Part shown: piece by piece, positions 1 through 64,000 of the stretch
How the letters are laid out: the number at the start of each line of letters is the position of its first letter
Numbering within the stretch: the first letter of the stretch is position 1
From: Novosphingobium sp.
GTDB taxonomy: Bacteria > Pseudomonadota > Alphaproteobacteria > Sphingomonadales > Sphingomonadaceae
Assembly: GCA_004211435.1 (NCBI GenBank)
Contig: SECS01000002.1
Coordinates: forward strand, 62,001 to 126,000
Direction of reading: 5' to 3'
DNA length: 64,000 bases
Made by a program: the position numbers and the translations under genes
The notes under the pieces: model-generated
Told to the model about the DNA's origin: nothing
Database searches by the model: none
Seen by the model: only the letters and a program-made list of their open reading frames with translations

Positions 1-1
1 C

Positions 2-478
2 GCCGAGATCCTCGCGAGCGACGGCGCCGAGGTGCAATTCGTCACCGCCACCTATTCTCCGGTCTCGGGCCGCAACACCGACAATTGGGAGGAACGCTAC
101 CTCGTCGCCCGGATGAAGCGCGCCGGTGTGCGCCTGCGCCCGAGCACCTGGATCCGCCGGATCGAGCCGGGCGCGGTCGTGCTCTACGACGTCCACACCG
201 GCGAGGAGAGCCGCGAGGCCGCCGACGCCGTGGTGCTCTCGACCGCGCGCGAGCCGATCGATCACATCGCCCGCGCGCTCGAAGGCCGCGTGCCGCAGCT
301 CTTCACGATCGGCGATGCGCTGGCGGCGCGGATGCTCGCGGCGGCGCCCTACGAAGGCCAGAAGTTCGCGCGCCTGATCGGCGAGCCCGGCGCGCCGGCT
401 ACCGTGAGCGAAGCCTGGTTCGCACCCGACGATCCGGCGACCGCGATGTTGCCGGCAGACGTGCCGCGGCGGCATTGA
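2..478 (+). CDS. C-terminal part of a flavin/NAD(P)H oxidoreductase (partial)
   Basis: The frame is open from the window edge and stops with TGA at 476-478, so only the last 158 residues are present. The visible part starts inside what looks like a Rossmann dinucleotide-binding domain (AEILASDGAEVQFVTATYSP), continues with VVLSTAREPIDHIARAL and ends with FTIGDALAARMLAAAPYEGQ. This pattern fits the NAD(P)-binding C-terminus of the multidomain NADH:flavin oxidoreductases (2,4-dienoyl-CoA reductase or dimethylamine/dimethylglycine dehydrogenase type), where the final segment carries a G-D-A flavin-contact motif. The catalytic TIM barrel and Fe-S cluster would lie upstream, so the substrate cannot be named. 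The family is an inference from a fragment. Confidence 0.6.
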   Translation, partial: AEILASDGAEVQFVTATYSPVSGRNTDNWEERYLVARMKRAGVRLRPSTWIRRIEPGAVVLYDVHTGEESREAADAVVLSTAREPIDHIARALEGRVPQLFTIGDALAARMLAAAPYEGQKFARLIGEPGAPATVSEAWFAPDDPATAMLPADVPRRH

Positions 479-543
479 CCTTCGTTCAGCGGTGAGCAAG
501 TCTCGGTAGGCGAGGTTGATCGAACATCGCGGGAAGGGCATTC

Positions 544-1968
544 ATGACCGAACCAGTGCGTAAGGAACGCTCGCCGGGGATCAAGCTGCTGCTTGCGAGC
601 CTGATCGGGCTCGCGCTCGTGATCCCGCTGATGATGGTCTATGCGCTGGTCTGGGATCGGCAGAGTCAGTCGGAAACCGCGCAGACCGCAATCAACGCCG
701 GCTGGGGCGGGCCGCAGGTGCTTGCAGGCCCCGTGATTGTCGTGCCTTTCCGCACGACCGAGACGCAGAACGAGACCGGCAGCGACGGCAAGACCACGAC
801 GCGCACGGTCGAGGTCGAGAAATTGCTCTACGTCTCGCCCATCCAGAACGACGTGACCACGGCGATCAAGCCCGAGGAGCGGCGCAAGTCGATCTATCGC
901 TCGGTGCTCTACGAAGCTCAGGTCAAGGGCAAGGCCAGCTTCGCGCTGCCCGCCGATCTGCCGCGCTTCGGGGTGACGGCGGACAAGCTGATCTGGGACC
1001 GGGCCGAACTGCGCCTCGGCGCCTCCGATGCTCGCGGACTCACCACCGGCGGGACGCTCACGGCAAACGGTCAAGCGCTGGCTGTGCAGCCGGGCAAGGG
1101 TCCGGGCGCAACCGGGGGGCAGGGCTTTTTCGCTTTCGTGCCTTGGACGGGCGAGGGCACGCTGGCGGTCGACTATGCCTTCGGCCTGCGTGGCAGCCGC
1201 TCGCTGAGCCTCGTCCCGCGCGGCGGTCAGACCAAGTGGGACGTGACGTCGCCTTGGGCCAGCCCGAGCTTCGGCGGTGCCTTCCTGCCTGAAAAGCCCC
1301 AGATCTCGGACAAGGGATTCAAGGCCAGCTATACGATCGACAAGCTCGCGCTCGGCCAGGCGCCGGTGGCGACCGACGACCAGGGCCCGCCGGTTATCGA
1401 CACGGGCTCACCCGAGGGCACCGCGAGCCGGATCGCGATGACCTCGGACGGCGTCGGCGCGAGCTCGGGTCAGGCGCTCGCGGTCACGGTCGGACTGATC
1501 GAGCCGGTGAACCTCTATTCGAAGGTCGATCGTTCGGTGAAATACGGCTTCCTGTTCATCGGCTTCACCTTCCTCGCTTTCCTGCTGTTCGACGTCGTCG
1601 GCGGCGCGCGCGTCGCGGCGGCCGAATACCTGCTGACCGGCGCGGGGCTCGTGCTGTTCTTCGTGATGCTGCTCGCCTTCGCCGAGGTGATCGGCTTCAC
1701 CGCGGCCTATCTGCTGGCTTCGGCCGCGATCATCGGGCTGCTGACGGCTTACAGCGCGGCCGTGCTCAAGTCCTGGCAGCGCGCACGCTTCATCGGTGCG
1801 CTGCTCGTCGGGCTCTACGCCCTGCTGTTCGTCTTGCTCAACCTCGAGGCCTGGTCGCTGGTGATCGGCTCGGTGCTGCTGTTCGGCGCGCTTGCCGGAG
1901 TGATGTATGCGACGCGCAAGGTCGACTGGAGCGCGGTGGGCCGCGCTCCGGGCTCAGCGCCAGCGTAG
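544..1968 (+). CDS. creD: CreD-family inner membrane protein
   Basis: This 474-residue protein matches the CreD family in length and order. It has one N-terminal membrane segment (about residues 13-36, LLLASLIGLALVIPLMMVYA), then a large periplasmic domain containing the family signature GWGGPQVLAGPVIVVPF. The C-terminal third (about 325-460) is a block of several hydrophobic helices. CreD is linked to cell-envelope integrity and colicin tolerance in E. coli, but its biochemical role is unknown. No creABC sensor-regulator genes are next to it. The start is supported by GGAAGGG a few bases upstream. Its end overlaps the end of the convergent lldD-type gene by 15 bp. Confidence 0.93.
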   Translation: MTEPVRKERSPGIKLLLASLIGLALVIPLMMVYALVWDRQSQSETAQTAINAGWGGPQVLAGPVIVVPFRTTETQNETGSDGKTTTRTVEVEKLLYVSPIQNDVTTAIKPEERRKSIYRSVLYEAQVKGKASFALPADLPRFGVTADKLIWDRAELRLGASDARGLTTGGTLTANGQALAVQPGKGPGATGGQGFFAFVPWTGEGTLAVDYAFGLRGSRSLSLVPRGGQTKWDVTSPWASPSFGGAFLPEKPQISDKGFKASYTIDKLALGQAPVATDDQGPPVIDTGSPEGTASRIAMTSDGVGASSGQALAVTVGLIEPVNLYSKVDRSVKYGFLFIGFTFLAFLLFDVVGGARVAAAEYLLTGAGLVLFFVMLLAFAEVIGFTAAYLLASAAIIGLLTAYSAAVLKSWQRARFIGALLVGLYALLFVLLNLEAWSLVIGSVLLFGALAGVMYATRKVDWSAVGRAPGSAPA

Positions 1969-3102
1969 CCGCTCGCGGTTGAGTTCGGCGACATTCTTGA
2001 CGCCCATGAGCTTCATGCCGCGCTCGATCTCGTCCTTGAGCAGGCCGATCGCGCGCTCGACGCCGGCCTGGCCGGCGGCGGCTAGCGCATAGAGGTAGAG
2101 CCGTCCGCCCGAAGCGCAGTCTGCCCCCGCGGCCAGCGCCTTGAGCGCGTGGGTGCCGCGGCGCACGCCGCCGTCGCAGATCACCTCGATCTGGCCGCCG
2201 ACCGCGTCGACGATCTCGCGGACCTGGTCGAACGGCGCGCGGCTGCCGTCGAGCTGGCGGCCGCCGTGGTTCGAGATCATGATCGCATCGGCGCCCATCG
2301 CCACCGCGCGCCGGGCGTCGGCGACGCTCATCACGCCCTTCAGCGCGAACTTGCCGCCCCAGTCCTCGCGGAGTTGTTCGGCCATCTTCCAGTCCATCGA
2401 CGGGTCGAGCATCGTGTTGAAATAGCCGGCGATCGACACGGCCTCGCCGCTGCCTTCGCTGACGTGCGTGTCGAGGTTGGGCAGGGCGAACTTCTCGCGG
2501 AACACGTAGTCGAGCGCCCAGCGCGGCTTGATCGCGTAGGAGAGCGCCGAAGAGGGGGTGAACTTCGGCGGCGAGGTGAAGCCCGAACGCGCGCAGCGTT
2601 CGCGCTTGCCCGAGACGATCGTGTCGACCGTCAGCGCGATCGCGTCGAACTTCGCGGCCTGGCAGCGCTCGATCATCGAGCGGTTCAGTCCGCGGTCCTT
2701 GTGATAGTAGAACTGGAACATCTTCGGGCTCGAGACCAGGGCGCCGATCTCTTCGATCGAGACCGTCGCGAGGCTCGAGATGCCGAACCACAGACCGAAC
2801 TTCTCGGCCGCCTTGGCCACCGCGCGCTCGCCCTGCCAGTGGAACACGCGCTGGAGCGCGGTCGGCGATAGAATCAGCGGCAGCGCACTCCTGCGACCCA
2901 GGATCTCGATCGAGGTATCGATCTCGTGCACCCCGGCGAGCACGTCGGGCACCAGGTCGCAGTCGGCATAGGCTGCGGTGTTGCGTCCCTTGGTCAGTTC
3001 GTCGTCGGCGGCGCCGTCGATGTAGTCGAACACCGGCCAGGGCAGGCGCTGCTTAGCGAGGCGGCGGAAATCGTCGATGTTGTGGCAGTCGGTCAGGCGC
3101 AT
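1954..3102 (-). CDS. lldD: FMN-dependent L-lactate dehydrogenase / alpha-hydroxy-acid dehydrogenase
   Basis: This 382-residue protein is a TIM-barrel FMN enzyme of the lactate dehydrogenase/glycolate oxidase family. The N-terminus (DFRRLAKQRLPWPVFDYIDGAADDE) is the usual entry helix and first strand. Near the C-terminus are SNHGGRQLDG, which carries the catalytic histidine and substrate-binding arginine, and ICDGGVRRGTHALKALAAGA, the FMN phosphate site. Family members oxidise L-lactate, or a related 2-hydroxy acid, to the 2-oxo acid and pass electrons to quinone or cytochrome. The length equals that of bacterial LldD. The exact substrate is inferred. No lldR regulator or lactate permease is adjacent. 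Confidence 0.88.
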   Translation of the reverse strand: MRLTDCHNIDDFRRLAKQRLPWPVFDYIDGAADDELTKGRNTAAYADCDLVPDVLAGVHEIDTSIEILGRRSALPLILSPTALQRVFHWQGERAVAKAAEKFGLWFGISSLATVSIEEIGALVSSPKMFQFYYHKDRGLNRSMIERCQAAKFDAIALTVDTIVSGKRERCARSGFTSPPKFTPSSALSYAIKPRWALDYVFREKFALPNLDTHVSEGSGEAVSIAGYFNTMLDPSMDWKMAEQLREDWGGKFALKGVMSVADARRAVAMGADAIMISNHGGRQLDGSRAPFDQVREIVDAVGGQIEVICDGGVRRGTHALKALAAGADCASGGRLYLYALAAAGQAGVERAIGLLKDEIERGMKLMGVKNVAELNRERLRWR

Positions 3103-3162
3103 GATCGCGCGCTAGCGCAATCGCTCAAAAGCAACAATCCTCGCCGAAGAGACAGGCGCGCG

Positions 3163-3822
3163 TCAGTCGGCGCGTTGGACCATCGGGCGGGAGACGTAGC
3201 GTACCGCGCGCGTGTCGCCGCGCGTGCTCACAGGCTCGGCATCGGCCGGTCGCGCGCGCGCCGGTTCCTTGCCCTCTTCGAGCGCGGCCATTCGCGCGTT
3301 GAACACGTCGAGCGTCGCCGAGCGTGCCGGATAGCGGCAGCCCTTGCCCTGACCGATGCCCTTGAGGAACGAGCGCCGCGCGACGCCCGAGAGGATCGCC
3401 GCCTGCAGCGCGCGATCGCGGCTGTTGGCACCCGATACCTCGCGGATCAAGCCGCGGAAGGGGATGAACGAGCCGACCACCGACTGCGCGACGCGGCCCG
3501 GCGTGGTGCGTCGGCCCTCGGTCTGCGGCACGTCGACGTCTTCGCCGAGGATGGCGTCGAGTTCGCCGATGGCGGTCGCCAGCTGGCGGCAGGTGGATAG
3601 GCCGGTCAGGGTATAGGGGCGCTCCTCGGCTGCCAGCAGTAGCGCCGGAATCTCGTCCTTCTTGAGGTTGAGATCGGTCGCCGGCGTGGAGACCACGTCC
3701 TTGGCGGTCACATCCTTCTGCATGATCGGCTTGTCGGGCCGATCGGCGACACCCGGCTCGGCGATCGCCGGCGAAGCCGCCAAGGCAAAGGCCGAAAGCG
3801 CGAGCCAGTTCATCTTACGCAT
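3163..3822 (-). CDS. Secreted protein of unknown function
   Basis: I do not recognise a named domain. The protein is 219 residues from the ATG at 3822, which has GGAG nine bases upstream. A TTG at 3834 in the same frame would add four residues but has poorer spacing. The first 21 residues (MRKMNWLALSAFALAASPAIA) are a clear Sec signal peptide with an AIA cleavage site, so the product is probably periplasmic. The middle holds two cysteines (STCRQLAT and GKGCRYPARS) that could form a disulfide, and a glycine- and hydrophobic-rich stretch VAQSVVGSFIPFRGLIREVSG. The tail is charged and of low complexity. It is probably a sphingomonad-conserved envelope protein. Confidence 0.7.
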   Translation of the reverse strand: MRKMNWLALSAFALAASPAIAEPGVADRPDKPIMQKDVTAKDVVSTPATDLNLKKDEIPALLLAAEERPYTLTGLSTCRQLATAIGELDAILGEDVDVPQTEGRRTTPGRVAQSVVGSFIPFRGLIREVSGANSRDRALQAAILSGVARRSFLKGIGQGKGCRYPARSATLDVFNARMAALEEGKEPARARPADAEPVSTRGDTRAVRYVSRPMVQRAD

Positions 3823-3888
3823 GCGAATCTCCAACCGGCTTGTTCGTCAGGGTTTCATCGGCGCGGCGTCGTCGCGACACGACCCGTC

Positions 3889-4761
3889 CTACCGTCTCAG
3901 ATCGGCAAACGTGTCGCAGGCGTCCTCGTTCCCGCTTTCGAGTCCCTTGCGCAGCCATTGCATGCGCTGCGCACTTGAACCGTGGGTGAAGCTTTCCGGA
4001 TTCGCGCGCTGGCCGGCATTCTTCATCAGCGTGTCGTCGCCGATCGAGCTCGCCGCAGTCAGGCCTTCTTCGATGTCGCCGGACTCGATGCGGTCCTTGT
4101 TCTTGGCGGCCCAGACGCCGGCATAGCAATCGGCCTGCAACTCCATGCGCACCTGCAATGCATTGGCCTCGCTCGGGCTCTGCTCTTGCGCGCTGCGCAC
4201 CTGGCGCGACAGGCCGGTCAGGGTCTGGACGTGGTGGCCGTATTCGTGCGCCATGACATAGGCACGCGCGAAGTCCCCGCCGGCGCCGAGCTTCTGTTCC
4301 ATCTCGCGGTAGAAATCGGTGTCGATGTAGATGCCGTTGTCGCTGGGGCAGTAGAACGGCCCCATCGCGCTCTGCGCGGCGCCGCAGCCCGAGCGGCCCA
4401 TCTGCGAGTAGAACACCAGCTTTGGTTGTTGGAACTGCACGTTCGACCGCGCGAAGATCGGCTGCCAGGTGCGGTTGAGCGAGGCGAGTGCGTTGCAGGT
4501 CTCGCGGCTGACCGCATCGACCGAGCAACTTTCGCTCAGGCTTTTGGGCGCGCCCTGCGGCTGCATCGGCGTCGATTGCTGCTGCGATTGTTCGAGCCCG
4601 CCGAGCAATTGCGTGGGATCCACTCCGAACACCAAGGCCGCGATCAGCGCGATAACCAGGGTGCCGCAGCCAATCTTGCCGCCGGCCATGCCGATCGGCA
4701 GCATGCCGCCGCGCTGATCCTCGACGTTGATGTCACGAGGATCGAAATCGTCGAGCCGCAT
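3889..4761 (-). CDS. YpfJ-type neutral zinc metallopeptidase
   Basis: The start is set at the ATG at 4761 because GGGAGGAAAAAGG lies just upstream and the resulting 290 residues match the usual length of the family (E. coli YpfJ, about 287). The N-terminus is cytoplasmic and charged (MRLDDFDPRDINVEDQRG). A glycine-rich linker and one membrane anchor follow (IGCGTLVIALIAALVFG). The exported domain carries the zincin motif HEYGHHVQTL, with two metal-ligand histidines and the catalytic glutamate. It also has FGDPxxL-like context (STPMQPQGAP) and FTHGSSAQRMQWLRKGLESG, typical of the putative neutral zinc metallopeptidase family. The natural substrate is not known. Divergent from bdhA, with a 92-bp gap. 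Confidence 0.9.
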   Translation of the reverse strand: MRLDDFDPRDINVEDQRGGMLPIGMAGGKIGCGTLVIALIAALVFGVDPTQLLGGLEQSQQQSTPMQPQGAPKSLSESCSVDAVSRETCNALASLNRTWQPIFARSNVQFQQPKLVFYSQMGRSGCGAAQSAMGPFYCPSDNGIYIDTDFYREMEQKLGAGGDFARAYVMAHEYGHHVQTLTGLSRQVRSAQEQSPSEANALQVRMELQADCYAGVWAAKNKDRIESGDIEEGLTAASSIGDDTLMKNAGQRANPESFTHGSSAQRMQWLRKGLESGNEDACDTFADLRR

Positions 4762-4853
4762 CGGCCTTTTTCCTCCCTTGCCGCACTTGCGTAGATCATT
4801 CCGCAGGTGCGAGACAGTCTGCAATTCTAGCTCACAACCCCATGGAGTCGAGC

Positions 4854-5609
4854 ATGTTCCTCAAAGGCAAACGCGCCCTCGTTACCGGTTCGACCTCGGG
4901 CATCGGCCTTGCCGTTGCGCGGGCCCTGCGTGCCGAGGGTGCCGAAATCGTGCTATCGGGTTTCGGCGAGGCTGAAGCCATTGCGGCGCTCTGCGACGAG
5001 CTTTCGGCGCGCCATGTCGCGGGCGACCTGTCGCAGCGCGCGGGTGTCGAGGCGCTGATGGCGGGGGCGGGTCCGGTCGACGTGCTCGTCAACAACGCCG
5101 GTATGCAGCACGTCGCGCCGATCGAGCACTTTCCGGTCGAAAAGTGGGACATGATCCTCGCGCTCAACCTGACCGCGGCCTTTCACACGAGCCGCCTTGC
5201 CGTACCACACATGAAGGAGGCAGGTTGGGGGCGGATCATCAACGTTGCGTCCGCCCATTCGCTGACCGCTTCGCCGTTCAAATCCGCTTATGTCGCGGCC
5301 AAGCATGGGCTCGCCGGGCTGACCAAGACGCTGGCGCTCGAACTCGCGACCGACGGTGTCACCGCGAACTGCATCAGCCCCGGCTATGTCTGGACGCCGC
5401 TGGTCGAGAACCAGATCCCCGATACGATGAAGGCGCGCGGTCTTACGCGCGAGCAGGTGATCGAGGACGTGCTGCTCGTGCGTCAGCCGACCAAGCAGTT
5501 CGTCCAGCCGAGCGACATCGGAGCCATGACCCTGTTTCTGTGCAGCGAGGCCGCAGCCAATGTGACGGGCGCCAACATGAGCATGGATGGTGGTTGGACG
5601 GCGGAATAA
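4854..5609 (+). CDS. bdhA: 3-hydroxybutyrate dehydrogenase (SDR family)
   Basis: This cytosolic SDR converts (R)-3-hydroxybutyrate to acetoacetate with NAD+, the step after polyhydroxybutyrate breakdown. The Rossmann motif TGSTSGIG is at the N-terminus, NNAGMQH follows, and the catalytic set is Ser in SAHSLTAS plus YVAAK. The C-terminal GANMSMDGGWTAE matches bacterial D-beta-hydroxybutyrate dehydrogenases almost word for word, which separates it from generic SDRs. The start at 4854 is preferred over the ATG at 4842, because GGAG sits six bases before 4854 and the family begins M(F)LKGK. The length of 251 residues is normal. No PHB depolymerase gene is visible nearby. Confidence 0.88.
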   Translation: MFLKGKRALVTGSTSGIGLAVARALRAEGAEIVLSGFGEAEAIAALCDELSARHVAGDLSQRAGVEALMAGAGPVDVLVNNAGMQHVAPIEHFPVEKWDMILALNLTAAFHTSRLAVPHMKEAGWGRIINVASAHSLTASPFKSAYVAAKHGLAGLTKTLALELATDGVTANCISPGYVWTPLVENQIPDTMKARGLTREQVIEDVLLVRQPTKQFVQPSDIGAMTLFLCSEAAANVTGANMSMDGGWTAE

Positions 5610-5669
5610 AACCTCTTGGTTAACAGTCATAAATCTTGCTGACGTTAGACGATGCTGTAATTTGGCCGG

Positions 5670-8734
<3,065 letters not shown>

Positions 8735-8740
8735 GCGGCG

Positions 8741-9922
8741 ATGACGCCCGCCGCGCGGGTCCAGGCGGCGATCGAGGTTCTCGACTTGGTGATCGAGGCC
8801 GCGCGCAGCAACGGCGCGCCGGCGGATCGGCTGATCTCGGACTGGTTCAAGTCGCGCCGCTTCGCCGGCAGCGGCGATCGGCGCGCGGTGCGTGAGCTCG
8901 CCTATGCCGCGATCCGGGCCTGTGGTGAGATTCCCGAAAGCGGCCGGGCGGCCCTGCTGCTGCTGGCGCAGGACGATCCGGCGCTGGCGGCGCTGTTCGA
9001 TGGCGAGCGGCATGCACCGGAACCCATAACACCTGACGAGCCCGTCGCGCGGCCCGGCATAGCCCCCGCCTGGCTGGAAGAGGCTCTGGCCGGCAGCGGT
9101 CTCGTCGGCGAGGAAGCCTCTGCCCTGCTTGATCGCGCGCCGCTCGACCTGCGCGTGAACACGCTCAAGGCCGATCGCGAAACGGTCGAACTGCCGCTTC
9201 CCGTCGAGCCGACCGTTGCGGCGCAGGGCCTGCGCCTGCCGTTCGGTACGCCGGTCGAGCAGTGGGAGGCCTATCAGGCTGGCCGGATCGAGGTTCAGGA
9301 TACCGGCTCGCAGCTCACCTGCGAGGCCTTGGCGGCGCAGCCGGGCGAAACCGTGATCGATCTCTGCGCCGGGGCGGGGGGCAAGACCCTGGCGCTCGCC
9401 GCGGCGATGGCGAACCGCGGCCGGCTGATCGCGAGCGATGCCGATCGCGCCCGCCTGTCGCGCCTCATGCCGCGCGCTGAGCGCGCCGGGGTGTCGATCG
9501 TCGAGACCGTGCTGCTCGACGCCGGACGCGAGGGCGAGGCACTGGCCGTCTGGCGGGGCAAGGCCGACGCGGTGCTCGTCGACGCGCCGTGCTCGGGCGT
9601 CGGCACCTGGCGCCGCAATCCCGAGGCGCGTTGGCGACTGACCGAAGCCCAGCTCACGCGCTATGTCGCGCTCCAGACGCGGCTGCTCGATCTGGCCGCC
9701 ATGCTGGTGCGGCCGGGCGGTCGACTGGGTTACGTCACCTGCTCGCTGCTCGACGTCGAGGGCGCTCGTCAGATCGACGGCTTCCTCGCGCGCCATCGGG
9801 ACTGGTCGGCGGCGCTGCCGCATCTCCCGGCGGGCCGCCCGCGCGGTCAAGGCCTGCGACTTAGCCCGTTTCACGACGGAACCGACGGATTTTTCGTCGC
9901 GATCTTAACCCGAAGCTGCTAA
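8741..9922 (+). CDS. rsmB: RsmB-like 16S rRNA cytosine-C5 methyltransferase
   Basis: This 393-residue protein has the two parts of RsmB/Sun enzymes. An NusB-like helical RNA-binding domain lies at about residues 1-130 and a NOL1/NOP2 SAM-dependent methyltransferase domain at about 190-390. Visible motifs are VQDTGSQL, then the SAM site VIDLCAGAGGKTLALA, the proline-cysteine motif VLVDAPCSGVGTWRRNPEARW and the second catalytic cysteine in GYVTCSLLDVEG. It is expected to methylate C967-type cytosine in small-subunit rRNA. Other RsmB/RsmF paralogues occur in alphaproteobacteria, so the exact target base is inferred. It follows guaB closely. Confidence 0.88.
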   Translation: MTPAARVQAAIEVLDLVIEAARSNGAPADRLISDWFKSRRFAGSGDRRAVRELAYAAIRACGEIPESGRAALLLLAQDDPALAALFDGERHAPEPITPDEPVARPGIAPAWLEEALAGSGLVGEEASALLDRAPLDLRVNTLKADRETVELPLPVEPTVAAQGLRLPFGTPVEQWEAYQAGRIEVQDTGSQLTCEALAAQPGETVIDLCAGAGGKTLALAAAMANRGRLIASDADRARLSRLMPRAERAGVSIVETVLLDAGREGEALAVWRGKADAVLVDAPCSGVGTWRRNPEARWRLTEAQLTRYVALQTRLLDLAAMLVRPGGRLGYVTCSLLDVEGARQIDGFLARHRDWSAALPHLPAGRPRGQGLRLSPFHDGTDGFFVAILTRSC

Positions 9923-9969
9923 CTGTCACGGAAATGCCCATGACCGCTACTTCGGCCAAGGACCTGTTG

Positions 9970-10476
9970 ATGCGCTATACGCCTGCTGCACTTGCTCTAT
10001 CTCTGCTCGTCGCCGTAACTTCCAGTGTCAGCTTCTCCGCGCCGTCGAAACCGCTCGATCCGCGCGCTTCTGCGCTGCTGGCCCAAGGCCGGAGCGAGCT
10101 TTCCGCCGGCCGAGTCAACGAAGCGGTCGACGCCTACGAGGCGGCGCTGACGGTCCAGCCAGGCAATATCCAGATCCTGCTCGACCTGGCCGAGGCGACT
10201 CGCCGCCAGGGCATGCAGGGCAAGGCGCTCCACTATTACCGCGAAGCGTTGAAGGCCGAGCCGAGCAACGTCCAGGCGATTTCGGGTGAGGGCGCGGCCC
10301 TGGCCGAGAAGGGCGCAATCGAGAAGGCGCGCCGCAACCTCAGCCGGCTCGAGGGCCTGTGCGGCAGCAATTGCGAGGCCACGCGCACGCTGTCGGCAGT
10401 GATCGCCAAGGGTCCGCCGCCGCGCGTGGTCTCGGCCGATGCGGTCAAGCCGCAACCGGTGGTCAGCGAGAACTGA
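9970..10476 (+). CDS. Exported TPR-repeat protein
   Basis: The start at 9970 is chosen over in-frame ATGs at 9934 and 9940. AAGGA stands seven bases before it, and the protein then begins with a proper signal peptide (MRYTPAALALSLLVAVTSS, cleavage near FSAPS). The mature part contains two to three tetratricopeptide repeats at about residues 35-110 (ARSEL/GRVNEAVDAYEAAL, NIQILLDLAEATRRQGMQGKALHYYREAL, NVQAISGEGAALAEKGAIEKARRNL). Two cysteines (LCGSNCEA) may form a disulfide in the periplasm. TPRs bind protein partners, and which ones cannot be told. 168 residues. It ends just before a strong hairpin at 10485-10509. Confidence 0.82.
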   Translation: MRYTPAALALSLLVAVTSSVSFSAPSKPLDPRASALLAQGRSELSAGRVNEAVDAYEAALTVQPGNIQILLDLAEATRRQGMQGKALHYYREALKAEPSNVQAISGEGAALAEKGAIEKARRNLSRLEGLCGSNCEATRTLSAVIAKGPPPRVVSADAVKPQPVVSEN

Positions 10477-10484
10477 GTTAGGTC

Positions 10485-10509
10485 GATCCTCCCCTTGCAG
10501 GGGAGGATC
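10485..10509. terminator. Bidirectional hairpin between the TPR gene and rppH
   Basis: GATCCTCCCC and GGGGAGGATC form a perfect ten-base stem around the loop TTGCA. TTTT follows on the plus strand four bases later. The hairpin sits between two convergent genes (stops at 10476 and 10515), where a shared intrinsic terminator is expected. It belongs to a small family of CCCCT/AGGGG hairpins also seen at 39804 and 62005. Confidence 0.75.
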
Positions 10510-10514
10510 CATTT

Positions 10515-10997
10515 TCAAATCAGATCGCGAAACTCTTCCAGAACCGTACGATACACCCGCTTCTTGAAGGGCACGATGATGTCCGGAAGCGTCTCGGGCG
10601 CGACCCATTTCCACGCTTCGAACTCGGGCGGATCGTGCGCTTCGAGATCGATGTCGGCGTCGCTGCCGGCGAAGCGCAACAGGAACCAGGTCTGGCGCTG
10701 GCCGCGGTACTTGCCCTTCCAAAGCTTGCCGATCAGTTCGTCGGGCAGGTCGTAGAGCAACTCCTCGCGCGACTGGGCGATGATCGTCACCAGGTCTTCG
10801 CTGACGCCGGTTTCCTCGGCAAGCTCGCGCAGTGCGGCGGGGCGAAGCTCCTCGCCCTCGTCGACGCCGCCCTGCGGCATCTGCCAGGCGTCGCCTTCCT
10901 TGTTGTCGATCCGCTTGCCGACGAAGACCTGCCCGTCGCCGTTGACCAGCATGACGCCGACGCAGGGACGATAGGGCAGTGCGGTGAAATCGTTCAT
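10515..10997 (-). CDS. rppH: RNA 5'-pyrophosphohydrolase (Nudix)
   Basis: RppH removes pyrophosphate from the 5' end of triphosphorylated mRNA and so triggers decay. The protein is 160 residues from the ATG at 10997, matching the family. It begins DFTALPYRPCVGVMLVNGDG with the YRPCVG signature. The complete Nudix box is GGVDEGEELRPAALRELAEETG, with REL-EE in the right places. WQMPQGG and the C-terminal WKWVAPETLPDIIVPFKKRVYRTVL are typical of alphaproteobacterial RppH (formerly IalA/NudH). A longer frame up to 11066 exists, but its extra residues are not conserved. Convergent with the TPR gene and divergent from korA across a 249-bp gap in which I see no convincing promoter. Confidence 0.92.
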   Translation of the reverse strand: MNDFTALPYRPCVGVMLVNGDGQVFVGKRIDNKEGDAWQMPQGGVDEGEELRPAALRELAEETGVSEDLVTIIAQSREELLYDLPDELIGKLWKGKYRGQRQTWFLLRFAGSDADIDLEAHDPPEFEAWKWVAPETLPDIIVPFKKRVYRTVLEEFRDLI

Positions 10998-11246
10998 CGC
11001 GCGCGCCGCACGGTCCGTGCCGGGAAACAGGATCGGGACTCGGGCATGGGTTATCTTTCCGGGCACAAACGGTTGGCCATACCCATATGGCCTGCATTGC
11101 TGCTTGACTAGGCTGCGCCTGCGGCGTCTTGCAAAACTATGTGGGTGATGGCGACTTTGTCACCTGACAGTTTTTCTGGATTGTGCTTCCGCACGGGCAG
11201 CCTAGGGCGACCGGCAGGAAACAGACCGACGCCATAGAGGACGATA

Positions 11247-13199
11247 ATGGCAACGATTTTGGCCGAAGGTGACGAAGCGGCAAAGCCGCACGAGAATGAC
11301 GTTCCAGAAGCGGTGGTGGTGCGCTTCGCCGGCGATTCCGGTGACGGCATGCAGCTGACCGGCGGTCAGTTCACGCTTTCCACCGCGCTTGCTGGCAACG
11401 ACCTGGCGACCTTCCCGGACTTCCCGGCGGAAATCCGCGCGCCCCAGGGCACGCTGTTCGGCGTCTCGGCGTTCCAGATCAATTTCGGCTCGACCGAGAT
11501 CACCACCGCGGGCGATCAGCCCGACGTGCTGGTGGCGATGAACCCGGCGGCGCTGAAGACCAACGCCCCGGCGCTCAAGGCTGGCGGCCTGATCATCGCC
11601 GACAGCGGCGAGTTCACCAAACGCAACCTCGAGAAGGCCAAGTACGAGGTCAATCCGCTCGAGGACGGCAGCCTCGCCAAGTGGGACCTGCTGGCCTTCG
11701 ACATCTCCGCGCTGACCGTGGAAGCCGTGAAGCCCTTCGGCCTTGGCAACAAGGATGCGCTGCGCTGCAAGAACATGTGGACGCTGGGCCTGGCGCTCTG
11801 GATGTTCGACCGTGATCGCCAGCCGATCATCGACGGACTGAATGCCAAGTTCAAGGGCGACAAGAAGATCCTTGCCGACGCCAACATTGCCGCGCTCAAC
11901 GCTGGCCATGCCTATGGTGAAACCGCCGAACTGGCCGGCCCGCTCAAGAAGCTGAGCATCGAGCCGGCGCAAAGCCCGGCGGGCCTCTACCGCACGGTCA
12001 ACGGCGCCGAGGCAGTGTCCTATGGTCTCGTCGCGGGCGCTCAGCTGGCCAAGCTGCCGATGTTCTTCGGCGGCTATCCGATCACCCCGGCCTCGGCGAT
12101 CCTTCACAACCTCGTGAAGATGAAGGAATTCGGCGTCACGACCTTCCAGGCGGAAGACGAGATCGCCGCGATCTGCGCCGCCATCGGCGCTTCCTATGCC
12201 GGCCAGCTCGGCGTCACCTCGTCGTCGGGCCCGGGCATCGCGCTCAAGGGCGAAGCGATGGGCCTGGCGATCATGACCGAGCTGCCGCTCGTCATCGTCA
12301 ATTCGCAGCGCGGCGGTCCTTCCACCGGCCTGCCGACCAAGACCGAGCAGTCGGACCTCTACCAGGCGGTCTACGGCCGCAACGGCGATGCCCCGATCCC
12401 CGTGATCTCGGCGCGCTCGCCGGCCGACTGTTTCGAGGTCGCGATCGAGGCCTGCCGCATCGCCGTGCAGTATATGACCCCGGTGATCCTGCTGACCGAT
12501 GGCTATATCGCCAATGCGGCCGAGCCGTGGAAGGTGCCCGATCCGGCCTCGTTCGAGGAATTCCCCGTCGCGTTCCTCGAAGAGAAGAACGGAGACGGTG
12601 TGGTCCTGCCGTTCAAGCGCGACGAGAAGGGCGTGCGTCCCTGGATCAAGCCGGGCACGCCGGGCCTGATGCACCGCATCGGCGGCATCGAGAAGGCGGT
12701 CGACACCGGCAACATCGATTACTCGCCGCTCGCGCACCAGACGCAGACCGACGCGCGCAAGGCCAAGATCGACGGCATCGCCAAGTCGATCCCCGATCAG
12801 GACGTCGCGCTCGGCCAGGCTGGCGGCAAGATGGTCGTCGTCGGCTGGGGTTCGACCTTCGGGCCGATCCACCAGGCGGTGCGCCGTATGCGCGCCAAGG
12901 GCCTCGACGTCAGCCACGTCCACGTCCGTCATATCTGGCCGCTGCCGCAGAACCTGGGCGAACTGCTGCACAGCTACGATCACGTGCTGGTGCCCGAGAT
13001 GAACACGGGCCAGTTCAAGACCGTGCTGCGAGACCAGTACCTGGTCGATGCCAAGCCTCTGACCAAGACCAGCGGGCAGCCTTTCACCATCGCCGAAATC
13101 CAGGACGCCATCGCGACCTATTTCAACGGTTATGACGAGAGCGGTGAAGTCGATGCCGACGACACCCAGCTCCCCAGCACCAAGGCAGTGAATCCATGA
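11247..13199 (+). CDS. korA: 2-oxoacid:acceptor oxidoreductase, fused gamma-alpha subunit (KorA-like)
   Basis: This 650-residue subunit pairs with the next gene. It has a pyruvate/ketoisovalerate gamma domain at the N-terminus (VVRFAGDSGDGMQLTGGQFTL, about residues 25-200) fused to the pyrimidine-binding alpha domain (GYPITPASAILHNL, TFQAEDEIAAICAAIGASYAG, about 240-480). A transketolase C-terminal domain follows (GWGSTFGPIHQAVRRMRAKG). Such enzymes convert 2-oxoglutarate plus CoA to succinyl-CoA and pass electrons to ferredoxin. The acceptor and exact substrate are inferred. GAGGA precedes the ATG at good distance. The stop overlaps the korB start (ATGA), implying translational coupling. Confidence 0.9.
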   Translation: MATILAEGDEAAKPHENDVPEAVVVRFAGDSGDGMQLTGGQFTLSTALAGNDLATFPDFPAEIRAPQGTLFGVSAFQINFGSTEITTAGDQPDVLVAMNPAALKTNAPALKAGGLIIADSGEFTKRNLEKAKYEVNPLEDGSLAKWDLLAFDISALTVEAVKPFGLGNKDALRCKNMWTLGLALWMFDRDRQPIIDGLNAKFKGDKKILADANIAALNAGHAYGETAELAGPLKKLSIEPAQSPAGLYRTVNGAEAVSYGLVAGAQLAKLPMFFGGYPITPASAILHNLVKMKEFGVTTFQAEDEIAAICAAIGASYAGQLGVTSSSGPGIALKGEAMGLAIMTELPLVIVNSQRGGPSTGLPTKTEQSDLYQAVYGRNGDAPIPVISARSPADCFEVAIEACRIAVQYMTPVILLTDGYIANAAEPWKVPDPASFEEFPVAFLEEKNGDGVVLPFKRDEKGVRPWIKPGTPGLMHRIGGIEKAVDTGNIDYSPLAHQTQTDARKAKIDGIAKSIPDQDVALGQAGGKMVVVGWGSTFGPIHQAVRRMRAKGLDVSHVHVRHIWPLPQNLGELLHSYDHVLVPEMNTGQFKTVLRDQYLVDAKPLTKTSGQPFTIAEIQDAIATYFNGYDESGEVDADDTQLPSTKAVNP

Positions 13200-14239
13200 A
13201 CGACATGACCCCCATCCAGACCACTCTCAAGGATTGGGAGTCGGATCAGGAAGTCCGCTGGTGCCCGGGTTGCGGCGATTACGCGATCCTCAAGGCCGTG
13301 CAGCGCACGCTTCCCGAGATCGGCGCCGATCCGGCGAACACCGTGTTCGTCTCGGGTATCGGCTGCTCGAGCCGTTTCCCCTACTATGTCGAGAGCTACG
13401 GCTTCCACACGATCCACGGTCGTGCGCCGGCTTTCGCGACGGGTATCAAGCTCGCCAATCCCGAGCTCGACGTCTGGCTGGTCACCGGTGACGGCGATGG
13501 CCTGTCGATCGGTGGCAACCACACGATGCACATCCTGCGTCGCAACCTGAACTGCCAGATCCTGCTGTTCAACAACGAGATCTACGGCCTGACCAAGGGG
13601 CAGTATTCGCCGACGAGCCGCCTCGGCACGCCGTCGCCGTCCTCGCCGGTCGGTTCGGTCGATCGCCCGGCGCAGCCCGCGGCCTTCGCGCTCGGCGCCG
13701 GCGCGCGCTTCGTGGCGCGCGGCTTCGACGTGTCGAAGGAGCTTTCGGGCGTGCTCAAGGCGGCCCACGCGCACCAGGGCGCGGCCTTCGTCGAGATCTT
13801 CCAAAACTGCATCGTCTACAACAAGGACGTGTTCGAGGACTTCGCCGCCCCCAAGGGCGCCGAGGCCAGCCAGCTCTGGCTCAAGAACGGCGAGCCGATG
13901 CTGTTCGGCAATCCCAAGACCGGACCGATCAAGGGCATCGCGCTCAACGTCGATCACCTGCATCTCGAAGTCGTCGACGTCGTCGATGGCGACTGGCAGG
14001 CGGCGGGCGTGATCGTCCATGACGTGACCAACCGTGCGATCGCACATATGCTGGTCGAAATGCCCTTCGGGCCGTTCCCGATGGCTCTGGGCGTACTCTA
14101 CGACGACCCGCGGCCGACCTTCGAGCAGGAACTGCTGGGCCAGGATCGCACGGTAAATTCGGGCAAGTCCGCCGACCTCGCCAAGCTGCTCGCCAAGGGC
14201 CAGACTTGGACGGTGACGGAGGGCGGGCCGGAGCTCTAA
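13196..14239 (+). CDS. korB: 2-oxoacid:acceptor oxidoreductase, beta subunit (KorB-like)
   Basis: This 347-residue subunit carries the thiamine diphosphate and iron-sulfur centre. WCPGCGDYAIL and GIGCSSRFPYY contain the cluster-type cysteines. VTGDGDGLSIGGNHTMH followed by ILLFNNEIYGLTKGQYSPTS is the ThDP/Mg site (GDG...N-N). The start overlaps korA by four bases. Together the pair would form a two-gene 2-oxoglutarate:ferredoxin oxidoreductase, acting beside or instead of the NAD-linked dehydrogenase complex. No ferredoxin gene is in the neighbourhood. Its end overlaps the convergent PAP2 gene by four bases. Confidence 0.9.
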   Translation: MNDMTPIQTTLKDWESDQEVRWCPGCGDYAILKAVQRTLPEIGADPANTVFVSGIGCSSRFPYYVESYGFHTIHGRAPAFATGIKLANPELDVWLVTGDGDGLSIGGNHTMHILRRNLNCQILLFNNEIYGLTKGQYSPTSRLGTPSPSSPVGSVDRPAQPAAFALGAGARFVARGFDVSKELSGVLKAAHAHQGAAFVEIFQNCIVYNKDVFEDFAAPKGAEASQLWLKNGEPMLFGNPKTGPIKGIALNVDHLHLEVVDVVDGDWQAAGVIVHDVTNRAIAHMLVEMPFGPFPMALGVLYDDPRPTFEQELLGQDRTVNSGKSADLAKLLAKGQTWTVTEGGPEL

Positions 14240-14940
14240 GTTCCGGCTTCGGCCACCATCGCTGCCGGCCGATACAGAACGGCCGAAGCGAGAAAGGCCC
14301 AGCCCGTACCGCCGAGCCAGCCGGCCACGACGTCGCTGGGATAGTGTACGCCCAGCCAGACCCGGCTCAGTCCGACCAGGAAGGTGAGGGCTAGCGCGCA
14401 GCCGATCAAGGTCCAGCGCAAGCGCCGAAGCGGGCTCAGCGCAGCGAAGGCCAGCGCCATTGCAACATAGACCACGGCGGCGTTGAACGAATGTCCGCTC
14501 GGAAAGCTCGCGCCGTCGACCGCCATCAGGTGCGGGACGATGTCGGGCCGCGCGCGACCGAACAGCGCCTTGAGCGCGCTGCCGACCAGCCAGCCGCTCA
14601 TCACCGTGGCTGCGAACAGCACGGCCTCGCGGCGCAGCCGCAGGAACAGCAGCGCCCCCACGGCCGCGAGCGCGAAAAGGTGGCGCAGCAGCAATCCGCC
14701 GAGCGCGGTATAGTCGCGCACCGCCTCGATCAGCCAGCCCGGACCGCGCGGCAGTCCGAGATTGGCATGATCGCGCCACAGCTTGAGCCCGGCCGCGTCG
14801 AAAATGCCCATCCTCCCGCTCTGCATCAGCACGGCCATCGCGGCGAAACCCGCCCAGCACAGCAGCCCGGCGATCAGCGCGTGGCGCGGGTCGATGCGCC
14901 AGCCGTGGGTGGAGTGGGGGAGGGGCGCGTGATCGGTCAT
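14236..14940 (-). CDS. PAP2-family membrane phosphatase
   Basis: This 234-residue integral membrane protein has about six hydrophobic segments and the three PAP2 signature blocks in order: KALFGRARPD, PSGHSFNAA and SRVWLGVHYPSDVVAG. These hold the lysine/arginine, the serine-histidine and the final arginine-histidine pair of the active site. Relatives dephosphorylate phosphatidic acid, undecaprenyl pyrophosphate or similar lipid phosphates. Nothing in the context (korAB on one side, a YdjM-like gene on the other) tells which. It is convergent with korB, with a four-base overlap of the two stops. Confidence 0.88.
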   Translation of the reverse strand: MTDHAPLPHSTHGWRIDPRHALIAGLLCWAGFAAMAVLMQSGRMGIFDAAGLKLWRDHANLGLPRGPGWLIEAVRDYTALGGLLLRHLFALAAVGALLFLRLRREAVLFAATVMSGWLVGSALKALFGRARPDIVPHLMAVDGASFPSGHSFNAAVVYVAMALAFAALSPLRRLRWTLIGCALALTFLVGLSRVWLGVHYPSDVVAGWLGGTGWAFLASAVLYRPAAMVAEAGT

Positions 14941-15020
14941 CGCTGCGGATAACGCCCGAGGCGAGGCGATGCTGCAAGCGGGGATTGCCTTTGTTCGCGC
15001 GGACTTGCACCAAGGTGCGC

Positions 15021-15935
15021 ATGGACAATGTCACGCACAGTCTCGTCGGCGCGCTGCTCGGCCAGATGGGGCTCAAGCGCAAGACCGGGCTGGCGATGCC
15101 GACCCTGATCATCGCTGCCAACATCCCCGACATCGATGCCGGCTGTACCGTGCTCGGCACGGTCAGCCTGGCGATGCGGCGGGGGATCACCCACGGGCCG
15201 ATCGCCATGCTGCTCCTGCCACTGGCGCTGACCGCGGTCATGGTCTGGTACGACCGCCGCCAGACGCGCCGCGGAACGCGGCCCGCCGATCGCCTGCCGC
15301 TGCGGCCGGGCTGGCTGCTGGCGCTCGCCTATATCGGCTGTCTCAGTCATCCGCTGTTCGACTGGATGAACTCCTACGGCGTGCGCCTGCTGGAACCTTT
15401 TTCGCACCGCTGGTTCTATGGCGATGCGCTGTTCATCGTCGATCCCTGGCTGCTGGCGATGCTGATCGTCGGGGTGTGGTTTTCGCGGAAGCGCGACAAG
15501 GCGGCGCGCGGCGACTGGCGGCGACCGGCGCGGACCGCATTCGCCGGAATCGTCGCCTATCTTGCGCTCAATCTCGGAATCAGCACCCAGGCGGCCGCGC
15601 AGGCGCGCGATCTGGTGCCAGGCGCTCGCATGGTCGTGGCCAATCCTACACCGGTGACGTTCTGGCGGCGTGAGGTTCTGGTCCGCACCGACAGCACCTA
15701 TCGCAGCTATGATAGCGTGCCTTTTCAGGCGCTGAAGGCCGTCTCGCCGATCCGCCCGATCGGCATGGAGGATCCCCGCATTGCCTTGCGCGTGGTCCAT
15801 AACCCCGAGGCGCAGGCTTTCCTGTTCTGGTCGCGCATGCCGCTCGCTGAGGTCCAGGGCGATACGATCGTGCTAGGCGATCAGCGCTTCTCCGGCATCG
15901 CCGCGGGAAATTTCCGGGTCGAGCTCAAGCCATGA
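15021..15935 (+). CDS. YdjM-like membrane-bound metal-dependent hydrolase
   Basis: The start is taken at the ATG at 15021 (MDNVTHSLVGALLGQMGLK), which gives 304 residues and the conserved opening of the YbcI/YdjM family. An upstream in-frame start at 14985 adds twelve unlikely residues. The N-terminal half has several membrane segments with histidine-aspartate motifs THSLVGALLG, RGITHGPIAM and LSHPLFDWMNSYGVRLLEPF, which are the putative metal ligands. The C-terminal half is soluble. The activity of this family is unproven; E. coli YdjM is a LexA-regulated membrane protein. The stop overlaps the photolyase start by four bases (ATGA). Confidence 0.83.
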   Translation: MDNVTHSLVGALLGQMGLKRKTGLAMPTLIIAANIPDIDAGCTVLGTVSLAMRRGITHGPIAMLLLPLALTAVMVWYDRRQTRRGTRPADRLPLRPGWLLALAYIGCLSHPLFDWMNSYGVRLLEPFSHRWFYGDALFIVDPWLLAMLIVGVWFSRKRDKAARGDWRRPARTAFAGIVAYLALNLGISTQAAAQARDLVPGARMVVANPTPVTFWRREVLVRTDSTYRSYDSVPFQALKAVSPIRPIGMEDPRIALRVVHNPEAQAFLFWSRMPLAEVQGDTIVLGDQRFSGIAAGNFRVELKP

Positions 15936-17311
15936 CCGCGCCCGTCGTTGTCTGGCTACGCCGCGACCTGCGGCTCGCCGATCAGCCTGCGCTGAGCGCC
16001 GCCGCCAGCGAAGGCCCGGTGATCCCGGTTTTCGTGCTCGACGATGAGATCCCGGGCGATCGCAAGCTCGGCGGTGCTTCGCGCTGGTGGCTGCATCACA
16101 GCCTCGAGGCCTTGGCGCGCTCGTTGGGGCGGCATCGCTCGAAGCTGATCCTGCGCCGGGGAGACAGCGTCGCAGAGCTGGTCAAGCTGGCCAAGGAGAC
16201 CGGCGCGAAGGCGGTCCACGCCATCGCCCACCACGAACCCTGGTGGCGCGAGGCCGAGGAAGCGCTCGCCCGGAAGCTCGACCTCCATATCCACGACGGC
16301 AACTACCTGCTGCCGCCCGGCGCGGTCACGACGGGATCGGGCTCGCCCTACAAGATCTACACGCCCTTCGCCAAAGCCGCGCTTCAGCGTTTGCCCGAAC
16401 GCGATCCGCTCGACGAGCCGGCGCTGACGAGCCCCGCGACCTGGCCGAAATCAGACGAACTCGCCGACTGGAACCTCTTGCCGACCAGGCCCGACTGGGC
16501 CGCGGGCCTGCGCAAGGACTGGGTCTGCGGCGAGGCAGCCGCACACGATTCGCTCGACGAGTTCCTGCACATCGCCCCGGACTATGAGCGAGACCGCAAT
16601 CTGCCGTCGATCGCGGGCACGTCGCGCCTATCGCCGCATCTGCATTGGGGCGAAATATCGCCCACGCAGGTGTGGCACGCGCTGGCCGGCAAGCGCGGAG
16701 AGGGCGTCTCCACCTTCCGCGGCGAACTGCTCTGGCGCGACTATGCGCAGACCGTGATCTGGCAGTTTCCGGACTATGCCAAAGCGTCCTATCGCCACGA
16801 CTTCCGCCACCTGAAATGGCGGCGCAGCAAGGAGGACCTCGCGGCCTGGCAGCAGGGCCGCACCGGCTATCCGCTCGTCGACGCCGGCATGCGCCAGCTC
16901 TGGACGACCGGCTGGATGCACAACCGCGTGCGCATGATCGCGGCAAGTTTCCTGATAAAACATCTGCTCATAGACTGGCGCGAGGGCGAGCGCTGGTTCT
17001 GGGACACCCTGGTCGACGCCGACTACGCCAACAACGCCGTCAACTGGCAATGGGTCGCGGGCAGCGGCGTCGACGCCAACCTGTTCACCCGCATCATGGC
17101 GCCGCTGACCCAGTCGCCGAAGTTCGATGCGGCCGGCTACATCCGCGAATGGGTGCCCGAACTCGCCGATCTGTCCGATGCCGACATCCACGATCCGCCC
17201 GACGAGCAGCGCGGCGGCTATCCCGCGAAGATCATCGGTCACCGCGAAGCCCGCGAGCGGGCGCTCGGCGCCTATCGGGCCATGAAGACCACGATCTCGA
17301 AGCCCGAATGA
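15932..17311 (+). CDS. phrB: Deoxyribodipyrimidine photolyase
   Basis: This 459-residue enzyme uses light and reduced FAD to split cyclobutane pyrimidine dimers. The N-terminal alpha/beta antenna-binding domain begins VVVWLRRDLRLADQPALSAA. The C-terminal helical FAD domain includes SRLSPHLHWGEISPTQVW, ELLWRDYAQTVIWQFP, DAGMRQLWTTGWMHNRVRM (the W-M-H-N-R block near the lesion) and LVDADYANNAVNWQWVAGSG. The tryptophans expected for electron transfer appear present. The length is that of class I CPD photolyases. The start is coupled to the YdjM-like gene. A cryptochrome role cannot be excluded, but the sequence fits a true photolyase. Confidence 0.93.
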   Translation: MTAPVVVWLRRDLRLADQPALSAAASEGPVIPVFVLDDEIPGDRKLGGASRWWLHHSLEALARSLGRHRSKLILRRGDSVAELVKLAKETGAKAVHAIAHHEPWWREAEEALARKLDLHIHDGNYLLPPGAVTTGSGSPYKIYTPFAKAALQRLPERDPLDEPALTSPATWPKSDELADWNLLPTRPDWAAGLRKDWVCGEAAAHDSLDEFLHIAPDYERDRNLPSIAGTSRLSPHLHWGEISPTQVWHALAGKRGEGVSTFRGELLWRDYAQTVIWQFPDYAKASYRHDFRHLKWRRSKEDLAAWQQGRTGYPLVDAGMRQLWTTGWMHNRVRMIAASFLIKHLLIDWREGERWFWDTLVDADYANNAVNWQWVAGSGVDANLFTRIMAPLTQSPKFDAAGYIREWVPELADLSDADIHDPPDEQRGGYPAKIIGHREARERALGAYRAMKTTISKPE

Positions 17312-17384
17312 CGGTGGAGGAAAAGTTCGCGCGCGGCTCATCGCGCCGATTGCCGAAGCCCTGGAGGCGCGACATACTCGCCGC

Positions 17385-18629
17385 ATGAACGCAGAAGCAG
17401 CGGTCAGGGGTGCAGAACTGGTGGGGGGCGGCCGGTCTATCGGCATCGGCTCCCAGTGGTTCGCGCGTCTGTGGTCCGGCGGGGTTCACCGGATCCTCGA
17501 CCGCATCGACCAGGGCCTTCAGCGCGGCGCGATCGAAGCGACCTTGCCCGATGGTTCGACGCGAAAGCTGGGCGGTCGGGCTCCCGGTTTCCAGGCCCTT
17601 GTCACGCTGAACAGCTATCGCGCCCTGCTGCGCCTGGCGACCGGCGGCTCGGTCGGCTGGTATCAGGCCTGGGAGGCGGGCGAATGGGACAGTCCCGATC
17701 CCGTCCAGCTCTTCGCGCTGTTCACCGACAATCTCGTGACTCTCGGCAGTGCCGCCCGCGCGCATGGGCCTTGGCGGATCGTCGCAAGGTTGCTGCACGG
17801 GTTCAAGCGCAACACGCGGTCGGGTGCGCTCCGCAACATCCATGCGCACTATGATCTCGGCAACGATTTCTACGCGGCCTGGCTCGATCCGACGATGTCC
17901 TATTCGAGCGCGCGGTTCGAGGCCGAGCTCGACGGGCTCGATGCCGGCCAGCAGCGCAAGCTCGCCAGCATCGCCGCGCGGATCGACACGGCGGAGACGG
18001 TGCTCGAGATCGGCTGCGGGTGGGGCGCGTTGGCACGCCACTTTGCCGATCGCGGCGTCTCGGTGACGGCGATAAGCCTGTCGGACGAGCAACTGGTGTG
18101 GGCGCGGAACCTTGCGGGCGACTTGCCTATCGATTTCCGCAAGCAGGACTATCGCGACCTCACCGGGCAGTTCGACGCCGTGGCGAGCGTCGAGATGGTA
18201 GAGGCGGTGGGCCGTGAATACTGGCCCGATTTCCTCGATGCGGTCGCGCGCTGTCTCAATCCGGGCGGACGCGCGGCAATCCAGTTCATCACCTTCCGCG
18301 ACGAATTGTTCGAGGCCTATGCGCGCAGCGCCGACTTCATCCAGACCTACGTCTTCCCCGGCGGCATGCTGATCCGGGAGAGCGAATTTCGCCGGCTGGC
18401 CGAGGAGCGCGGGCTGAGCTGGCGCGATCGCGAAGGCTTTGCGCTCGACTATGCCGAAACCTTGCGGATCTGGCGCGAAAGGTTCGATCTGGCGGTTGAG
18501 GAAGGGCGTCTGCCGGCGGGTTTCGATGCGCGCTTCGTGGGGCTCTGGCGGTATTACCTGATGTATTGCGAAGGCGGCTTTCGCGGCGGCGCGATCGACG
18601 TCGCGCAAGTCACGCTCGTGAAAGCCTAG
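17385..18629 (+). CDS. cfa: Cyclopropane-fatty-acyl-phospholipid synthase family protein
   Basis: This 414-residue protein is a SAM-dependent methyltransferase of the CFA synthase/mycolic acid cyclopropanase family. The N-terminal lipid-binding domain (about 1-135) ends in a TRSGALRNIHAHYDLGNDFYAAWLDPTMSYSSA block, the family hallmark. The SAM site follows: VLEIGCGWGALARHFADRGVSVTAISLS, then ASVEMVEAVGREYWPDF and GGRAAIQFITF. The enzyme would methylenate unsaturated acyl chains in membrane phospholipids. The 73-bp gap from the photolyase gene shows no terminator. It ends three bases before the end of the convergent PilZ gene. Confidence 0.88.
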   Translation: MNAEAAVRGAELVGGGRSIGIGSQWFARLWSGGVHRILDRIDQGLQRGAIEATLPDGSTRKLGGRAPGFQALVTLNSYRALLRLATGGSVGWYQAWEAGEWDSPDPVQLFALFTDNLVTLGSAARAHGPWRIVARLLHGFKRNTRSGALRNIHAHYDLGNDFYAAWLDPTMSYSSARFEAELDGLDAGQQRKLASIAARIDTAETVLEIGCGWGALARHFADRGVSVTAISLSDEQLVWARNLAGDLPIDFRKQDYRDLTGQFDAVASVEMVEAVGREYWPDFLDAVARCLNPGGRAAIQFITFRDELFEAYARSADFIQTYVFPGGMLIRESEFRRLAEERGLSWRDREGFALDYAETLRIWRERFDLAVEEGRLPAGFDARFVGLWRYYLMYCEGGFRGGAIDVAQVTLVKA

Positions 18630-18632
18630 CGC

Positions 18633-18986
18633 TTACGAGACCGAGCGGAAGATCCCGCTGCCGCGCCAACGCTCGAGCAGATTGTCGTGGATGATAGGGT
18701 TGAGCAGCTGGTTGAAGGCACAGCCGACCAGGCTGTTGTTCCACCAGATCACCTGGGCTTCCATCGATTCCATGCCCTGGATCGTCAGCCAGCACAGCGT
18801 GCCCGGATGCAGCCGGTTGATCGCCATGGCCGAGAAGCCCGACAGCGACAGATCCTGCACCACGGTCTGGAACCCGCGCGAGCCCGAGGGGCGCAGCGAG
18901 GCGGGGATCGAAATACGCGTCCGCGGCGAGGAGCGATCCTCCTGGGCGGCGGTAGCATAGCTATCCTGCGGGGCGAAACTGGACAT
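18633..18986 (-). CDS. PilZ-domain protein
   Basis: This single-domain protein of 117 residues has the PilZ layout. An arginine-rich first motif (SSPRTRISIPASLRPSG, an R-x-x-x-R-like segment) is followed by the second motif VVQDLSLSGFSAMA (D-x-S-x-x-G). The beta-barrel then continues (LTIQGMESMEAQVIWWNNSLVGCAFNQLL). PilZ domains bind cyclic di-GMP and relay it to partner proteins. The canonical RxxxR looks partly altered here, so binding is probable rather than certain. GGAG lies seven bases before the ATG. A GGDEF-EAL enzyme lies 37 kb away in this window. Confidence 0.82.
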   Translation of the reverse strand: MSSFAPQDSYATAAQEDRSSPRTRISIPASLRPSGSRGFQTVVQDLSLSGFSAMAINRLHPGTLCWLTIQGMESMEAQVIWWNNSLVGCAFNQLLNPIIHDNLLERWRGSGIFRSVS

Positions 18987-19076
18987 CGCGGGGCTCCGTA
19001 ATCCTAGCCGCGGCGCGTCGATCGCCGTCGGTCGACCGTTTATGCGGCCGGTCTGGCTACGGGGGGGTTTATTTCG

Positions 19077-19787
19077 CTAGTTAACGGACTCTCTATGCCC
19101 ACTGGCAAAGGGTTCTGCCAAAAGGGAAACGAGCCTTTCTGCAACGACCTCGGGAGCCTTCACCGATGCCGGATCCTCGCCCGGATAGGCCCGTGCGCGC
19201 ATGGCCGTGCGCGTGGCACCCGGGTTGACGATCGCGACGCGCAGCTTCGACACGTTCCGCGTCTCCTGCGCGTAGCAGTCGAGCAGCACGTCGAAGGCAG
19301 CCTTGGTTGCGCCATAGGCGCCCCAGAACGCGCGCGGCTGGGCGCCGACCGAACTGGTCACGCCGATCACGCGCGGATCGGCGCTCCGTCGCAGCATCGG
19401 ATCGAAATTGGCGATCAGCGACTGCGTGGCGAGAACGTTGACCGTTAACGCCTGGTTGAGCGCGCGCTGGCTGATGTCGGGGACCGAGGTCAGCTCGGGC
19501 AGCAGCGCCGCGTTGATCACCAGCATGTCGAGCGCCTGCCAGCGCTGGGAGATCGCCGTGGCGAGGCGGGCGATGCCGTCGGGTTCGGACAAGTCGACCG
19601 GCGCGATCGTCGCATTGCCGCCGGCCTGGAAGATTCGCTCTTCGATTTCCTCGAGCCGCTTGGTGTCGCGACCGGTCAGGACGACGTGGGCACCGGCCTT
19701 GGCCAGGGCTTCGGCGGTCGCGGCGCCGATGCCGCGGCTGGCGCCGGTGACGAGCGCCACCTGGCCGGAAAAGGGCCCTTCACTCAT
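19077..19787 (-). CDS. SDR-family oxidoreductase
   Basis: This 236-residue classical short-chain dehydrogenase has the cofactor loop TGASRGIGAATAEALA. VTSSVGAQPRAFWGAYGATKAAF contains the catalytic serine, tyrosine and lysine (Y-x-x-x-K as YGATK). The basic residue in TGRDTKR after the second strand suggests NADP(H) preference. The substrate cannot be deduced. GGGAG stands seven bases before the start. It begins 12 bases after the purF stop on the same strand, so it is probably cotranscribed with purF, an arrangement I think is common in sphingomonads but cannot verify here. Confidence 0.82.
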   Translation of the reverse strand: MSEGPFSGQVALVTGASRGIGAATAEALAKAGAHVVLTGRDTKRLEEIEERIFQAGGNATIAPVDLSEPDGIARLATAISQRWQALDMLVINAALLPELTSVPDISQRALNQALTVNVLATQSLIANFDPMLRRSADPRVIGVTSSVGAQPRAFWGAYGATKAAFDVLLDCYAQETRNVSKLRVAIVNPGATRTAMRARAYPGEDPASVKAPEVVAERLVSLLAEPFASGHRESVN

Positions 19788-19799
19788 GTCGCAGCTCCC

Positions 19800-21269
19800 T
19801 TACGCGACGCGATTGATCGGCAGGGTCAGCAGATCGGGCGTATCGCGCTCGGCCAGGTCGGTGAGGCGGGTCGGATAGTCGCCGGTGAAGCATGCGTCGC
19901 AATACTGCGCGCAGCCCTTGTTGCGGCCGGCTTCGCCCACGGCACGGTAAAGGCCGTCGATCGAGACGAAGGCCAGGCTGTCGGCGTGGATGAATTCGGC
20001 CATGGCTTGGATGTCCATCCGCGCAGCGAGCAGCTTCGAGCGTTCGGGCGTGTCGACGCCGTAGAAGCACGAATGCTCGGTCGGCGGGCTGGCGACGCGC
20101 ATGTGCACTTCGGCCGCGCCGGCATCGCGCATCATCTGCACGATCTTCATAGACGTGGTGCCGCGCACGATCGAATCGTCGATCAACACGATGCGCTTGC
20201 CCTCGACCAGCGCGCGGTTGGCGTTGTGCTTGCGCTTGACGTCGGCATGGCGCGCGCCGTCCGACGGCTGGATGAAAGTCCGGCCCACGTAGTGCGAGCG
20301 GATGATGCCGAGTTCGAAGGGAATGCCAGACTGCTGGGCATAACCGATCGCCGCAGGCACGCCGCTGTCGGGCACGGGGATCACGAGGTCCGCGTCGGCC
20401 AGCGATTCCTTGGCGAGTTCGACGCCGATCTGCTTGCGCACGCCGTAGACCGACTGCCCGTCGAGCACCGAGTCCGGACGGCTGAAGTAGACGTGCTCGA
20501 AGATGCAGGGGCGTGCGTTGAAATTGCCGAAGGGACGATGGCTCGAGATGATGCCCTTGTGATCGACCTGGACGAGTTCTCCCGGCTCGATCTGGCGGAT
20601 CAGTTCGGCCCCGACGACGTCGAGCGCGACGCTCTCGCTGGCGAAGACGATGGCATCGCCGATGCGGCCCATGACCAGCGGGCGGATGCCCAGCGGATCG
20701 CGGCAGGCGATCATGCCTTCGCTGGTCATGCAGATCAGCGAATAGGCGCCTTCGACCATGCGCAGCGCATCGACGAAGCGATCGAGCAAGGTCGGATAGC
20801 GGCTCGTGGCGACGAGGTGGATGATGACCTCGGTGTCTGAGGTCGACTGGAAGATCGCACCCTTCTGCACGAGATCGCGCTTGAGGTGCATCGCGTTCGA
20901 GATGTTGCCGTTGTGCGCGATCGAGAACCCGCCCGAGGCGAGATCGGCGAACAGCGGTTGGATGTTGCGCAGGCCAGAGCCGCCCGTCGTCGAGTAGCGG
21001 ACGTGGCCAGAGGCCATCGCGCCTGGCAGTTCCGCGAGCCGCTCGGCGCTGTTGAACACCTGAGCGACGTGGCCGATGCCACGGTGCGAGTAGAACTCGC
21101 TGCCGTCGAAGCTGGTCATGCCGACGGCCTCTTGACCGCGATGCTGGAGGGCGTGGAGCCCCAATGCGGTCATAGCGGCTGCGTCTTTGGCGCCGATAAC
21201 GCCAAAAACGCCGCATTCCTCGCGAAGTTTGTCACCATCGCGATCAAGGAAGGGATTGGTAAAGTTCAT
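19800..21269 (-). CDS. purF: Amidophosphoribosyltransferase
   Basis: PurF transfers ammonia from glutamine to PRPP, the first step of de novo purine synthesis. From the ATG at 21269 it is 489 residues. The start at 21332 in the same frame would add a non-conserved 21-residue arm. A short propeptide (MNFTNPFLDRDGDKLREE) precedes Cys19 in CGVFGVIG, the N-terminal nucleophile exposed by self-cleavage. The C-terminal phosphoribosyltransferase domain has VLIDDSIVRGTTS (PRPP loop). The cysteines, including CAQYCDACFTGDYP near the end, are those of the B. subtilis-type enzyme with a 4Fe-4S cluster. The downstream SDR gene probably shares its mRNA. Confidence 0.96.
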   Translation of the reverse strand: MNFTNPFLDRDGDKLREECGVFGVIGAKDAAAMTALGLHALQHRGQEAVGMTSFDGSEFYSHRGIGHVAQVFNSAERLAELPGAMASGHVRYSTTGGSGLRNIQPLFADLASGGFSIAHNGNISNAMHLKRDLVQKGAIFQSTSDTEVIIHLVATSRYPTLLDRFVDALRMVEGAYSLICMTSEGMIACRDPLGIRPLVMGRIGDAIVFASESVALDVVGAELIRQIEPGELVQVDHKGIISSHRPFGNFNARPCIFEHVYFSRPDSVLDGQSVYGVRKQIGVELAKESLADADLVIPVPDSGVPAAIGYAQQSGIPFELGIIRSHYVGRTFIQPSDGARHADVKRKHNANRALVEGKRIVLIDDSIVRGTTSMKIVQMMRDAGAAEVHMRVASPPTEHSCFYGVDTPERSKLLAARMDIQAMAEFIHADSLAFVSIDGLYRAVGEAGRNKGCAQYCDACFTGDYPTRLTDLAERDTPDLLTLPINRVA

Positions 21270-21435
21270 AGAATCGTCCGGCCTGCGCGCCCTACAGGCC
21301 GCGCATTTGGGCCTTGTCGGTCGCGAAAGCAAGGGCGGCGCGGCAGGCTGTCCGCCGAACTCCCCGGTTTGAGATATTCATGTGCCGTTCCGGCGCGTCG
21401 CGCAGGGGCGTTTTGCCGTTCGGCGAAGTGGCCGG

Positions 21436-21660
21436 TCAGGTGAACTTCGAGACCATCCCGTAGACCTTGTTGGCGCTGTGCTGGACGGCGCTGAGCGCTC
21501 CGGCTTCTACCACCACGCGCGGCGGCGCGGTGCGCTCGGGGGCGACGAAGCGCACTTCGGGCTGCTGCGAAAGCGGCTTGGCCGGCTCGGGCGGTTTGGG
21601 GGCGACCGGAGTGCGGCGCTCGGCGACGAGCGGTCCATTGCTGCTTCTCGTAACAAACAC
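21436..21660 (-). CDS. Small hypothetical protein
   Basis: This 74-residue frame starts at GTG 21660 with AAGGGAT eight bases upstream, and an in-frame TGA lies two codons before the start, so this is the longest possible version. The product is proline-, alanine- and charge-rich (PVAPKPPEPAKPLSQQPE) and ends KVYGMVSKFT. No domain, signal peptide or membrane helix is visible. It sits between lolC (divergent) and purF (same strand, 166 bp downstream). The good ribosome-binding site argues for a real gene; the lack of recognised homology leaves doubt. Confidence 0.5.
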   Translation of the reverse strand: MFVTRSSNGPLVAERRTPVAPKPPEPAKPLSQQPEVRFVAPERTAPPRVVVEAGALSAVQHSANKVYGMVSKFT

Positions 21661-21861
21661 GCGTCAGATCCCTTCATGATCGTTGCATCCTACCTAGCCG
21701 CGGGTTTCTAACGAGGGACCAAGGAGCATGGTTCAGCAGGCCCCAAGCGAATTGGTTTCGCGCAGGTTAAGCAAGGCGCCGTCACGGTGCTTGCCAAGTC
21801 CCTACGGCTCACCCTAAACCGCCGGCCAACCCATACCGGTTATCTGACAGGCTCCCTCCGC

Positions 21862-23095
21862 TTGATCCTCAGCCCTTTCGAATGGACGATCGCCAAGCGC
21901 TACATGCTTCCCGGACGCGGCGAGGCCTTCATCGCGCTCGTCGCCGGCATCAGCCTTGTCGCGGTAGCGCTCGGCGTTGCCGCTCTGGTCATCGTCATGA
22001 GCGTGATGAACGGCTTTCGCGCCGAGCTGTTCGACAAGATCGTCGGGCTCAACGGCCATGCCATCGTCAATGCCTATGGCGGGCGGTTGGAGAACTGGCA
22101 GAGCGTGCTTGCCGACGTGCGCAAGACGCCGGGCGTCGTTCGTGCCTCACCGCTGATCGAGCAGCCGCTGCTGGTGACGTTCAACGGCCGGGTCGAGGCG
22201 ATACTTGTCCGGGGCAACACCCCGCAGGACATCGGCCGTATCCAGCCCAACGTGAAGTCCGGCCGCCTGATCGATCTACAGCCCGGCTCGGGCAATGTCG
22301 CGATCGGTGCAAGGCTTGCCGAGAATCTGGGGGCGCAGATCGGCGACACGATCACGATCATCAATCCGGCGGGCCGCTCGACACCCTTCGGCACGGTGCC
22401 GCGGCAGGTGGCCTATCAGATCTCGGCGATCTTCGAGATCGGCGTCTACGACTATGACCAGGCCTTCGTCGTCATGCCGATCCCCGATGCTCAGACCTTG
22501 CTGCTGACCGGAGATTCGGTGGGCATGATCGAGATCACCACCAACGATCCCGACAAGGTCGGCGAGATTCTGAAACCCTTGGCCGAGCGGCTCCAGGGCC
22601 AGGCCGTGGTGACCGACTGGAAAACGATCAACGCCTCGCTGTTCGAGGCACTCGCGGTCGAGCGTGTGGCGATGTTCGTCGTGCTGTCGATCATCGTCCT
22701 CGTTGCCGTGTTCAACATCCTGTCCTCGCTGATCATGCTGGTGCGAGCGAAGACGCGCGACATCGCGATCCTGCGCACGATGGGCGCAACGCGGCGCTCG
22801 CTGCTCAAGATTTTCGTGACCACGGGCTTCGTCATCGGCGCGCTGGGCACCCTGACCGGGCTGCTGCTGGGCTTCGTCTTCCTCTATTTCCGCCAGCCAA
22901 TCGTGAACCTGGTCCAACTCGTCACCGGCCAGAACCTGTGGGATCCGTCGATCCGCTTCCTCACCGAACTGCCGAGCCGCTCCGATCCCGTGGAGATCGG
23001 CGTGATCAGCGTCATGGCGCTGGTATTCAGCTTCCTGGCCACGCTCTATCCGGCCTTCCGCGCGGCGAGCACCGATCCTGTGCAGGTGCTGCGCT

Positions 23096-23103
<8 letters not shown>
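21862..23103 (+). CDS. lolC: Lipoprotein-releasing ABC transporter permease
   Basis: LolC/E-type permease that, with LolD, extracts lipoproteins from the inner membrane. I place the start at the TTG at 21862 because the conserved opening [21 protein letters not shown] follows directly and the length becomes 413 residues. A GTG at 21787 in the same frame would add 25 residues. One helix at the N-terminus (about 25-50, [24 protein letters not shown]), a large periplasmic loop, and three helices in the last 150 residues give the MacB/FtsX layout. Its end overlaps lolD by eight bases. No strong ribosome-binding site is seen for either start. Confidence 0.87.
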
Positions 23104-23782
<679 letters not shown>

Positions 23783-23869
23783 CGACTTCGCGCTGAAACC
23801 TCCGTGCGGGAAAAGTGTTCACTAAGGATCACGCCCTGCAATATGGCGGACACGGAGAAAGGAGCGAAA

Positions 23870-24145
23870 ATGAGCAATCCCAGCACTTTCAAGGCTGAAC
23901 CGAACGGTGCTACCGGCCCGGACTGGGGGGATCACGCTTCGCTTCACCGGAGCAACGACGGCGGCGGTCTGCTTTCGGATTTGAAGGCCGTGCGTCACGG
24001 CAGCCTGGCCGACCTGATCCGTTTCGTCGTCAATCTGCCCAACGACGAACAGGACCATTACGTCATCGAAAAGGCTGGTGATCATCGCCTGAGCATCGGC
24101 GAGATTCGCTCGCTGTCACGGCGTGCCGATTTCCCGCGCGCATAA
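23870..24145 (+). CDS. Small hypothetical protein
   Basis: The ATG at 23870 is chosen because AAAGGAG stands five bases before it; an ATG at 23843 lacks such a site. The 91-residue product is hydrophilic and has no signal peptide. Its N-terminal third is low complexity (NPSTFKAEPNGATGPDWGDH). The rest looks like a small folded domain (LLSDLKAVRHGSLADLIRFVVNLPNDEQDHYVIEKAGDHRLSIGEIRSL). I do not recognise a family. It lies between lolD (87-bp gap) and the glutathione peroxidase gene, which begins nine bases after its stop, so those two are probably cotranscribed. Confidence 0.72.
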   Translation: MSNPSTFKAEPNGATGPDWGDHASLHRSNDGGGLLSDLKAVRHGSLADLIRFVVNLPNDEQDHYVIEKAGDHRLSIGEIRSLSRRADFPRA

Positions 24146-24154
24146 AGGACATCA

Positions 24155-24643
24155 ATGACACCGCCCCGTACGATCGCCGATTTCGACGCAACATTGCCGA
24201 ACGGCGAGCGTGTGAGCTTGGCCGACAAGGCGGGGAAGGTGCTGTTGATCGTCAACACGGCGAGCAAGTGCGGTTTCACGCCGCAATATGCTGGGCTCGA
24301 GGCGCTCTGGCGCCAGTACCGCGACCAAGGCTTCGAGGTGATAGGGTTTCCGTGCAATCAGTTCGGCCACCAGGAGCCCGGCGATGCCGACGAAATCGCC
24401 AGCTTCTGCGATCTGAACTTCGGCGTGAGCTTTCCGCTCATGGCCAAGGTCGACGTCAATGGGACGGATGCAGCACCACTTTACGACTGGTTGAAGGCGG
24501 AGGCGCCGGGCGTGCTTGGCACGCGCGGGATCAAGTGGAACTTCACCAAGTTCCTCATTGGCCGCGACGGGCAGGTCGTTCGCCGCTACGCGCCTACCGA
24601 CAAGCCCGAAAAGCTGGCGGGTGATATCGAGGCTTTGCTCTAA
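24155..24643 (+). CDS. Glutathione peroxidase-family thiol peroxidase
   Basis: This 162-residue thioredoxin-fold peroxidase reduces hydrogen peroxide and organic hydroperoxides. Cys39 in NTASKCGFTPQY is the peroxidatic residue, in place of selenocysteine. The catalytic partners are Q69 in FPCNQFGHQEPG and W-N in KWNFTKFLIG. Cys85 in IASFCDLNFG is at the position of the resolving cysteine of the thioredoxin-dependent members, so thioredoxin rather than glutathione is the likely reductant (BsaA/BtuE type). AGGAC precedes the ATG. It ends 32 bases before the convergent Yip1-type gene. Confidence 0.92.
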   Translation: MTPPRTIADFDATLPNGERVSLADKAGKVLLIVNTASKCGFTPQYAGLEALWRQYRDQGFEVIGFPCNQFGHQEPGDADEIASFCDLNFGVSFPLMAKVDVNGTDAAPLYDWLKAEAPGVLGTRGIKWNFTKFLIGRDGQVVRRYAPTDKPEKLAGDIEALL

Positions 24644-24675
24644 CCCCGACTTCGCGTTCGAACGATGAGTGCGTT

Positions 24676-25857
24676 CTAGCCGACCAGATCCGCCAGATCG
24701 TCGTGGTCGATCGACGATACTGCCTGCTTGAGCTCGTCGATCGAGCCGGCCGAGCCCTCGGCCTCGATCATGAATCGGTTGTTGATCGTCGTCCCGAACT
24801 TGCCCGAATTGGTGGTCTTGTTCCAGCTCTCGCTCTGGAGCTGGCCATTGACCGAATAGGTCTTCTCGTAGCCGTCGGCGTCTTCCTTGCTCTGCTCGAC
24901 GCCCATGGCGGCGCCTAGGCCCGAAAGCGCGCCGAGTGCCGACATGTCTGCGATCTTGAGGACGAAGCTCTTGTCGCCGGCCGTGTAGGTGCCCTGGGCG
25001 GTGGAGCCCATCGCGCCGGCCGAGACGCTTTCGGTGGCCGAGCGCTGATAGGCGCCGATCGTTTCGGGCAGCAGCGCCTTCATCCGGTCGGGCGCGATCG
25101 GCGGGGACTTGCCATTGGCGGCGTCTTCCATCTGCTTGGTGGCCTGCTGGATCTTGTCGAGATCGACCGAGCCACCGCCGGGGATCGTCACCTTGCCGGA
25201 AATGTCACCGTCCGATTGGGTGATCGCGCCGCCGCTCAGCCCCGCGAACAGCAGGGTGATCGGCGCGATGATCAGCGACAGGATGAACCCGCCGACGAGC
25301 GCACACAGGAAAGTGACCGCAGTATAGCCCGCGGCCTTGTCCTCGGGCACCTTCATCATCGGGCCGACGCCGACATAGAACAGGTAGATCGTGTAGAGCC
25401 CGAGGATCGAGAAGAAACCGATCGCCGGGATCAGGCCGAACACCTGAGAAAGCCAGGCGGCCGTCGATGCATAGGCGACGAGCTTGAAGGCGTTCAGGCG
25501 ATTGCTCTGGCCGTTGAACTTCGGCGAGAGGAAATCGGCGATGAAGGCCAGGAGAAAAACGCCGGCGATGACCACGCCATACTGGATCAGCGCGCTGACG
25601 ATGGCGCCGACGAGCGAAGGCCGGAAGGAGACGCCGAAGGCGCCATAGCCGAAGACCTGACCGCCGATCAGCGAGGCTACCGGACCGATCGCCGCGAGCG
25701 GCAGGACGTAGCTTTTGAGGATATCGCCCTGCGAGGTCGGCTCGCGGCCGATCTTCAGCCATTCGTCCTTGGGCGTCAGGATGATCGCCTTGGCACGATC
25801 CACCAGCGACGGTGGCCGATCGACCCCGGACAAGTCTGCACCAGACAGATCGACCAT
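24676..25857 (-). CDS. Yip1-domain membrane protein
   Basis: The start at 25857 gives 393 residues (MVDLSGADLSGVDRPPSLVDRAKAII) with AAGG upstream; the frame stays open to 25998, but the extra part is not plausible coding. ILTPKDEWLKI is the typical opening of bacterial Yip1/DUF1282 proteins. Five or so hydrophobic helices lie between about residues 45 and 205. The second half is soluble and contains alanine-, serine- and glycine-rich repeats of small residues and a beta-rich tail (ESWNKTTNSGKFGTTINNRF). The function of bacterial Yip1 proteins is unknown. Divergent from dnaE across 139 bp. Confidence 0.75.
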   Translation of the reverse strand: MVDLSGADLSGVDRPPSLVDRAKAIILTPKDEWLKIGREPTSQGDILKSYVLPLAAIGPVASLIGGQVFGYGAFGVSFRPSLVGAIVSALIQYGVVIAGVFLLAFIADFLSPKFNGQSNRLNAFKLVAYASTAAWLSQVFGLIPAIGFFSILGLYTIYLFYVGVGPMMKVPEDKAAGYTAVTFLCALVGGFILSLIIAPITLLFAGLSGGAITQSDGDISGKVTIPGGGSVDLDKIQQATKQMEDAANGKSPPIAPDRMKALLPETIGAYQRSATESVSAGAMGSTAQGTYTAGDKSFVLKIADMSALGALSGLGAAMGVEQSKEDADGYEKTYSVNGQLQSESWNKTTNSGKFGTTINNRFMIEAEGSAGSIDELKQAVSSIDHDDLADLVG

Positions 25858-25913
25858 AAAGCGCCTTCCCCTCAACCTCTCGCGGCCTCGATAGGAGCAT
25901 ATCTGTGCAATTT

Positions 25914-25959
25914 TGCAAGCTTGCAGGCGACATTTCCCCAAGGACCTGCAGGCGCCTGC
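25914..25959. promoter_or_regulatory. Two perfect 12-bp palindromes upstream of dnaE
   Basis: TGCAAGCTTGCA (25914-25925) and GCAGGCGCCTGC (25948-25959) are each fully self-complementary and start 34 bp apart in the 139-bp divergent gap between the Yip1 gene and dnaE. The second ends 38 bp before the dnaE start. They could be operators or binding sites for a nucleoid or replication regulator. No known consensus was matched. Confidence 0.35.
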
Positions 25960-25996
25960 TTGATACTTGGGGGGGCTCGTCCCTAATCTGAGGGCC

Positions 25997-28900
25997 ATGG
26001 CCTACGCTCCTTTCGTGCCCCTGCGGGTCTTTTCCAGTTACACGATGCTCGATGGCGCGATCGAGCCGAAGGCGATCGCCAAGCTGGCCAAGGATCGTGG
26101 CTTTCCGGCGATCGGCATTGCCGATCGGAACGGCCTCTATGCTTCGACCGCCTTTGCCGGAGCCTGCAAGGACGTGGGCGTCCAGCCGGTCATCGGCACC
26201 TTTCTGGCCGTCGCGCGTCCGGTGGACCTGCCGGGGGCCGGTACGATCGACTGGCTGGCGCTCTATGCCCAGAACGAGACCGGCTGGGACAACCTCTGCC
26301 ACCTGGTAAGCCGGGCGCATCTCGATCGCCCGGCCGAGTTCGATCCGCATGTCCTTCTGTCGGATCTCCAAAGTCACAGCGACGGTCTGATCGCGCTGAC
26401 CGGCGCGGGCGAAGGTGCGCTGGCGCGTCTCCATGCCGACAACAAGCCCGACGGTGCCGAAGCCTATTGCGATCGGCTCCAGGCGCTGTTCGGCGACCGC
26501 CTCTATATCGAGATCGCCCGCCGCGGCGATGCGGCGGAGGACGCTTCGGAAGACGGACTGATCGACCTCGCCTATGCGCGGAACCTGCCGCTCGTCGCCA
26601 CAAATCCCGCGCAATATGCCGAGCCCGGCTTCCACCCGGCGCACGATGCGGCGCTGTGCATCGCCAATTCCACTCACATCGATGCGCCCGAGCGGCCGCG
26701 GTCGAGCCCTGAAGCCTGGGTCAAGCCCGCGGACACGATGGCCGAATCCTTCGCGGATCTTCCCGAAAGCATGGCCAATACGCTCGTCGTCGCACAGCGC
26801 TGCGCTTTCTCGCCGCCCAAGCGCAAGCCGATCCTGCCGAGCCTCGCCGGCGACAAGGAAGGCGAGGCTCGGGTCATGGCTGCGGATTCGCGGACGGGCC
26901 TGGTCGAGCGGCTCAAGCTCTATTACCCCGAGCACGTTTGGGACGAACTCCACGAAGCGCTGACCGCCGCGCCCGAACTGGTCGAATGCCGCTACGAGAA
27001 GCTCGAGGCCGAAGGGCTGTGGGAAGAGGTCCAGAGCTACAAGGCCCGCGTCGAGTTCGAGATCTCGATCATCAACCGCATGGGTTTCGGCGGCTACTTC
27101 CTGATCGTTGCCGACTTCATCAAGTGGGCCAAGGACAACGGCATACCGGTGGGGCCGGGGCGTGGTTCGGGCGCGGGCTCGGTGGTCGCCTGGGCGCTGA
27201 CCATCACCGACCTCGACCCGCTGCGGCTGGGCCTGCTGTTCGAGCGCTTCCTCAACCCCGAACGCGTCTCGATGCCGGACTTCGACATCGACTTCTGCGA
27301 AACCCGCCGCGGCGAGGTGATCCGCTACGTCCAGTCTAAATACGGCCACGATCACGTCGCGCAGATCATCACCTTCGGCAAGATGAAGGCCCGCGCCGTG
27401 CTGCGCGACTGCGGCCGCATCCTGCAGATGAGCTATGGCCAGGTCGACCGCCTCTGCAAGATGGTGCCCAACCATCCGACCGACCCCTGGCCGCTGCCAC
27501 GCGCTCTCAACGGCGTCGCCGAGTTCAAGCGCGAATACGACAACGACGACGAGGTCCGCCGGCTGATCGATCTGGCGATCCAGCTCGAGGGCCTGCCGCG
27601 CAATTCGTCGACTCACGCCGCCGGCGTGGTCATCGGCGATCGTCCGCTGGCCCAGCTGGTCCCGCTCTATCGCGATCCGCGCTCGGACATGCCGGTCACC
27701 CAGTTCGACATGAAATATGTCGAGGACTCGGGGCTGGTGAAGTTCGACTTCCTCGGCCTCAAGACCCTGTCGGTGCTGCGCAAGGCCACCGATCTGTTGC
27801 AGCGGCGCTCGATCACGATCGACCTGGCGACGCTGCCGTGGGACGACGCCATGGTCTACGAACTGCTCCAGCGCGGCGACACGGTCGGCGTGTTCCAGCT
27901 CGAATCCGAAGGCATGCGGCGAACGCTGGCGGCGGTGAAGCCGACCAACTTCGGCGACATCATCGCGCTCGTCTCGCTCTATCGCCCGGGCCCGATGGAT
28001 AACATTCCGCTGTTCGGCCGGCGCAAGAACGGACTCGAATCGATCGAGTACCCCCACGAGAAGCTCGCGGGCATCCTGTCCGAAACCTACGGCATCTTCG
28101 TCTACCAGGAACAGGTGATGCAGGCCGCGCAGATCCTGGCCGGGTACTCGCTCGGCGACGCAGACTTGCTGCGCCGTGCCATGGGCAAGAAGGTCCAGGC
28201 CGAGATGGACGCGCAGCGTCAGCGCTTCGTCGAGGGCTGCAAGGCCAATTCGGACATCGACGCCAAGAAGGCCAACGAACTGTTCGACTTGATCGACAAG
28301 TTCGCCGGCTATGGTTTCAACAAGTCGCACGCCGCCGCCTATGCGCTGCTCGCCTATCACACCGCCTGGCTCAAGACGCATTACCCGCACGAATTCTACG
28401 CGGCCTCGATGTGCTTCGACATGCACCAGTCGGAAAAGCTGGCGATCTTCGTCGACGACATGCGCCGCGCCGGCCTGTCGATCGAGGGGCCGGACATGAA
28501 CCGCTCCGAGGCCGAGTTCACCGTCGAGCAGACCGAGGAAAGCTATGCCGTGCGCTATGCCCTGGCCGGCATCCGCAACGTCGGCGAAAAGGCCATGGAG
28601 CAGATCGTCGAAGAGCGTGAGACGAACGGCAAGTTCGTCAGTCTCGACGACCTGTTCCGCCGCGCGCCCGCGGGGTCCATGAACCGCCGTCAGCTCGAAG
28701 GGCTGGCTGCCGCGGGTGCCTTCGACAGCCTCGAGCCGAACCGTGCCAAGGTTATGGCCAATGCCGATACCCTGCTGATGGAAGCCGATCGTTCGGCGCG
28801 CGAGCGGGTCAGCGACCAGCACAGCCTGCTCGGCGATCATACCGAACAGGCGCTGCGCATGGTCGAGGCCGAGGCTTGGTCGCGCGCCGACCAGATGGCC

Positions 28901-29551
28901 AAGGAGCGCGAGAACTTCGGGTTCTATTTCGCCGCGCACCCCATCGAGCAATACCGCGCGATCGCGTCGGCCAACGGTTCGCGCAGCCATGCCAGTCTGA
29001 TGACCTCGGGCGTGGCGGGCGGACGCTTGCAGGCGACGATGGCGGCCATGGTCGAGGGCGCGAGCAAGGGCCGCACGCGCAAGGGCGCCGAATTCGTGCG
29101 CTGCGATTTTTCGGACAACACCGGCCAGTTTTCCTCGGCCTGCTTCGAGGAAACGCTGGTCGAGAACTTCGTCAAATGGGGGCGCGAGGGTACTTGCGTT
29201 CTGCTGACGGTCGAACTCGACAGTCCCAGCGTCGACGAACCGCCGCGTATCACCGTGCGCGGGGCGCGTCCGCTCGCCGAAGTGCGCGACGCCGCTAAGA
29301 TGGTGCTCTCGCTCGATGTATCGAGCATCGATGCGGTGCAGGAGCTGGCGATGATGCTCGTTACCGGCGCGCCGGGGCGCGGTGAGGTTCGTGCAGCGCT
29401 GCATGTCGGCGAGGACACGGTGAAGAAGGTCCGCCTGGGTCGCGATTTCGTGCTAGATGGCGAACTGGTCGATCGCATCGCAGAGATCGAAGGCGTGGCC
29501 AACGTTTCGCTCAGGGCCGAGCGCGGGGCGAGTTTGCGGCTGGTAGCCTAG
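25997..29551 (+). CDS. dnaE: DNA polymerase III alpha subunit
   Basis: This is the replicative polymerase, 1184 residues, the usual length of alphaproteobacterial DnaE1. The N-terminal PHP domain (about 1-280) is followed by the C-family palm with the catalytic aspartates in VSMPDFDIDFCE and the upstream GPGRGSGAGSVVAWAL block. Then come fingers (RRAMGKKVQAEMDAQRQRF, KSHAAAYALLAYHTAWLKTHYP), a helix-hairpin-helix, an OB fold and the C-terminal clamp/tau-binding region. The PHP opening reads FVPLRVFSSYTMLDGAI, so the two histidines of the usual HLRVHS motif are replaced. The start at 25997 is preferred to an in-frame ATG at 25967 by homology. Its stop overlaps the convergent small membrane gene by four bases. 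Confidence 0.96.
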   Translation: MAYAPFVPLRVFSSYTMLDGAIEPKAIAKLAKDRGFPAIGIADRNGLYASTAFAGACKDVGVQPVIGTFLAVARPVDLPGAGTIDWLALYAQNETGWDNLCHLVSRAHLDRPAEFDPHVLLSDLQSHSDGLIALTGAGEGALARLHADNKPDGAEAYCDRLQALFGDRLYIEIARRGDAAEDASEDGLIDLAYARNLPLVATNPAQYAEPGFHPAHDAALCIANSTHIDAPERPRSSPEAWVKPADTMAESFADLPESMANTLVVAQRCAFSPPKRKPILPSLAGDKEGEARVMAADSRTGLVERLKLYYPEHVWDELHEALTAAPELVECRYEKLEAEGLWEEVQSYKARVEFEISIINRMGFGGYFLIVADFIKWAKDNGIPVGPGRGSGAGSVVAWALTITDLDPLRLGLLFERFLNPERVSMPDFDIDFCETRRGEVIRYVQSKYGHDHVAQIITFGKMKARAVLRDCGRILQMSYGQVDRLCKMVPNHPTDPWPLPRALNGVAEFKREYDNDDEVRRLIDLAIQLEGLPRNSSTHAAGVVIGDRPLAQLVPLYRDPRSDMPVTQFDMKYVEDSGLVKFDFLGLKTLSVLRKATDLLQRRSITIDLATLPWDDAMVYELLQRGDTVGVFQLESEGMRRTLAAVKPTNFGDIIALVSLYRPGPMDNIPLFGRRKNGLESIEYPHEKLAGILSETYGIFVYQEQVMQAAQILAGYSLGDADLLRRAMGKKVQAEMDAQRQRFVEGCKANSDIDAKKANELFDLIDKFAGYGFNKSHAAAYALLAYHTAWLKTHYPHEFYAASMCFDMHQSEKLAIFVDDMRRAGLSIEGPDMNRSEAEFTVEQTEESYAVRYALAGIRNVGEKAMEQIVEERETNGKFVSLDDLFRRAPAGSMNRRQLEGLAAAGAFDSLEPNRAKVMANADTLLMEADRSARERVSDQHSLLGDHTEQALRMVEAEAWSRADQMAKERENFGFYFAAHPIEQYRAIASANGSRSHASLMTSGVAGGRLQATMAAMVEGASKGRTRKGAEFVRCDFSDNTGQFSSACFEETLVENFVKWGREGTCVLLTVELDSPSVDEPPRITVRGARPLAEVRDAAKMVLSLDVSSIDAVQELAMMLVTGAPGRGEVRAALHVGEDTVKKVRLGRDFVLDGELVDRIAEIEGVANVSLRAERGASLRLVA

Positions 29552-29862
29552 CGCCGGAAAACCCGCGTATGGCGCGCGGCGAGCATGAGTACCGTCGGCA
29601 CCAGCATGGTGTTCCACAGGTCCTTCCAATTGCCCCAGAGATCGATCCGCGTGTGGTACGTCACGCTGTCGCGCAGGTCCCAGGCCTCGCCGAGCGAGGC
29701 CACGACCAGTACGGCCAGCCAGGGCTTCCACTGCGCCGCCTTCCAGCGGAACAGCAGGCAGGCTCCGAGAAACACGGTCAAAGCCACGTAGATGTGCAGC
29801 GCGTCCTTCGCGAGGTCGAGATGCTGGACGAGGAACAGCTTCGTCTGCTGCAGCGGGCTCAT
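29548..29862 (-). CDS. Small membrane protein of unknown function
   Basis: The product from the ATG at 29862 is 104 residues; the frame is open further upstream to 30027, but that part overlaps the divergent ligase gene region and looks non-coding. Three hydrophobic stretches are visible (LHIYVALTVFLGACLLF, WLAVLVVASLGEAW, MLVPTVLMLAA), separated by a conserved-looking aromatic segment DLRDSVTYHTRIDLWGNWKDLWNT. No family name comes to mind. There is no clear ribosome-binding site before the start (the upstream bases are pyrimidine-rich), so the start is uncertain. It is convergent with dnaE. Confidence 0.62.
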   Translation of the reverse strand: MSPLQQTKLFLVQHLDLAKDALHIYVALTVFLGACLLFRWKAAQWKPWLAVLVVASLGEAWDLRDSVTYHTRIDLWGNWKDLWNTMLVPTVLMLAARHTRVFRR

Positions 29863-30007
29863 GCCGGAGGTGTGACGCGCTTTCCCGGGTTCGGCAATCC
29901 TGGGGCCATCGGTGAACAAACATTTCCGGTGCAAGACACCGCTGGCGGGATTCCGCGGAATCGCTAAGCTGTCTCCGACGCTTGAGCTGTCAGGGGACCG
30001 GGACCGA

Positions 30008-31615
30008 ATGAGCAATCTGGGCGCCATGCAGGACTGGGAGCTGCGCGTCTCCCTGTTGATCGATCACGCCGCGCGCGAGCACGGCGAGCGCGAGATCGTT
30101 ACGCAGTGGGCTGATGGCAGCCAGACCCGTGCGACCTGGGCTTCGGTGCGCCGCGATGCGCTGAAGATGGTCCAGGCGCTGCAGCGGCTCGGCATCAAAC
30201 CCGGCGATCGCGTTGCCACCCTGGCGATGAACCACGGCCGCCACTTGGTCGCCTGGTACGGCGCGACGGGGGCGGGCGGGGTGCTCCACACGATCAACCC
30301 GCGCTTGTTCGACGACCAGCTCGACTACATCGCCAATCACGCCGAGGACCGCGTGCTGATCTACGACGCAGCGTTCCAGCCGATAGTCGATCGCATGCGC
30401 GACCGCTGGACGACGATTGAGCACTACGTCTGCTTCGACTCTTCTGACCACGCTCCGCATTTCGAGGACTGGATCGGCGCCGAGGACGGCAATGCCGAAT
30501 GGATCGAGGGGAGTGAACGCGATCCGGTGATGCTCTGCTACACCAGCGGCACCACAGGCAATCCCAAGGGCGTGCTGTTCGAGCATCGCTCGAACATGCT
30601 CCACACCTATGCCGCGCTGATGCCGCAGTGCCTCGATCTCGACGCGCGCTGTGCCGTGCTGCCGGTCGTGCCGATGTTTCATGCCAACAACTGGGGCTTC
30701 CCTTGGGCGGCGGCGGCGGTCGGCGCCAAGCTGGTCTATTGCGCGAACAACGAGGCCGCGAACCTCTGCAAGCTGATCGACGAGGAAGAGGTCAATTACC
30801 TTGCCGGTGTGCCCACGGTCTGGCTCTCGGTGATCCAGCACTGCGAGGCCACCGGCCAGCCGCTGCCGCCGCTGACCAAGGCGCTGACCGGCGGCTCGGC
30901 CATGCCGCGTGCGATCATCGAGCGGCTGATGCGCGAAGGCATCCGCATCGCTCATGCCTGGGGGATGACCGAGACCTCGCCGATCGCGACGATCGCCTTC
31001 GAACCCGCGAACTTCGACAGCCTGCCCTTCGACGAGCAGGTCTCGATCAAGGCCAAGCAGGGCAAGGCGCTGTTCGGCATCGAGTTGCGCACGGTCGATC
31101 TCGACGATCCGAGCAAGGTCCTGCCGCGCGACGGCGCTACCTCGGGCGCGCTGCAGGTGCGCGGGCCCTGGACGATCAAGCGCTACTTCAAGGCAGAGGC
31201 CGACGCCGCGCCCGATCCCGACCAGTGGTTCGACACGGGCGACGTCGCCACGATCCACCCCGACGGCACCCTGCAACTGACCGACCGTACCAAGGACGTG
31301 ATCAAGTCGGGCGGCGAATGGATCAGCTCGGTCGAGCTCGAGAACGCCGCGGTCGCGCATCCGGCCGTGGCCGAGGCGGCAGCGATCGGCGTGCCCCATT
31401 CGAAGTGGGACGAGCGGCCGATCCTGGTCGTGGTGAAGAAGCCGGGCATGGAGGTCACCGGCGAGGAATTGCGCGCCTTGCTCGCAGGGCGCGTCGCCAA
31501 GTGGTGGCTGCCCGATGCAGTCGAATTCGTCGACGACATCCCGCACACGGGTACGGGCAAGATCAGCAAGAAGGACCTGCGCGAGCGGTTCAAGGACTAT
31601 CGTCTGGAGCAATAG
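30008..31615 (+). CDS. Acyl-CoA synthetase (AMP-forming)
   Basis: This 535-residue ANL-superfamily ligase activates a carboxylic acid with ATP and joins it to CoA. The P-loop is MLCYTSGTTGNPKGVLFEHRS, the adenine-binding motif HAWGMTETSP, the hinge DRTKDVIKSGGEWISSVELEN and the C-terminal catalytic lysine TGTGKISKKDLRERF. The text resembles medium- and long-chain fatty-acyl-CoA or aryl-CoA ligases (FadD3/AlkK-like), and the exact substrate is open. The start at 30008 is preferred over an in-frame ATG at 29912 because GGGAC lies at good distance and SNLGAMQDWELRV is a normal opening. No beta-oxidation genes are adjacent. Confidence 0.9.
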   Translation: MSNLGAMQDWELRVSLLIDHAAREHGEREIVTQWADGSQTRATWASVRRDALKMVQALQRLGIKPGDRVATLAMNHGRHLVAWYGATGAGGVLHTINPRLFDDQLDYIANHAEDRVLIYDAAFQPIVDRMRDRWTTIEHYVCFDSSDHAPHFEDWIGAEDGNAEWIEGSERDPVMLCYTSGTTGNPKGVLFEHRSNMLHTYAALMPQCLDLDARCAVLPVVPMFHANNWGFPWAAAAVGAKLVYCANNEAANLCKLIDEEEVNYLAGVPTVWLSVIQHCEATGQPLPPLTKALTGGSAMPRAIIERLMREGIRIAHAWGMTETSPIATIAFEPANFDSLPFDEQVSIKAKQGKALFGIELRTVDLDDPSKVLPRDGATSGALQVRGPWTIKRYFKAEADAAPDPDQWFDTGDVATIHPDGTLQLTDRTKDVIKSGGEWISSVELENAAVAHPAVAEAAAIGVPHSKWDERPILVVVKKPGMEVTGEELRALLAGRVAKWWLPDAVEFVDDIPHTGTGKISKKDLRERFKDYRLEQ

Positions 31616-31707
31616 GGCGTCCCAAAGCCGGACAGCGCGATGCTCGGCTCATCTGGCGTTCACGCGCGGATCGTAGCATTTAGGAAACCATGATGGGGAG
31701 AACAACC

Positions 31708-32319
31708 ATGCCCAGGTTCCAGGCAGCGCTCCTTGCCGGCGCTGCGATCCTGACTTCGGCGACCGCGGCCCAGGCCGCCGATCCGCAGTGGCACACGACG
31801 ATCGTCGAGATGCCCGACGGTTCGGACATCGAGATCCAGTACGTCGGCGATATCGAGCCGCGCGTGCGCGTCGCCATGCCCGTGGTCCAGGGCGCTAGCC
31901 CCGCCGCGGTCGAGGCCGAGGGCACGCCGATCGCCTATGGCGGCATCCCGCGCGCGCGCCGCATGATCCAGCCGCCCGCGCCGGGCGTGTCGCAGTACGC
32001 GCCGCAATATGCCGCGCCGAGTGCACCACTTTCCGCGCCGCCGCAATTCGTCATCGCCGGCGATCAGCCCAAGGGCAGCACTTACGAATATACGCTGATC
32101 ACCACCGGCACCGACGGCAAGGTCTGCTCGCAGCGCACCGAATGGACCTCGCAGGGCAAGAACAAGGAACCGCGGGTGAAGCGTGTCGACAGCGGCGAAG
32201 GCTGCGCCGGCCAGATCGCCCCGCCGCCCGTCTCCGCACCGGCGATGACCCCTGTGCCGGCGCCGCTGCCGCAGGGCACTTCGCCGCGGATCGTGCCGGT
32301 CGATCCGAGCTCGATCTAA
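31708..32319 (+). CDS. Secreted proline-rich protein of unknown function
   Basis: The ATG at 31708 has GGGGAG seven bases upstream, better than the ATG at 31690, and gives 203 residues. A Sec signal peptide (MPRFQAALLAGAAILTSATAAQA) is followed by WHTTIVEMPDGSDIEIQYVGDIEPRV and a proline-alanine-rich linker (SQYAPQYAAPSAPLSAPP). A small folded part then has two cysteines (GKVCSQRTEW, GEGCAGQIAP) that may pair in the periplasm, and the tail is again proline-rich. It is probably a cell-envelope protein. I cannot name a family. It is followed 12 bases later by the end of the convergent radical SAM gene. Confidence 0.7.
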   Translation: MPRFQAALLAGAAILTSATAAQAADPQWHTTIVEMPDGSDIEIQYVGDIEPRVRVAMPVVQGASPAAVEAEGTPIAYGGIPRARRMIQPPAPGVSQYAPQYAAPSAPLSAPPQFVIAGDQPKGSTYEYTLITTGTDGKVCSQRTEWTSQGKNKEPRVKRVDSGEGCAGQIAPPPVSAPAMTPVPAPLPQGTSPRIVPVDPSSI

Positions 32320-32331
32320 GCCACGGGCTGA

Positions 32332-33411
32332 TCACAGCAGGCTGAGCTGCCCGTTCGCCGATGGCTTGCGAAAGCCGCTGACGTCGAGATCCAGCGCGAT
32401 ACGATTGATTTCCAACCGCTTGCAGGCGAGGCGGAAGCGCGTGCGAAACAGGTCCGCCCAGACGCCCTCCGGCTTCATCCGCGAGAAGAACCCGGGATCG
32501 TTGTCGCGCCCGCCGCGGATCGACTGGACGATGTGCATGACCTTGCCCGCGCGGTCGGGATAGTGGACCTCGAGCCATTCGCGGAACAGCGGCGCCACCT
32601 CGTGCGGCAGCCGCAGCATGATCCAGCTGGCCGAAGTGACCCCGCGCTCGGCCGCCTGCGACAGGATCGCCTCCATGAATTCGTCGGTGATCGACGGGAT
32701 CACCGGCGCGACCGAGACATGCGCGGGCACCCCCGCCGCGGCCAGTTGCCCGAGCGCGGCGAGCCGCTTGGCCGGCGCCGAGGCGCGCGGTTCGAGGAGG
32801 CCCGATAGCCGGGGATCGAGGCTCGTCACCGATATGCCGACCGCGATCAGCCGCAGCTGCGCCATCTCGCGCAGCAGATCGAGATCGCGCACGACCCGCG
32901 CCGACTTGGTCGTGATCGTCACCGGATGACGCACCTCGAGACAGACCTCGAGGATTTGCCGGGTGATCTCGTAACGCCCTTCGATCGGCTGGTAGGGATC
33001 GGTGTTGGTCCCCATCGCGATCGGCGCGGGCTTGTAGCTCGGTTTCGCCAGCGTCTCGCGCAGCAGCCGTGCGGCATCGGGCTTGGCGAAGAGCTTGGTC
33101 TCGAAATCGAGCCCGGGCGAAAGGTCGTGATAGGCATGGGTCGGCCGCGCGAAGCAGTAGATGCAGCCGTGCTCGCAGCCGCGATAGGCGTTGATCGAGC
33201 GGTCGAAGACGATGTCGGGCGACTGGTTGAAGCTGACGATCGTCTTGGGGCGCTCCTCGGTTACGGTCGTGCGCAGCTTGGGGCCGGGGCCGTCGATCTC
33301 CTCGCGCGCGTCGAGCCAGTCGCCATCGTCGTGGCGCTCGGCCAGGCCGAAGCGGCGCGAGACGCTGCCGGACTGGGCGCCGCGGCCGTGGACGGTGGGC
33401 TTGGGACTCAT
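32332..33411 (-). CDS. Radical SAM protein of the PA0069/SplB-like family
   Basis: This 359-residue protein contains the radical SAM cluster motif C79-x3-C83-x2-C86 in YRGCEHGCIYCFARP. The family text DGDWLDAREEIDGPGPKLRTTVTEERPKTI and FNQSPDIVFDRSINAYRGCEHGC is that of the PA0069-type branch related to spore photoproduct lyase, which repairs UV-damaged thymines. The substrate of this branch is not established. Starts are possible at 33411 or 33423. Neither has a ribosome-binding site, and a LexA box (33418-33432) overlaps the second, so I choose 33411; the transcript could be leaderless. The LexA site supports a DNA-repair role. Confidence 0.85.
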   Translation of the reverse strand: MSPKPTVHGRGAQSGSVSRRFGLAERHDDGDWLDAREEIDGPGPKLRTTVTEERPKTIVSFNQSPDIVFDRSINAYRGCEHGCIYCFARPTHAYHDLSPGLDFETKLFAKPDAARLLRETLAKPSYKPAPIAMGTNTDPYQPIEGRYEITRQILEVCLEVRHPVTITTKSARVVRDLDLLREMAQLRLIAVGISVTSLDPRLSGLLEPRASAPAKRLAALGQLAAAGVPAHVSVAPVIPSITDEFMEAILSQAAERGVTSASWIMLRLPHEVAPLFREWLEVHYPDRAGKVMHIVQSIRGGRDNDPGFFSRMKPEGVWADLFRTRFRLACKRLEINRIALDLDVSGFRKPSANGQLSLL

Positions 33412-33417
33412 GGAATG

Positions 33418-33432
33418 GAACATAATAAGAAC
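33418..33432 (-). promoter_or_regulatory. LexA (SOS) box over the radical SAM gene promoter
   Basis: The plus strand reads GAACATAATAAGAAC, which on the gene strand is GTTC-N7-GTTC, a perfect match to the alphaproteobacterial LexA consensus, with the AT-rich spacer typical of real sites. It would overlap a -10 element TATGTT (33419-33424) placed 17 bases after TCGACA on the minus strand, the expected geometry for repression. The next gene on the other side (nat) starts 54 bp away. Confidence 0.72.
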
Positions 33433-33485
33433 AAAATGTCCTGTCGAGTCTGGCGCATGGCATCTGTCGCCCTTAGAAGCAGGGC

Positions 33486-34346
33486 ATGACCACGATCGAT
33501 CAACGCCTTGCCGCCTATCTTCAGCGCATCGGCCTTGCCGAAGCGCCGCCTGCGGACGAGGCGGGGCTCGAACGCCTGCTGGCCGCACACCGCCAGGCGA
33601 TCGCCTTCGAGAATCTCGATATTCCGCTGGGCCGCGGCATCGCCATCGACGGCGGCAGCGTGTTCGCCAAGCTCGTGGGCGCGCGGCGCGGCGGCTATTG
33701 TTTCGAGCAGAACCGCCTGTTCTCCGACATGCTCGCGGCTGCGGGCCTGGCAAACCGGCCGCTGCTCGCGCGCGTCTGGCTGCAGGTGGCCGAGGGTGCC
33801 ACACCGCCGCGCACCCATGTGCTGCTGCTCGTGGCGGTCGATGGCCGCGACGTGATCGCCGATGCCGGTTTCGGCGGAAGCTTCGTGCCGCCGCTGCCGC
33901 TGGTGGACGGGGCCGAAGGGCGGACGCCCGATGGCGCGTCGCATCGGCTGCGCCGGCTCGGCCCCGAAGGCGGCATGGCCGGCGAATGGCTGCTCGAACG
34001 CGCCGGTCCGGTCGCCGCGACCGACGGCCGCTCGGCGCCGCACGAGGACTGGCAGCCGCAATACAGCTTCGATCTGGCGCGGGTTCAGCCCGCCGATCTC
34101 GAACAGTGCAACCACTGGACCGCGACGCGGCCCGACACGCGGTTCACGACCTTGCACGTCGTCAGCCGCGTTCTGCCCGACGGCTTTGCCGCGATGAGCG
34201 ATCGGCGGCTGACGATCTATCGCGCCGGCGAGACCGAGTTTCGCGCGATCGAGGACGTGGCCGACTATGCCGCCGCGCTGCGCGAGGTCTTCGGTCTCGA
34301 TATTCCCGCCGCCGAACTCGCCCGGATGCGGATATTCGCCGGGTGA
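33486..34346 (+). CDS. nat: Arylamine N-acetyltransferase
   Basis: This 286-residue cytosolic enzyme transfers an acetyl group from acetyl-CoA to arylamines and hydrazines through a cysteine thioester. The triad is complete: Cys72 in RRGGYCFEQN, His111 in PRTHVLLLVAVDG and Asp126 in VIADAGFGG, spaced as in the Salmonella enzyme. The N-terminal helical bundle (YLQRIGLAEAPPADEAGLERLLAAHRQAIAFENLDIPLG) and the barrel domain are intact. AGGGC precedes the start. Its physiological substrate is unknown; some bacterial family members serve in secondary metabolism or xenobiotic detoxification. Confidence 0.93.
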   Translation: MTTIDQRLAAYLQRIGLAEAPPADEAGLERLLAAHRQAIAFENLDIPLGRGIAIDGGSVFAKLVGARRGGYCFEQNRLFSDMLAAAGLANRPLLARVWLQVAEGATPPRTHVLLLVAVDGRDVIADAGFGGSFVPPLPLVDGAEGRTPDGASHRLRRLGPEGGMAGEWLLERAGPVAATDGRSAPHEDWQPQYSFDLARVQPADLEQCNHWTATRPDTRFTTLHVVSRVLPDGFAAMSDRRLTIYRAGETEFRAIEDVADYAAALREVFGLDIPAAELARMRIFAG

Positions 34347-34403
34347 GGTTGAACGCTCGTCCCGATTTGCCTATCGCGCCCGTCGATTAGAGGAGTTCCC
34401 CCC

Positions 34404-34607
34404 ATGGCCAATACCATCAAGCTTGCCCTGACCGAGGACGAGGCCGAAATCATCGCCGACGCGCTCGAGGTCGATATGGAAAACTACGTCGAAGCCGCCA
34501 AGGAGGCGCGCGGCAACAACCAGCGCGACGACGTCAAGACCTTCACCGAAGCGGCCGAACGGATCGGCGCCTTGCTCACCAAGGTGCGCGCGCTGGTCGG
34601 AGAATAG
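34404..34607 (+). CDS. Small acidic protein of unknown function
   Basis: A 67-residue protein with GAGGAG at good distance from the ATG. It is strongly charged, acidic overall and predicted helical throughout (LTEDEAEIIADALEVDMENYVEAAKEARGNNQRDDVKTFTEAAERIGALLTKVRALV). That suggests a small helical bundle or a partner-binding protein. No signal peptide or membrane helix. It stands alone between nat and another small gene that begins 48 bp downstream. Confidence 0.75.
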   Translation: MANTIKLALTEDEAEIIADALEVDMENYVEAAKEARGNNQRDDVKTFTEAAERIGALLTKVRALVGE

Positions 34608-34655
34608 GGAACTTCTGCGGGCGTCGGGTCTTCCTTTTGCCAAAGGAGACTGTCG

Positions 34656-34886
34656 ATGCTTGGTAAATTGGTCGCGGGAATCGCCGGACAGCAGGTCGCA
34701 GAGCGCTTCAGCGGCGGCAACGGCGCCAAGGGCGCAGCGATCGGCGTGGTCGCAGCCACGGTCGCGCGCCGGCTCGGGCCTGCGGGTATCCTCGCGGCGC
34801 TGGCCGGTGGTTACCTGCTCAAGAAGCATAGCGAGAAGCGCCAGGAAGCCGCAGTTCCGCCGGTCTACGGCGCAGCGCCGGGCTGA
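34656..34886 (+). CDS. Small glycine-rich, probably membrane-associated protein
   Basis: A 76-residue protein whose ATG follows AAAGGAG. Residues 1-60 are rich in glycine and alanine, with an amphipathic or hydrophobic part (GAAIGVVAATVARRLGPAGILAALAGGYLLKKHSEKR) that may form one or two membrane helices. The tail is charged and then proline-rich (AAVPPVYGAAPG). No recognised family. Codon use and the strong ribosome-binding site support a real gene. It ends seven bases before the end of the convergent moaB. Confidence 0.7.
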   Translation: MLGKLVAGIAGQQVAERFSGGNGAKGAAIGVVAATVARRLGPAGILAALAGGYLLKKHSEKRQEAAVPPVYGAAPG

Positions 34887-34893
34887 CCGGGCG

Positions 34894-35421
34894 CTAGACC
34901 TCGCGCAGGCGCGGCATCAGCTCGACGAAGTTGCAGGGCCGATTGCGGCTGTCGAGCTGCTCGGCGAGGATCTGGTCCCAGCCGTCCTTCACCGCGCCGT
35001 TCGAGCCAGGCAAGGCGAAGATGTAGGTTCCGCGCGAAAGCACGGCCATCGCTCGCGACTGTACGGTCGACGTGCCGATCGTCTTGAAGCTCAGCCAGCG
35101 AAACAGTTCGCCGAATCCGGGGATGTCCTTCTCCTTGACGCGGTCGAGCGCCTCGGGCGTGACGTCGCGCCCGGTCAGGCCCGTGCCGCCGGTGGTGATC
35201 ACGCAATCGACGCGTCGGTCGTCGATCCAGTCGTTCAGGCGGCTGACGATGCGGTCCACAACGTCCTTTTCGATCGCGCGCTCGATGAGGTTGTGACCTG
35301 CGCCGGTTACCCGGCCGGCAAGAAGCGCACCTGACGTGTCGTCATCGAGCGTGCGGGTGTCGGAAATCGTCAGGACCGCGATATTGATCGGAGTGAAGGT
35401 CCGGCTCGTGTCAACGGGCAC
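34894..35421 (-). CDS. moaB: Molybdenum cofactor biosynthesis protein B
   Basis: This MogA/MoaB-fold protein adenylylates molybdopterin before molybdenum insertion. I start it at the GTG at 35421, with CGGAG nine bases upstream, giving 175 residues, the family length. Motifs are AVLTISDTRTLDDDTSG, CVITTGGTGLTGRDVTPEA and YIFALPGSNGAVKDGWDQIL, the substrate and nucleotide loops. The start overlaps the end of the upstream lytic transglycosylase gene by 11 bases, so it is probably translated from the same mRNA. No other moa or moe genes are in the window. Confidence 0.92.
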   Translation of the reverse strand: MPVDTSRTFTPINIAVLTISDTRTLDDDTSGALLAGRVTGAGHNLIERAIEKDVVDRIVSRLNDWIDDRRVDCVITTGGTGLTGRDVTPEALDRVKEKDIPGFGELFRWLSFKTIGTSTVQSRAMAVLSRGTYIFALPGSNGAVKDGWDQILAEQLDSRNRPCNFVELMPRLREV

Positions 35422-37201
35422 GCACGACGGCTCCGTTTGGCCCCATGCGCACGGCGTTGGAGCCGGCGAGGCCGGGGAAGGTCGGCCACAGGCCTTGCGC
35501 CAGCGCAGCGCGGCTTTCCGAAGGGCCACCGGCCTGGCGCTCGTACATCCAGTAATTGCGCATCACGATGTTCACATAGCCGCGCGTTTCCCAATAGGGC
35601 ACCGACTCGATCCACAGCAGCGGATCGCCCTGGTCCTTGATCTCGGTGTTCCAGCGGCTGATCGGCAGAACGCCGGCGTTGTAGGCGGCCATGACCTTGG
35701 GCAGCAGGCCCTGGGTGCAGTTCTGGTCGCGCAGCATGTTGAGGTGGCGCTGGCCGAAGGCGAGGTTTACCTCGGGCTTGTTCAGATCGCTGGCATTGCC
35801 CGTATAACCGAGCGAGCCGGCGTGATCTTTGGCCGCCGCGGGCATGATCTGCATCAGGCCGCGCGCGCCCGCGGGGCTGACGACCGAGGCGCGGAATACC
35901 GATTCCTGCAGTGCGTGGGCATAGACCAGCGCGGGATCGACCTGCCAGCCGCCGACGGGGGTCCACTTGGGCGTGGGGAAGCGCGTCGCCGGTTCGGGCT
36001 TGCCACCGGCGGGGGCGTTGTAGGCCATCCACAGCTGGGTCGAAGGCAGGCCGAGATCGCGCGCGAGGCGGGTCAGCGGCTGATACTGGTCGGCCGAGCC
36101 GATGCGCGCCTGGTGGCGCAGCACTTCGTCGGCGAGGGCATCCTGGCCGATTTCCGACAGGCCGACCGCGACGCGGATGTTGGCGCTGTCGCGCAGGCGC
36201 TGCCAGTCGTTCTGGGTGAAGTCGGCCTCGCCATGCTGCTCGGGCAGCTTCATGCCGAGCTGTTCGGCGGCGAGCATGCCGTAGAGCGTCTCGTCGCGCG
36301 CGGCGGCCAGGCGCAGCGGCGCGGCGGCTTCCTCGGGCTTGCGGCAACGCACGAGCGCGCGGCTTTGCCAGTAATAGGCGGCCGAGCGCAGCTCGGCATT
36401 GTCGGCGCGTGCGGCGGTGTTCTTGAAGGCATCGGCCGCGCCCTGGCAATCGCCGAGGCGCCAGGCCGAGAGGCCCGCGGTCCACCAGGCTTCGCCGATC
36501 CATTGGCCGGCGCCCTGGGTCGCGAGCTGGGCGAGGCTGTAGGCCTCGGTATCCTGGTTCTCGATGTAGAACGACCAGGCGACGCGCTGACGCCATTCGG
36601 CGCGCGCGGAATCGGACAAGGTGGCATCGACACCGTCGAGCAGGGTACGCGCGCCCAGCGGATCGTCATTCTTGATCTTGTCGAGAATGCCTGCGGCGAT
36701 CGCGGCCGGCATCGTGCCATCCTCGACGCTGCGCGGGCGCACGCGCTTGGCGATGCTCGGCAGGCTGACCAGTGGCTGCGCCCCGGGCATCGCGGGCATG
36801 ACGCCGGCGCCGCGCGTCATCGCCAGGCGGGCGATCTGTTCGGACTGCGGCAGGCTGGTGCCCTTGGCGAGCCAGGCGCTGAGCTGGCCAAGCTCGATGC
36901 GCGGGCTGCCCGAGGCGAGGTAATACTCGGCGAGGGCTTCCTGGTGGAGTGGACCGTCTTCTTTCTGCGCGAACAGCACCTGAACGCGGGTCCAGTCCTT
37001 CTTGTCGATGGCGGCGAAGAGATCGCGGTAATAGGTGCGCTCGTCCTGGCTGAGCAGCGATGGCACGGCGGTGCGGTCGGCGCGCGTGCGGAAATAGTCG
37101 ACGGCGGCGCTGTTGGCCTGGGCGGGGGCAATGCCGAGCGCAACGGCGCTGGCGGCGGCGAGACCAATAGTCAGCGCCCGTGCTTTCGCGGCGAATGTCA
37201 C
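35411..37201 (-). CDS. slt: Soluble lytic murein transglycosylase
   Basis: This periplasmic enzyme cleaves peptidoglycan with formation of 1,6-anhydro-muramyl ends. It is 596 residues from the GTG at 37201. The signal peptide ends at IAPAQA; upstream in-frame residues look non-coding. A long superhelical, alpha-solenoid U/L region covers about residues 40-430. The catalytic SLT domain follows at about 440-590, with the glutamate in YAHALQESVFRASVVSPAGARGLMQIMP and AYNAGVLPISRWN, and a C-terminal IVMRNYWMYERQ. The layout equals Slt70-type enzymes. It lies between a UDG-like gene (37 bp upstream) and moaB (overlapping). Confidence 0.9.
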   Translation of the reverse strand: MTFAAKARALTIGLAAASAVALGIAPAQANSAAVDYFRTRADRTAVPSLLSQDERTYYRDLFAAIDKKDWTRVQVLFAQKEDGPLHQEALAEYYLASGSPRIELGQLSAWLAKGTSLPQSEQIARLAMTRGAGVMPAMPGAQPLVSLPSIAKRVRPRSVEDGTMPAAIAAGILDKIKNDDPLGARTLLDGVDATLSDSARAEWRQRVAWSFYIENQDTEAYSLAQLATQGAGQWIGEAWWTAGLSAWRLGDCQGAADAFKNTAARADNAELRSAAYYWQSRALVRCRKPEEAAAPLRLAAARDETLYGMLAAEQLGMKLPEQHGEADFTQNDWQRLRDSANIRVAVGLSEIGQDALADEVLRHQARIGSADQYQPLTRLARDLGLPSTQLWMAYNAPAGGKPEPATRFPTPKWTPVGGWQVDPALVYAHALQESVFRASVVSPAGARGLMQIMPAAAKDHAGSLGYTGNASDLNKPEVNLAFGQRHLNMLRDQNCTQGLLPKVMAAYNAGVLPISRWNTEIKDQGDPLLWIESVPYWETRGYVNIVMRNYWMYERQAGGPSESRAALAQGLWPTFPGLAGSNAVRMGPNGAVVRAR

Positions 37202-37238
37202 TGTGCGTCCGATTCCTATCCGTCCCCGGCTCGTCAGA

Positions 37239-37979
37239 TCAGATCTGCGTCCAGTCGAGCCACCCTTGCCATAGCCCAGCCTTCCAGCGCGGTCGTTCGA
37301 GCAAGGCAGACAAGCTCTTACCGGCAAGCAGGGGAATGGTCAGACCCTCATGGTTAATTTCGCGTAAAACGGCAGGACTATGCGCCGGATCGTTGCCCAA
37401 GAGCGGCAGGATGTTGCTGCCGAGCGCTATGACCCGCTTCGGTGCGGCCAGTCTGACGTGATTCAGAAGCACGGCGCCGAAGCCCTTGTCGGCCAGTTCG
37501 GCCCAATCGGCCATCGGGGTGTGGCGTGGCAGGACACTTGCCAGATAGATGTTCTCGAGCCCGATCCCCATCGCCGCGAGCATCGCCTCGAGCAGCTTAC
37601 CCTGGGGGCCGGACAGCAGTTGTTCGCCGTCGTCGCGCTCAGGTTCGGGCACGATCACCATGATGTCGGCGCCCTGATCGCCGCGCGGCGGCACCCGACC
37701 GCTCAGGCGCCCGTCGTCGAGCAGCGGATCGTCGAGCCACCATTGCCGGAAGGCCGCGAGGTCCTGCGGCAGGCTGCTGCGGTCGATCGTCGGCTTGGGG
37801 GGCGGGGGCGGGGCCTCGGCGACGACGGCGCGGCGCTCGGCCTGCTTGGCTTCGGCCTCGTTCGGCGCCAGCCAGCGGTTCGGCTCTTCGGCGAAATCGC
37901 AGTCGACCCCGGCGTCGCGCCACCAGTCGAGCGCGGCCGCGAAGTCCTCGACAAACCCGGATTTCGCCCCATCTTCCAT
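37239..37979 (-). CDS. Uracil-DNA glycosylase superfamily protein, degenerate
   Basis: This 246-residue protein (start at 37979; an in-frame ATG at 38051 is possible) aligns in outline with family 4/5 uracil-DNA glycosylases. An N-terminal WW segment and proline-rich linker (AEAPPPPPKPTIDRSS) is followed by a core with GPQGKLLEAMLAAMGIGLENIYLASVLP and VRLAAPKRVIALGSNILPLLGND. The catalytic motif GEAPG is replaced by VPEPE, the C-terminal HPA/S-LLR motif by GKSLSALLE, and the four Fe-S cysteines of the family are missing. It may have lost or changed its activity. It lies just upstream of slt on the same strand. Confidence 0.7.
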   Translation of the reverse strand: MEDGAKSGFVEDFAAALDWWRDAGVDCDFAEEPNRWLAPNEAEAKQAERRAVVAEAPPPPPKPTIDRSSLPQDLAAFRQWWLDDPLLDDGRLSGRVPPRGDQGADIMVIVPEPERDDGEQLLSGPQGKLLEAMLAAMGIGLENIYLASVLPRHTPMADWAELADKGFGAVLLNHVRLAAPKRVIALGSNILPLLGNDPAHSPAVLREINHEGLTIPLLAGKSLSALLERPRWKAGLWQGWLDWTQI

Positions 37980-38033
37980 CTGGCGGGTCTTGACCTGCAA
38001 GCCCGTTCCAATCAAGGCGCAGAGGAATTTAAT

Positions 38034-38050
38034 TGCACGATTAGCGTGCA
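38034..38050. promoter_or_regulatory. Dyad upstream of the ETF-QO gene
   Basis: TGCACG and CGTGCA are perfect six-base arms around ATTAG, 44 bp before the ETF-QO start and in an AT-richer patch. It could be an operator or overlap the promoter. No known regulator is assigned. Confidence 0.3.
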
Positions 38051-38094
38051 TACAGGGGACGGCCTTCGCGGGCCGGGAGAACAGGACAAGAGAG

Positions 38095-39744
38095 ATGAGC
38101 GAACGGGAATCCATGCCCTATGACGTCGTGATCGTGGGCGGCGGGCCGGCTGGCCTGGCCACGGCGATCCGGCTCAAGCAGCTCAATGCCGACCTCGCGG
38201 TCTGCATTCTGGAGAAGGGCTCGGAGATCGGCGCGCACATCCTGTCGGGCGCCGTGGTCGATCCGCGCGCGCTCGACGAGCTGCTGCCCAGCTGGCGCGA
38301 CGACGGTTGCCCGATGGCCGAGACGCCGGTGACCGACAACTGGCACTGGTTCCTGACCGAGAACGGCAAGATGCCGATCCCGCACATCCTGATGCCGCCG
38401 TTCATGTCGAACGACGGCAACTACACGGGCTCGCTGGGCAACCTGTGTCGCTGGCTCGGCGGCAAGGCCGAGGAACTCGGCGTCGAGATCTTCCCGGGTT
38501 TCCCCGCTGCCGAGATACTCTACGACGACAAGGGTGCCGTCATCGGCGTCCAGACCGGGGACATGGGCGTCGCGCGCGATGGTGAGCACAAGGGCGACTA
38601 CCAGCCCGGCATGAACCTGCTCGCGAAATATACCGTGTTCTGCGAGGGCGCACGAGGTCACCTGACCAAGCGTCTTAAAGCCAAGTACGATCTCGAGCGC
38701 GATTGCCAGCCGCAGAAGTATGGCCTCGGCATCAAGGAGCTTTGGGACATCTCGCCCGACAAGCACGTGCCCGGCCGTGTGCTCCACACCCAGGGCTGGC
38801 CCCTGTCCGAGAGCGGCAGCGGCGGCGGCGGTTTCCTCTACCACCAGGCGAACAACCAGGTGGCGCTCGGCTTCGTCACGACGCTCGATTACGCCAACCC
38901 CTACGTCTACCCCTTCGAGGAATTCCAGCGCTGGAAGCAGCATCCGGAAATCCGCAAGATCCTCGAAGGTGGCAAGCGCGTGTCCTACGGTGCGCGCGCG
39001 ATCAATGAAGGCGGTTGGCAGTCGGTGCCCAAGCTGGCCTTCCCGGGCGGCGTCCTGGCGGGCTGCTCGGCCGGCTTCGTCAACGTGCCGCGCATCAAGG
39101 GCAGCCACACCGCGATGAAGAGCGGCATGCTGGCGGCCGAATCCATTGCGGCTGCCGTTGCGGGCAACCGCGAACATGACGAGCTCGGCGAGTTCGATAC
39201 GGCCGTACGCGACAGCTGGATCGCCAAGGAATTGAAGCTCGTCCAGAACGCCGAGCCGCTGCTCGCCAAGTTCAACGGCGACCTGTTCGGCGCGGCGCTG
39301 GCCAATGTCGACATGTGGCTGCGCTATCTCAAGCTGCCGATCTTCCCGGCGATGAAGCACCACACCGACGCTTCGGAGACGCAGCGCGCGGACCTGTTCC
39401 AGCCGATCCACTATCCCAAGCCCGACGGCGTGATCAGCTTCGATCGCCTGACCTCGGTCTCGTTCTCGTTCACCAACCACGAGGAAGATCAGCCGGTCCA
39501 CCTGCTGCTCAAGGATCCCTCGGTGCCGACCGAGATCAACCTGCCGCTCTATGCGGGTCCCGAGGCGCGCTATTGCCCGGCGGGGGTCTACGAATTCGTC
39601 GATCCCGACGGCGCGGGCCAGCGCCTGCAGATCAACGCGCAGAACTGCGTCCACTGCAAGACCTGCGACATCAAGGACCCGACGCAGAACATCGACTGGG
39701 TCGCGCCCGAAGGTGGCGGCGGGCCGAACTATCCGAATATGTAA
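38095..39744 (+). CDS. etfD: Electron transfer flavoprotein-ubiquinone oxidoreductase
   Basis: ETF-QO passes electrons from ETF, and so from fatty-acid and amino-acid dehydrogenases, to ubiquinone at the inner membrane. It is 549 residues from the ATG at 38095. The FAD site is YDVVIVGGGPAGLATAIRL, followed by LEKGSEIGAHILSGAVVDPRAL. The ubiquinone domain and the GSHTAMKSGMLAAE block are normal. The C-terminal 4Fe-4S cluster is built from cysteines in YCPAGVYEF and INAQNCVHCKTCDIKDPTQNIDW. Spacing and length match mitochondrial and alphaproteobacterial enzymes. etfAB are not next to it. Confidence 0.95.
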   Translation: MSERESMPYDVVIVGGGPAGLATAIRLKQLNADLAVCILEKGSEIGAHILSGAVVDPRALDELLPSWRDDGCPMAETPVTDNWHWFLTENGKMPIPHILMPPFMSNDGNYTGSLGNLCRWLGGKAEELGVEIFPGFPAAEILYDDKGAVIGVQTGDMGVARDGEHKGDYQPGMNLLAKYTVFCEGARGHLTKRLKAKYDLERDCQPQKYGLGIKELWDISPDKHVPGRVLHTQGWPLSESGSGGGGFLYHQANNQVALGFVTTLDYANPYVYPFEEFQRWKQHPEIRKILEGGKRVSYGARAINEGGWQSVPKLAFPGGVLAGCSAGFVNVPRIKGSHTAMKSGMLAAESIAAAVAGNREHDELGEFDTAVRDSWIAKELKLVQNAEPLLAKFNGDLFGAALANVDMWLRYLKLPIFPAMKHHTDASETQRADLFQPIHYPKPDGVISFDRLTSVSFSFTNHEEDQPVHLLLKDPSVPTEINLPLYAGPEARYCPAGVYEFVDPDGAGQRLQINAQNCVHCKTCDIKDPTQNIDWVAPEGGGGPNYPNM

Positions 39745-39752
39745 GGCTTCAT

Positions 39753-39790
39753 CGCCGTCCTTGCGCAAGCGGGGACGGCGGTAGCATTTT
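39753..39790 (+). terminator. Terminator after the ETF-QO gene
   Basis: CGCCGTCC (39753-39760) pairs perfectly with GGACGGCG (39773-39780). An inner palindrome TTGCGCAA lies in the loop, and a TTTT run follows at 39787-39790. It begins nine bases after the ETF-QO stop. Confidence 0.65.
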
Positions 39791-39803
39791 GACTTGGTGA
39801 TCA

Positions 39804-39818
39804 TCCCCTGACAGGGGA
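39804..39818 (+). promoter_or_regulatory. Hairpin covering the ispE ribosome-binding site
   Basis: TCCCCT and AGGGGA form a six-base stem with the loop GAC. The 3' arm is part of GGGGAGGG, the only ribosome-binding site of ispE (start 39827). The hairpin could therefore restrict translation. It resembles hairpins at 10485 and 62005. Confidence 0.5.
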
Positions 39819-39826
39819 GGGCTATC

Positions 39827-40624
39827 GTGATCGAAACCGCCTACGCAAAGATCAACCTCGCCCTCCACGTCCGCCGCCGGCGCGGCGACGGCTATCACGA
39901 GCTCGAAACGCTGTTCGCCTTCGTCGATCAGGGCGACCGGCTGAGCGCCTCGCCCGCCGCGCGCGACGTGCTCCACGTCAAGGGCGAGTTCGCCGGGGCG
40001 CTCGACGATCCCTTCGGCAACATCGTCGCCAAGGCGCTGGGCAAGCTCAAGCATGTCCCCGGCTGGTCGGTTTCGCTCGAGAAGAACCTGCCCGTGGCCG
40101 CGGGGCTCGGCGGCGGCTCGGCCGATGCCGGCGCGATCTTCCGCATGGTCCGCCAGTGGGGCGGCCTGCCCGATAGCTGGCACGACATCGCCACCGCGCT
40201 CGGCGCCGACGTACCCGCCTGTGTCGAAAGCCGGACCTGCCTGGGCACAGGCACGGGCACCGATCTTGCGGCGGTCGACGACGACCTTGCCGGCACCCCC
40301 GTTCTGCTGGTCAACCCGCGCGTACCGCTGGCGACGGGGCCGGTCTTCAGGGCCTGGGACGGCCAAGACCGCGGTGCCATGCCCGGCGGTAGCGCGCGCG
40401 AAATCGCGCTGGCCGGGCGCAACGATCTCGAAATGCCGGCGATCGGCCTGTGCCCGCTGATCGCCGATGTCCTCGCCGCGCTCAACGACACCGCGCCGCT
40501 GATCGCGCGCATGTCGGGCTCGGGCGCGACCTGCTTCGCGCTCTACGCGAACGAGGCGGCGCGCGATGCCGCGGCGGCGGCGATCAACGCGGACTGGTGG
40601 CAGATGGCGGGGAAGCTGCGATGA
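39827..40624 (+). CDS. ispE: 4-diphosphocytidyl-2-C-methyl-D-erythritol kinase
   Basis: IspE phosphorylates CDP-ME in the methylerythritol (non-mevalonate) isoprenoid route. The protein has 265 residues and starts with GTG (MIETAYAKINLALHVRRRRGDGYHELETLFAFVD), with GGGGAGGG upstream inside a hairpin. The GHMP-kinase ATP loop is LPVAAGLGGGSADAGAIFRM. GADVPACVESRTCLGTGTGTDL is the substrate region, and ARMSGSGATCFALYAN is the C-terminal GHMP motif. The stop overlaps the next start by four bases, so the two genes are translationally coupled. Confidence 0.94.
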   Translation: MIETAYAKINLALHVRRRRGDGYHELETLFAFVDQGDRLSASPAARDVLHVKGEFAGALDDPFGNIVAKALGKLKHVPGWSVSLEKNLPVAAGLGGGSADAGAIFRMVRQWGGLPDSWHDIATALGADVPACVESRTCLGTGTGTDLAAVDDDLAGTPVLLVNPRVPLATGPVFRAWDGQDRGAMPGGSAREIALAGRNDLEMPAIGLCPLIADVLAALNDTAPLIARMSGSGATCFALYANEAARDAAAAAINADWWQMAGKLR

Positions 40625-41349
40625 ACGATGCCTTCCGCTTGATCGGCACCCCGCGCTTCGGCGGCATTCTCGTGGTCGCCGATCACGCCTCGAACCGCGT
40701 GCCCGAGGACATCGATCTCGGCATCGATCCCGCACTGCTGACCCAGCACATCGCGGTCGACATCGGCGTGCGCGAGGTGGCCGAGGCTATGGCGCAGACC
40801 CCGGGTATCGCCGCTTTCCTGTGCAACGCCAGTCGCCTCGTCTGCGACTGCAACCGCGACGAGGGCGCCCCCGCGATCGTGCCGATCGCCAGCGACGGCC
40901 ACGCCATCCCCGGCAACGAGTTGAGCCACGCGGAACATGAGGCCCGCCTCGATCGCTTCTTCCGACCCTATCACGCGGGGCTCGCCGAACAGCTCGACGC
41001 CGTGCCGCCCGGCTTGATCCTGTCGCTTCACAGCTTCACTCCACAACTGGTTAGCAATCCTCAGGAAAAGCGTCCCTGGCAGGTCGGTGTGCTCTACAAC
41101 GAGGACGACCGCGCGGCGCGGATCGCCATCCCGCTGCTGGAGGCCGAAGGACTGGTGGTGGGCGACCAGCAGCCCTATTCGGGCAAGCTCCTCAACGCGA
41201 CGATGAATCGCCATGCCGAGGCCGAGGGGCGGCCCTATCTCGGCATCGAAGTGCGCCAGGACGAGATCGGTCACCCTGCCGGCCAAGGCGAGTGGGCGGA
41301 GCGTCTCGCACGCATCTGCAACGAAGTTGCGCTCACCATAGGCGAATAG
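40621..41349 (+). CDS. N-formylglutamate amidohydrolase family protein
   Basis: This 242-residue zinc hydrolase fold is related to HutG-type N-formylglutamate deformylases. GGILVVADHASNRVPED, ASRLVCDCNRDEGAP and LILSLHSFTPQL carry the likely metal ligands (histidine, aspartate, histidine), and YLGIEVRQDEIG is the family's distal motif. Histidine-degradation genes are absent around it, and it is coupled to ispE by an ATGA overlap. It may therefore act on another N-formyl or N-acyl amino acid; this is inference. The start at 40621 is fixed by the overlap and by the conserved opening. Confidence 0.85.
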   Translation: MNDAFRLIGTPRFGGILVVADHASNRVPEDIDLGIDPALLTQHIAVDIGVREVAEAMAQTPGIAAFLCNASRLVCDCNRDEGAPAIVPIASDGHAIPGNELSHAEHEARLDRFFRPYHAGLAEQLDAVPPGLILSLHSFTPQLVSNPQEKRPWQVGVLYNEDDRAARIAIPLLEAEGLVVGDQQPYSGKLLNATMNRHAEAEGRPYLGIEVRQDEIGHPAGQGEWAERLARICNEVALTIGE

Positions 41350-41394
41350 GGCATTTTCTTCTTCGGAAGAGTCCCTACCTGCACTAGGGCAGCG

Positions 41395-41407
41395 CTAACT
41401 TAGTTAG
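41395..41407. promoter_or_regulatory. Dyad upstream of ilvD
   Basis: CTAAC-TTA-GTTAG is a perfect five-base dyad in a locally AT-rich patch, 21 bp before the ilvD start. It could be an operator or part of the promoter. No consensus is matched. Confidence 0.28.
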
Positions 41408-41428
41408 ATTTTCGACCGGAGCCAGACC

Positions 41429-43285
41429 ATGCCCGCCTATCGTTCCCGCACCACCACCCACGGCCGCAACATGGCGGGCGCGCGGGGGCTCTGGCGCGCC
41501 ACGGGCATGAAGGACAGCGACTTCGGCAAGCCGATTATCGCCGTGGTGAACTCATTCACCCAGTTCGTGCCCGGTCACGTCCACCTCAAGGATCTGGGCC
41601 AGCTGGTCGCGCGCGAGATCGAGGCGGCGGGCGGCGTCGCCAAGGAATTCAACACGATCGCGGTCGACGATGGCATCGCCATGGGCCACGACGGCATGCT
41701 CTATTCGCTGCCCAGCCGCGACCTGATTGCCGACTCGGTCGAGTACATGGTCAACGCCCACTGCGCCGACGCGATGGTCTGCATCTCGAACTGCGACAAG
41801 ATCACTCCGGGCATGCTGATGGCGGCGATGCGGATCAACATCCCCGTGGTCTTCGTCTCGGGCGGGCCGATGGAGGCCGGCAAGGTCGTTCTGCGCGGCA
41901 AGGAAGTGGCTCTCGATCTCGTCGATGCGATGGTCGCCGCCGCCGACGAGAAGTACACCGACGAGGAAGTGCAGACGATCGAGCGCTCGGCCTGCCCGAC
42001 CTGCGGCTCGTGCTCGGGCATGTTCACCGCCAATTCGATGAACTGCCTGACCGAGGCACTGGGCCTGTCGCTGCCGGGCAACGGCTCGACCCTGGCGACC
42101 CATTCGGACCGCGAGCGGCTGTTCCTCGAGGCCGGGCGTCTCGTCGTCGATCTCTGCCACCGCTACTACGAGCAGGACGACGCGAGCGCCCTGCCGCGCA
42201 ACATCGCGACCTTCGAGGCCTTCGAGAACGCGATGAGCCTCGATATCGCCATGGGCGGCTCGACCAACACCGTGCTCCACCTGCTCGCCGCCGCGCACGA
42301 GGCGGGCGTGGACTTCACCATGACCGACATCGATCGGCTGAGCCGCAACGTGCCCTGTCTGTCGAAGGTCGCGCCGGCCAAGCAGGACGTCCACATGGAG
42401 GATGTCCACCGTGCCGGCGGCATCATGGCGATTCTCGGCCAGCTCGACCGCGCCGGGCTGATCCACACCGATCTGCCCACGGTCCACAGCAAGACGATGG
42501 GCGACGCGCTCGACCGCTGGGACATCAGCCGCACCAGCGACGCCTCGGTCCAGAAGTTCTTCAAGGCGGCCCCCGGCGGCGTTCCGACCCAGGTCGCGTT
42601 CAGCCAGTCGAGCCGCTGGGAAGAGCTCGATACCGACAGAGAAACCGGCGTTATCCGCTCGGCAGAACACGCTTTTTCGAAGGACGGTGGCCTCGCAGTG
42701 CTCTCGGGCAATATCGCGCTCGACGGCTGCATCGTGAAGACCGCCGGTGTCGACGAGAATATCCTCAAGTTCACAGGTCCGGCGCGCGTCTACGAAAGCC
42801 AGGACGCGGCGGTCGCGGGCATCCTCGGCGGTGAGGTCACGGCCGGCGACGTCGTCGTGATCCGCTACGAAGGACCGCGCGGTGGGCCGGGCATGCAGGA
42901 AATGCTCTATCCGACCTCCTACCTCAAGTCGAAGGGCCTCGGCGCTGCCTGCGCGCTGATCACCGACGGCCGCTTCTCGGGCGGCACTTCGGGCCTGTCG
43001 ATCGGCCATGCCTCGCCCGAGGCGGCCGAAGGTGGCGCGATCGGCCTTGTCGAGAACGGCGACACGATCGAGATCGACATCCCCGGTCGCACGATCCAGC
43101 TGGCGATCTCCGATGCCGAGCTGATGAAGCGCCGCGCCGAGATGGAAGCGCGCGGCGACAAGGCCTGGCAGCCCGTGCATCCGCGCCCGCGCAAGGTCTC
43201 GGTCGCGCTCCAGGCCTATGCGGCGATGACGACCAGCGCCGCGCGCGGCGCGGTGCGCGACGTGACCCAGCTCAAGCGCGGCTGA
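41429..43285 (+). CDS. ilvD: Dihydroxy-acid dehydratase
   Basis: IlvD dehydrates 2,3-dihydroxy-3-methylbutanoate (and the isoleucine analogue) in branched-chain amino acid synthesis, using an Fe-S cluster. It has 618 residues, the usual length. The cluster cysteines lie in [12 protein letters not shown] and [50 protein letters not shown] is the conserved C-terminal active-site block. GGAG precedes the ATG. It begins a tight run in which each gene overlaps the next: ilvD, a lipoprotein, an NAD(P)HX repair gene and an rRNA methyltransferase. Confidence 0.97.
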
Positions 43286-43653
43286 TGCGCGGCGCGGCGG
43301 CGACGGTCGTGGTCCTGGCACTCGCCGCCTGCGGCAAGGGCAGGGATACGCAGCCGGCGCCGGTGCCGACCAAGACGGAAGAGAACCACGTGAGCTGCGC
43401 GCCCGCGGGCGCGCGGGACTTCGCGCCCGCCTGCACGCGCGAGATCGCGCAGTCGCCGGATGGCGAGACCTGGGTGATCCGCCATCCGAACGGTGGTTTT
43501 CGTCGCTTCGTGCTGATCGACGGCGGCAAGCGCATCGCCACGGCCGACGGCGCCGACGAGGTCGCGGCGACGCGCATCGGCAGCGATCTCGAGGTGCGCG
43601 TGGCGAACGATCGCTATCGCTTCCCGGCAGCGGCCGATGCCGCCGCACGCTGA
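43285..43653 (+). CDS. Small lipoprotein of unknown function
   Basis: This 122-residue protein has a signal peptide with a lipobox, VLALAAC, so Cys16 should be lipidated. The mature part has two more cysteines (HVSCAPAGARDFAPACTREI), probably a disulfide, and a beta-rich domain (GETWVIRHPNGGFRRFVLIDGGKRIATADGADEV). Its start shares one base with the ilvD stop and its end overlaps the next gene by 17 bases, so its translation is coupled to both. I do not know a family name. Confidence 0.78.
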   Translation: MRGAAATVVVLALAACGKGRDTQPAPVPTKTEENHVSCAPAGARDFAPACTREIAQSPDGETWVIRHPNGGFRRFVLIDGGKRIATADGADEVAATRIGSDLEVRVANDRYRFPAAADAAAR

Positions 43654-45037
43654 CCAGATCCTTACCGTCGCGCAGATGCGCGCGGCCGAGCAGGCGCTGA
43701 TCGACGCCGGCTCGAGCGTCGATGCGCTGATGCAGATCGCCGGCCGCGGCGCGGCCGACTGGGTCTGGCGGATCGCAGCGCAGCACAAGGTCACCGTGCT
43801 CTGCGGCCCCGGCAACAATGGCGGCGACGGCTGGGTGATCGCCGAGGCCCTGCGCGAGCGCGGTGGTGCGGTCGTGGTCGTGCCTGCCGCCGAGCCCCGG
43901 ACCGACGCCGCCAAGGCCGCGCGCGCGCTCTACCAGGGCGAGGTGCTGGCCCCCGACGCCGCGGTCCACGGCGACGTCTTCGTCGATTGCCTGTTTGGCA
44001 GTGGCTTGACGCGGCCATTGAGCGCGGAACATCTGGCCTTGCTGACCCGCCTCGTCGCGAGCCATCGCTTGAGCCTTGCGATCGACCTGCCGAGCGGCGT
44101 GGAAGCGGACAGCGGTGCGCTGCTCAATCCTGACCTGCCGGCCTTCGACCTGACCCTGGCACTCGGCGCCTGGAAGCGCGCACATATGCTAATGCCCGCG
44201 AGCGCCCGGCTCGGCGCGCTGCGGCTCGTCGACATCGGCGTGGCGGCGGTTCCCGGCACAGCGACGCTGCTCGGCCGCCCGCGGATCGCCGCGCCCGCGG
44301 CCGAGGCCCACAAGTACACGCGCGGGCTGTTGGCGGTGGTGGGCGGCGCGATGCCCGGCGCCGCCGTGCTTGCGGCGACTGCGGCGCAGGGGGCGGGTGC
44401 GGGCTACGTCAAGCTTTTCACCGATCACGGTCCGCCCGCGCCGCCCGATCTCGTGATCGCTACGGGCAAGCTCTCCGAAGTCCTGACCGACCTGCGTAAC
44501 CGGGCAGTGCTCGTCGGCCCGGGGCTCGGGCGTGACGCCAGGGCGCGCGAACGCCTCGCCGTGGCGCTAGCTGATCCGGTGCCCGCCTTGGTCGATGCCG
44601 ACGCGCTGCTGTTGATCGGCGAGCGCACGCTCGCGGACCGCCAGGCTCCGGTCGTCGCCACGCCGCATGGTGGGGAACTGGTGGCACTCGAGCGGGCTTT
44701 CGGCTGCGACGGGCAGGGCGCCAAGCCCGAGCGTGCGCTGGCTCTGGCTGGGGCTAGCGGCATGGTGATCGTCGCCAAAGGCCCCGACACCCTGATCGCC
44801 GCACCCGACGGGCGGCTCGTTTTCGCGCCTCGCGCGGCGTCGTGGCTGTCGGTCGCGGGCACCGGTGACGTGCTCGCCGGAACGATCGCCAGCCGGCTCG
44901 CCTGCGGCATCGAGCCCTTCCAGGCGGCGGGCGAGGGTGTCTGGCTCCAAGCCGAGGCCGCGCGGCTCGCAGGCCCGGCTTTTACCGCAAGCGGGCTTGC
45001 CGCGCGGGTGCCCGATGCTCTAGCCGCCTGCCTATGA
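43637..45037 (+). CDS. nnrD: Bifunctional NAD(P)HX epimerase / ADP-dependent dehydratase
   Basis: This 466-residue fusion repairs damaged, hydrated NADH and NADPH. The N-terminal YjeF domain (about 1-205) is the epimerase, with VLCGPGNNGGDGWVIAEAL and DCLFGSGLTRPL, and Asp in SLAIDLPSGVEADSG. The C-terminal ribokinase-like domain (about 215-460) is the dehydratase, with VATPHGGELVALE and SVAGTGDVLAGTIASRLACG, where the last aspartate is catalytic. The order equals bacterial Nnr. The start at 43637 lies inside the lipoprotein gene and its stop overlaps the next start by four bases. Confidence 0.93.
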   Translation: MPPHADQILTVAQMRAAEQALIDAGSSVDALMQIAGRGAADWVWRIAAQHKVTVLCGPGNNGGDGWVIAEALRERGGAVVVVPAAEPRTDAAKAARALYQGEVLAPDAAVHGDVFVDCLFGSGLTRPLSAEHLALLTRLVASHRLSLAIDLPSGVEADSGALLNPDLPAFDLTLALGAWKRAHMLMPASARLGALRLVDIGVAAVPGTATLLGRPRIAAPAAEAHKYTRGLLAVVGGAMPGAAVLAATAAQGAGAGYVKLFTDHGPPAPPDLVIATGKLSEVLTDLRNRAVLVGPGLGRDARARERLAVALADPVPALVDADALLLIGERTLADRQAPVVATPHGGELVALERAFGCDGQGAKPERALALAGASGMVIVAKGPDTLIAAPDGRLVFAPRAASWLSVAGTGDVLAGTIASRLACGIEPFQAAGEGVWLQAEAARLAGPAFTASGLAARVPDALAACL

Positions 45038-46299
45038 GCGAAATCGAGGAAATCATCCGCATTGCCGCCAAAGGCGATGGCGTCACCGCGTCGGGACGCT
45101 TCGCCTGGGGCGCGGCGCCGGGCGACCGGCTGCTGCCCGACGGCACGCTCGAACGCGGTCCGCACCACATCGATCCGGCCTGCCGCCACTTCACCCAGTG
45201 CGGCGGCTGCCAGCTCCAGCAGCTCGACGAGGAGAGCCTGAGCGACTTCGTCGAGAAGCGCGTCGCCAACGCCTCGACCGGCCAGGAGCTCGGCGCCGAG
45301 CGGATCACGCCGCCGCACCTCTCGCCGCCGGGCACGCGCCGCCGCGCTTCGTTGCGCGCGGAGAGCTCGGGTGGCCGCGTGGTCATCGGTTTTCGCGAGG
45401 CCAAGTCGCACCGGCTGGTCGAGCTGGCCGAATGCCCGGTCATGCTGCCCGACTTCGTTTCGATTCTAAATCCCTTGCGCAAGCTGTTGATCAGGCTTGG
45501 ACAATCTGGCGGGCAGAGCAAGGGGCGGAACAAGAAGCCCGGCGGCAAGAACGCCATGCCGCGCCTCGCCGCCGATATCGAACTGGCCATGACCGAGCAG
45601 GGCGTCGATCTCGGCATCAAGGGGCTGACGGTTGAAGGTCTCCAGGCCAACGAGCTCATGCTCGACTTCGCGCGCGAGCACGGCCTCGCCCGGCTGACGC
45701 TCGACCAGGGCTGGGGCTCGGAGACGCTGTGGGAGCCGGTGCCGGTCACGGTCCTGCTCGGCGGCGTCAGCGTCGGCTTCCCGCCGGGTTCTTTCCTCCA
45801 GGCAACACTCGACGGCGAGCAGGCGCTGGTTTCCGCCGCGCGTGAATGGCTGGCGGGTGCGACGACGGTCGCCGATCTGTTCTCGGGCCTCGGTACTTTC
45901 GCCTTCGCGCTGGCCGGACCTGAAACCAAGGTGCTGGCCGTCGAGGCGGCGCGCGACGCGCATCTCGCCTGCAAGGCCGCTGCGGGACGCGCAGGGCTGC
46001 AAATCCACGCGCTGCACCGCGACCTGTTCCGCAATCCGCTGCAGCTTGACGAACTCGACCGCTTCGACGCCGTCCTGCTAGATCCGCCGCGCGCCGGCGC
46101 GCGCGACCAGATCGAGCTGCTGGCCGGCGGCAAGGTTCCGCGGATCGTCTATATCAGTTGCAACCCCTCGAGCTGGTCGCGCGACGCGGCACTGCTCGTC
46201 GAGGCCGGCTATCGGCTCGTCGAGCTGCGCCCGGTCGGCCAGTTCCGCTGGTCGACCCATGTCGAACTCGCCAGTTTGTTCGTCAAAACAGGTTCATGA
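45034..46299 (+). CDS. 23S rRNA m5U methyltransferase, RlmD/RumA type
   Basis: This 421-residue class I methyltransferase of the TrmA/RumA family binds a 4Fe-4S cluster through Cys50, Cys56 and Cys59 (CRHFTQCGGCQ) and a later cysteine in LAECPVMLPD. The SAM domain has VADLFSGLGTFAFALAG, DAVLLDPPRAGARDQIELL and VYISCNPSSWSRDAALL, with the catalytic cysteine in SCNP. It should form 5-methyluridine in large-subunit rRNA. The exact position (U1939 or U747 type) is not decided by sequence. It lacks a clear N-terminal TRAM domain of normal length. Convergent and overlapping by 17 bp with the MAPEG gene. Confidence 0.87.
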   Translation: MSEIEEIIRIAAKGDGVTASGRFAWGAAPGDRLLPDGTLERGPHHIDPACRHFTQCGGCQLQQLDEESLSDFVEKRVANASTGQELGAERITPPHLSPPGTRRRASLRAESSGGRVVIGFREAKSHRLVELAECPVMLPDFVSILNPLRKLLIRLGQSGGQSKGRNKKPGGKNAMPRLAADIELAMTEQGVDLGIKGLTVEGLQANELMLDFAREHGLARLTLDQGWGSETLWEPVPVTVLLGGVSVGFPPGSFLQATLDGEQALVSAAREWLAGATTVADLFSGLGTFAFALAGPETKVLAVEAARDAHLACKAAAGRAGLQIHALHRDLFRNPLQLDELDRFDAVLLDPPRAGARDQIELLAGGKVPRIVYISCNPSSWSRDAALLVEAGYRLVELRPVGQFRWSTHVELASLFVKTGS

Positions 46300-46711
46300 T
46301 TGCCAGTGCGACGAGCGCCATTAGCACGAAGCTCGACAGGGCGAAGACCAGGAAGCGCAGTTTCACCTTGTTGACGAGCACCTGGATCAGCGAGTGAACC
46401 ACGCGTAGCAGCACGTAGGCCCAGGCCAGTTGCAGCGCGAGCCCATCGCCCTTGCCGATGATCGCGAGCGTGATCGCCACCGCATAGAAGACCGTAGGAG
46501 CTTCATGCAGGTGGTTGTAGTTGTGGGCTTTCCATTGCACTTGCGGTGGCAGTATCTGGTCGAGGCCCTTGGTCGTGTCGTGGACCAGGTCGTCGGGATC
46601 GACCTTGGCCGCGCTCAGCGCCGGGATGCGCGTGCCGTAGAGCCAGAACCACATCACCATGGTCCAGGCCGCCAATGCGACCACGGGTTGTAGGATCGTC
46701 ATGCCGACCAT
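46283..46711 (-). CDS. MAPEG-family membrane protein
   Basis: This 142-residue protein has four membrane helices and the MAPEG layout. The family signature is KAHNYNHLHEAPTVFYAVAITLAI, with the N-x-x-E-x-x-x-x-F pattern that binds glutathione in eukaryotic members. Bacterial relatives are mostly uncharacterised and may act in glutathione- or lipid-related detoxification. The start at 46711 follows AAGGAG at nine bases; an ATG three codons later is less well placed. It lies 53 bp after btaB on the same strand, so it may be a third member of that operon. Confidence 0.88.
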   Translation of the reverse strand: MVGMTILQPVVALAAWTMVMWFWLYGTRIPALSAAKVDPDDLVHDTTKGLDQILPPQVQWKAHNYNHLHEAPTVFYAVAITLAIIGKGDGLALQLAWAYVLLRVVHSLIQVLVNKVKLRFLVFALSSFVLMALVALAIMNLF

Positions 46712-46764
46712 TCAGGCTTCTCCTTCAGTGCTCTGGCGGAGACTGTTCGGCAGGCGGCGTGAAG

Positions 46765-47415
46765 TCAAATCCCGCGCGTCAGTGTGATCATCTGAAAGTA
46801 GCCGAGCGGGCCACGTGCCGATCGGCATTCGAGGCCGCGGTTCCAGGCGATCTCCTGCGCGGTCTCGACCAGCTCGCGCCGCGGCATGACGTGAAACGCC
46901 GCGAGCCAGGCGCGCAGGCCCTTGCGCAGCGGTGCGGGAAGGCCGGCGAGATCGCCGAAATCGACGACATGGAGCGCGCCGCCTGGTGCCAGCACCGAGG
47001 CGCCCTGGGCGAGCGCGGCGCGCCAGTCGGGGATCATCGACAAGGCATAGGACAGTATCGCGCGATCGACGTCAGCGCGGCCGAATAACTCCTGGACGCA
47101 GAACGCCGTGGCGTCACCCTGTGCGAGCACGGCGGAAGTGCCGAGCGTCGCGTGTGCGGATTTCAGCATTTCGCTGGACAGGTCGAGTCCGTGGAGCGCC
47201 ACGCCCGGCCAGCGCCGCGCCACCTGCGCGAGGTTGCGCCCCGTGCCGCAGCCGATCTCGAGCACGGCCTGGCCTGGCTCGGCTGCCAGCTCATCGATCA
47301 GCCGATCGCGACCGAACAGGTAGTATTTGCGCGTCAGGTCATAGATGTGGCGCTGGCCGCGATAGACCGAATCCATCAGTGCGGCGTGATCGCCCGCTGG
47401 GTGGGCGATATCCAT
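46765..47415 (-). CDS. btaB: Betaine lipid N-methyltransferase (BtaB)
   Basis: This 216-residue SAM methyltransferase methylates diacylglyceryl-homoserine three times to give the betaine lipid DGTS. It opens with ALMDSVYRGQRHIYDLTRKYYLFGRDRLIDEL, the BtaB signature, followed by the SAM site VLEIGCGTGRNLAQVARRWPGVALHGLDLS and YALSMIPDWRAAL. BtaB-type proteins differ from UbiE/PmtA relatives by the N-terminal RHIYDLTRKYYL segment. It shares one base with the end of btaA (47415), so the two are cotranscribed and coupled. The product was named from this pairing as well as from the motifs. Confidence 0.9.
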   Translation of the reverse strand: MDIAHPAGDHAALMDSVYRGQRHIYDLTRKYYLFGRDRLIDELAAEPGQAVLEIGCGTGRNLAQVARRWPGVALHGLDLSSEMLKSAHATLGTSAVLAQGDATAFCVQELFGRADVDRAILSYALSMIPDWRAALAQGASVLAPGGALHVVDFGDLAGLPAPLRKGLRAWLAAFHVMPRRELVETAQEIAWNRGLECRSARGPLGYFQMITLTRGI

Positions 47416-48629
47416 CAACGCAGCACGTAAAGGTGGACGCCGCCGTAGATCGACGAGCGGTCCGCTTTGGTCGCCTCGCGCGATTCCGCTTCGGCGTAAT
47501 GCCAGAGCGACAGCACTGCATCGGGCACGCGACCCGGCAGCAGGCTCGGTTCGGCCGCGGTACGGAACAGCACGCGCGCGCCGGGGCGGGCGGTGCGGGT
47601 GATCTCGCGCCAGAGCCCGGTGAGCTGGGCGTCGTCCATCCAGTCCTGCGCGTCGAGCAGGATATAGCGGTCGAGGCTGGCCTCGGGCTGGGCGGCCAGA
47701 TGCTCGGCAAAATTGGCCTGGCGCACGTCCAGCCGATCGATGCGATCGCGCATCAGGTCGTAATTCTCGGGCTTGAGATAGGGCGGCAGCGGATCGCCGG
47801 GCCCGCGGCCATAGCCACGACCAAAGGCCTGCCAGGCGAAGTAGTTGTCGTTGACCGGGAAGTGGCAGGCGAGCTTTTCGAGACGCTTGCGCAGGACGTC
47901 GGCCATGCGGTCGTCGCCGGCGAGCGCGGTGTATTGTGCGGGCGGAATGCCGAGGCCGAACAGCGAAGCCGGGCGGTCGGTCAGCCAGCGAACGAAGCGG
48001 CGGTCGAAGATCGGCGCGAACTTCTCGTCGAACACGCGGCGCTGGTCCTCGATCGTCTCGGCTTCGAGGATCGTGCGCGGATCGATCTTGTAGAGCTTGG
48101 CAAGGAAGTGTGCCAAACCGATGAAATTGCCGAGCAATCCGCGCTTGTAGATGCCTTGCGAGAAACCGCCGATGCGCTTGCGGCCGGCGAGGTCGCGGCC
48201 TTCCCAATAGCGCCGCGTACGCGCGTCGAGATGGGGTGCCAGGTGTTCGCGATAGGCTGCAAGGTTGGCGGGATCGTCGGCTTCGGCGCAGAAGCGGCGC
48301 AGCGCCTCGTAATCGGGCAGGTGGCGGACCGCCGCGATCTTCAACCGGCCGAGCGCAAGATGCGCGGCGTTGAGATCGACCGCGGTGATCTGCGCCGGAT
48401 CGGCGGTCAGATAGGACAGCGCGTTGCACGAACCGCTGGCAATCGTCACGATCCGGCTGTCGGGCTGGATCTGCAGCGCTGCCATGTCGACCACCGGGTC
48501 TTCCCAGATCTGCGCGTAGACCAGCCCCTTGAAGGCGAAAGCGAAGGCCTTGTCGAGGAATTTGCCACCGGGATTGGCGTCACGGCGGACGACCGCCTTG
48601 GTTACGAGCTGAGCGGCGGACTTCGGCAT
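47415..48629 (-). CDS. btaA: S-adenosylmethionine:diacylglycerol 3-amino-3-carboxypropyltransferase (BtaA)
   Basis: BtaA (DUF3419) moves the aminocarboxypropyl group of SAM to diacylglycerol, the first step of DGTS synthesis. It has 404 residues from the ATG at 48629, which has GAGGTG eight bases upstream; the ATG at 48650 is less well placed. The family blocks are LVYAQIWEDPVVDMAAL, VTIASGSCNALSYLTADPAQITAVDLNAAHLAL and FPVNDNYFAWQAFGRGY, with a final methyltransferase-like half. In Rhodobacter and Sinorhizobium the btaAB pair is turned on by phosphate starvation through PhoB. A Pho-box-like site lies 50 bp upstream here. Confidence 0.92.
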   Translation of the reverse strand: MPKSAAQLVTKAVVRRDANPGGKFLDKAFAFAFKGLVYAQIWEDPVVDMAALQIQPDSRIVTIASGSCNALSYLTADPAQITAVDLNAAHLALGRLKIAAVRHLPDYEALRRFCAEADDPANLAAYREHLAPHLDARTRRYWEGRDLAGRKRIGGFSQGIYKRGLLGNFIGLAHFLAKLYKIDPRTILEAETIEDQRRVFDEKFAPIFDRRFVRWLTDRPASLFGLGIPPAQYTALAGDDRMADVLRKRLEKLACHFPVNDNYFAWQAFGRGYGRGPGDPLPPYLKPENYDLMRDRIDRLDVRQANFAEHLAAQPEASLDRYILLDAQDWMDDAQLTGLWREITRTARPGARVLFRTAAEPSLLPGRVPDAVLSLWHYAEAESREATKADRSSIYGGVHLYVLR

Positions 48630-48679
48630 AGGGGACACCTCGAATCGCACGTGCGGTGCGGTCCAATTGCGCCTGCGGC

Positions 48680-48697
48680 ATGACCGTTCAGTGACTG
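48680..48697 (-). promoter_or_regulatory. Pho-box-like site upstream of btaA
   Basis: On the btaA strand the site reads CAGTCAC-TGAA-CGGTCAT, two direct repeats with an 11-bp period that match the PhoB half-site CTGTCAT at five and six of seven positions. It lies 50 bp before the btaA start, as expected for a PhoB-activated promoter. I see no good -10 sequence downstream of it. It ends three bases from the -35 of the divergent carboxyspermidine dehydrogenase promoter, so PhoB binding could affect both. Confidence 0.55.
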
Positions 48698-48699
48698 TG

Positions 48700-48727
48700 T
48701 TGAGATGTCATGGAACGAGCCTATATG
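48700..48727 (+). promoter_or_regulatory. Promoter of the carboxyspermidine dehydrogenase gene
   Basis: TTGAGA (48700-48705) and TATATG (48722-48727) are separated by 16 bases, a sigma70-like promoter with five and four matches to consensus. Transcription would start near 48734, leaving a leader of about 37 bases that contains AAAGGAG before the TTG start at 48771. Confidence 0.55.
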
Positions 48728-48770
48728 CGCCTGTCTGGCCCGCATCGGATCGGGCGAAAGGAGATGCGCT

Positions 48771-49982
48771 TTGAGCAAGGTTCTGGTTATCGGCGCGGGC
48801 GGCGTCGGTTCGGTCGCGGTCCACAAGATGGCGATGAATCCGCAGATTTTCTCGGACGTGCATCTCGCCAGCCGAACCAAGTCGAAGTGCGATGCGATCG
48901 CCGAATCGGTGAAGAGCCGCACCGGCCAGACGGTCAGCACCTATGCGATCGATGCCGAGGACGTGCCCGCGCTGACCGCGCTGATCCAGGAGATTGGTCC
49001 CAAGCTCGTCGTCAACCTGGCGCTGCCCTACCAGGACCTGACGATCATGGACGCCTGCCTGGCCGCCGGCGTGCACTACATGGACACGGCGAACTACGAG
49101 CCCAAGGACGTCGCCAAGTTCGAATATCACTGGCAGTGGGCCTATCAGGACCGCTTCAAGCAGGCCGGCCTGATGGCGCTGCTCGGCTCGGGCTTCGATC
49201 CCGGCGTGACCTCGGTATTCGCGATGTGGCTCAAGAAGCACAAGCTCAAGACGATCCGCACGCTCGACATCCTCGATTGCAACGGCGGCGATCACGGCCA
49301 GGCCTTCGCGACCAATTTCAATCCCGAGATCAACATTCGCGAAGTCACCGCGCCCGCGCGGCACTGGGCGAACGGCGACTGGGTCGAGACCCCGGCGATG
49401 ACGATCCGCCAGAACTTCGACTTCGAGGGCGTCGGCCCCAAGAACATGTACCTGATGTATCACGAGGAGCTCGAGAGCCTCGCCAAGTTCGTCCCGGAAC
49501 TCGAGCGCGCGCGCTTCTGGATGACCTTCGGCGACGCCTATATCCAGCACCTGACCGTGCTGCAGAACGTCGGCATGACGCGGATCGATCCGGTGCTCTA
49601 CAACGGCCAGGAGATCATCCCGCTGCAGTTCCTCAAGGCGGTCCTGCCCGAGCCGGCTTCGCTCGGCCCGACGACCCAGGGCAAGACCAACATCGGCGAC
49701 ATCGCGACCGGAGAATCGCTCGACGGTTCGGGTGACAAGACGTTCTATATCTACAACATTTGCGATCACGAGGACGCCTATCACGAGACCGGTAACCAGG
49801 CGGTCTCCTATACCACGGGCGTTCCGGCGATGATCGGCGCGGCGATGATCCTGACCGGCGCCTGGTCGGGCGAGGGTGTGTTCAACATCGAGCAGTTCGA
49901 TCCCGATCCCTTCATGGACATGCTCAACCAGCACGGCCTGCCCTGGCAGGTGAAGGAACTGGCGGGGCCGCTGCAGTTCTGA
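48771..49982 (+). CDS. Carboxynorspermidine/carboxyspermidine dehydrogenase (LYS1-like)
   Basis: This saccharopine-dehydrogenase-like enzyme reductively joins aspartate semialdehyde to a diamine (putrescine or diaminopropane) to give carboxyspermidine or carboxynorspermidine. The start is the TTG at 48771, seven bases after AAAGGAG, giving 403 residues. The NADPH loop is VLVIGAGGVGSVAVHKMA. VNLALPYQDLTIMDACLAAGVHYMDTANYE and GLMALLGSGFDPGVTSVFA are family signatures. The matching decarboxylase lies three genes downstream, and ornithine decarboxylase, a putrescine source, lies further on, so spermidine is the likely product. lys1 in fungi is related but makes lysine. Confidence 0.9.
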   Translation: MSKVLVIGAGGVGSVAVHKMAMNPQIFSDVHLASRTKSKCDAIAESVKSRTGQTVSTYAIDAEDVPALTALIQEIGPKLVVNLALPYQDLTIMDACLAAGVHYMDTANYEPKDVAKFEYHWQWAYQDRFKQAGLMALLGSGFDPGVTSVFAMWLKKHKLKTIRTLDILDCNGGDHGQAFATNFNPEINIREVTAPARHWANGDWVETPAMTIRQNFDFEGVGPKNMYLMYHEELESLAKFVPELERARFWMTFGDAYIQHLTVLQNVGMTRIDPVLYNGQEIIPLQFLKAVLPEPASLGPTTQGKTNIGDIATGESLDGSGDKTFYIYNICDHEDAYHETGNQAVSYTTGVPAMIGAAMILTGAWSGEGVFNIEQFDPDPFMDMLNQHGLPWQVKELAGPLQF

Positions 49983-49996
49983 CGAAAGGTCCCGCC

Positions 49997-50386
49997 ATGG
50001 CCGCGTTCAAGCCCGACGGATATCCGGCGCTCTCGCCTTACGTGATCCTCCACGATCCCGAGGCGACCTTGGCTTTCGCCGAGGCGGTGTTCGACGGTGC
50101 GCGGCTGCGGCGGATCGAGGACGAGACGGGGCGTATCCGCCATGCCGAGATCCGCGTCGGCGAGGTCGTGCTGATGATTGGTGGCGCGCTGGCTGACTGG
50201 CCCGCGCAGGAGGCGCATCTGCACCTCTACGTGCCCGATGTCGACGCGACCTATGCGCGTGCGCTCGAACTGGGCGCGCAGGCGGTCCAGGCGCCCGAGC
50301 AGAAGGACGATGCCGACCGTCGCGGTGGCTTCCGCGATCCCGGTGGCCTGACCTGGTGGGTCGCCACCCAGGTCGATCCACACTGA
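49997..50386 (+). CDS. VOC-superfamily (glyoxalase/PhnB-like) protein
   Basis: This 129-residue protein has the beta-alpha-beta-beta-beta fold of the vicinal oxygen chelate superfamily. YVILHDPEATLAFAEAVFDGARLRRIEDETGRIRHAEIRVGE is the PhnB-like opening, and ELGAQAVQAPEQKDDADRRGGFRDPGGLTWWVA the closing module. Metal ligands would be the histidine and glutamate residues of these segments, but assignment is uncertain. No substrate is indicated. AAAGG precedes the ATG. Its stop shares one base with the start of the next gene, so it belongs to the same transcript as the polyamine genes around it. Confidence 0.82.
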   Translation: MAAFKPDGYPALSPYVILHDPEATLAFAEAVFDGARLRRIEDETGRIRHAEIRVGEVVLMIGGALADWPAQEAHLHLYVPDVDATYARALELGAQAVQAPEQKDDADRRGGFRDPGGLTWWVATQVDPH

Positions 50387-50991
50387 TGGCGCCGCCGGTC
50401 GACTTCTGGTTCGATTTCGCTTCGACCTATTCGTACCTCTCGGCTTCGCGGATCGATGGCGAAGCCGCCGCGCGCGGTGTCGTGGTGCGCTGGCGGCCCT
50501 TCCTACTCGGGCCGATCTTCGCGGCGCAGGGCTGGACCGACTCGCCGTTCAACCTGCAGCCGGTCAAAGGCCGCTACATGTGGCGCGACATGACGCGGCG
50601 GGCCGAGCGCTTCGGCGTGCCGTTTCGCGCGCCCGAGGATGCGAGCGCTTTTCCGCGGCGCAGCCTGCTGGCAGCACGCGTTGCGCTGGCGGTGCGCGAC
50701 GAGCCCTGGGGCGTCGCGTTCTGCCGCCAGGTCTTCGCGGCCGAGTTCGTCGAATGGCGGGACATCGCCGATCCCGCAGTGATCGACGCCTGTCTGGAGC
50801 AGGCAAGGGGCAGCGCCGACGGCTTTTCCGCCGCCGATATAGGCGATGCGCAGAAGACGGCCTTGCGCGCGAGCGGCGAGGAAGCCGTAGCGCGCGGCCT
50901 GTTCGGCGCGCCGAGCTTCGTGGTCGGCGACGAGATTTTCTGGGGCGACGATCGCCTCGAGGACGCCCTCGACTGGGCAGCTAAGGACTGA
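50386..50991 (+). CDS. 2-hydroxychromene-2-carboxylate isomerase / DsbA-family protein
   Basis: This 201-residue protein has the kappa-class GST-like fold. DFWFDFASTYSYLSASRIDGEAA is the glutathione site with the characteristic serine, and GVAFCRQVFAAEFVEWRDIADPAVI leads to the C-terminal FGAPSFVVGDEIFWGDDRLED. Such enzymes isomerise the naphthalene intermediate HCCA in aromatic degradation or serve as general glutathione-dependent isomerases. No naphthalene genes are nearby, so the HCCA role is only a family label here. It begins at the shared TGATG with the VOC gene and ends four bases before the decarboxylase gene. Confidence 0.85.
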   Translation: MAPPVDFWFDFASTYSYLSASRIDGEAAARGVVVRWRPFLLGPIFAAQGWTDSPFNLQPVKGRYMWRDMTRRAERFGVPFRAPEDASAFPRRSLLAARVALAVRDEPWGVAFCRQVFAAEFVEWRDIADPAVIDACLEQARGSADGFSAADIGDAQKTALRASGEEAVARGLFGAPSFVVGDEIFWGDDRLEDALDWAAKD

Positions 50992-50995
50992 AGTC

Positions 50996-52192
50996 ATGGA
51001 AACCAGAGCCGGCGATCCGGGCGCATTCGCGCAGTTCGATCTCGAGCGCGTCGACAGCCCCGCCTTCGTGGTCGATCAGGCACGGCTGCGGCAGAACCTG
51101 CGTATTCTCGCAGAAGTGCGCGACGCGGCGGGCATCAAGATGCTTTCGGCGCTCAAGGCCTTCTCGATGTGGAGTGTGGCGCCGCTGATCGGCGAATACC
51201 TTGACGGCGTCTGCACCTCGGGCCTGTGGGAAGCTCGGCTCGCGGGCGAGTTCTACGACGGCGAGATCGCGACCTATTGCGCGGCCTACAAGGCCGAGGA
51301 TCTGCCCGAGATCTGCCGTCTGTCGGACCATCTGATCTTCAACTCGCCCGGCCAGATCGAGCGTTTCTGGCCGATCATCGAAGCCGCGCGAGCGCGCGGC
51401 GACCATTTCGATATCGGATTGCGCATCAACCCTTTGCATGCCGAAGGTGAGGTTCCGCGTTATGATCCCTGCGCGCCGCGCTCGCGCCTGGGCTTCCCGA
51501 TCGACCAGTTGACCGAAGAGCATGTCGCCCTGGTCGACGGCATCCACATGCACACCTTGTGCGAGCAGGATTTCGCGCCGCTCCAGCGCACCTGGGAAAA
51601 GGTGTTCGACTTCCTCGAACCGCATTTCGGCGAGTTCAAATGGCTCAATCTCGGGGGCGGCCACCACATCACCCGCGCCGACTACCAGCGCGAGGAACTC
51701 GTCGGGTTCCTCCGCGACATGGCCGAGGACACCGGCGCCGAGATATACATGGAGCCGGGTGAGGCCGTCGCGCTCGACGCGGGCATTCTTGTCGGCACTG
51801 TGCTCGACACGCATTGGAACGGCATGGACCTGGCGATCACCGACGTTTCGGCGACCTGCCACATGCCCGACGTGATCGAGGCGCCCTATCGCCCGGCCAT
51901 GCTCGGCGAGAGGGCAATCGACCGCGAGGTCGACGAAGCGCCCGAAGGCGTGACCCGTCTCGGCGGCCCCTCGTGCCTCGCCGGCGACGTGATCGGCGAC
52001 TATGCGCTGCCGGTGCCCGTCGAGCCAGGCGTGCGCTTCGCCTTCCTCGACCAAGCGCACTATTCGATGGTCAAGACCACGACCTTCAACGGCGTGCCGC
52101 TGCCCTCGATCTGGCTATGGGACAGCGAGACCGACAATCTCGAGCAGGTCCGTCGCTTCGACTACGAGGACTTTCGCGGCCGCTTGAGCTGA
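50996..52192 (+). CDS. nspC: Carboxynorspermidine/carboxyspermidine decarboxylase
   Basis: This 398-residue fold III PLP enzyme decarboxylates carboxyspermidine (or carboxynorspermidine) to spermidine. The PLP lysine is K54 in MLSALKAFSMW. GIHMHTLCEQDF and WLNLGGGHHITRADY are the phosphate-binding and family motifs, and YMEPGEAVALDAGILVGTV the second PLP block. VTRLGGPSCLAGDVIGDY holds the cysteine-aspartate pair that completes the partner active site in the dimer. AAGGA precedes the ATG. The dehydrogenase of the same route lies in the same transcript unit. Confidence 0.92.
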   Translation: METRAGDPGAFAQFDLERVDSPAFVVDQARLRQNLRILAEVRDAAGIKMLSALKAFSMWSVAPLIGEYLDGVCTSGLWEARLAGEFYDGEIATYCAAYKAEDLPEICRLSDHLIFNSPGQIERFWPIIEAARARGDHFDIGLRINPLHAEGEVPRYDPCAPRSRLGFPIDQLTEEHVALVDGIHMHTLCEQDFAPLQRTWEKVFDFLEPHFGEFKWLNLGGGHHITRADYQREELVGFLRDMAEDTGAEIYMEPGEAVALDAGILVGTVLDTHWNGMDLAITDVSATCHMPDVIEAPYRPAMLGERAIDREVDEAPEGVTRLGGPSCLAGDVIGDYALPVPVEPGVRFAFLDQAHYSMVKTTTFNGVPLPSIWLWDSETDNLEQVRRFDYEDFRGRLS

Positions 52193-52203
52193 GTCCGTCG
52201 CGC

Positions 52204-52288
52204 CATCCCCGCGAAAGCGGGAACGGCTGGCAAGTTGTAACTGCGATCTCGGAGCAAATCGCCAAAGGTCGCCGCTTTCGCGGGGATG
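52204..52288. repeat. REP-like inverted repeat between convergent genes
   Basis: CATCCCCGCGAAAGCGG (52204-52220) is repeated in perfect inverse at 52272-52288 with a 51-base loop. It lies between the stops of nspC and the DUF3137 gene. The text is of a kind common in sphingomonad intergenic regions. It may end transcription in both directions. Confidence 0.75.
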
Positions 52289-52297
52289 ACGAGCCCA

Positions 52298-53257
52298 TCA
52301 AACAGCCGGCGTGAAATTCCCGCGCGGGGCTTCGTTCAGTCGCTTGGCGAGATCGGCGAGTGTGGCGAACTGGTCGATCGTCTTCACGAGCAGCTCGCGG
52401 TCCTTGCCGGCATCGATCGAGCCGCTTTCGAACAAATCCCGCGAATCGATCAGGATCAGCAGTTGGCCGCCGCAGAACAGGCAGCGCAGGTTCGAGCCGG
52501 CGAAGGCCTGCTCGACCGCGGTCAGGCGCTCGACGTATTCGGGATGGACGAGGAAGCGAGCCTCTACCGGATCGTCGCCCCAGACGGTGAAGCGCGCCTC
52601 GAAGGTCTGGTCGACCATGTCGCAGCGTCCCAGTGTCACGCCGCCGAGCTTGATCTCCTCCTTCTCGCCGCCGAACCACTTCCTGCGCGCGCCGTCTCGC
52701 TCGACCAGCGTCGTGCCGTGGAAGCGTCGGGTGAAGCCGACCGACAGCACGACGCCGCGGAACACGGTGCGCCACTTCTTCTTGTCGTCGTCCTCGTACT
52801 CTACCTCGCAATGGGCTTCGTAGACGCGGAAGGGCAGGGCGCCGACTTCGCCCGACCAGCCGTCCTCGAAACTTGCGCGGTCGTAACCGGGCACCAGGCC
52901 GAATTGGCGCGCGCGTGTCCATTCTTCGCCCGTATCCGGCTCCATGGCGTAGGTCAGCCCGAGCGCCTCGGCGAGCGCGCCGTTGATCCCACCCTTGATC
53001 GACTTGGTAACCGCGGTCTTCGCCATCTCGCCCCAGGCCCACGCGAGGAGCGCGACGAAACCGCCGAACCAGAACCCCGCTTCGAGATCGCGCGCAAGGA
53101 GCGACATGACGACGAAGATGCCGAAAGCCGCGATGAAGCCCTTGCGGCGGCGCGCCTGGGCCGTGGCCTTGGCTTCCTCGCGTGCGCCCTGCTGGTTCGC
53201 CAGCCACTGGCCCAGCGGGCCGGCGAGCAACGCGTCGGGGTCGGGCCGCTCGATCAA
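52298..53257 (-). CDS. DUF3137 membrane protein
   Basis: I place the start at the TTG at 53257, eight bases after GAGG, which gives 319 residues; no ATG or GTG lies in frame near this position. Residues about 35-95 hold two membrane helices (KGFIAAFGIFVVMSLLA, AGFWFGGFVALLAWAWGEMA). The rest is a soluble domain (YAMEPDTGEEWTRARQFGLVPGYDRASFEDGW, FRVYEAHCEVEYEDDDKKKWRTVFRGVVL). The pairing with LemA, divergent and 69 bp away, is the usual company of DUF3137 proteins. The function is unknown. Confidence 0.78.
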   Translation of the reverse strand: MIERPDPDALLAGPLGQWLANQQGAREEAKATAQARRRKGFIAAFGIFVVMSLLARDLEAGFWFGGFVALLAWAWGEMAKTAVTKSIKGGINGALAEALGLTYAMEPDTGEEWTRARQFGLVPGYDRASFEDGWSGEVGALPFRVYEAHCEVEYEDDDKKKWRTVFRGVVLSVGFTRRFHGTTLVERDGARRKWFGGEKEEIKLGGVTLGRCDMVDQTFEARFTVWGDDPVEARFLVHPEYVERLTAVEQAFAGSNLRCLFCGGQLLILIDSRDLFESGSIDAGKDRELLVKTIDQFATLADLAKRLNEAPRGNFTPAV

Positions 53258-53326
53258 GCGGCTTGCCTCGCTGCGGCGAAATGATAGCCATTCGCAAAGA
53301 CACTGAAGTCCAAGGGGAAAGCGGAC

Positions 53327-53878
53327 ATGGTAACGATCGTCGTCGTCATCGCCATCGTGGTGGTTCTCGCGCTGGTCCTCATCGGCATCTATAACCGGCT
53401 CGTCGCGCTCCGCCAGACCTGCCGGCAGGGCATGGCCGATATCGACGCACAGCTGCGCCAGCGCAACGACCTGATCCCCAATCTGGTTTCGACGGTGAAG
53501 GGCTATGCCACCCACGAGCAGGAGACTCTCGACCGTGTCATCTCGGCGCGCAACCGTGCGGCCAGCGGCGGCGGGGCCGAAGCGGAGAAGGAGCTTGGTG
53601 GTGCGATCGGCAAGCTGATGGCGCTGGGCGAGGCCTATCCCGATCTCAAGGCCAGCGCGAACTTCCAATCGCTTCAGGGCGAACTCGCCGATACCGAGGA
53701 CAAGCTCGCAGCCGCGCGGCGTGCGCTGAACAGTGCCTCGGCGCGCTACAATGCGGCGCGCGAGAGCTTTCCCGCGGTCCTCTTCGCCGGTTCGATGGGG
53801 TTCGAGCCCTTCGCATTCCACGAATTGGCCGCAGACGAGCGAGCCTCCGTCGGTGCAGTGCCGAACGTCTCGTTCTGA
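53327..53878 (+). CDS. lemA: LemA-family protein
   Basis: This 183-residue protein has one N-terminal membrane helix (VTIVVVIAIVVVLALVLIGIYNRLV), extra-cytoplasmic helices after it, and the LemA signature ALRQTCRQGMADIDAQLRQRNDLIPNLVSTVKGYATHEQETLDRVISARN. The C-terminus shows the typical PAVLFAGSMGFEPFAFHELAADERA. AAGGGGAAA precedes the ATG. LemA proteins are small membrane proteins of unclear function, often beside DUF3137 or peptidase genes. Divergent from the DUF3137 gene, so both may be controlled from the 69-bp gap. Confidence 0.9.
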   Translation: MVTIVVVIAIVVVLALVLIGIYNRLVALRQTCRQGMADIDAQLRQRNDLIPNLVSTVKGYATHEQETLDRVISARNRAASGGGAEAEKELGGAIGKLMALGEAYPDLKASANFQSLQGELADTEDKLAAARRALNSASARYNAARESFPAVLFAGSMGFEPFAFHELAADERASVGAVPNVSF

Positions 53879-53986
53879 ACGAAAAGAGCGGAATGGCGAG
53901 TCGCCGCATTTGCACCCCGAATCGTCGTTGGACATTGGTCTAGACGGCGCGCTGCCGCGGCGAAAACTGTCATATATGTCATTGGT

Positions 53987-54016
53987 TTGACGCGTTTTAT
54001 TGAACGAATTCAAGAT
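53987..54016 (+). promoter_or_regulatory. Candidate upstream promoter of ornithine decarboxylase
   Basis: TTGACG (53987-53992) and CAAGAT (54011-54016), 18 bases apart, could form a weak sigma70 promoter. Its transcript would start near 54023 and include the full structured leader. A second candidate lies at 54053-54080. Confidence 0.3.
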
Positions 54017-54052
54017 TGTGGCATTTCTGTGAAAACGGGGGTCCATTTTCAC

Positions 54053-54080
54053 TTGCAGTTCACCACCACGTCCCTATATC
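54053..54080 (+). promoter_or_regulatory. Candidate proximal promoter of ornithine decarboxylase
   Basis: TTGCAG (54053-54058) and TATATC (54075-54080) are 16 bases apart. Transcription would begin at about 54086, which would remove part of the 5' arm of the leader stem at 54081, so the upstream promoter may be the one that matters for regulation. Confidence 0.4.
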
Positions 54081-54155
54081 GACCCCCCGCTGCCCCATGG
54101 GGACTTCCAATAACCGCAAGGCAGCCTTGTCCATCTAACCGTGTTTTTGGGGGTC
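54081..54155 (+). ncRNA. Structured 5' leader of ornithine decarboxylase (speF-type candidate)
   Basis: GACCCCC (54081-54087) pairs perfectly with GGGGGTC (54149-54155), closing a 75-nt domain. Inside are CAAGG-CAG-CCTTG (54117-54129), a perfect triloop hairpin, and CCCCATGGGG (54093-54102). The 3' arm of the closing stem is also the only purine-rich, Shine-Dalgarno-like run before the TTG start at 54163, so folding would hide it. Alphaproteobacterial ornithine decarboxylase genes are known to carry a conserved leader, the Rfam speF motif. I cannot confirm membership without a covariance search. Confidence 0.5.
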
Positions 54156-54162
54156 CCTTGAG

Positions 54163-55365
54163 TTGCACATTCACCAAGACGCATCGGCTGTAGCGCGCAC
54201 CATTGCGCCTGACGAACCGGTCATTCTGAACCGTCCGCAAGCCGCGGCGCGGGCAGCACGCTTTTTCGTCGAAAAGTTTCCGGGCAAGTCGCTTTATGCG
54301 GTCAAGGCGAATCCCTCGCCCGAACTCATCCGTGTCCTCTGGGATTCGGGTGTGACGCATTACGACGTCGCCTCGATCGCCGAAGTGCGCCTGGTTCGCG
54401 AGACGCTGCCCGAGGCCGAGCTTTGCTTCATGCACCCGGTCAAGCCGGCGGCTGCGATTGCCGAGGCCTACAAGGTCCACGGCGTGCGCACCTTCAGCCT
54501 CGACAGCCACGAAGAGCTGGCCAAGATCGTCAAGGCGACCGCCGACGAAAACGGCGAGCCGGCGGCTGATCTGCGCCTCTGCGTGCGCCTGCGCGTCTCT
54601 TCCGAATATTCGGAACTGAGCCTGGCCTCGAAGTTCGGCGTTGATCTGGCCGATGCGGCACCGCTGCTCCAGGCGACTCGCCAGGTTGCCGACTGGCTCG
54701 GCATCTGCTTCCACGTCGGCAGCCAGGCGATGACGCCGTTTGCCTATGTCCAGGCGCTCGAGCGCGTCCGCGCGGCGATCGTCGACGCGTCGGTCACGGT
54801 CGACATCATCGATGTCGGCGGGGGCTTCCCCTCGGTCTATCCGGGCATGGAACCGCCGCCGCTAGAGGACTACTTTGCCTCGATCCACCGCGCCGCCGAA
54901 TCGCTGCCGGTGTCGTACTCGTCCGAGCTGTGGTGCGAACCCGGCCGCGCGCTCTGCGCCGAGTACAACTCGCTGATCGTCAAGGTCGAGAAGCGCCGCG
55001 GCAAGGAACTCTACATCAACGATGGCGCCTATGGCGCGCTGTTCGATGCCGCACATCTCGGCTGGCGTTTCCCGGTCCGCAGCCTCGCACCGGTCCAGGG
55101 CGAGGTCAGCGAAGGCTTCTCGTTCTACGGCCCAACCTGCGACGATGCCGACTATATGGAAGGTCCGTTCCCACTGCCGGCGGAGATCGAGGCCGGCGAC
55201 TACATCGAGATCGGCATGCTCGGCGCCTATGGCGCGGCCATGCGCACCGGCTTCAACGGCTTCGGCCAGGGCGCCGCGATCGAAGTGTCGGACGAGCCGA
55301 TGTCGAGCCTCTACACGGGCCGCCGCGATCCGCGCGTTTCGGACAATGTCGTCTCGCTGCGCTGA
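54163..55365 (+). CDS. Ornithine decarboxylase (fold III PLP enzyme)
   Basis: This 400-residue enzyme makes putrescine from ornithine; some relatives also accept lysine. The PLP lysine is K48 in SLYAVKANPSPELIR. CFHVGSQAMTPFAYVQAL, DVGGGFPSVYPGME and WCEPGRALCAEYNSL are the phosphate and carboxylate sites, and YGPTCDDADYMEG carries the active-site cysteine-aspartate pair of the dimer partner. The length and text match the short eukaryotic-type decarboxylases of alphaproteobacteria. The start is a TTG (MHIHQDASAVARTIAP). A structured leader precedes it and a strong terminator follows. It would feed the carboxyspermidine genes upstream. Confidence 0.92.
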   Translation: MHIHQDASAVARTIAPDEPVILNRPQAAARAARFFVEKFPGKSLYAVKANPSPELIRVLWDSGVTHYDVASIAEVRLVRETLPEAELCFMHPVKPAAAIAEAYKVHGVRTFSLDSHEELAKIVKATADENGEPAADLRLCVRLRVSSEYSELSLASKFGVDLADAAPLLQATRQVADWLGICFHVGSQAMTPFAYVQALERVRAAIVDASVTVDIIDVGGGFPSVYPGMEPPPLEDYFASIHRAAESLPVSYSSELWCEPGRALCAEYNSLIVKVEKRRGKELYINDGAYGALFDAAHLGWRFPVRSLAPVQGEVSEGFSFYGPTCDDADYMEGPFPLPAEIEAGDYIEIGMLGAYGAAMRTGFNGFGQGAAIEVSDEPMSSLYTGRRDPRVSDNVVSLR

Positions 55366-55385
55366 GCCGATAACGTTCCAGCAAA

Positions 55386-55421
55386 AAGCCTCCGGGAGCC
55401 AAGGCTTCCGGGGGCTTTTTT
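55386..55421 (+). terminator. Intrinsic terminator of ornithine decarboxylase
   Basis: AAGCCTCCGGGAGCC and GGCTTCCGGGGGCTT form a 15-base stem with two G-U pairs around a two-base AA spacer, so the apex opens slightly. A run of six T follows. An A-run on the other side makes it effective in both directions, between convergent genes. Confidence 0.92.
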
Positions 55422-55436
55422 GTGCAGTGCGTGCGG

Positions 55437-57791
55437 TCAGGCCGCGCGTTGGTCCAAGTCGATATCGACCCGGCCGCCGACGATGTCGTCGAATTGTTCG
55501 ATCGGTGCCGGCCTACTGATCGCGTAGCCCTGGATCAGTTCGCAGCCCTTGCGCTTGAGCATGTCGATCTGAATCTCGGTCTCGACGCCCTCTGCCAGAA
55601 TCTCGACGTCGAGACCTTTCGCCAGCCCGATGATCGCGCGGATGATCGCGCGCGACTGCGGATTGGTTTCCATGTCGCGGATGAAGGTCTGGTCGATCTT
55701 CACCTTGTCGAAGGGGAACTGGCGGAAATAGCTGAGCGACGAATAGCCGGTGCCGAAGTCGTCCATCGAGATGTGCACGCCAAGCGCCTTGAACGCGTTG
55801 AGGATGCGCAGCGCGCCGTCGGCATCCTTGACCAGCACGCCTTCGGTGATCTCGATGTCGAGCCGCGAGGCTTCGAGCCCGCTCCAGGCGAGCGCCGAGG
55901 CGACGACCTCTACGATGTTGCCCGTGGTGAACTGCACCGGCGAGAGATTGACCGCGATCTTGAGGCCATTGGGCCAGCGCGCGGCTTCGCGGCAGGCTTC
56001 GCGTATCACCCACTCCCCGATCGGCACGATGAGACCGGTTTCCTCGGCGAGCGGGATGAAGGTCACGGGCGAGATCTGGCCGAGTTCGGGATGAGTCCAC
56101 CGCAGCAGCGCTTCGAAGCCGATGATGTCGCCCGTCGTGAGATTGGCGAGCGGCTGGTAGTGCAGCTTGAGCTGCCCCTCCTGCAGCGCGGTGCGCAGGT
56201 CGGCCTTCATGCGGAAGGCCTCGACGACCTGATCGTCCATGCCACAGTCGAAAAACCGGAAGCACGAGCGCCCATCGCTCTTGGCACGATAGAGTGCGAG
56301 ATCGGCGCGGCTGTGCAAGGTCTGCGCGTCGAGCGCATCGGTCGGCGCATAGGCGATGCCGATCGAGGCACCGATCGTGATCATCTGATCTTCGACCGTG
56401 AAAGGCGCGGAGAGCTCCTCGATGATGTCCTCGGCCAGTTGCGACGCACGATGGGGTGCGCGTTGGGTGAGAACCGCGAATTCGTCGCCGCCGAGCCGGG
56501 CCAGCAGTTCGGTCTTGTCGAGCAGCGCGTTGATGCGGCGCGTCACCTTGACGAGAAGCGTGTCGCCCATCGGGTGGCCGTAGAGATCGTTGACCGGCTT
56601 GAAGCGATCGAGATCGATGCAGAGCAGGCCGAGCGGCTGGGCCTCGCTGGCGCCTGCAAGGCGTTCTTCCATGGCCCGGTTGAACGCCAGGCGGTTGCCG
56701 ACGCCGGTCAGCGGATCGTGATTGGCGAGGTGGGCAATACGCGCGGCTGCCGCCTTGCGATCGCTGATGTCACGAACGACCAGCAGCGTGCAGGGCTTGC
56801 CGGCCATACTCGTACGGCGCAGGGCAGCCTCGATGTCGAGCGCCTCGGCATCGCGCCGGACGAGCGTCGTTTCGATGAAAGGCCCTTCGCGATCGGCGGC
56901 GGCGACAGCAAGATCGGGGATCAGTTCGCCGAGGTCGATCTGCACGGGGGCATCGGCTTCGTCATAGCCGGCCAGCTTCCAGAACACCGCGTTGGCGTCG
57001 ACGATGCGATCGTCCTCGAGCACCGCAAGGCCTTCCATCGCGGTGTCGGCGAAAAGCTTCATCCGCCGGGCCTCTTCCTGGCCATTGGAGATGATCCGGC
57101 GCTCGGTCTTGAGCATGACTATGCTGACCATGAGCAGCGCGACGACGAAGGCCGAGACGACGATCGTCAGACTTTGCGAACTGATGGAGCTGGGAGATAT
57201 CACCACCTGGGGATCGGGGATGATCGTGATCGCGGCCATCGAGCCGAAGTGGATCGAAGCCACGGCGAGTGTGAACAGAAGCGCCGGTATGACCGTGAAG
57301 CGCGTCTTGAGACGGCTGAAGGTCCAGCTTGAGGCGGCGACGAGCACTACGCCGGCGGCCGAGGCCGAGAGAATGGTCAGAAAGTCGTAATCGAGCCGGC
57401 CGGCGGTTTCGAGCGCGGCCATGCCGATGAAATGCATCGTCGAGATACCCACCGTCATCTGCAGCGAGCCCCAGACGATCGAGCGGATGTTCACCGCCGC
57501 GAAACAGACCGCGAAGCATACGGCGAAGGAGAGCACGGTCAGAAGGGGAGAGTAGGCGCTCGGCAGATGCGGCTGATAGGCCAGCATCGCGATGAAATGG
57601 GTCGCCCAGATGCCCGATGCGACGACGAAGGCGATCATCACGCTCCAGCGCCGCTGCGGCAGCGTGGCCATGCGACGGATGTCGCCGGCGAGGGTGAAGC
57701 TTGTGAGTTCGGTAAAGAAGCAGATCGCGACCGCGACCAGCAACAGACGCAGGTCATGCTCCTGCGTGATGCAGCTAAAGACCTTCAACAT
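55437..57791 (-). CDS. MHYT-PAS-GGDEF-EAL cyclic di-GMP enzyme
   Basis: This 784-residue membrane protein can in principle make and break cyclic di-GMP. The N-terminal seven-helix MHYT sensor (about 1-220) has three motif copies: WATHFIAM, STMHFIGM and ASIHFGSM. MHYT domains are thought to sense oxygen, CO or NO through metal. A PAS-like domain follows (AVLEDDRIVDANAVFWKLAGY). The GGDEF domain is intact (LLARLGGDEFAVL), but the product-inhibition motif RxxD before it is replaced by DKTE. The EAL domain is intact (GFEALLRWTHPELG, EITEGVLV, DDFGTGYSSLSY). The start at 57791 has a weak ribosome-binding site. Confidence 0.93.
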   Translation of the reverse strand: MLKVFSCITQEHDLRLLLVAVAICFFTELTSFTLAGDIRRMATLPQRRWSVMIAFVVASGIWATHFIAMLAYQPHLPSAYSPLLTVLSFAVCFAVCFAAVNIRSIVWGSLQMTVGISTMHFIGMAALETAGRLDYDFLTILSASAAGVVLVAASSWTFSRLKTRFTVIPALLFTLAVASIHFGSMAAITIIPDPQVVISPSSISSQSLTIVVSAFVVALLMVSIVMLKTERRIISNGQEEARRMKLFADTAMEGLAVLEDDRIVDANAVFWKLAGYDEADAPVQIDLGELIPDLAVAAADREGPFIETTLVRRDAEALDIEAALRRTSMAGKPCTLLVVRDISDRKAAAARIAHLANHDPLTGVGNRLAFNRAMEERLAGASEAQPLGLLCIDLDRFKPVNDLYGHPMGDTLLVKVTRRINALLDKTELLARLGGDEFAVLTQRAPHRASQLAEDIIEELSAPFTVEDQMITIGASIGIAYAPTDALDAQTLHSRADLALYRAKSDGRSCFRFFDCGMDDQVVEAFRMKADLRTALQEGQLKLHYQPLANLTTGDIIGFEALLRWTHPELGQISPVTFIPLAEETGLIVPIGEWVIREACREAARWPNGLKIAVNLSPVQFTTGNIVEVVASALAWSGLEASRLDIEITEGVLVKDADGALRILNAFKALGVHISMDDFGTGYSSLSYFRQFPFDKVKIDQTFIRDMETNPQSRAIIRAIIGLAKGLDVEILAEGVETEIQIDMLKRKGCELIQGYAISRPAPIEQFDDIVGGRVDIDLDQRAA

Positions 57792-57855
57792 TGTCTCGTT
57801 CGCGACCTCTCGTGCCCCATCCCGTTTAGGGGCGGACCGGAAAGCTCCCGGTTCC

Positions 57856-57950
57856 TTAGACCTTCGGACTAACCGAAACTGGTGAACGAAATCGTAGACG
57901 CCGCTCGGGCTTCTACGAGGAAGTTTTAGACCTTGGTCTAACCGGGTTTC
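57856..57950 (-). promoter_or_regulatory. Two dyad motifs spaced 70 bp upstream of the MHYT-GGDEF-EAL gene
   Basis: TTAGACC-TT-GGTCTAA (57926-57941) is a perfect seven-base dyad. TTAGACC-TTC-GGACTAA (57856-57872) is a near copy with one arm mismatch. Their starts are exactly 70 bp apart, close to seven helical turns, at about 65 and 135 bp before the gene start. Both are followed by CCG. This is the arrangement of paired operators for a dimeric regulator. No known consensus was matched. Confidence 0.5.
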
Positions 57951-57963
57951 GGGGCTCCATACG

Positions 57964-58026
57964 AGATCGGCCACGACGATGCTTAACGCATGCGCCGTGG
58001 CCGATCTTGAGGAACCCCGAGGGTTC
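57964..58026. repeat. Inverted repeats downstream of hemA
   Basis: AGATCGGCCACG (57964-57975) is repeated in perfect inverse at 57996-58007 around a 20-base loop that contains ATGC...GCAT. Next to it, GAACCCC-G-AGGGTTC (58012-58026) is a second small hairpin. They lie directly after the hemA stop on its strand and may act as a terminator, although no T run follows. Confidence 0.5.
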
Positions 58027-58033
58027 GGAGGGA

Positions 58034-59254
58034 TCAGGCCGCTTCGAGCAGCTCCATGTCCAGACGTTCCCAGATCTCGACGAGCGCGGCGGTCAGCTCG
58101 CGCATCATCTCCTCGCTGTGCGAAGGGCCGGGGGTGAAGCGCAGGCGCTCGGTGCCGCGGGGCACGGTCGGGAAGTTGATCGGCTGGACGTAGACGCCGT
58201 ACTCGGCGAGCAGGATGTCGCTGATCTTCTTGGCCTTGACCGGATCGCCGACCATCAGCGGCACGATATGCGTGGTCGAGGGCATGACGGGCAGGCCGGC
58301 ATCTGCGAACAGCGCCTTGAGCGTCGCGGCAGCGGCCTGCTGACCGTCGCGTTCGGCCGAGCTTGCCTTGAGGTGCTTGACCGAGGCGAGCACGCCCGCG
58401 ACGAGCACCGGCGAAAGGCTGGTGGTGAAGATGAAACCCGGAGCATAGCTGCGGATCACGTCGATGATCTTGTTGTCCGCGGCGATATAGCCACCCATGA
58501 CACCGAAAGCCTTGCCGAGCGTGCCCTCGATGATGGTGATGCGGTGCGCGGCTTCGTCGCGGTCGGTGATGCCGCCGCCACGCGGTCCGTACATGCCCAC
58601 GGCGTGGACCTCGTCGATATAGGTCAGCGCATTGTACTTGTCGGCCAGATCGCAGATCTCGTGGATCGGGGCGACATCGCCATCCATCGAATAGACGCTC
58701 TCGAAGGCGATCAGCTTGGGCACCGAGGGATCGGCCGCCGCGAGCAGTTCCTCGAGATGGGCGACGTCGTTGTGCCGCCAGACCTGCTTGTCGCAACCCG
58801 AATTGCGGATGCCCGCGATCATCGATGCGTGGTTGAGCTCGTCCGAGAAGATGATGCAGCCGGGCAGGATCTTGGCGAGCGTCGACAGCGTCGCGTCGTT
58901 CGAGACATAGCCCGAGGTGAACAGCAGCGCGCCATCCTTGCCGTGGAGGTCGGCGAGTTCGCGCTCGAGTTCGATGTGGTAATGGGTGTTGCCGCCGATG
59001 TTGCGCGTGCCGCCCGAACCGGCGCCGACGTTGTGCAGCGCCTCTTCCATCGCGGCGATGACCTTGGGGTGCTGGCCCATCGCCAGATAGTCGTTCGAGC
59101 ACCAGACGGTGATCGGCTTGGGGCCGTTGTGGCCCGCAAAGCACCGCGCGTTGGGAAACGCGCCCTTGTTGCGCAGGATGTCGATGAAGACGCGATAGCG
59201 CCCTTCTGCATGCAGGCGCTCGATAGCCTGGTCGAAAATCTTGTCGTAGTTCAC
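58034..59254 (-). CDS. hemA: 5-aminolevulinate synthase
   Basis: This PLP enzyme condenses glycine and succinyl-CoA to 5-aminolevulinate, the first step of heme synthesis in alphaproteobacteria (Shemin route). It has 406 residues and a GTG start ([14 protein letters not shown]) with AGGACGGG upstream. [68 protein letters not shown] and the PLP lysine in [14 protein letters not shown] are all present. The C-terminus [15 protein letters not shown] is typical. No FnrL or Irr site stands out upstream. Confidence 0.97.
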
Positions 59255-59355
59255 AAAAGCCCGTCCTGTGAAATTTCTTGGCCTTCCCCCGGGCCTTTGG
59301 TCAGCGCCTTAGCCGAACCCCGGTGATTTTGCCAGCGCCTTTGATCTAGGATGCG

Positions 59356-60153
59356 TCACAGGATTTCCATACGGTTTAACCCGTAGTGAGCCAAAGCGGG
59401 CAGCAGCGCGGCCACGTCCTCGCCGTCGCGGGTGAACAGTGCGAGGTCGGGCGACGTGCGTACGAACGCTTGACCTTCGGTGAGGTGGGCCACTCGCCGC
59501 GCGATTCCCTGGGCGCCATGAACGAAGCCCACGCCGGGGCCAAAAACTTCGGCGAGTTCGCGTTCGACCAGAGGGAAATGGGTACAGGCGAGCACGACCG
59601 TATCGATCGTCTCGCCGCCGGGCTGATCGCGCAGCCCCGCGGCCGCGCGGGCATAGGCAGCGCGATCGACGGGCTCACCGCGCAACCGCGCTTCGGCGGC
59701 GGCGACGAGACCGGGCGCGCCATGGCGCAACAGCCGCTTGCCCTGGGCGAACTCGGCCTCGAGTCGATCGACATAACCCTGACGGATCGTCGCTTCGGTG
59801 CCGAGCAGGCCGATCGTGCCGGTTTCGGTCAGCGCCGCTGCCGGCTTGATCGCGGGGACGGTGCCGACGATCGGCACTTCGAGCACTTCGCGGACCATGC
59901 CGAGCGCGATCGTCGAAGCCGTGTTGCAGGCGATGCAGACCAGTCGCGGACGATAGCGTTCGGTCATGCGACCGAGCAGCCCGGCGACGCGCGCGGCGAT
60001 CTGCGCCTCGGTCTTGTTGCCATAGGGCAGGCCGGCATTGTCGGCGGCATAGATGATCGGCGCATCGGGCAATTGCGCGCGCAGCTCGGCGAGCACCGAG
60101 AGACCGCCGACGCCGGAATCGAACAGGAGGATGGGGGCGGAAGCTTCGGTCAA
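59356..60153 (-). CDS. murI: Glutamate racemase
   Basis: MurI converts L- to D-glutamate for peptidoglycan. It has 265 residues and starts with TTG at 60153, with GAGG upstream. LLFDSGVGGLSVLAEL and IIYAADNAGLPYGNKTE open the fold. The two catalytic cysteines are Cys76 in IACNTAST and Cys190 in VVLACTHFPLVE, each with its usual neighbours. GTVPAIKPAAALTETGTIGLLGTEAT is the interdomain block. It lies 101 bp upstream of hemA on the same strand and is divergent from plsY across a gap filled by a repeat. Confidence 0.96.
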   Translation of the reverse strand: MTEASAPILLFDSGVGGLSVLAELRAQLPDAPIIYAADNAGLPYGNKTEAQIAARVAGLLGRMTERYRPRLVCIACNTASTIALGMVREVLEVPIVGTVPAIKPAAALTETGTIGLLGTEATIRQGYVDRLEAEFAQGKRLLRHGAPGLVAAAEARLRGEPVDRAAYARAAAGLRDQPGGETIDTVVLACTHFPLVERELAEVFGPGVGFVHGAQGIARRVAHLTEGQAFVRTSPDLALFTRDGEDVAALLPALAHYGLNRMEIL

Positions 60154-60168
60154 AACAACAATCCTCGT

Positions 60169-60277
60169 CCGCCCTGAGCTTGCCTGTCCCCGCGGAGGCG
60201 GGGACCGAAGGGCCGCCCTTTACTTCGGCAACGGAGCAAAAGGAAGAACAGCCCTTCGACAAGCTCAGGGTGGGCGG
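60169..60277. repeat. Composite REP-like inverted repeat in the murI-plsY gap
   Basis: The outer arms CCGCCCTGAGCTTG (60169-60182) and CAAGCTCAGGG-TG-GGCGG (60260-60277) enclose a second, independent hairpin, GTCCCCGC-GGAG-GCGGGGAC (60186-60205). The right end includes CCCTTCGACAAGCTCAGGG, a text widespread in sphingomonad intergenic regions. The element takes up 109 of the 126 bases between the murI and plsY starts. Confidence 0.75.
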
Positions 60278-60279
60278 TT

Positions 60280-60879
60280 ATGGGTGCCGACATGGAGTGG
60301 ATTTTCGGCCTTTTGCTCGGTTACGCCCTCGGCTCGGTGCCGTTCGGCCTGATCCTCACGCGCCTGACCGGGGCCGGCGACCTGCGGGCGATCGGTTCGG
60401 GTAACATCGGCGCGACCAACGTGCTGCGCACGGGCCGCAAGGGCCTAGCCGCAGCGACTTTGCTGCTCGATCTTGCCAAGGGTCTCTTCGCCGTGCTGAT
60501 CGCCGCGCATCTGTGGCCGGCCGCCGCCGGTTTCGCAGCGCTGGGTGCCGTGCTCGGCCACTGCTTCCCGGTCTGGCTCAAGTTCAAGGGCGGCAAGGGC
60601 GTCGCCACGCTGATGGGCGTATCGCTCGGTCTCGCCTGGCCGATCGGGCTGGCCTATGCCGTGACCTGGCTCGGCGTTCTCGCGCTGACGCGGATTTCCT
60701 CGCTGTCGGGGATGAGCGCTGCGGTGATCGCGCCGATCGCCGCCTTGGCCACGGGGCACGAGATCTTCGTGCCGCCGCTGATCCTGCTCGCAGCCCTCGT
60801 GATCTGGATGCACCGCGCCAATATCGGCCGCCTGCGCGCCGGGACCGAGCCAAAGGTCGGGGGCGGCAAGGCCTCATGA
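60280..60879 (+). CDS. plsY: Glycerol-3-phosphate acyltransferase PlsY
   Basis: This inner-membrane enzyme transfers an acyl group from acyl-phosphate to glycerol-3-phosphate, the first step of phospholipid synthesis. It has 199 residues and five to seven helices. The three conserved loops are [36 protein letters not shown] and the C-terminal [18 protein letters not shown]. The start at 60280 is supported by GGGTGG, which lies inside the upstream repeat; an ATG four codons later (60292) is possible. dprA follows after 10 bases, so they are cotranscribed. Confidence 0.94.
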
Positions 60880-60889
60880 GCGAGGCGGC

Positions 60890-61987
60890 GTGAGCGAGGG
60901 GCGAGGCGGGCTGAACCAGGCCGAGGCCTTCGCCCGTATCCGCCTGCTGCGCTCACCCAATATCGGGCCGATCGGCTATCGCCAGCTCCTGCTGCGGTTC
61001 GGCGATGCCGTGGCCGCGCTCGCGGCCTTGCCCGATCTCGCAGCGCGTGGCGGGCGGCCCTATCGGCCCGCACTCGAATCGCGCGTGATTGAGGAGATCG
61101 CCGGCGTGAAGCGCGCCGGCGCGCGCTATCTGTTCCATGACCTGCCGGACTATCCGGCGCTGCTCGCCCGGATCGACAGCGCGCCCCCGATCCTGACGAT
61201 TCGCGGCGACGCGACGCTGGCGTCGCGCCCCGCCGTGGCGGTGGTCGGCGCGCGCAACGCTTCGGCGGCGGCGGTGAAACTGGCGCGCGATTTCGCGGCG
61301 GGGCTGGCCGAGGCCGGCCTCGTCGTGGTCTCGGGCCTGGCACGCGGCATCGACGGCGCGGCGCATCGTGGTGCCTTGTCGGTCGGATCTACCATCGGGG
61401 TGATCGCCAGCGGCATCGACGTGGCCTATCCGCCCGAGCACGCCGAGCTTCAGGACGAGGTCGCCACGCGCGGCCTGCTGGTGGCCGAACAGCCTATCGG
61501 CACCGAGCCACTGGCCCGGCACTTTCCCTCGCGAAACCGCATCATCGCCGGGCTCGCCGCGGGAACTCTGGTGGTCGAGGCAGCGCCCAAGTCGGGCTCG
61601 CTGATCACGGCGCGCCTGGCGGGCGAGTTCGGGCGCGAGGTCATGGCGATCCCGGGCTCGCCGCTCGACAGCCGTTCGCACGGTTGCAACCAGCTGATCC
61701 GCGAAGGCGCAGTGCTCGTGCAGACGCCCGACGATGTGATCGAGTTGCTCTCGGGCTACGATGGAGCGCCGCGCGAAGCGGTGCCGATCATGCACGTGGT
61801 CGAGGAGGTGGCCGATGGATCTGCCGACATCGCCGGTCTGCTCACCACGGCCCCGATCGCGGTCGACGAACTCATCCGCCAGAGCGGCGAGAGCCCCGCG
61901 GCGGTGCAACTCGCCCTGCTCGAACTCGAGATCACCGGTCGCCTGACACGTCATGCCGCCGGCAGGGTCTCGCTCGCCGGCGGCTGA
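60890..61987 (+). CDS. dprA: DNA-processing protein DprA
   Basis: DprA loads RecA on incoming single-stranded DNA in natural transformation. The protein has 365 residues from the GTG at 60890. The N-terminal SAM-like helical domain (about 1-85) is followed by the Rossmann domain (about 95-300) with VAVVGARNASAAAVKLA, VSGLARGIDGAAHRGAL and FPSRNRIIAGLAAGTLVVEAAPKSG. A C-terminal winged-helix domain (about 300-365, PIAVDELIRQSGESPAAVQLALLELEITGRLTRHAAGRVSL) completes it. plsY lies just upstream, as in many alphaproteobacteria. Confidence 0.94.
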   Translation: MSEGRGGLNQAEAFARIRLLRSPNIGPIGYRQLLLRFGDAVAALAALPDLAARGGRPYRPALESRVIEEIAGVKRAGARYLFHDLPDYPALLARIDSAPPILTIRGDATLASRPAVAVVGARNASAAAVKLARDFAAGLAEAGLVVVSGLARGIDGAAHRGALSVGSTIGVIASGIDVAYPPEHAELQDEVATRGLLVAEQPIGTEPLARHFPSRNRIIAGLAAGTLVVEAAPKSGSLITARLAGEFGREVMAIPGSPLDSRSHGCNQLIREGAVLVQTPDDVIELLSGYDGAPREAVPIMHVVEEVADGSADIAGLLTTAPIAVDELIRQSGESPAAVQLALLELEITGRLTRHAAGRVSLAGG

Positions 61988-62004
61988 TCGCCCGAGCGGC
62001 GTCA

Positions 62005-62020
62005 ACCCCTGAACAGGGGT
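62005..62020. terminator. Short hairpin after dprA
   Basis: ACCCCT-GAAC-AGGGGT forms a perfect six-base stem 18 bases after the dprA stop. No T run follows, so termination would be weak. It belongs to the same CCCCT/AGGGG family as the hairpins at 10485 and 39804. Confidence 0.4.
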
Positions 62021-62052
62021 ATGTGAGAGTAATGTCCCGTAAATTCCGTCAC

Positions 62053-62080
62053 TTGATCGAAAGTATCGATAAAGTATGAT
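62053..62080 (+). promoter_or_regulatory. Promoter of the secreted unknown gene, with a dyad in the spacer
   Basis: TTGATC (62053-62058) and TATGAT (62075-62080) are 16 bases apart and fit a sigma70 promoter, with five of six matches in the -10. The spacer contains ATCGA-AAGTA-TCGAT (62056-62070), which could bind a repressor. Transcription would start near 62087, about 31 bases before the ATG. Confidence 0.55.
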
Positions 62081-62117
62081 GCTCACGTCTTAGGGGAAGA
62101 CGACAAGGGGCATTACT

Positions 62118-63107
62118 ATGGGGATGAGGAAGACCGCGACCGGTTTCGCCGTCGCTATTTCGCTTATCGGCGCCGCGCCAGCGCTGTCCAAGCAATCCGA
62201 GCCGGTGAAGGTCACTTCGGCGAACGCGATCAAGGGCACGCAACGCGTCACGATCGGCCAGTTCACGATCGGCTTTCTGATCGAGCGAAAGGATTCGACC
62301 AAGGCCGGGGGCGGTCTGATGGGTTCGGGCTTCGGCGGTCGCTCGACCGTGCGCTCGACCCTGGCGGGATATACCCAGGCCGAGATGCAGGAGATCGTCG
62401 ATGCAGCCTATGGTGATTTCGTCACCCAGCTCACCGCGGCGGGCTTCGAAGTTGCCGATCGCACCTCGCTCGAGGCGCATCCCGCGATGGCGCGCGCGCG
62501 CGGCGAGGCCGGCCCCAAGGAGATGACAACGATCACCGGCCGCGACGACAAGGCGAAAGTGCTGTTCATCGGTGCGAGCCAGACCCAGCCGCTGCGCCTG
62601 CTGATCGGCGACGTCGCCGCGAGCGGTTTCGGTGCGATGGGGATGATCATGTCGGGCAGCCAGGCGGCGCAGGGCTTTGCGGCCTACGTCAAGGACACGG
62701 ACACGCGCGTGGTCAACGTCGTCTACTACCTCGATTTCGCCAAGAGCGAGGAATACGGCGGCTGGTTCCGCAATTCCTCGGCGGTCCAGGTCGAGGGTGT
62801 GCTGGCGATGATGGAGACCCAGTCGAAGCTGTCGATCATCGGTCCGAACAACAAGACCGGCAGCCTGGTCCTGAACGAGCCTGTCGCGATCGGCGGCAAC
62901 TTCTTCCGCAAGACCGACGCGATGGGCAGCGGCGAAAAGGTCTCCAATGCCCTGGGCAATGCCATCGGCCTGCTTGGCGGGGTGGGCACCAATTCCTCGA
63001 AGAAGTTCACCTTCACCCCCGAGCCGGGCGCCTATTCGGCTGGCGCGCGCCAGCTCGCGACCGAGGCGAACCAGGTGCTGGTGTCGAAGCTGGCGACCTT
63101 GCGCTGA
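62118..63107 (+). CDS. Secreted protein of unknown function
   Basis: This 329-residue protein starts at 62118 with AGGGG upstream and has a signal peptide (MGMRKTATGFAVAISLIGAAPALS). The mature part is a mixed alpha/beta domain, with a glycine-rich segment AGGGLMGSGFGGRSTVRSTLAGY, DAAYGDFVTQLTAAGFEVADRTSLEAHP, and DTDTRVVNVVYYLDFAKSEEYGGWFRNSSAVQVEGVL. The last 60 residues contain SGEKVSNALGNAIGLLGGVGTNSSKKF. I do not recognise a named domain; the layout suggests an envelope or SIMPL/CsgG-like assembly protein, but this is weak. It has its own promoter and separates dprA from topA. Confidence 0.75.
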   Translation: MGMRKTATGFAVAISLIGAAPALSKQSEPVKVTSANAIKGTQRVTIGQFTIGFLIERKDSTKAGGGLMGSGFGGRSTVRSTLAGYTQAEMQEIVDAAYGDFVTQLTAAGFEVADRTSLEAHPAMARARGEAGPKEMTTITGRDDKAKVLFIGASQTQPLRLLIGDVAASGFGAMGMIMSGSQAAQGFAAYVKDTDTRVVNVVYYLDFAKSEEYGGWFRNSSAVQVEGVLAMMETQSKLSIIGPNNKTGSLVLNEPVAIGGNFFRKTDAMGSGEKVSNALGNAIGLLGGVGTNSSKKFTFTPEPGAYSAGARQLATEANQVLVSKLATLR

Positions 63108-63149
63108 ATCGAACGGACGCTTGACGGCTGCCCCAAAGGGTTACCACCT

Positions 63150-63177
63150 TACGCGTACACGTATACATGCACGTGTG
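63150..63177. promoter_or_regulatory. 28-bp alternating pyrimidine-purine tract directly before topA
   Basis: From T at 63150 to G at 63177 every step alternates pyrimidine and purine. The tract includes CGCG, TACACG, TATACATG and CACGTGTG, and the dyad ACACGT-N8-ACGTGT at 63157-63176. It ends 22 bp before the topA start. Such tracts, especially with CG and CA/TG steps, can flip to Z-DNA under negative supercoiling. Confidence 0.6.
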
Positions 63178-63199
63178 AGCAGGGGCATACAGAGACGCA

Positions 63200-64000
63200 A
63201 TGCAGCTAGTCATCGTAGAATCGCCCGCCAAGGCGAAGACCATCGAGAAGTACCTGGGCAAGGACTACAAGGTCCTCGCGTCCTACGGCCACGTTCGCGA
63301 CCTGCCGGCCAAGGACGGTTCGGTCCGCCCGGACGAAGAGTTCGCGATGGACTGGGAGCTTTACGGCGACAAGGCCAAGCAGGTGAAGGCGATCACCGAT
63401 CTGGCCAAGCAGGCCGATCGCCTGATCCTCGCAACCGACCCTGACCGCGAGGGCGAGGCGATAAGCTGGCACGTGCGCGAACTGCTCGCCAAGAAGAAGG
63501 CGCTGCCCAAGGACGTCCAGCGAGTAACCTTCAACGCCATCACCAAGGACACGGTGACCAAGGCGATGACCCAGCCGCGCGAGCTCGATCAGGATCTGAT
63601 CGACGCCTACCTGGCGCGTCGCGCGCTCGACTACCTGTTCGGCTTCACGCTGTCGCCGGTGCTCTGGCGCAAGCTGCCCGGCGCCAAGAGCGCGGGCCGC
63701 GTGCAGTCGGTGGCACTGCGCCTGATCGTCGAGCGCGACCGCGAGATCGAGGCGTTCAAGCCGCAGGAATACTGGTCGGTCGCCGCGCAGATGGAGAAGG
63801 GCGGCACCCAGTTCACCGCGCGTCTCGTCAAGTTCGAGGGGCAGAAGCTCGACCGGCTGAGCCTGGGCGAGCAGGGCATTGCCGAGCGCGCCAAGGCCGC
63901 GGTCGAGGGCGGGGCTTTCCGCGTCGAGGAGGTTGAGACCAAGCCGACCCGCCGCAACCCGCAGCCGCCTTTCACCACCTCGACCCTGCAACAGGAGGCC
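63200..64000 (+). CDS. topA: DNA topoisomerase I, N-terminal part (partial)
   Basis: The frame runs off the window after 267 codons, so only the first third of the usual protein is seen. The Toprim domain is complete: MQLVIVESPAKAKTIEKYLG, RDLPAKDGSVRPDEEF and ILATDPDREGEAISWHVREL, with its metal-binding DxD-E set. The start of the gate domain follows (LIDAYLARRALDYLFGFTLSPVLWRKLPGAKSAGRVQSVALRLIVERDREI). The active-site tyrosine lies beyond the window. The enzyme relaxes negative supercoils. The 92-bp gap before it contains a 28-bp alternating tract, and the ribosome-binding site is poor. Confidence 0.95.
   Translation, partial: MQLVIVESPAKAKTIEKYLGKDYKVLASYGHVRDLPAKDGSVRPDEEFAMDWELYGDKAKQVKAITDLAKQADRLILATDPDREGEAISWHVRELLAKKKALPKDVQRVTFNAITKDTVTKAMTQPRELDQDLIDAYLARRALDYLFGFTLSPVLWRKLPGAKSAGRVQSVALRLIVERDREIEAFKPQEYWSVAAQMEKGGTQFTARLVKFEGQKLDRLSLGEQGIAERAKAAVEGGAFRVEEVETKPTRRNPQPPFTTSTLQQEA

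Follow-up and report, generated by a model that had tools for sequence, protein, structure and literature searches.

A class-wide LexA box points to SOS control of a PA0069-family radical SAM gene with a predicted spore photoproduct lyase-like fold in Novosphingobium

The 64,000-nucleotide stretch of Novosphingobium sp. DNA analysed here (the window) carries a PA0069-family radical SAM gene on its minus strand (32332–33411, stop included), which starts at ATG 33411 and encodes a protein of 359 amino acids. The protein scores 455.8 bits against the PA0069 family model NF033668 (cut-off of 360 bits), covering model positions 2–348 of 348, and its sole Pfam match is Radical_SAM (PF04055). Directly before the gene, at 33418–33432 on the minus strand, lies a LexA box of the form GTTC-N7-GTTC, assigned by pattern match and orthologue conservation. 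The plus strand reads GAACATAATAAGAAC and the gene strand GTTCTTATTATGTTC, letter for letter as a preliminary description of this DNA had given it. The box overlaps the sole promoter-like match found between 33300 and 33600. A divergent arylamine N-acetyltransferase gene (33486–34346, plus strand; PF00797) shares the intergenic region, and the window retains moaB and a lytic transglycosylase frame upstream of the radical SAM gene. On the other side, the adjoining frame at 31690–32319 runs convergently and has no Pfam match; the rnhB (RNase HII) neighbourhood described below for orthologous loci is thus not kept here. About 4 kb separate the radical SAM gene from a frame with a weak match to the uracil-DNA-glycosylase superfamily (37239–38114, minus strand; PF03167, 26.0 bits against 24.3).

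The bare pattern GTTC-N7-GTTC is unremarkable and by itself proves nothing: it occurs twice in the window, where shuffles predict 1.5 matches, and 113 times genome-wide, where the same pattern read backwards occurs 51 times. The second match in the window (36971–36985) falls within an open reading frame (35411–37327) recognised by lytic transglycosylase models, has a mixed spacer and is probably due to chance. The significance of the box at 33418–33432 therefore comes from its placement and its conservation.

We examined that conservation in three sets of loci. Among Novosphingobium genomes, 40 of 41 have a match to the radical SAM protein, and a perfect box stands upstream on the gene strand at 29 of 30 loci, the exception being L027. 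For the class, we drew an even sample of 192 alphaproteobacterial genomes, 103 of which score over the NF033668 cut-off; the resulting 104 loci comprise 103 over-cut-off places besides the window's own together with one truncated gene (G229, L222), with five weaker places or broken copies left out. A perfect box lies on the gene strand within 400 nt upstream at 91 of these 104 loci, where the rate in the rest of the same loci predicts 0.26, although the loci are mutually related and the counts are not numbers of independent events. As controls, patterns with five other spacings and two with altered motifs were found at 0–3 loci. The 13 class loci that lack a perfect gene-strand box include two with a perfect box on the other strand (L149 and L164), others with a one-mismatch box on the gene strand (L135, L150, L157, L194, L196, L213 and L215) or on the other strand only (L197 and L221), and two, L182 and L211, at which neither a perfect nor a one-mismatch box was found upstream. 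One-mismatch boxes carry no chance rate and were excluded from the box counts. At a further locus, L049, the perfect box stands 238 nt before the conserved N-terminal anchor, a distance that could accommodate a short frame ahead of the radical SAM gene; a small gene may possibly have been inserted there.

At some loci outside the alphaproteobacteria the family is associated with a different operator. Of the best 80 loci in the genome_contigs set, 61 carry a perfect GTTC-N7-GTTC box, and the 19 without one are 16 loci whose names place them among the gamma-, beta- or unspecified proteobacteria and three alphaproteobacterial loci (L040, L093 and L106) in which near-boxes can be seen by eye. The LexA motif of beta- and gammaproteobacteria is CTGT-N8-ACAG. 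We found this motif in perfect form at 5 of the 16 non-alphaproteobacterial loci, 60–113 nt before the anchor, in Microbulbifer (L090), Pseudomonas (L094), Burkholderia and two MAGs; the other 11 show no perfect copy near the start. The occurrence of GTTC-N7-GTTC in alphaproteobacteria and of CTGT-N8-ACAG at some loci elsewhere thus ties the PA0069 family to LexA through two motifs. A match to the LexA model (E of 0.001) is present in 101 of the 103 genomes over the family cut-off and in 66 of the other 89; some of these matches lie under the LexA cut-off, five LexA-negative genomes are deduced from absence, and the co-occurrence is confounded with genome size, so we take it as consistency only.

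The host genome carries a recognizable SOS system under the same operator. Its lexA gene (on C194), whose product has the domains LexA_DNA_bind and Peptidase_S24, is preceded by a box at a distance of 42 nt from the ATG; for recA the box lies 124 nt upstream of the profile match on the same strand, and for uvrA 26 nt upstream in the opposite orientation. The box conservation before orthologues bears out the LexA control proposed in the preliminary description, and on these comparisons LexA (SOS) regulation of the radical SAM gene appears nearly certain. Repression itself would follow the LexA pathway as it is known elsewhere. LexA-type boxes were also observed (L223 and L008) in front of two more frames. 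One of these frames is a topoisomerase IB, with its box 43 nt upstream; the other, with a box 16 nt ahead of its ATG, combines a LapB-type zinc ribbon with a weak ATPase match, and we take it to be RadA.

Ownership of the box was assessed from the neighbouring genes. The N-acetyltransferase gene adjoins the radical SAM gene at only 3 of the 30 genus loci, the window's own included and with L015 and L018 holding less than 600 nt of upstream sequence, whereas the box is present at 29; the box therefore follows the radical SAM gene, and the N-acetyltransferase gene probably stands outside LexA control. Across the class, an RNase HII gene follows the radical SAM gene in the same orientation at 47 of 104 loci (within 100 nt at 19), a CcrM-like methyltransferase gene lies downstream at 36 and moaB upstream at 42. 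Each of these identities was read from one 120-residue piece, and since flank lengths differ the counts are lower bounds. With rnhB so placed, it may come under SOS control as well in those species.

We next consider the protein. The second-best family model, that of the Rv2578c family of radical SAM proteins (NF038135), gives 210.3 bits, far below its cut-off of 430. An alignment of the window protein with 48 others, picked for diversity from 210 usable sequences, shows that the CxxxCxxC motif noted in the preliminary description is conserved in all 49 members: C79, C83 and C86 are invariant, and no other cysteine is. Y85, R89, H92, T137, D138, Y140, Q141, E207 and R209 are likewise invariant. 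An AlphaFold2 model built from these 49 sequences has a mean pLDDT of 86.6; prediction is poor for most of the first 43 residues. Searching with this predicted model, Foldseek placed spore photoproduct lyase (SPL) structures in the top six positions (E values of 6e-9 to 3e-8). VIA-align likewise ranked SPL structures in the top six (Z scores of 18.9–19.1 over 264–269 residues at 3.3–3.8 Å), and the next family reached at most 14.8; SuiB, TYW1 and viperin are among the fold matches that follow. SPL (PDB 4fhc, 4fhf with spore photoproduct bound, 4k9r and others) is thus the closest solved fold and has the CxxxCxxC motif in common with the window protein, at 14–15% identity in the structural alignment.

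Sequence comparison barely detects this relationship. A phmmer search of PDB sequences with the window protein returned no chain at E of 1, and the 49-member profile retrieved nine chains at E of 10, SkfB and NifB among them and SPL absent. Global hhalign comparison with SPL gave nothing useful; local alignment of the one pair found 69 columns near EPRA...RL.A (E of 0.00085, probability of 24%). The kinship with SPL put forward in the preliminary description is accordingly upheld at the level of fold and scarcely at that of sequence. Judged from the predicted model, an SPL-like fold is highly likely.

In SPL, Cys140 (4fhc numbering) is the catalytic hydrogen donor and Tyr98 also has a role, and the PDB titles of the Foldseek matches include SPL mutants at both positions. 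PA0069-family members lack an equivalent of Cys140: at positions 133–136 (MGTN in the window protein), which match the Cys140 surroundings by motif rather than by a printed structural alignment, no cysteine occurs in any of the 49 sequences. The best-kept cysteine outside the cluster, at position 330, is found in 23 of 49. The position of Tyr98 is often Phe in the family (29 of 49, with Tyr in the other 20). The missing hydrogen donor argues against the label 'photolyase'; its mode of action is probably that of a radical SAM lesion enzyme, yet it is not to be filed as SPL. In the literature we found no report of this absence in the PA0069 family.

Two other assignments were considered and rejected. 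The radical SAM protein has no PF03441 domain in a Pfam scan, which disposes of a flavin DNA photolyase. For anti-phage defence, no PADLOC match was obtained at E of 1. The genome's one PF03441 match, a photolyase-type FAD-binding domain, belongs to a different gene in the same window (16715–17278, plus strand; G000:C89:78715–79278), so light repair is probably encoded apart from the radical SAM gene. Photolyase (PF03441) is present in 121 of the 192 class genomes.

To our knowledge, no reaction has been assigned to the PA0069 family. PA0069 itself reportedly belongs to the P. aeruginosa SOS regulon described by Cirz et al. in 2006. We found nothing in the literature on PA0069 as a radical SAM or LexA-linked family, the search for PA0069 alone being at title level. 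SPL-like genes under other names have, however, been linked to SOS networks. PMC3323433 predicts that LexA controls splB in alpha- and betaproteobacteria, with a predicted LexA box before the gene in Rhizobiaceae, Brucellaceae and Rhodobacteraceae with several chromosomes, and terms the function photoreactivation. Two Rhizobium loci in our data (L107 and L118) are PA0069-family genes with a GTTC-N7-GTTC box, and splB of that paper and the PA0069-family gene are probably the same gene. The paper states that the trait was not observed in gammaproteobacteria, whereas perfect CTGT-N8-ACAG motifs are present at our Pseudomonas (L094) and Microbulbifer (L090) loci. No word beginning 'sphingo' occurs in the main text of that paper.

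Comparable genes are recorded further afield. PMC8565304 describes the SplB radical SAM protein (COG1533) as a core member of the LexA network in Bacteroidetes, with SOS regulation shown in several species; this is an SPL-like radical SAM gene in a LexA network of another phylum, under a different motif. According to PMC7739468, a radical SAM protein occurs in Gram-positive and Balneolaeota SOS networks. The one experimental result that we found concerns Streptomyces venezuelae, where mitomycin C induces the radical SAM gene vnz_31145 19.97-fold and LexA gives a ChIP peak at the gene; its LexA motif is of the Gram-positive type, and the authors liken the product to enzymes repairing UV thymine cross-links (PMC9380542). 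We liken SplB/COG1533 and vnz_31145 to the present protein by description. SplB-like proteins are also linked to ImuB-C operons in PMC3765255, and the main texts of PMC13384398 and PMC6473078 contain neither radical SAM, photolyase nor splB. Since SOS control of SPL-like radical SAM genes is in print (PMC3323433, PMC8565304 and PMC9380542), the regulation is not new; the word 'uncharacterised' in the preliminary description holds for the chemistry and not for this regulation.

The promoter region suggests how the box could act. A consensus scan of 33300–33600 recovered a single promoter-like site, on the minus strand and identical to that of the preliminary description: a predicted −35 TCGACA (33442–33447) and, after 17 nt, a predicted −10 TATGTT (33419–33424), both called by consensus match only (9 of 12 positions; mean of 0.0 in 50 shuffles). 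The predicted −10 falls within the LexA box, as had been proposed, and ends 7 nt before ATG 33411. By inspection, no Shine-Dalgarno-like sequence precedes ATG 33411, in line with the missing ribosome-binding site noted earlier, nor is one seen before an in-frame ATG at 33423, which lies inside the box and had been passed over. Taking the promoter as predicted, the window gene has the arrangement of a leaderless gene: a −10 about 6–7 nt before the ATG and no Shine-Dalgarno sequence.

This geometry recurs across the class. The first in-frame ATG lies 23–27 nt after the box at 65 of 104 class loci, and we assembled 97 loci from all sets in which it lies at +22 to +27. Aligned on the ATG, their logo shows TA...T at −12, −11 and −7; further upstream, within the box, it has a T-rich stretch that includes TTG at −35 to −33. 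A TAnnnT motif stands 5–8 nt before the ATG at 71 of the 97 loci, 57 of them at exactly 6 nt, against an upstream background of 1.2%, and Shine-Dalgarno-like 4-mers occur at 5, against 5.2 in shuffles. The sequences look as would be expected if transcription began at the ATG, without a leader, and LexA occupied the −35 element, and leaderless transcription across the class is strongly indicated.

Novosphingobium loci are arranged differently. Here the first ATG lies at +10 to +13 in 23 of 30 loci and at +4 to +6 in 6, and the logo shows TTG 7–9 nt before the box, which would mean that the box covers the −10 region together with the spacer. The match to a −10 element is weaker in these loci (TAnnnT 5–8 nt before the ATG in 7 of 29, background of 1.5%), and Shine-Dalgarno-like 4-mers occur in 0 of 29, where shuffles of the same stretches give only 0.1. 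The window gene differs even from its relatives: TCGACA stands in place of their TTG, and the ATG lies at +6 where +10 to +13 is usual. A leaderless start is therefore less certain for it than for the class. Leaderless mRNA, as suggested in the preliminary description, thus agrees with the class-wide geometry, while for the window gene itself it depends on a predicted promoter; there we consider it fairly probable.

To follow these arrangements we used a FastTree phylogeny of proteins from 159 of the 181 box-bearing loci, 22 of them without a geometry label, which leaves out about two thirds of the genus loci and proteins of odd size. Scoring an ATG at +4 to +16 against one at +21 to +27 gives 13 changes on this tree, at least 7 of them forced by starred branches, compared with a mean of 33.3 after shuffling. 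The 13 changes indicate that the promoter shifted relative to the operator several times. We found no account in the literature of a class-wide leaderless architecture with a promoter moved relative to the LexA box, and none by title among the matches listed on leaderless SOS genes in alphaproteobacteria, where a paper could be missed.

Collectively, these observations suggest a LexA-repressed SOS gene with a leaderless or nearly leaderless message, encoding an SPL-like enzyme that acts on a DNA lesion or damaged nucleotide, an explanation to which we give a probability of about 0.62 as a whole. In undamaged cells, LexA bound at 33418–33432, over the predicted −10, would block RNA polymerase; upon DNA damage, RecA filaments would prompt LexA self-cleavage and the gene would be transcribed. 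Transcription would begin at, or a few bases from, ATG 33411. The product would be a [4Fe-4S] radical SAM enzyme of SPL-like fold that makes a 5′-deoxyadenosyl radical and most likely acts on a DNA lesion or a damaged nucleotide, and because the hydrogen-donor cysteine is missing, its chemistry would differ from that of SPL. A role in DNA-lesion repair as such is favoured on balance.

Other readings concern the substrate of the enzyme. Radical SAM enzymes of related fold, such as SuiB, TYW1 and viperin, act on peptides, tRNA and nucleotides, and their presence among the next fold matches, together with moaB upstream at 42 of 104 class loci, would fit a LexA-controlled enzyme that modifies tRNA, a nucleotide, a cofactor or a protein rather than DNA during the damage response. 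We consider this unlikely: an enzyme of DNA lesions leads the fold matches clearly, the family is tied to two LexA motif types and often stands before rnhB, and moaB is not known to have a damage role. Less likely still is a true SPL, the 'photoreactivation' enzyme that PMC3323433 proposed for splB. The nearest solved fold, the common radical SAM motif and the local profile match near EPRA...RL.A (hhalign E of 0.00085 at 24% probability) speak for it, but no member has the cysteine at 133–136, the Tyr98 position is Phe in 29 of 49, the 49-member profile fails to retrieve SPL from PDB sequences even at E of 10, and the genome has a separate photolyase-type protein (PF03441). Moreover, SPL uses SAM and not light, and the lesion that it repairs, spore photoproduct, belongs to the DNA of dry spores, so the photoreactivation label fits poorly.

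Two further alternatives concern the message and the box. The gene could be LexA-controlled and conventionally translated, from an mRNA with a leader or from ATG 33423 inside the box. That ATG is in frame, and Shine-Dalgarno-like sequences do occur at 5 of 97 orthologues, by eye clearly in L126 and L137; yet none was seen before either ATG of the window gene, the ATG retains its promoter spacing across the class, and a start at 33423 needs a promoter further upstream, of which the scan of 33300–33600 shows none. This too is improbable. Finally, the box might have arisen by chance or might serve the divergent N-acetyltransferase gene. A window is expected to contain 1.5 copies of the bare pattern, which speaks for this view, but it is ruled out for practical purposes by the box at 91 of 104 class and 29 of 30 genus orthologues and by an acetyltransferase that adjoins in 3 of 30.

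Returning to the LexA-repressed lesion enzyme, the class-wide box and the different motif in other proteobacteria place the protein very probably in the DNA-damage response, and with the SPL hydrogen donor missing, simple spore-photoproduct repair is not to be expected of it. More tentatively, and at somewhat less than even odds, the PA0069 family as a whole may be a widespread SOS-induced repair radical SAM enzyme of non-SPL chemistry, acting on a yet-unassigned lesion, whose alphaproteobacterial message is leaderless and whose promoter has slid repeatedly against the LexA operator, which in most lineages would cover the −35 but in others the spacer together with the −10 region. The class-wide box and the promoter-like spacing of the start form a natural series for the co-evolution of LexA operator and promoter, and the same orthologues are useful for asking how leaderless SOS genes are expressed. 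The gene is not always single: G202 holds two full copies (L187 and L203), contig C2 of G014 a partial and a full copy, and contig C3 of G094 three pieces, one of them with in-frame stops.
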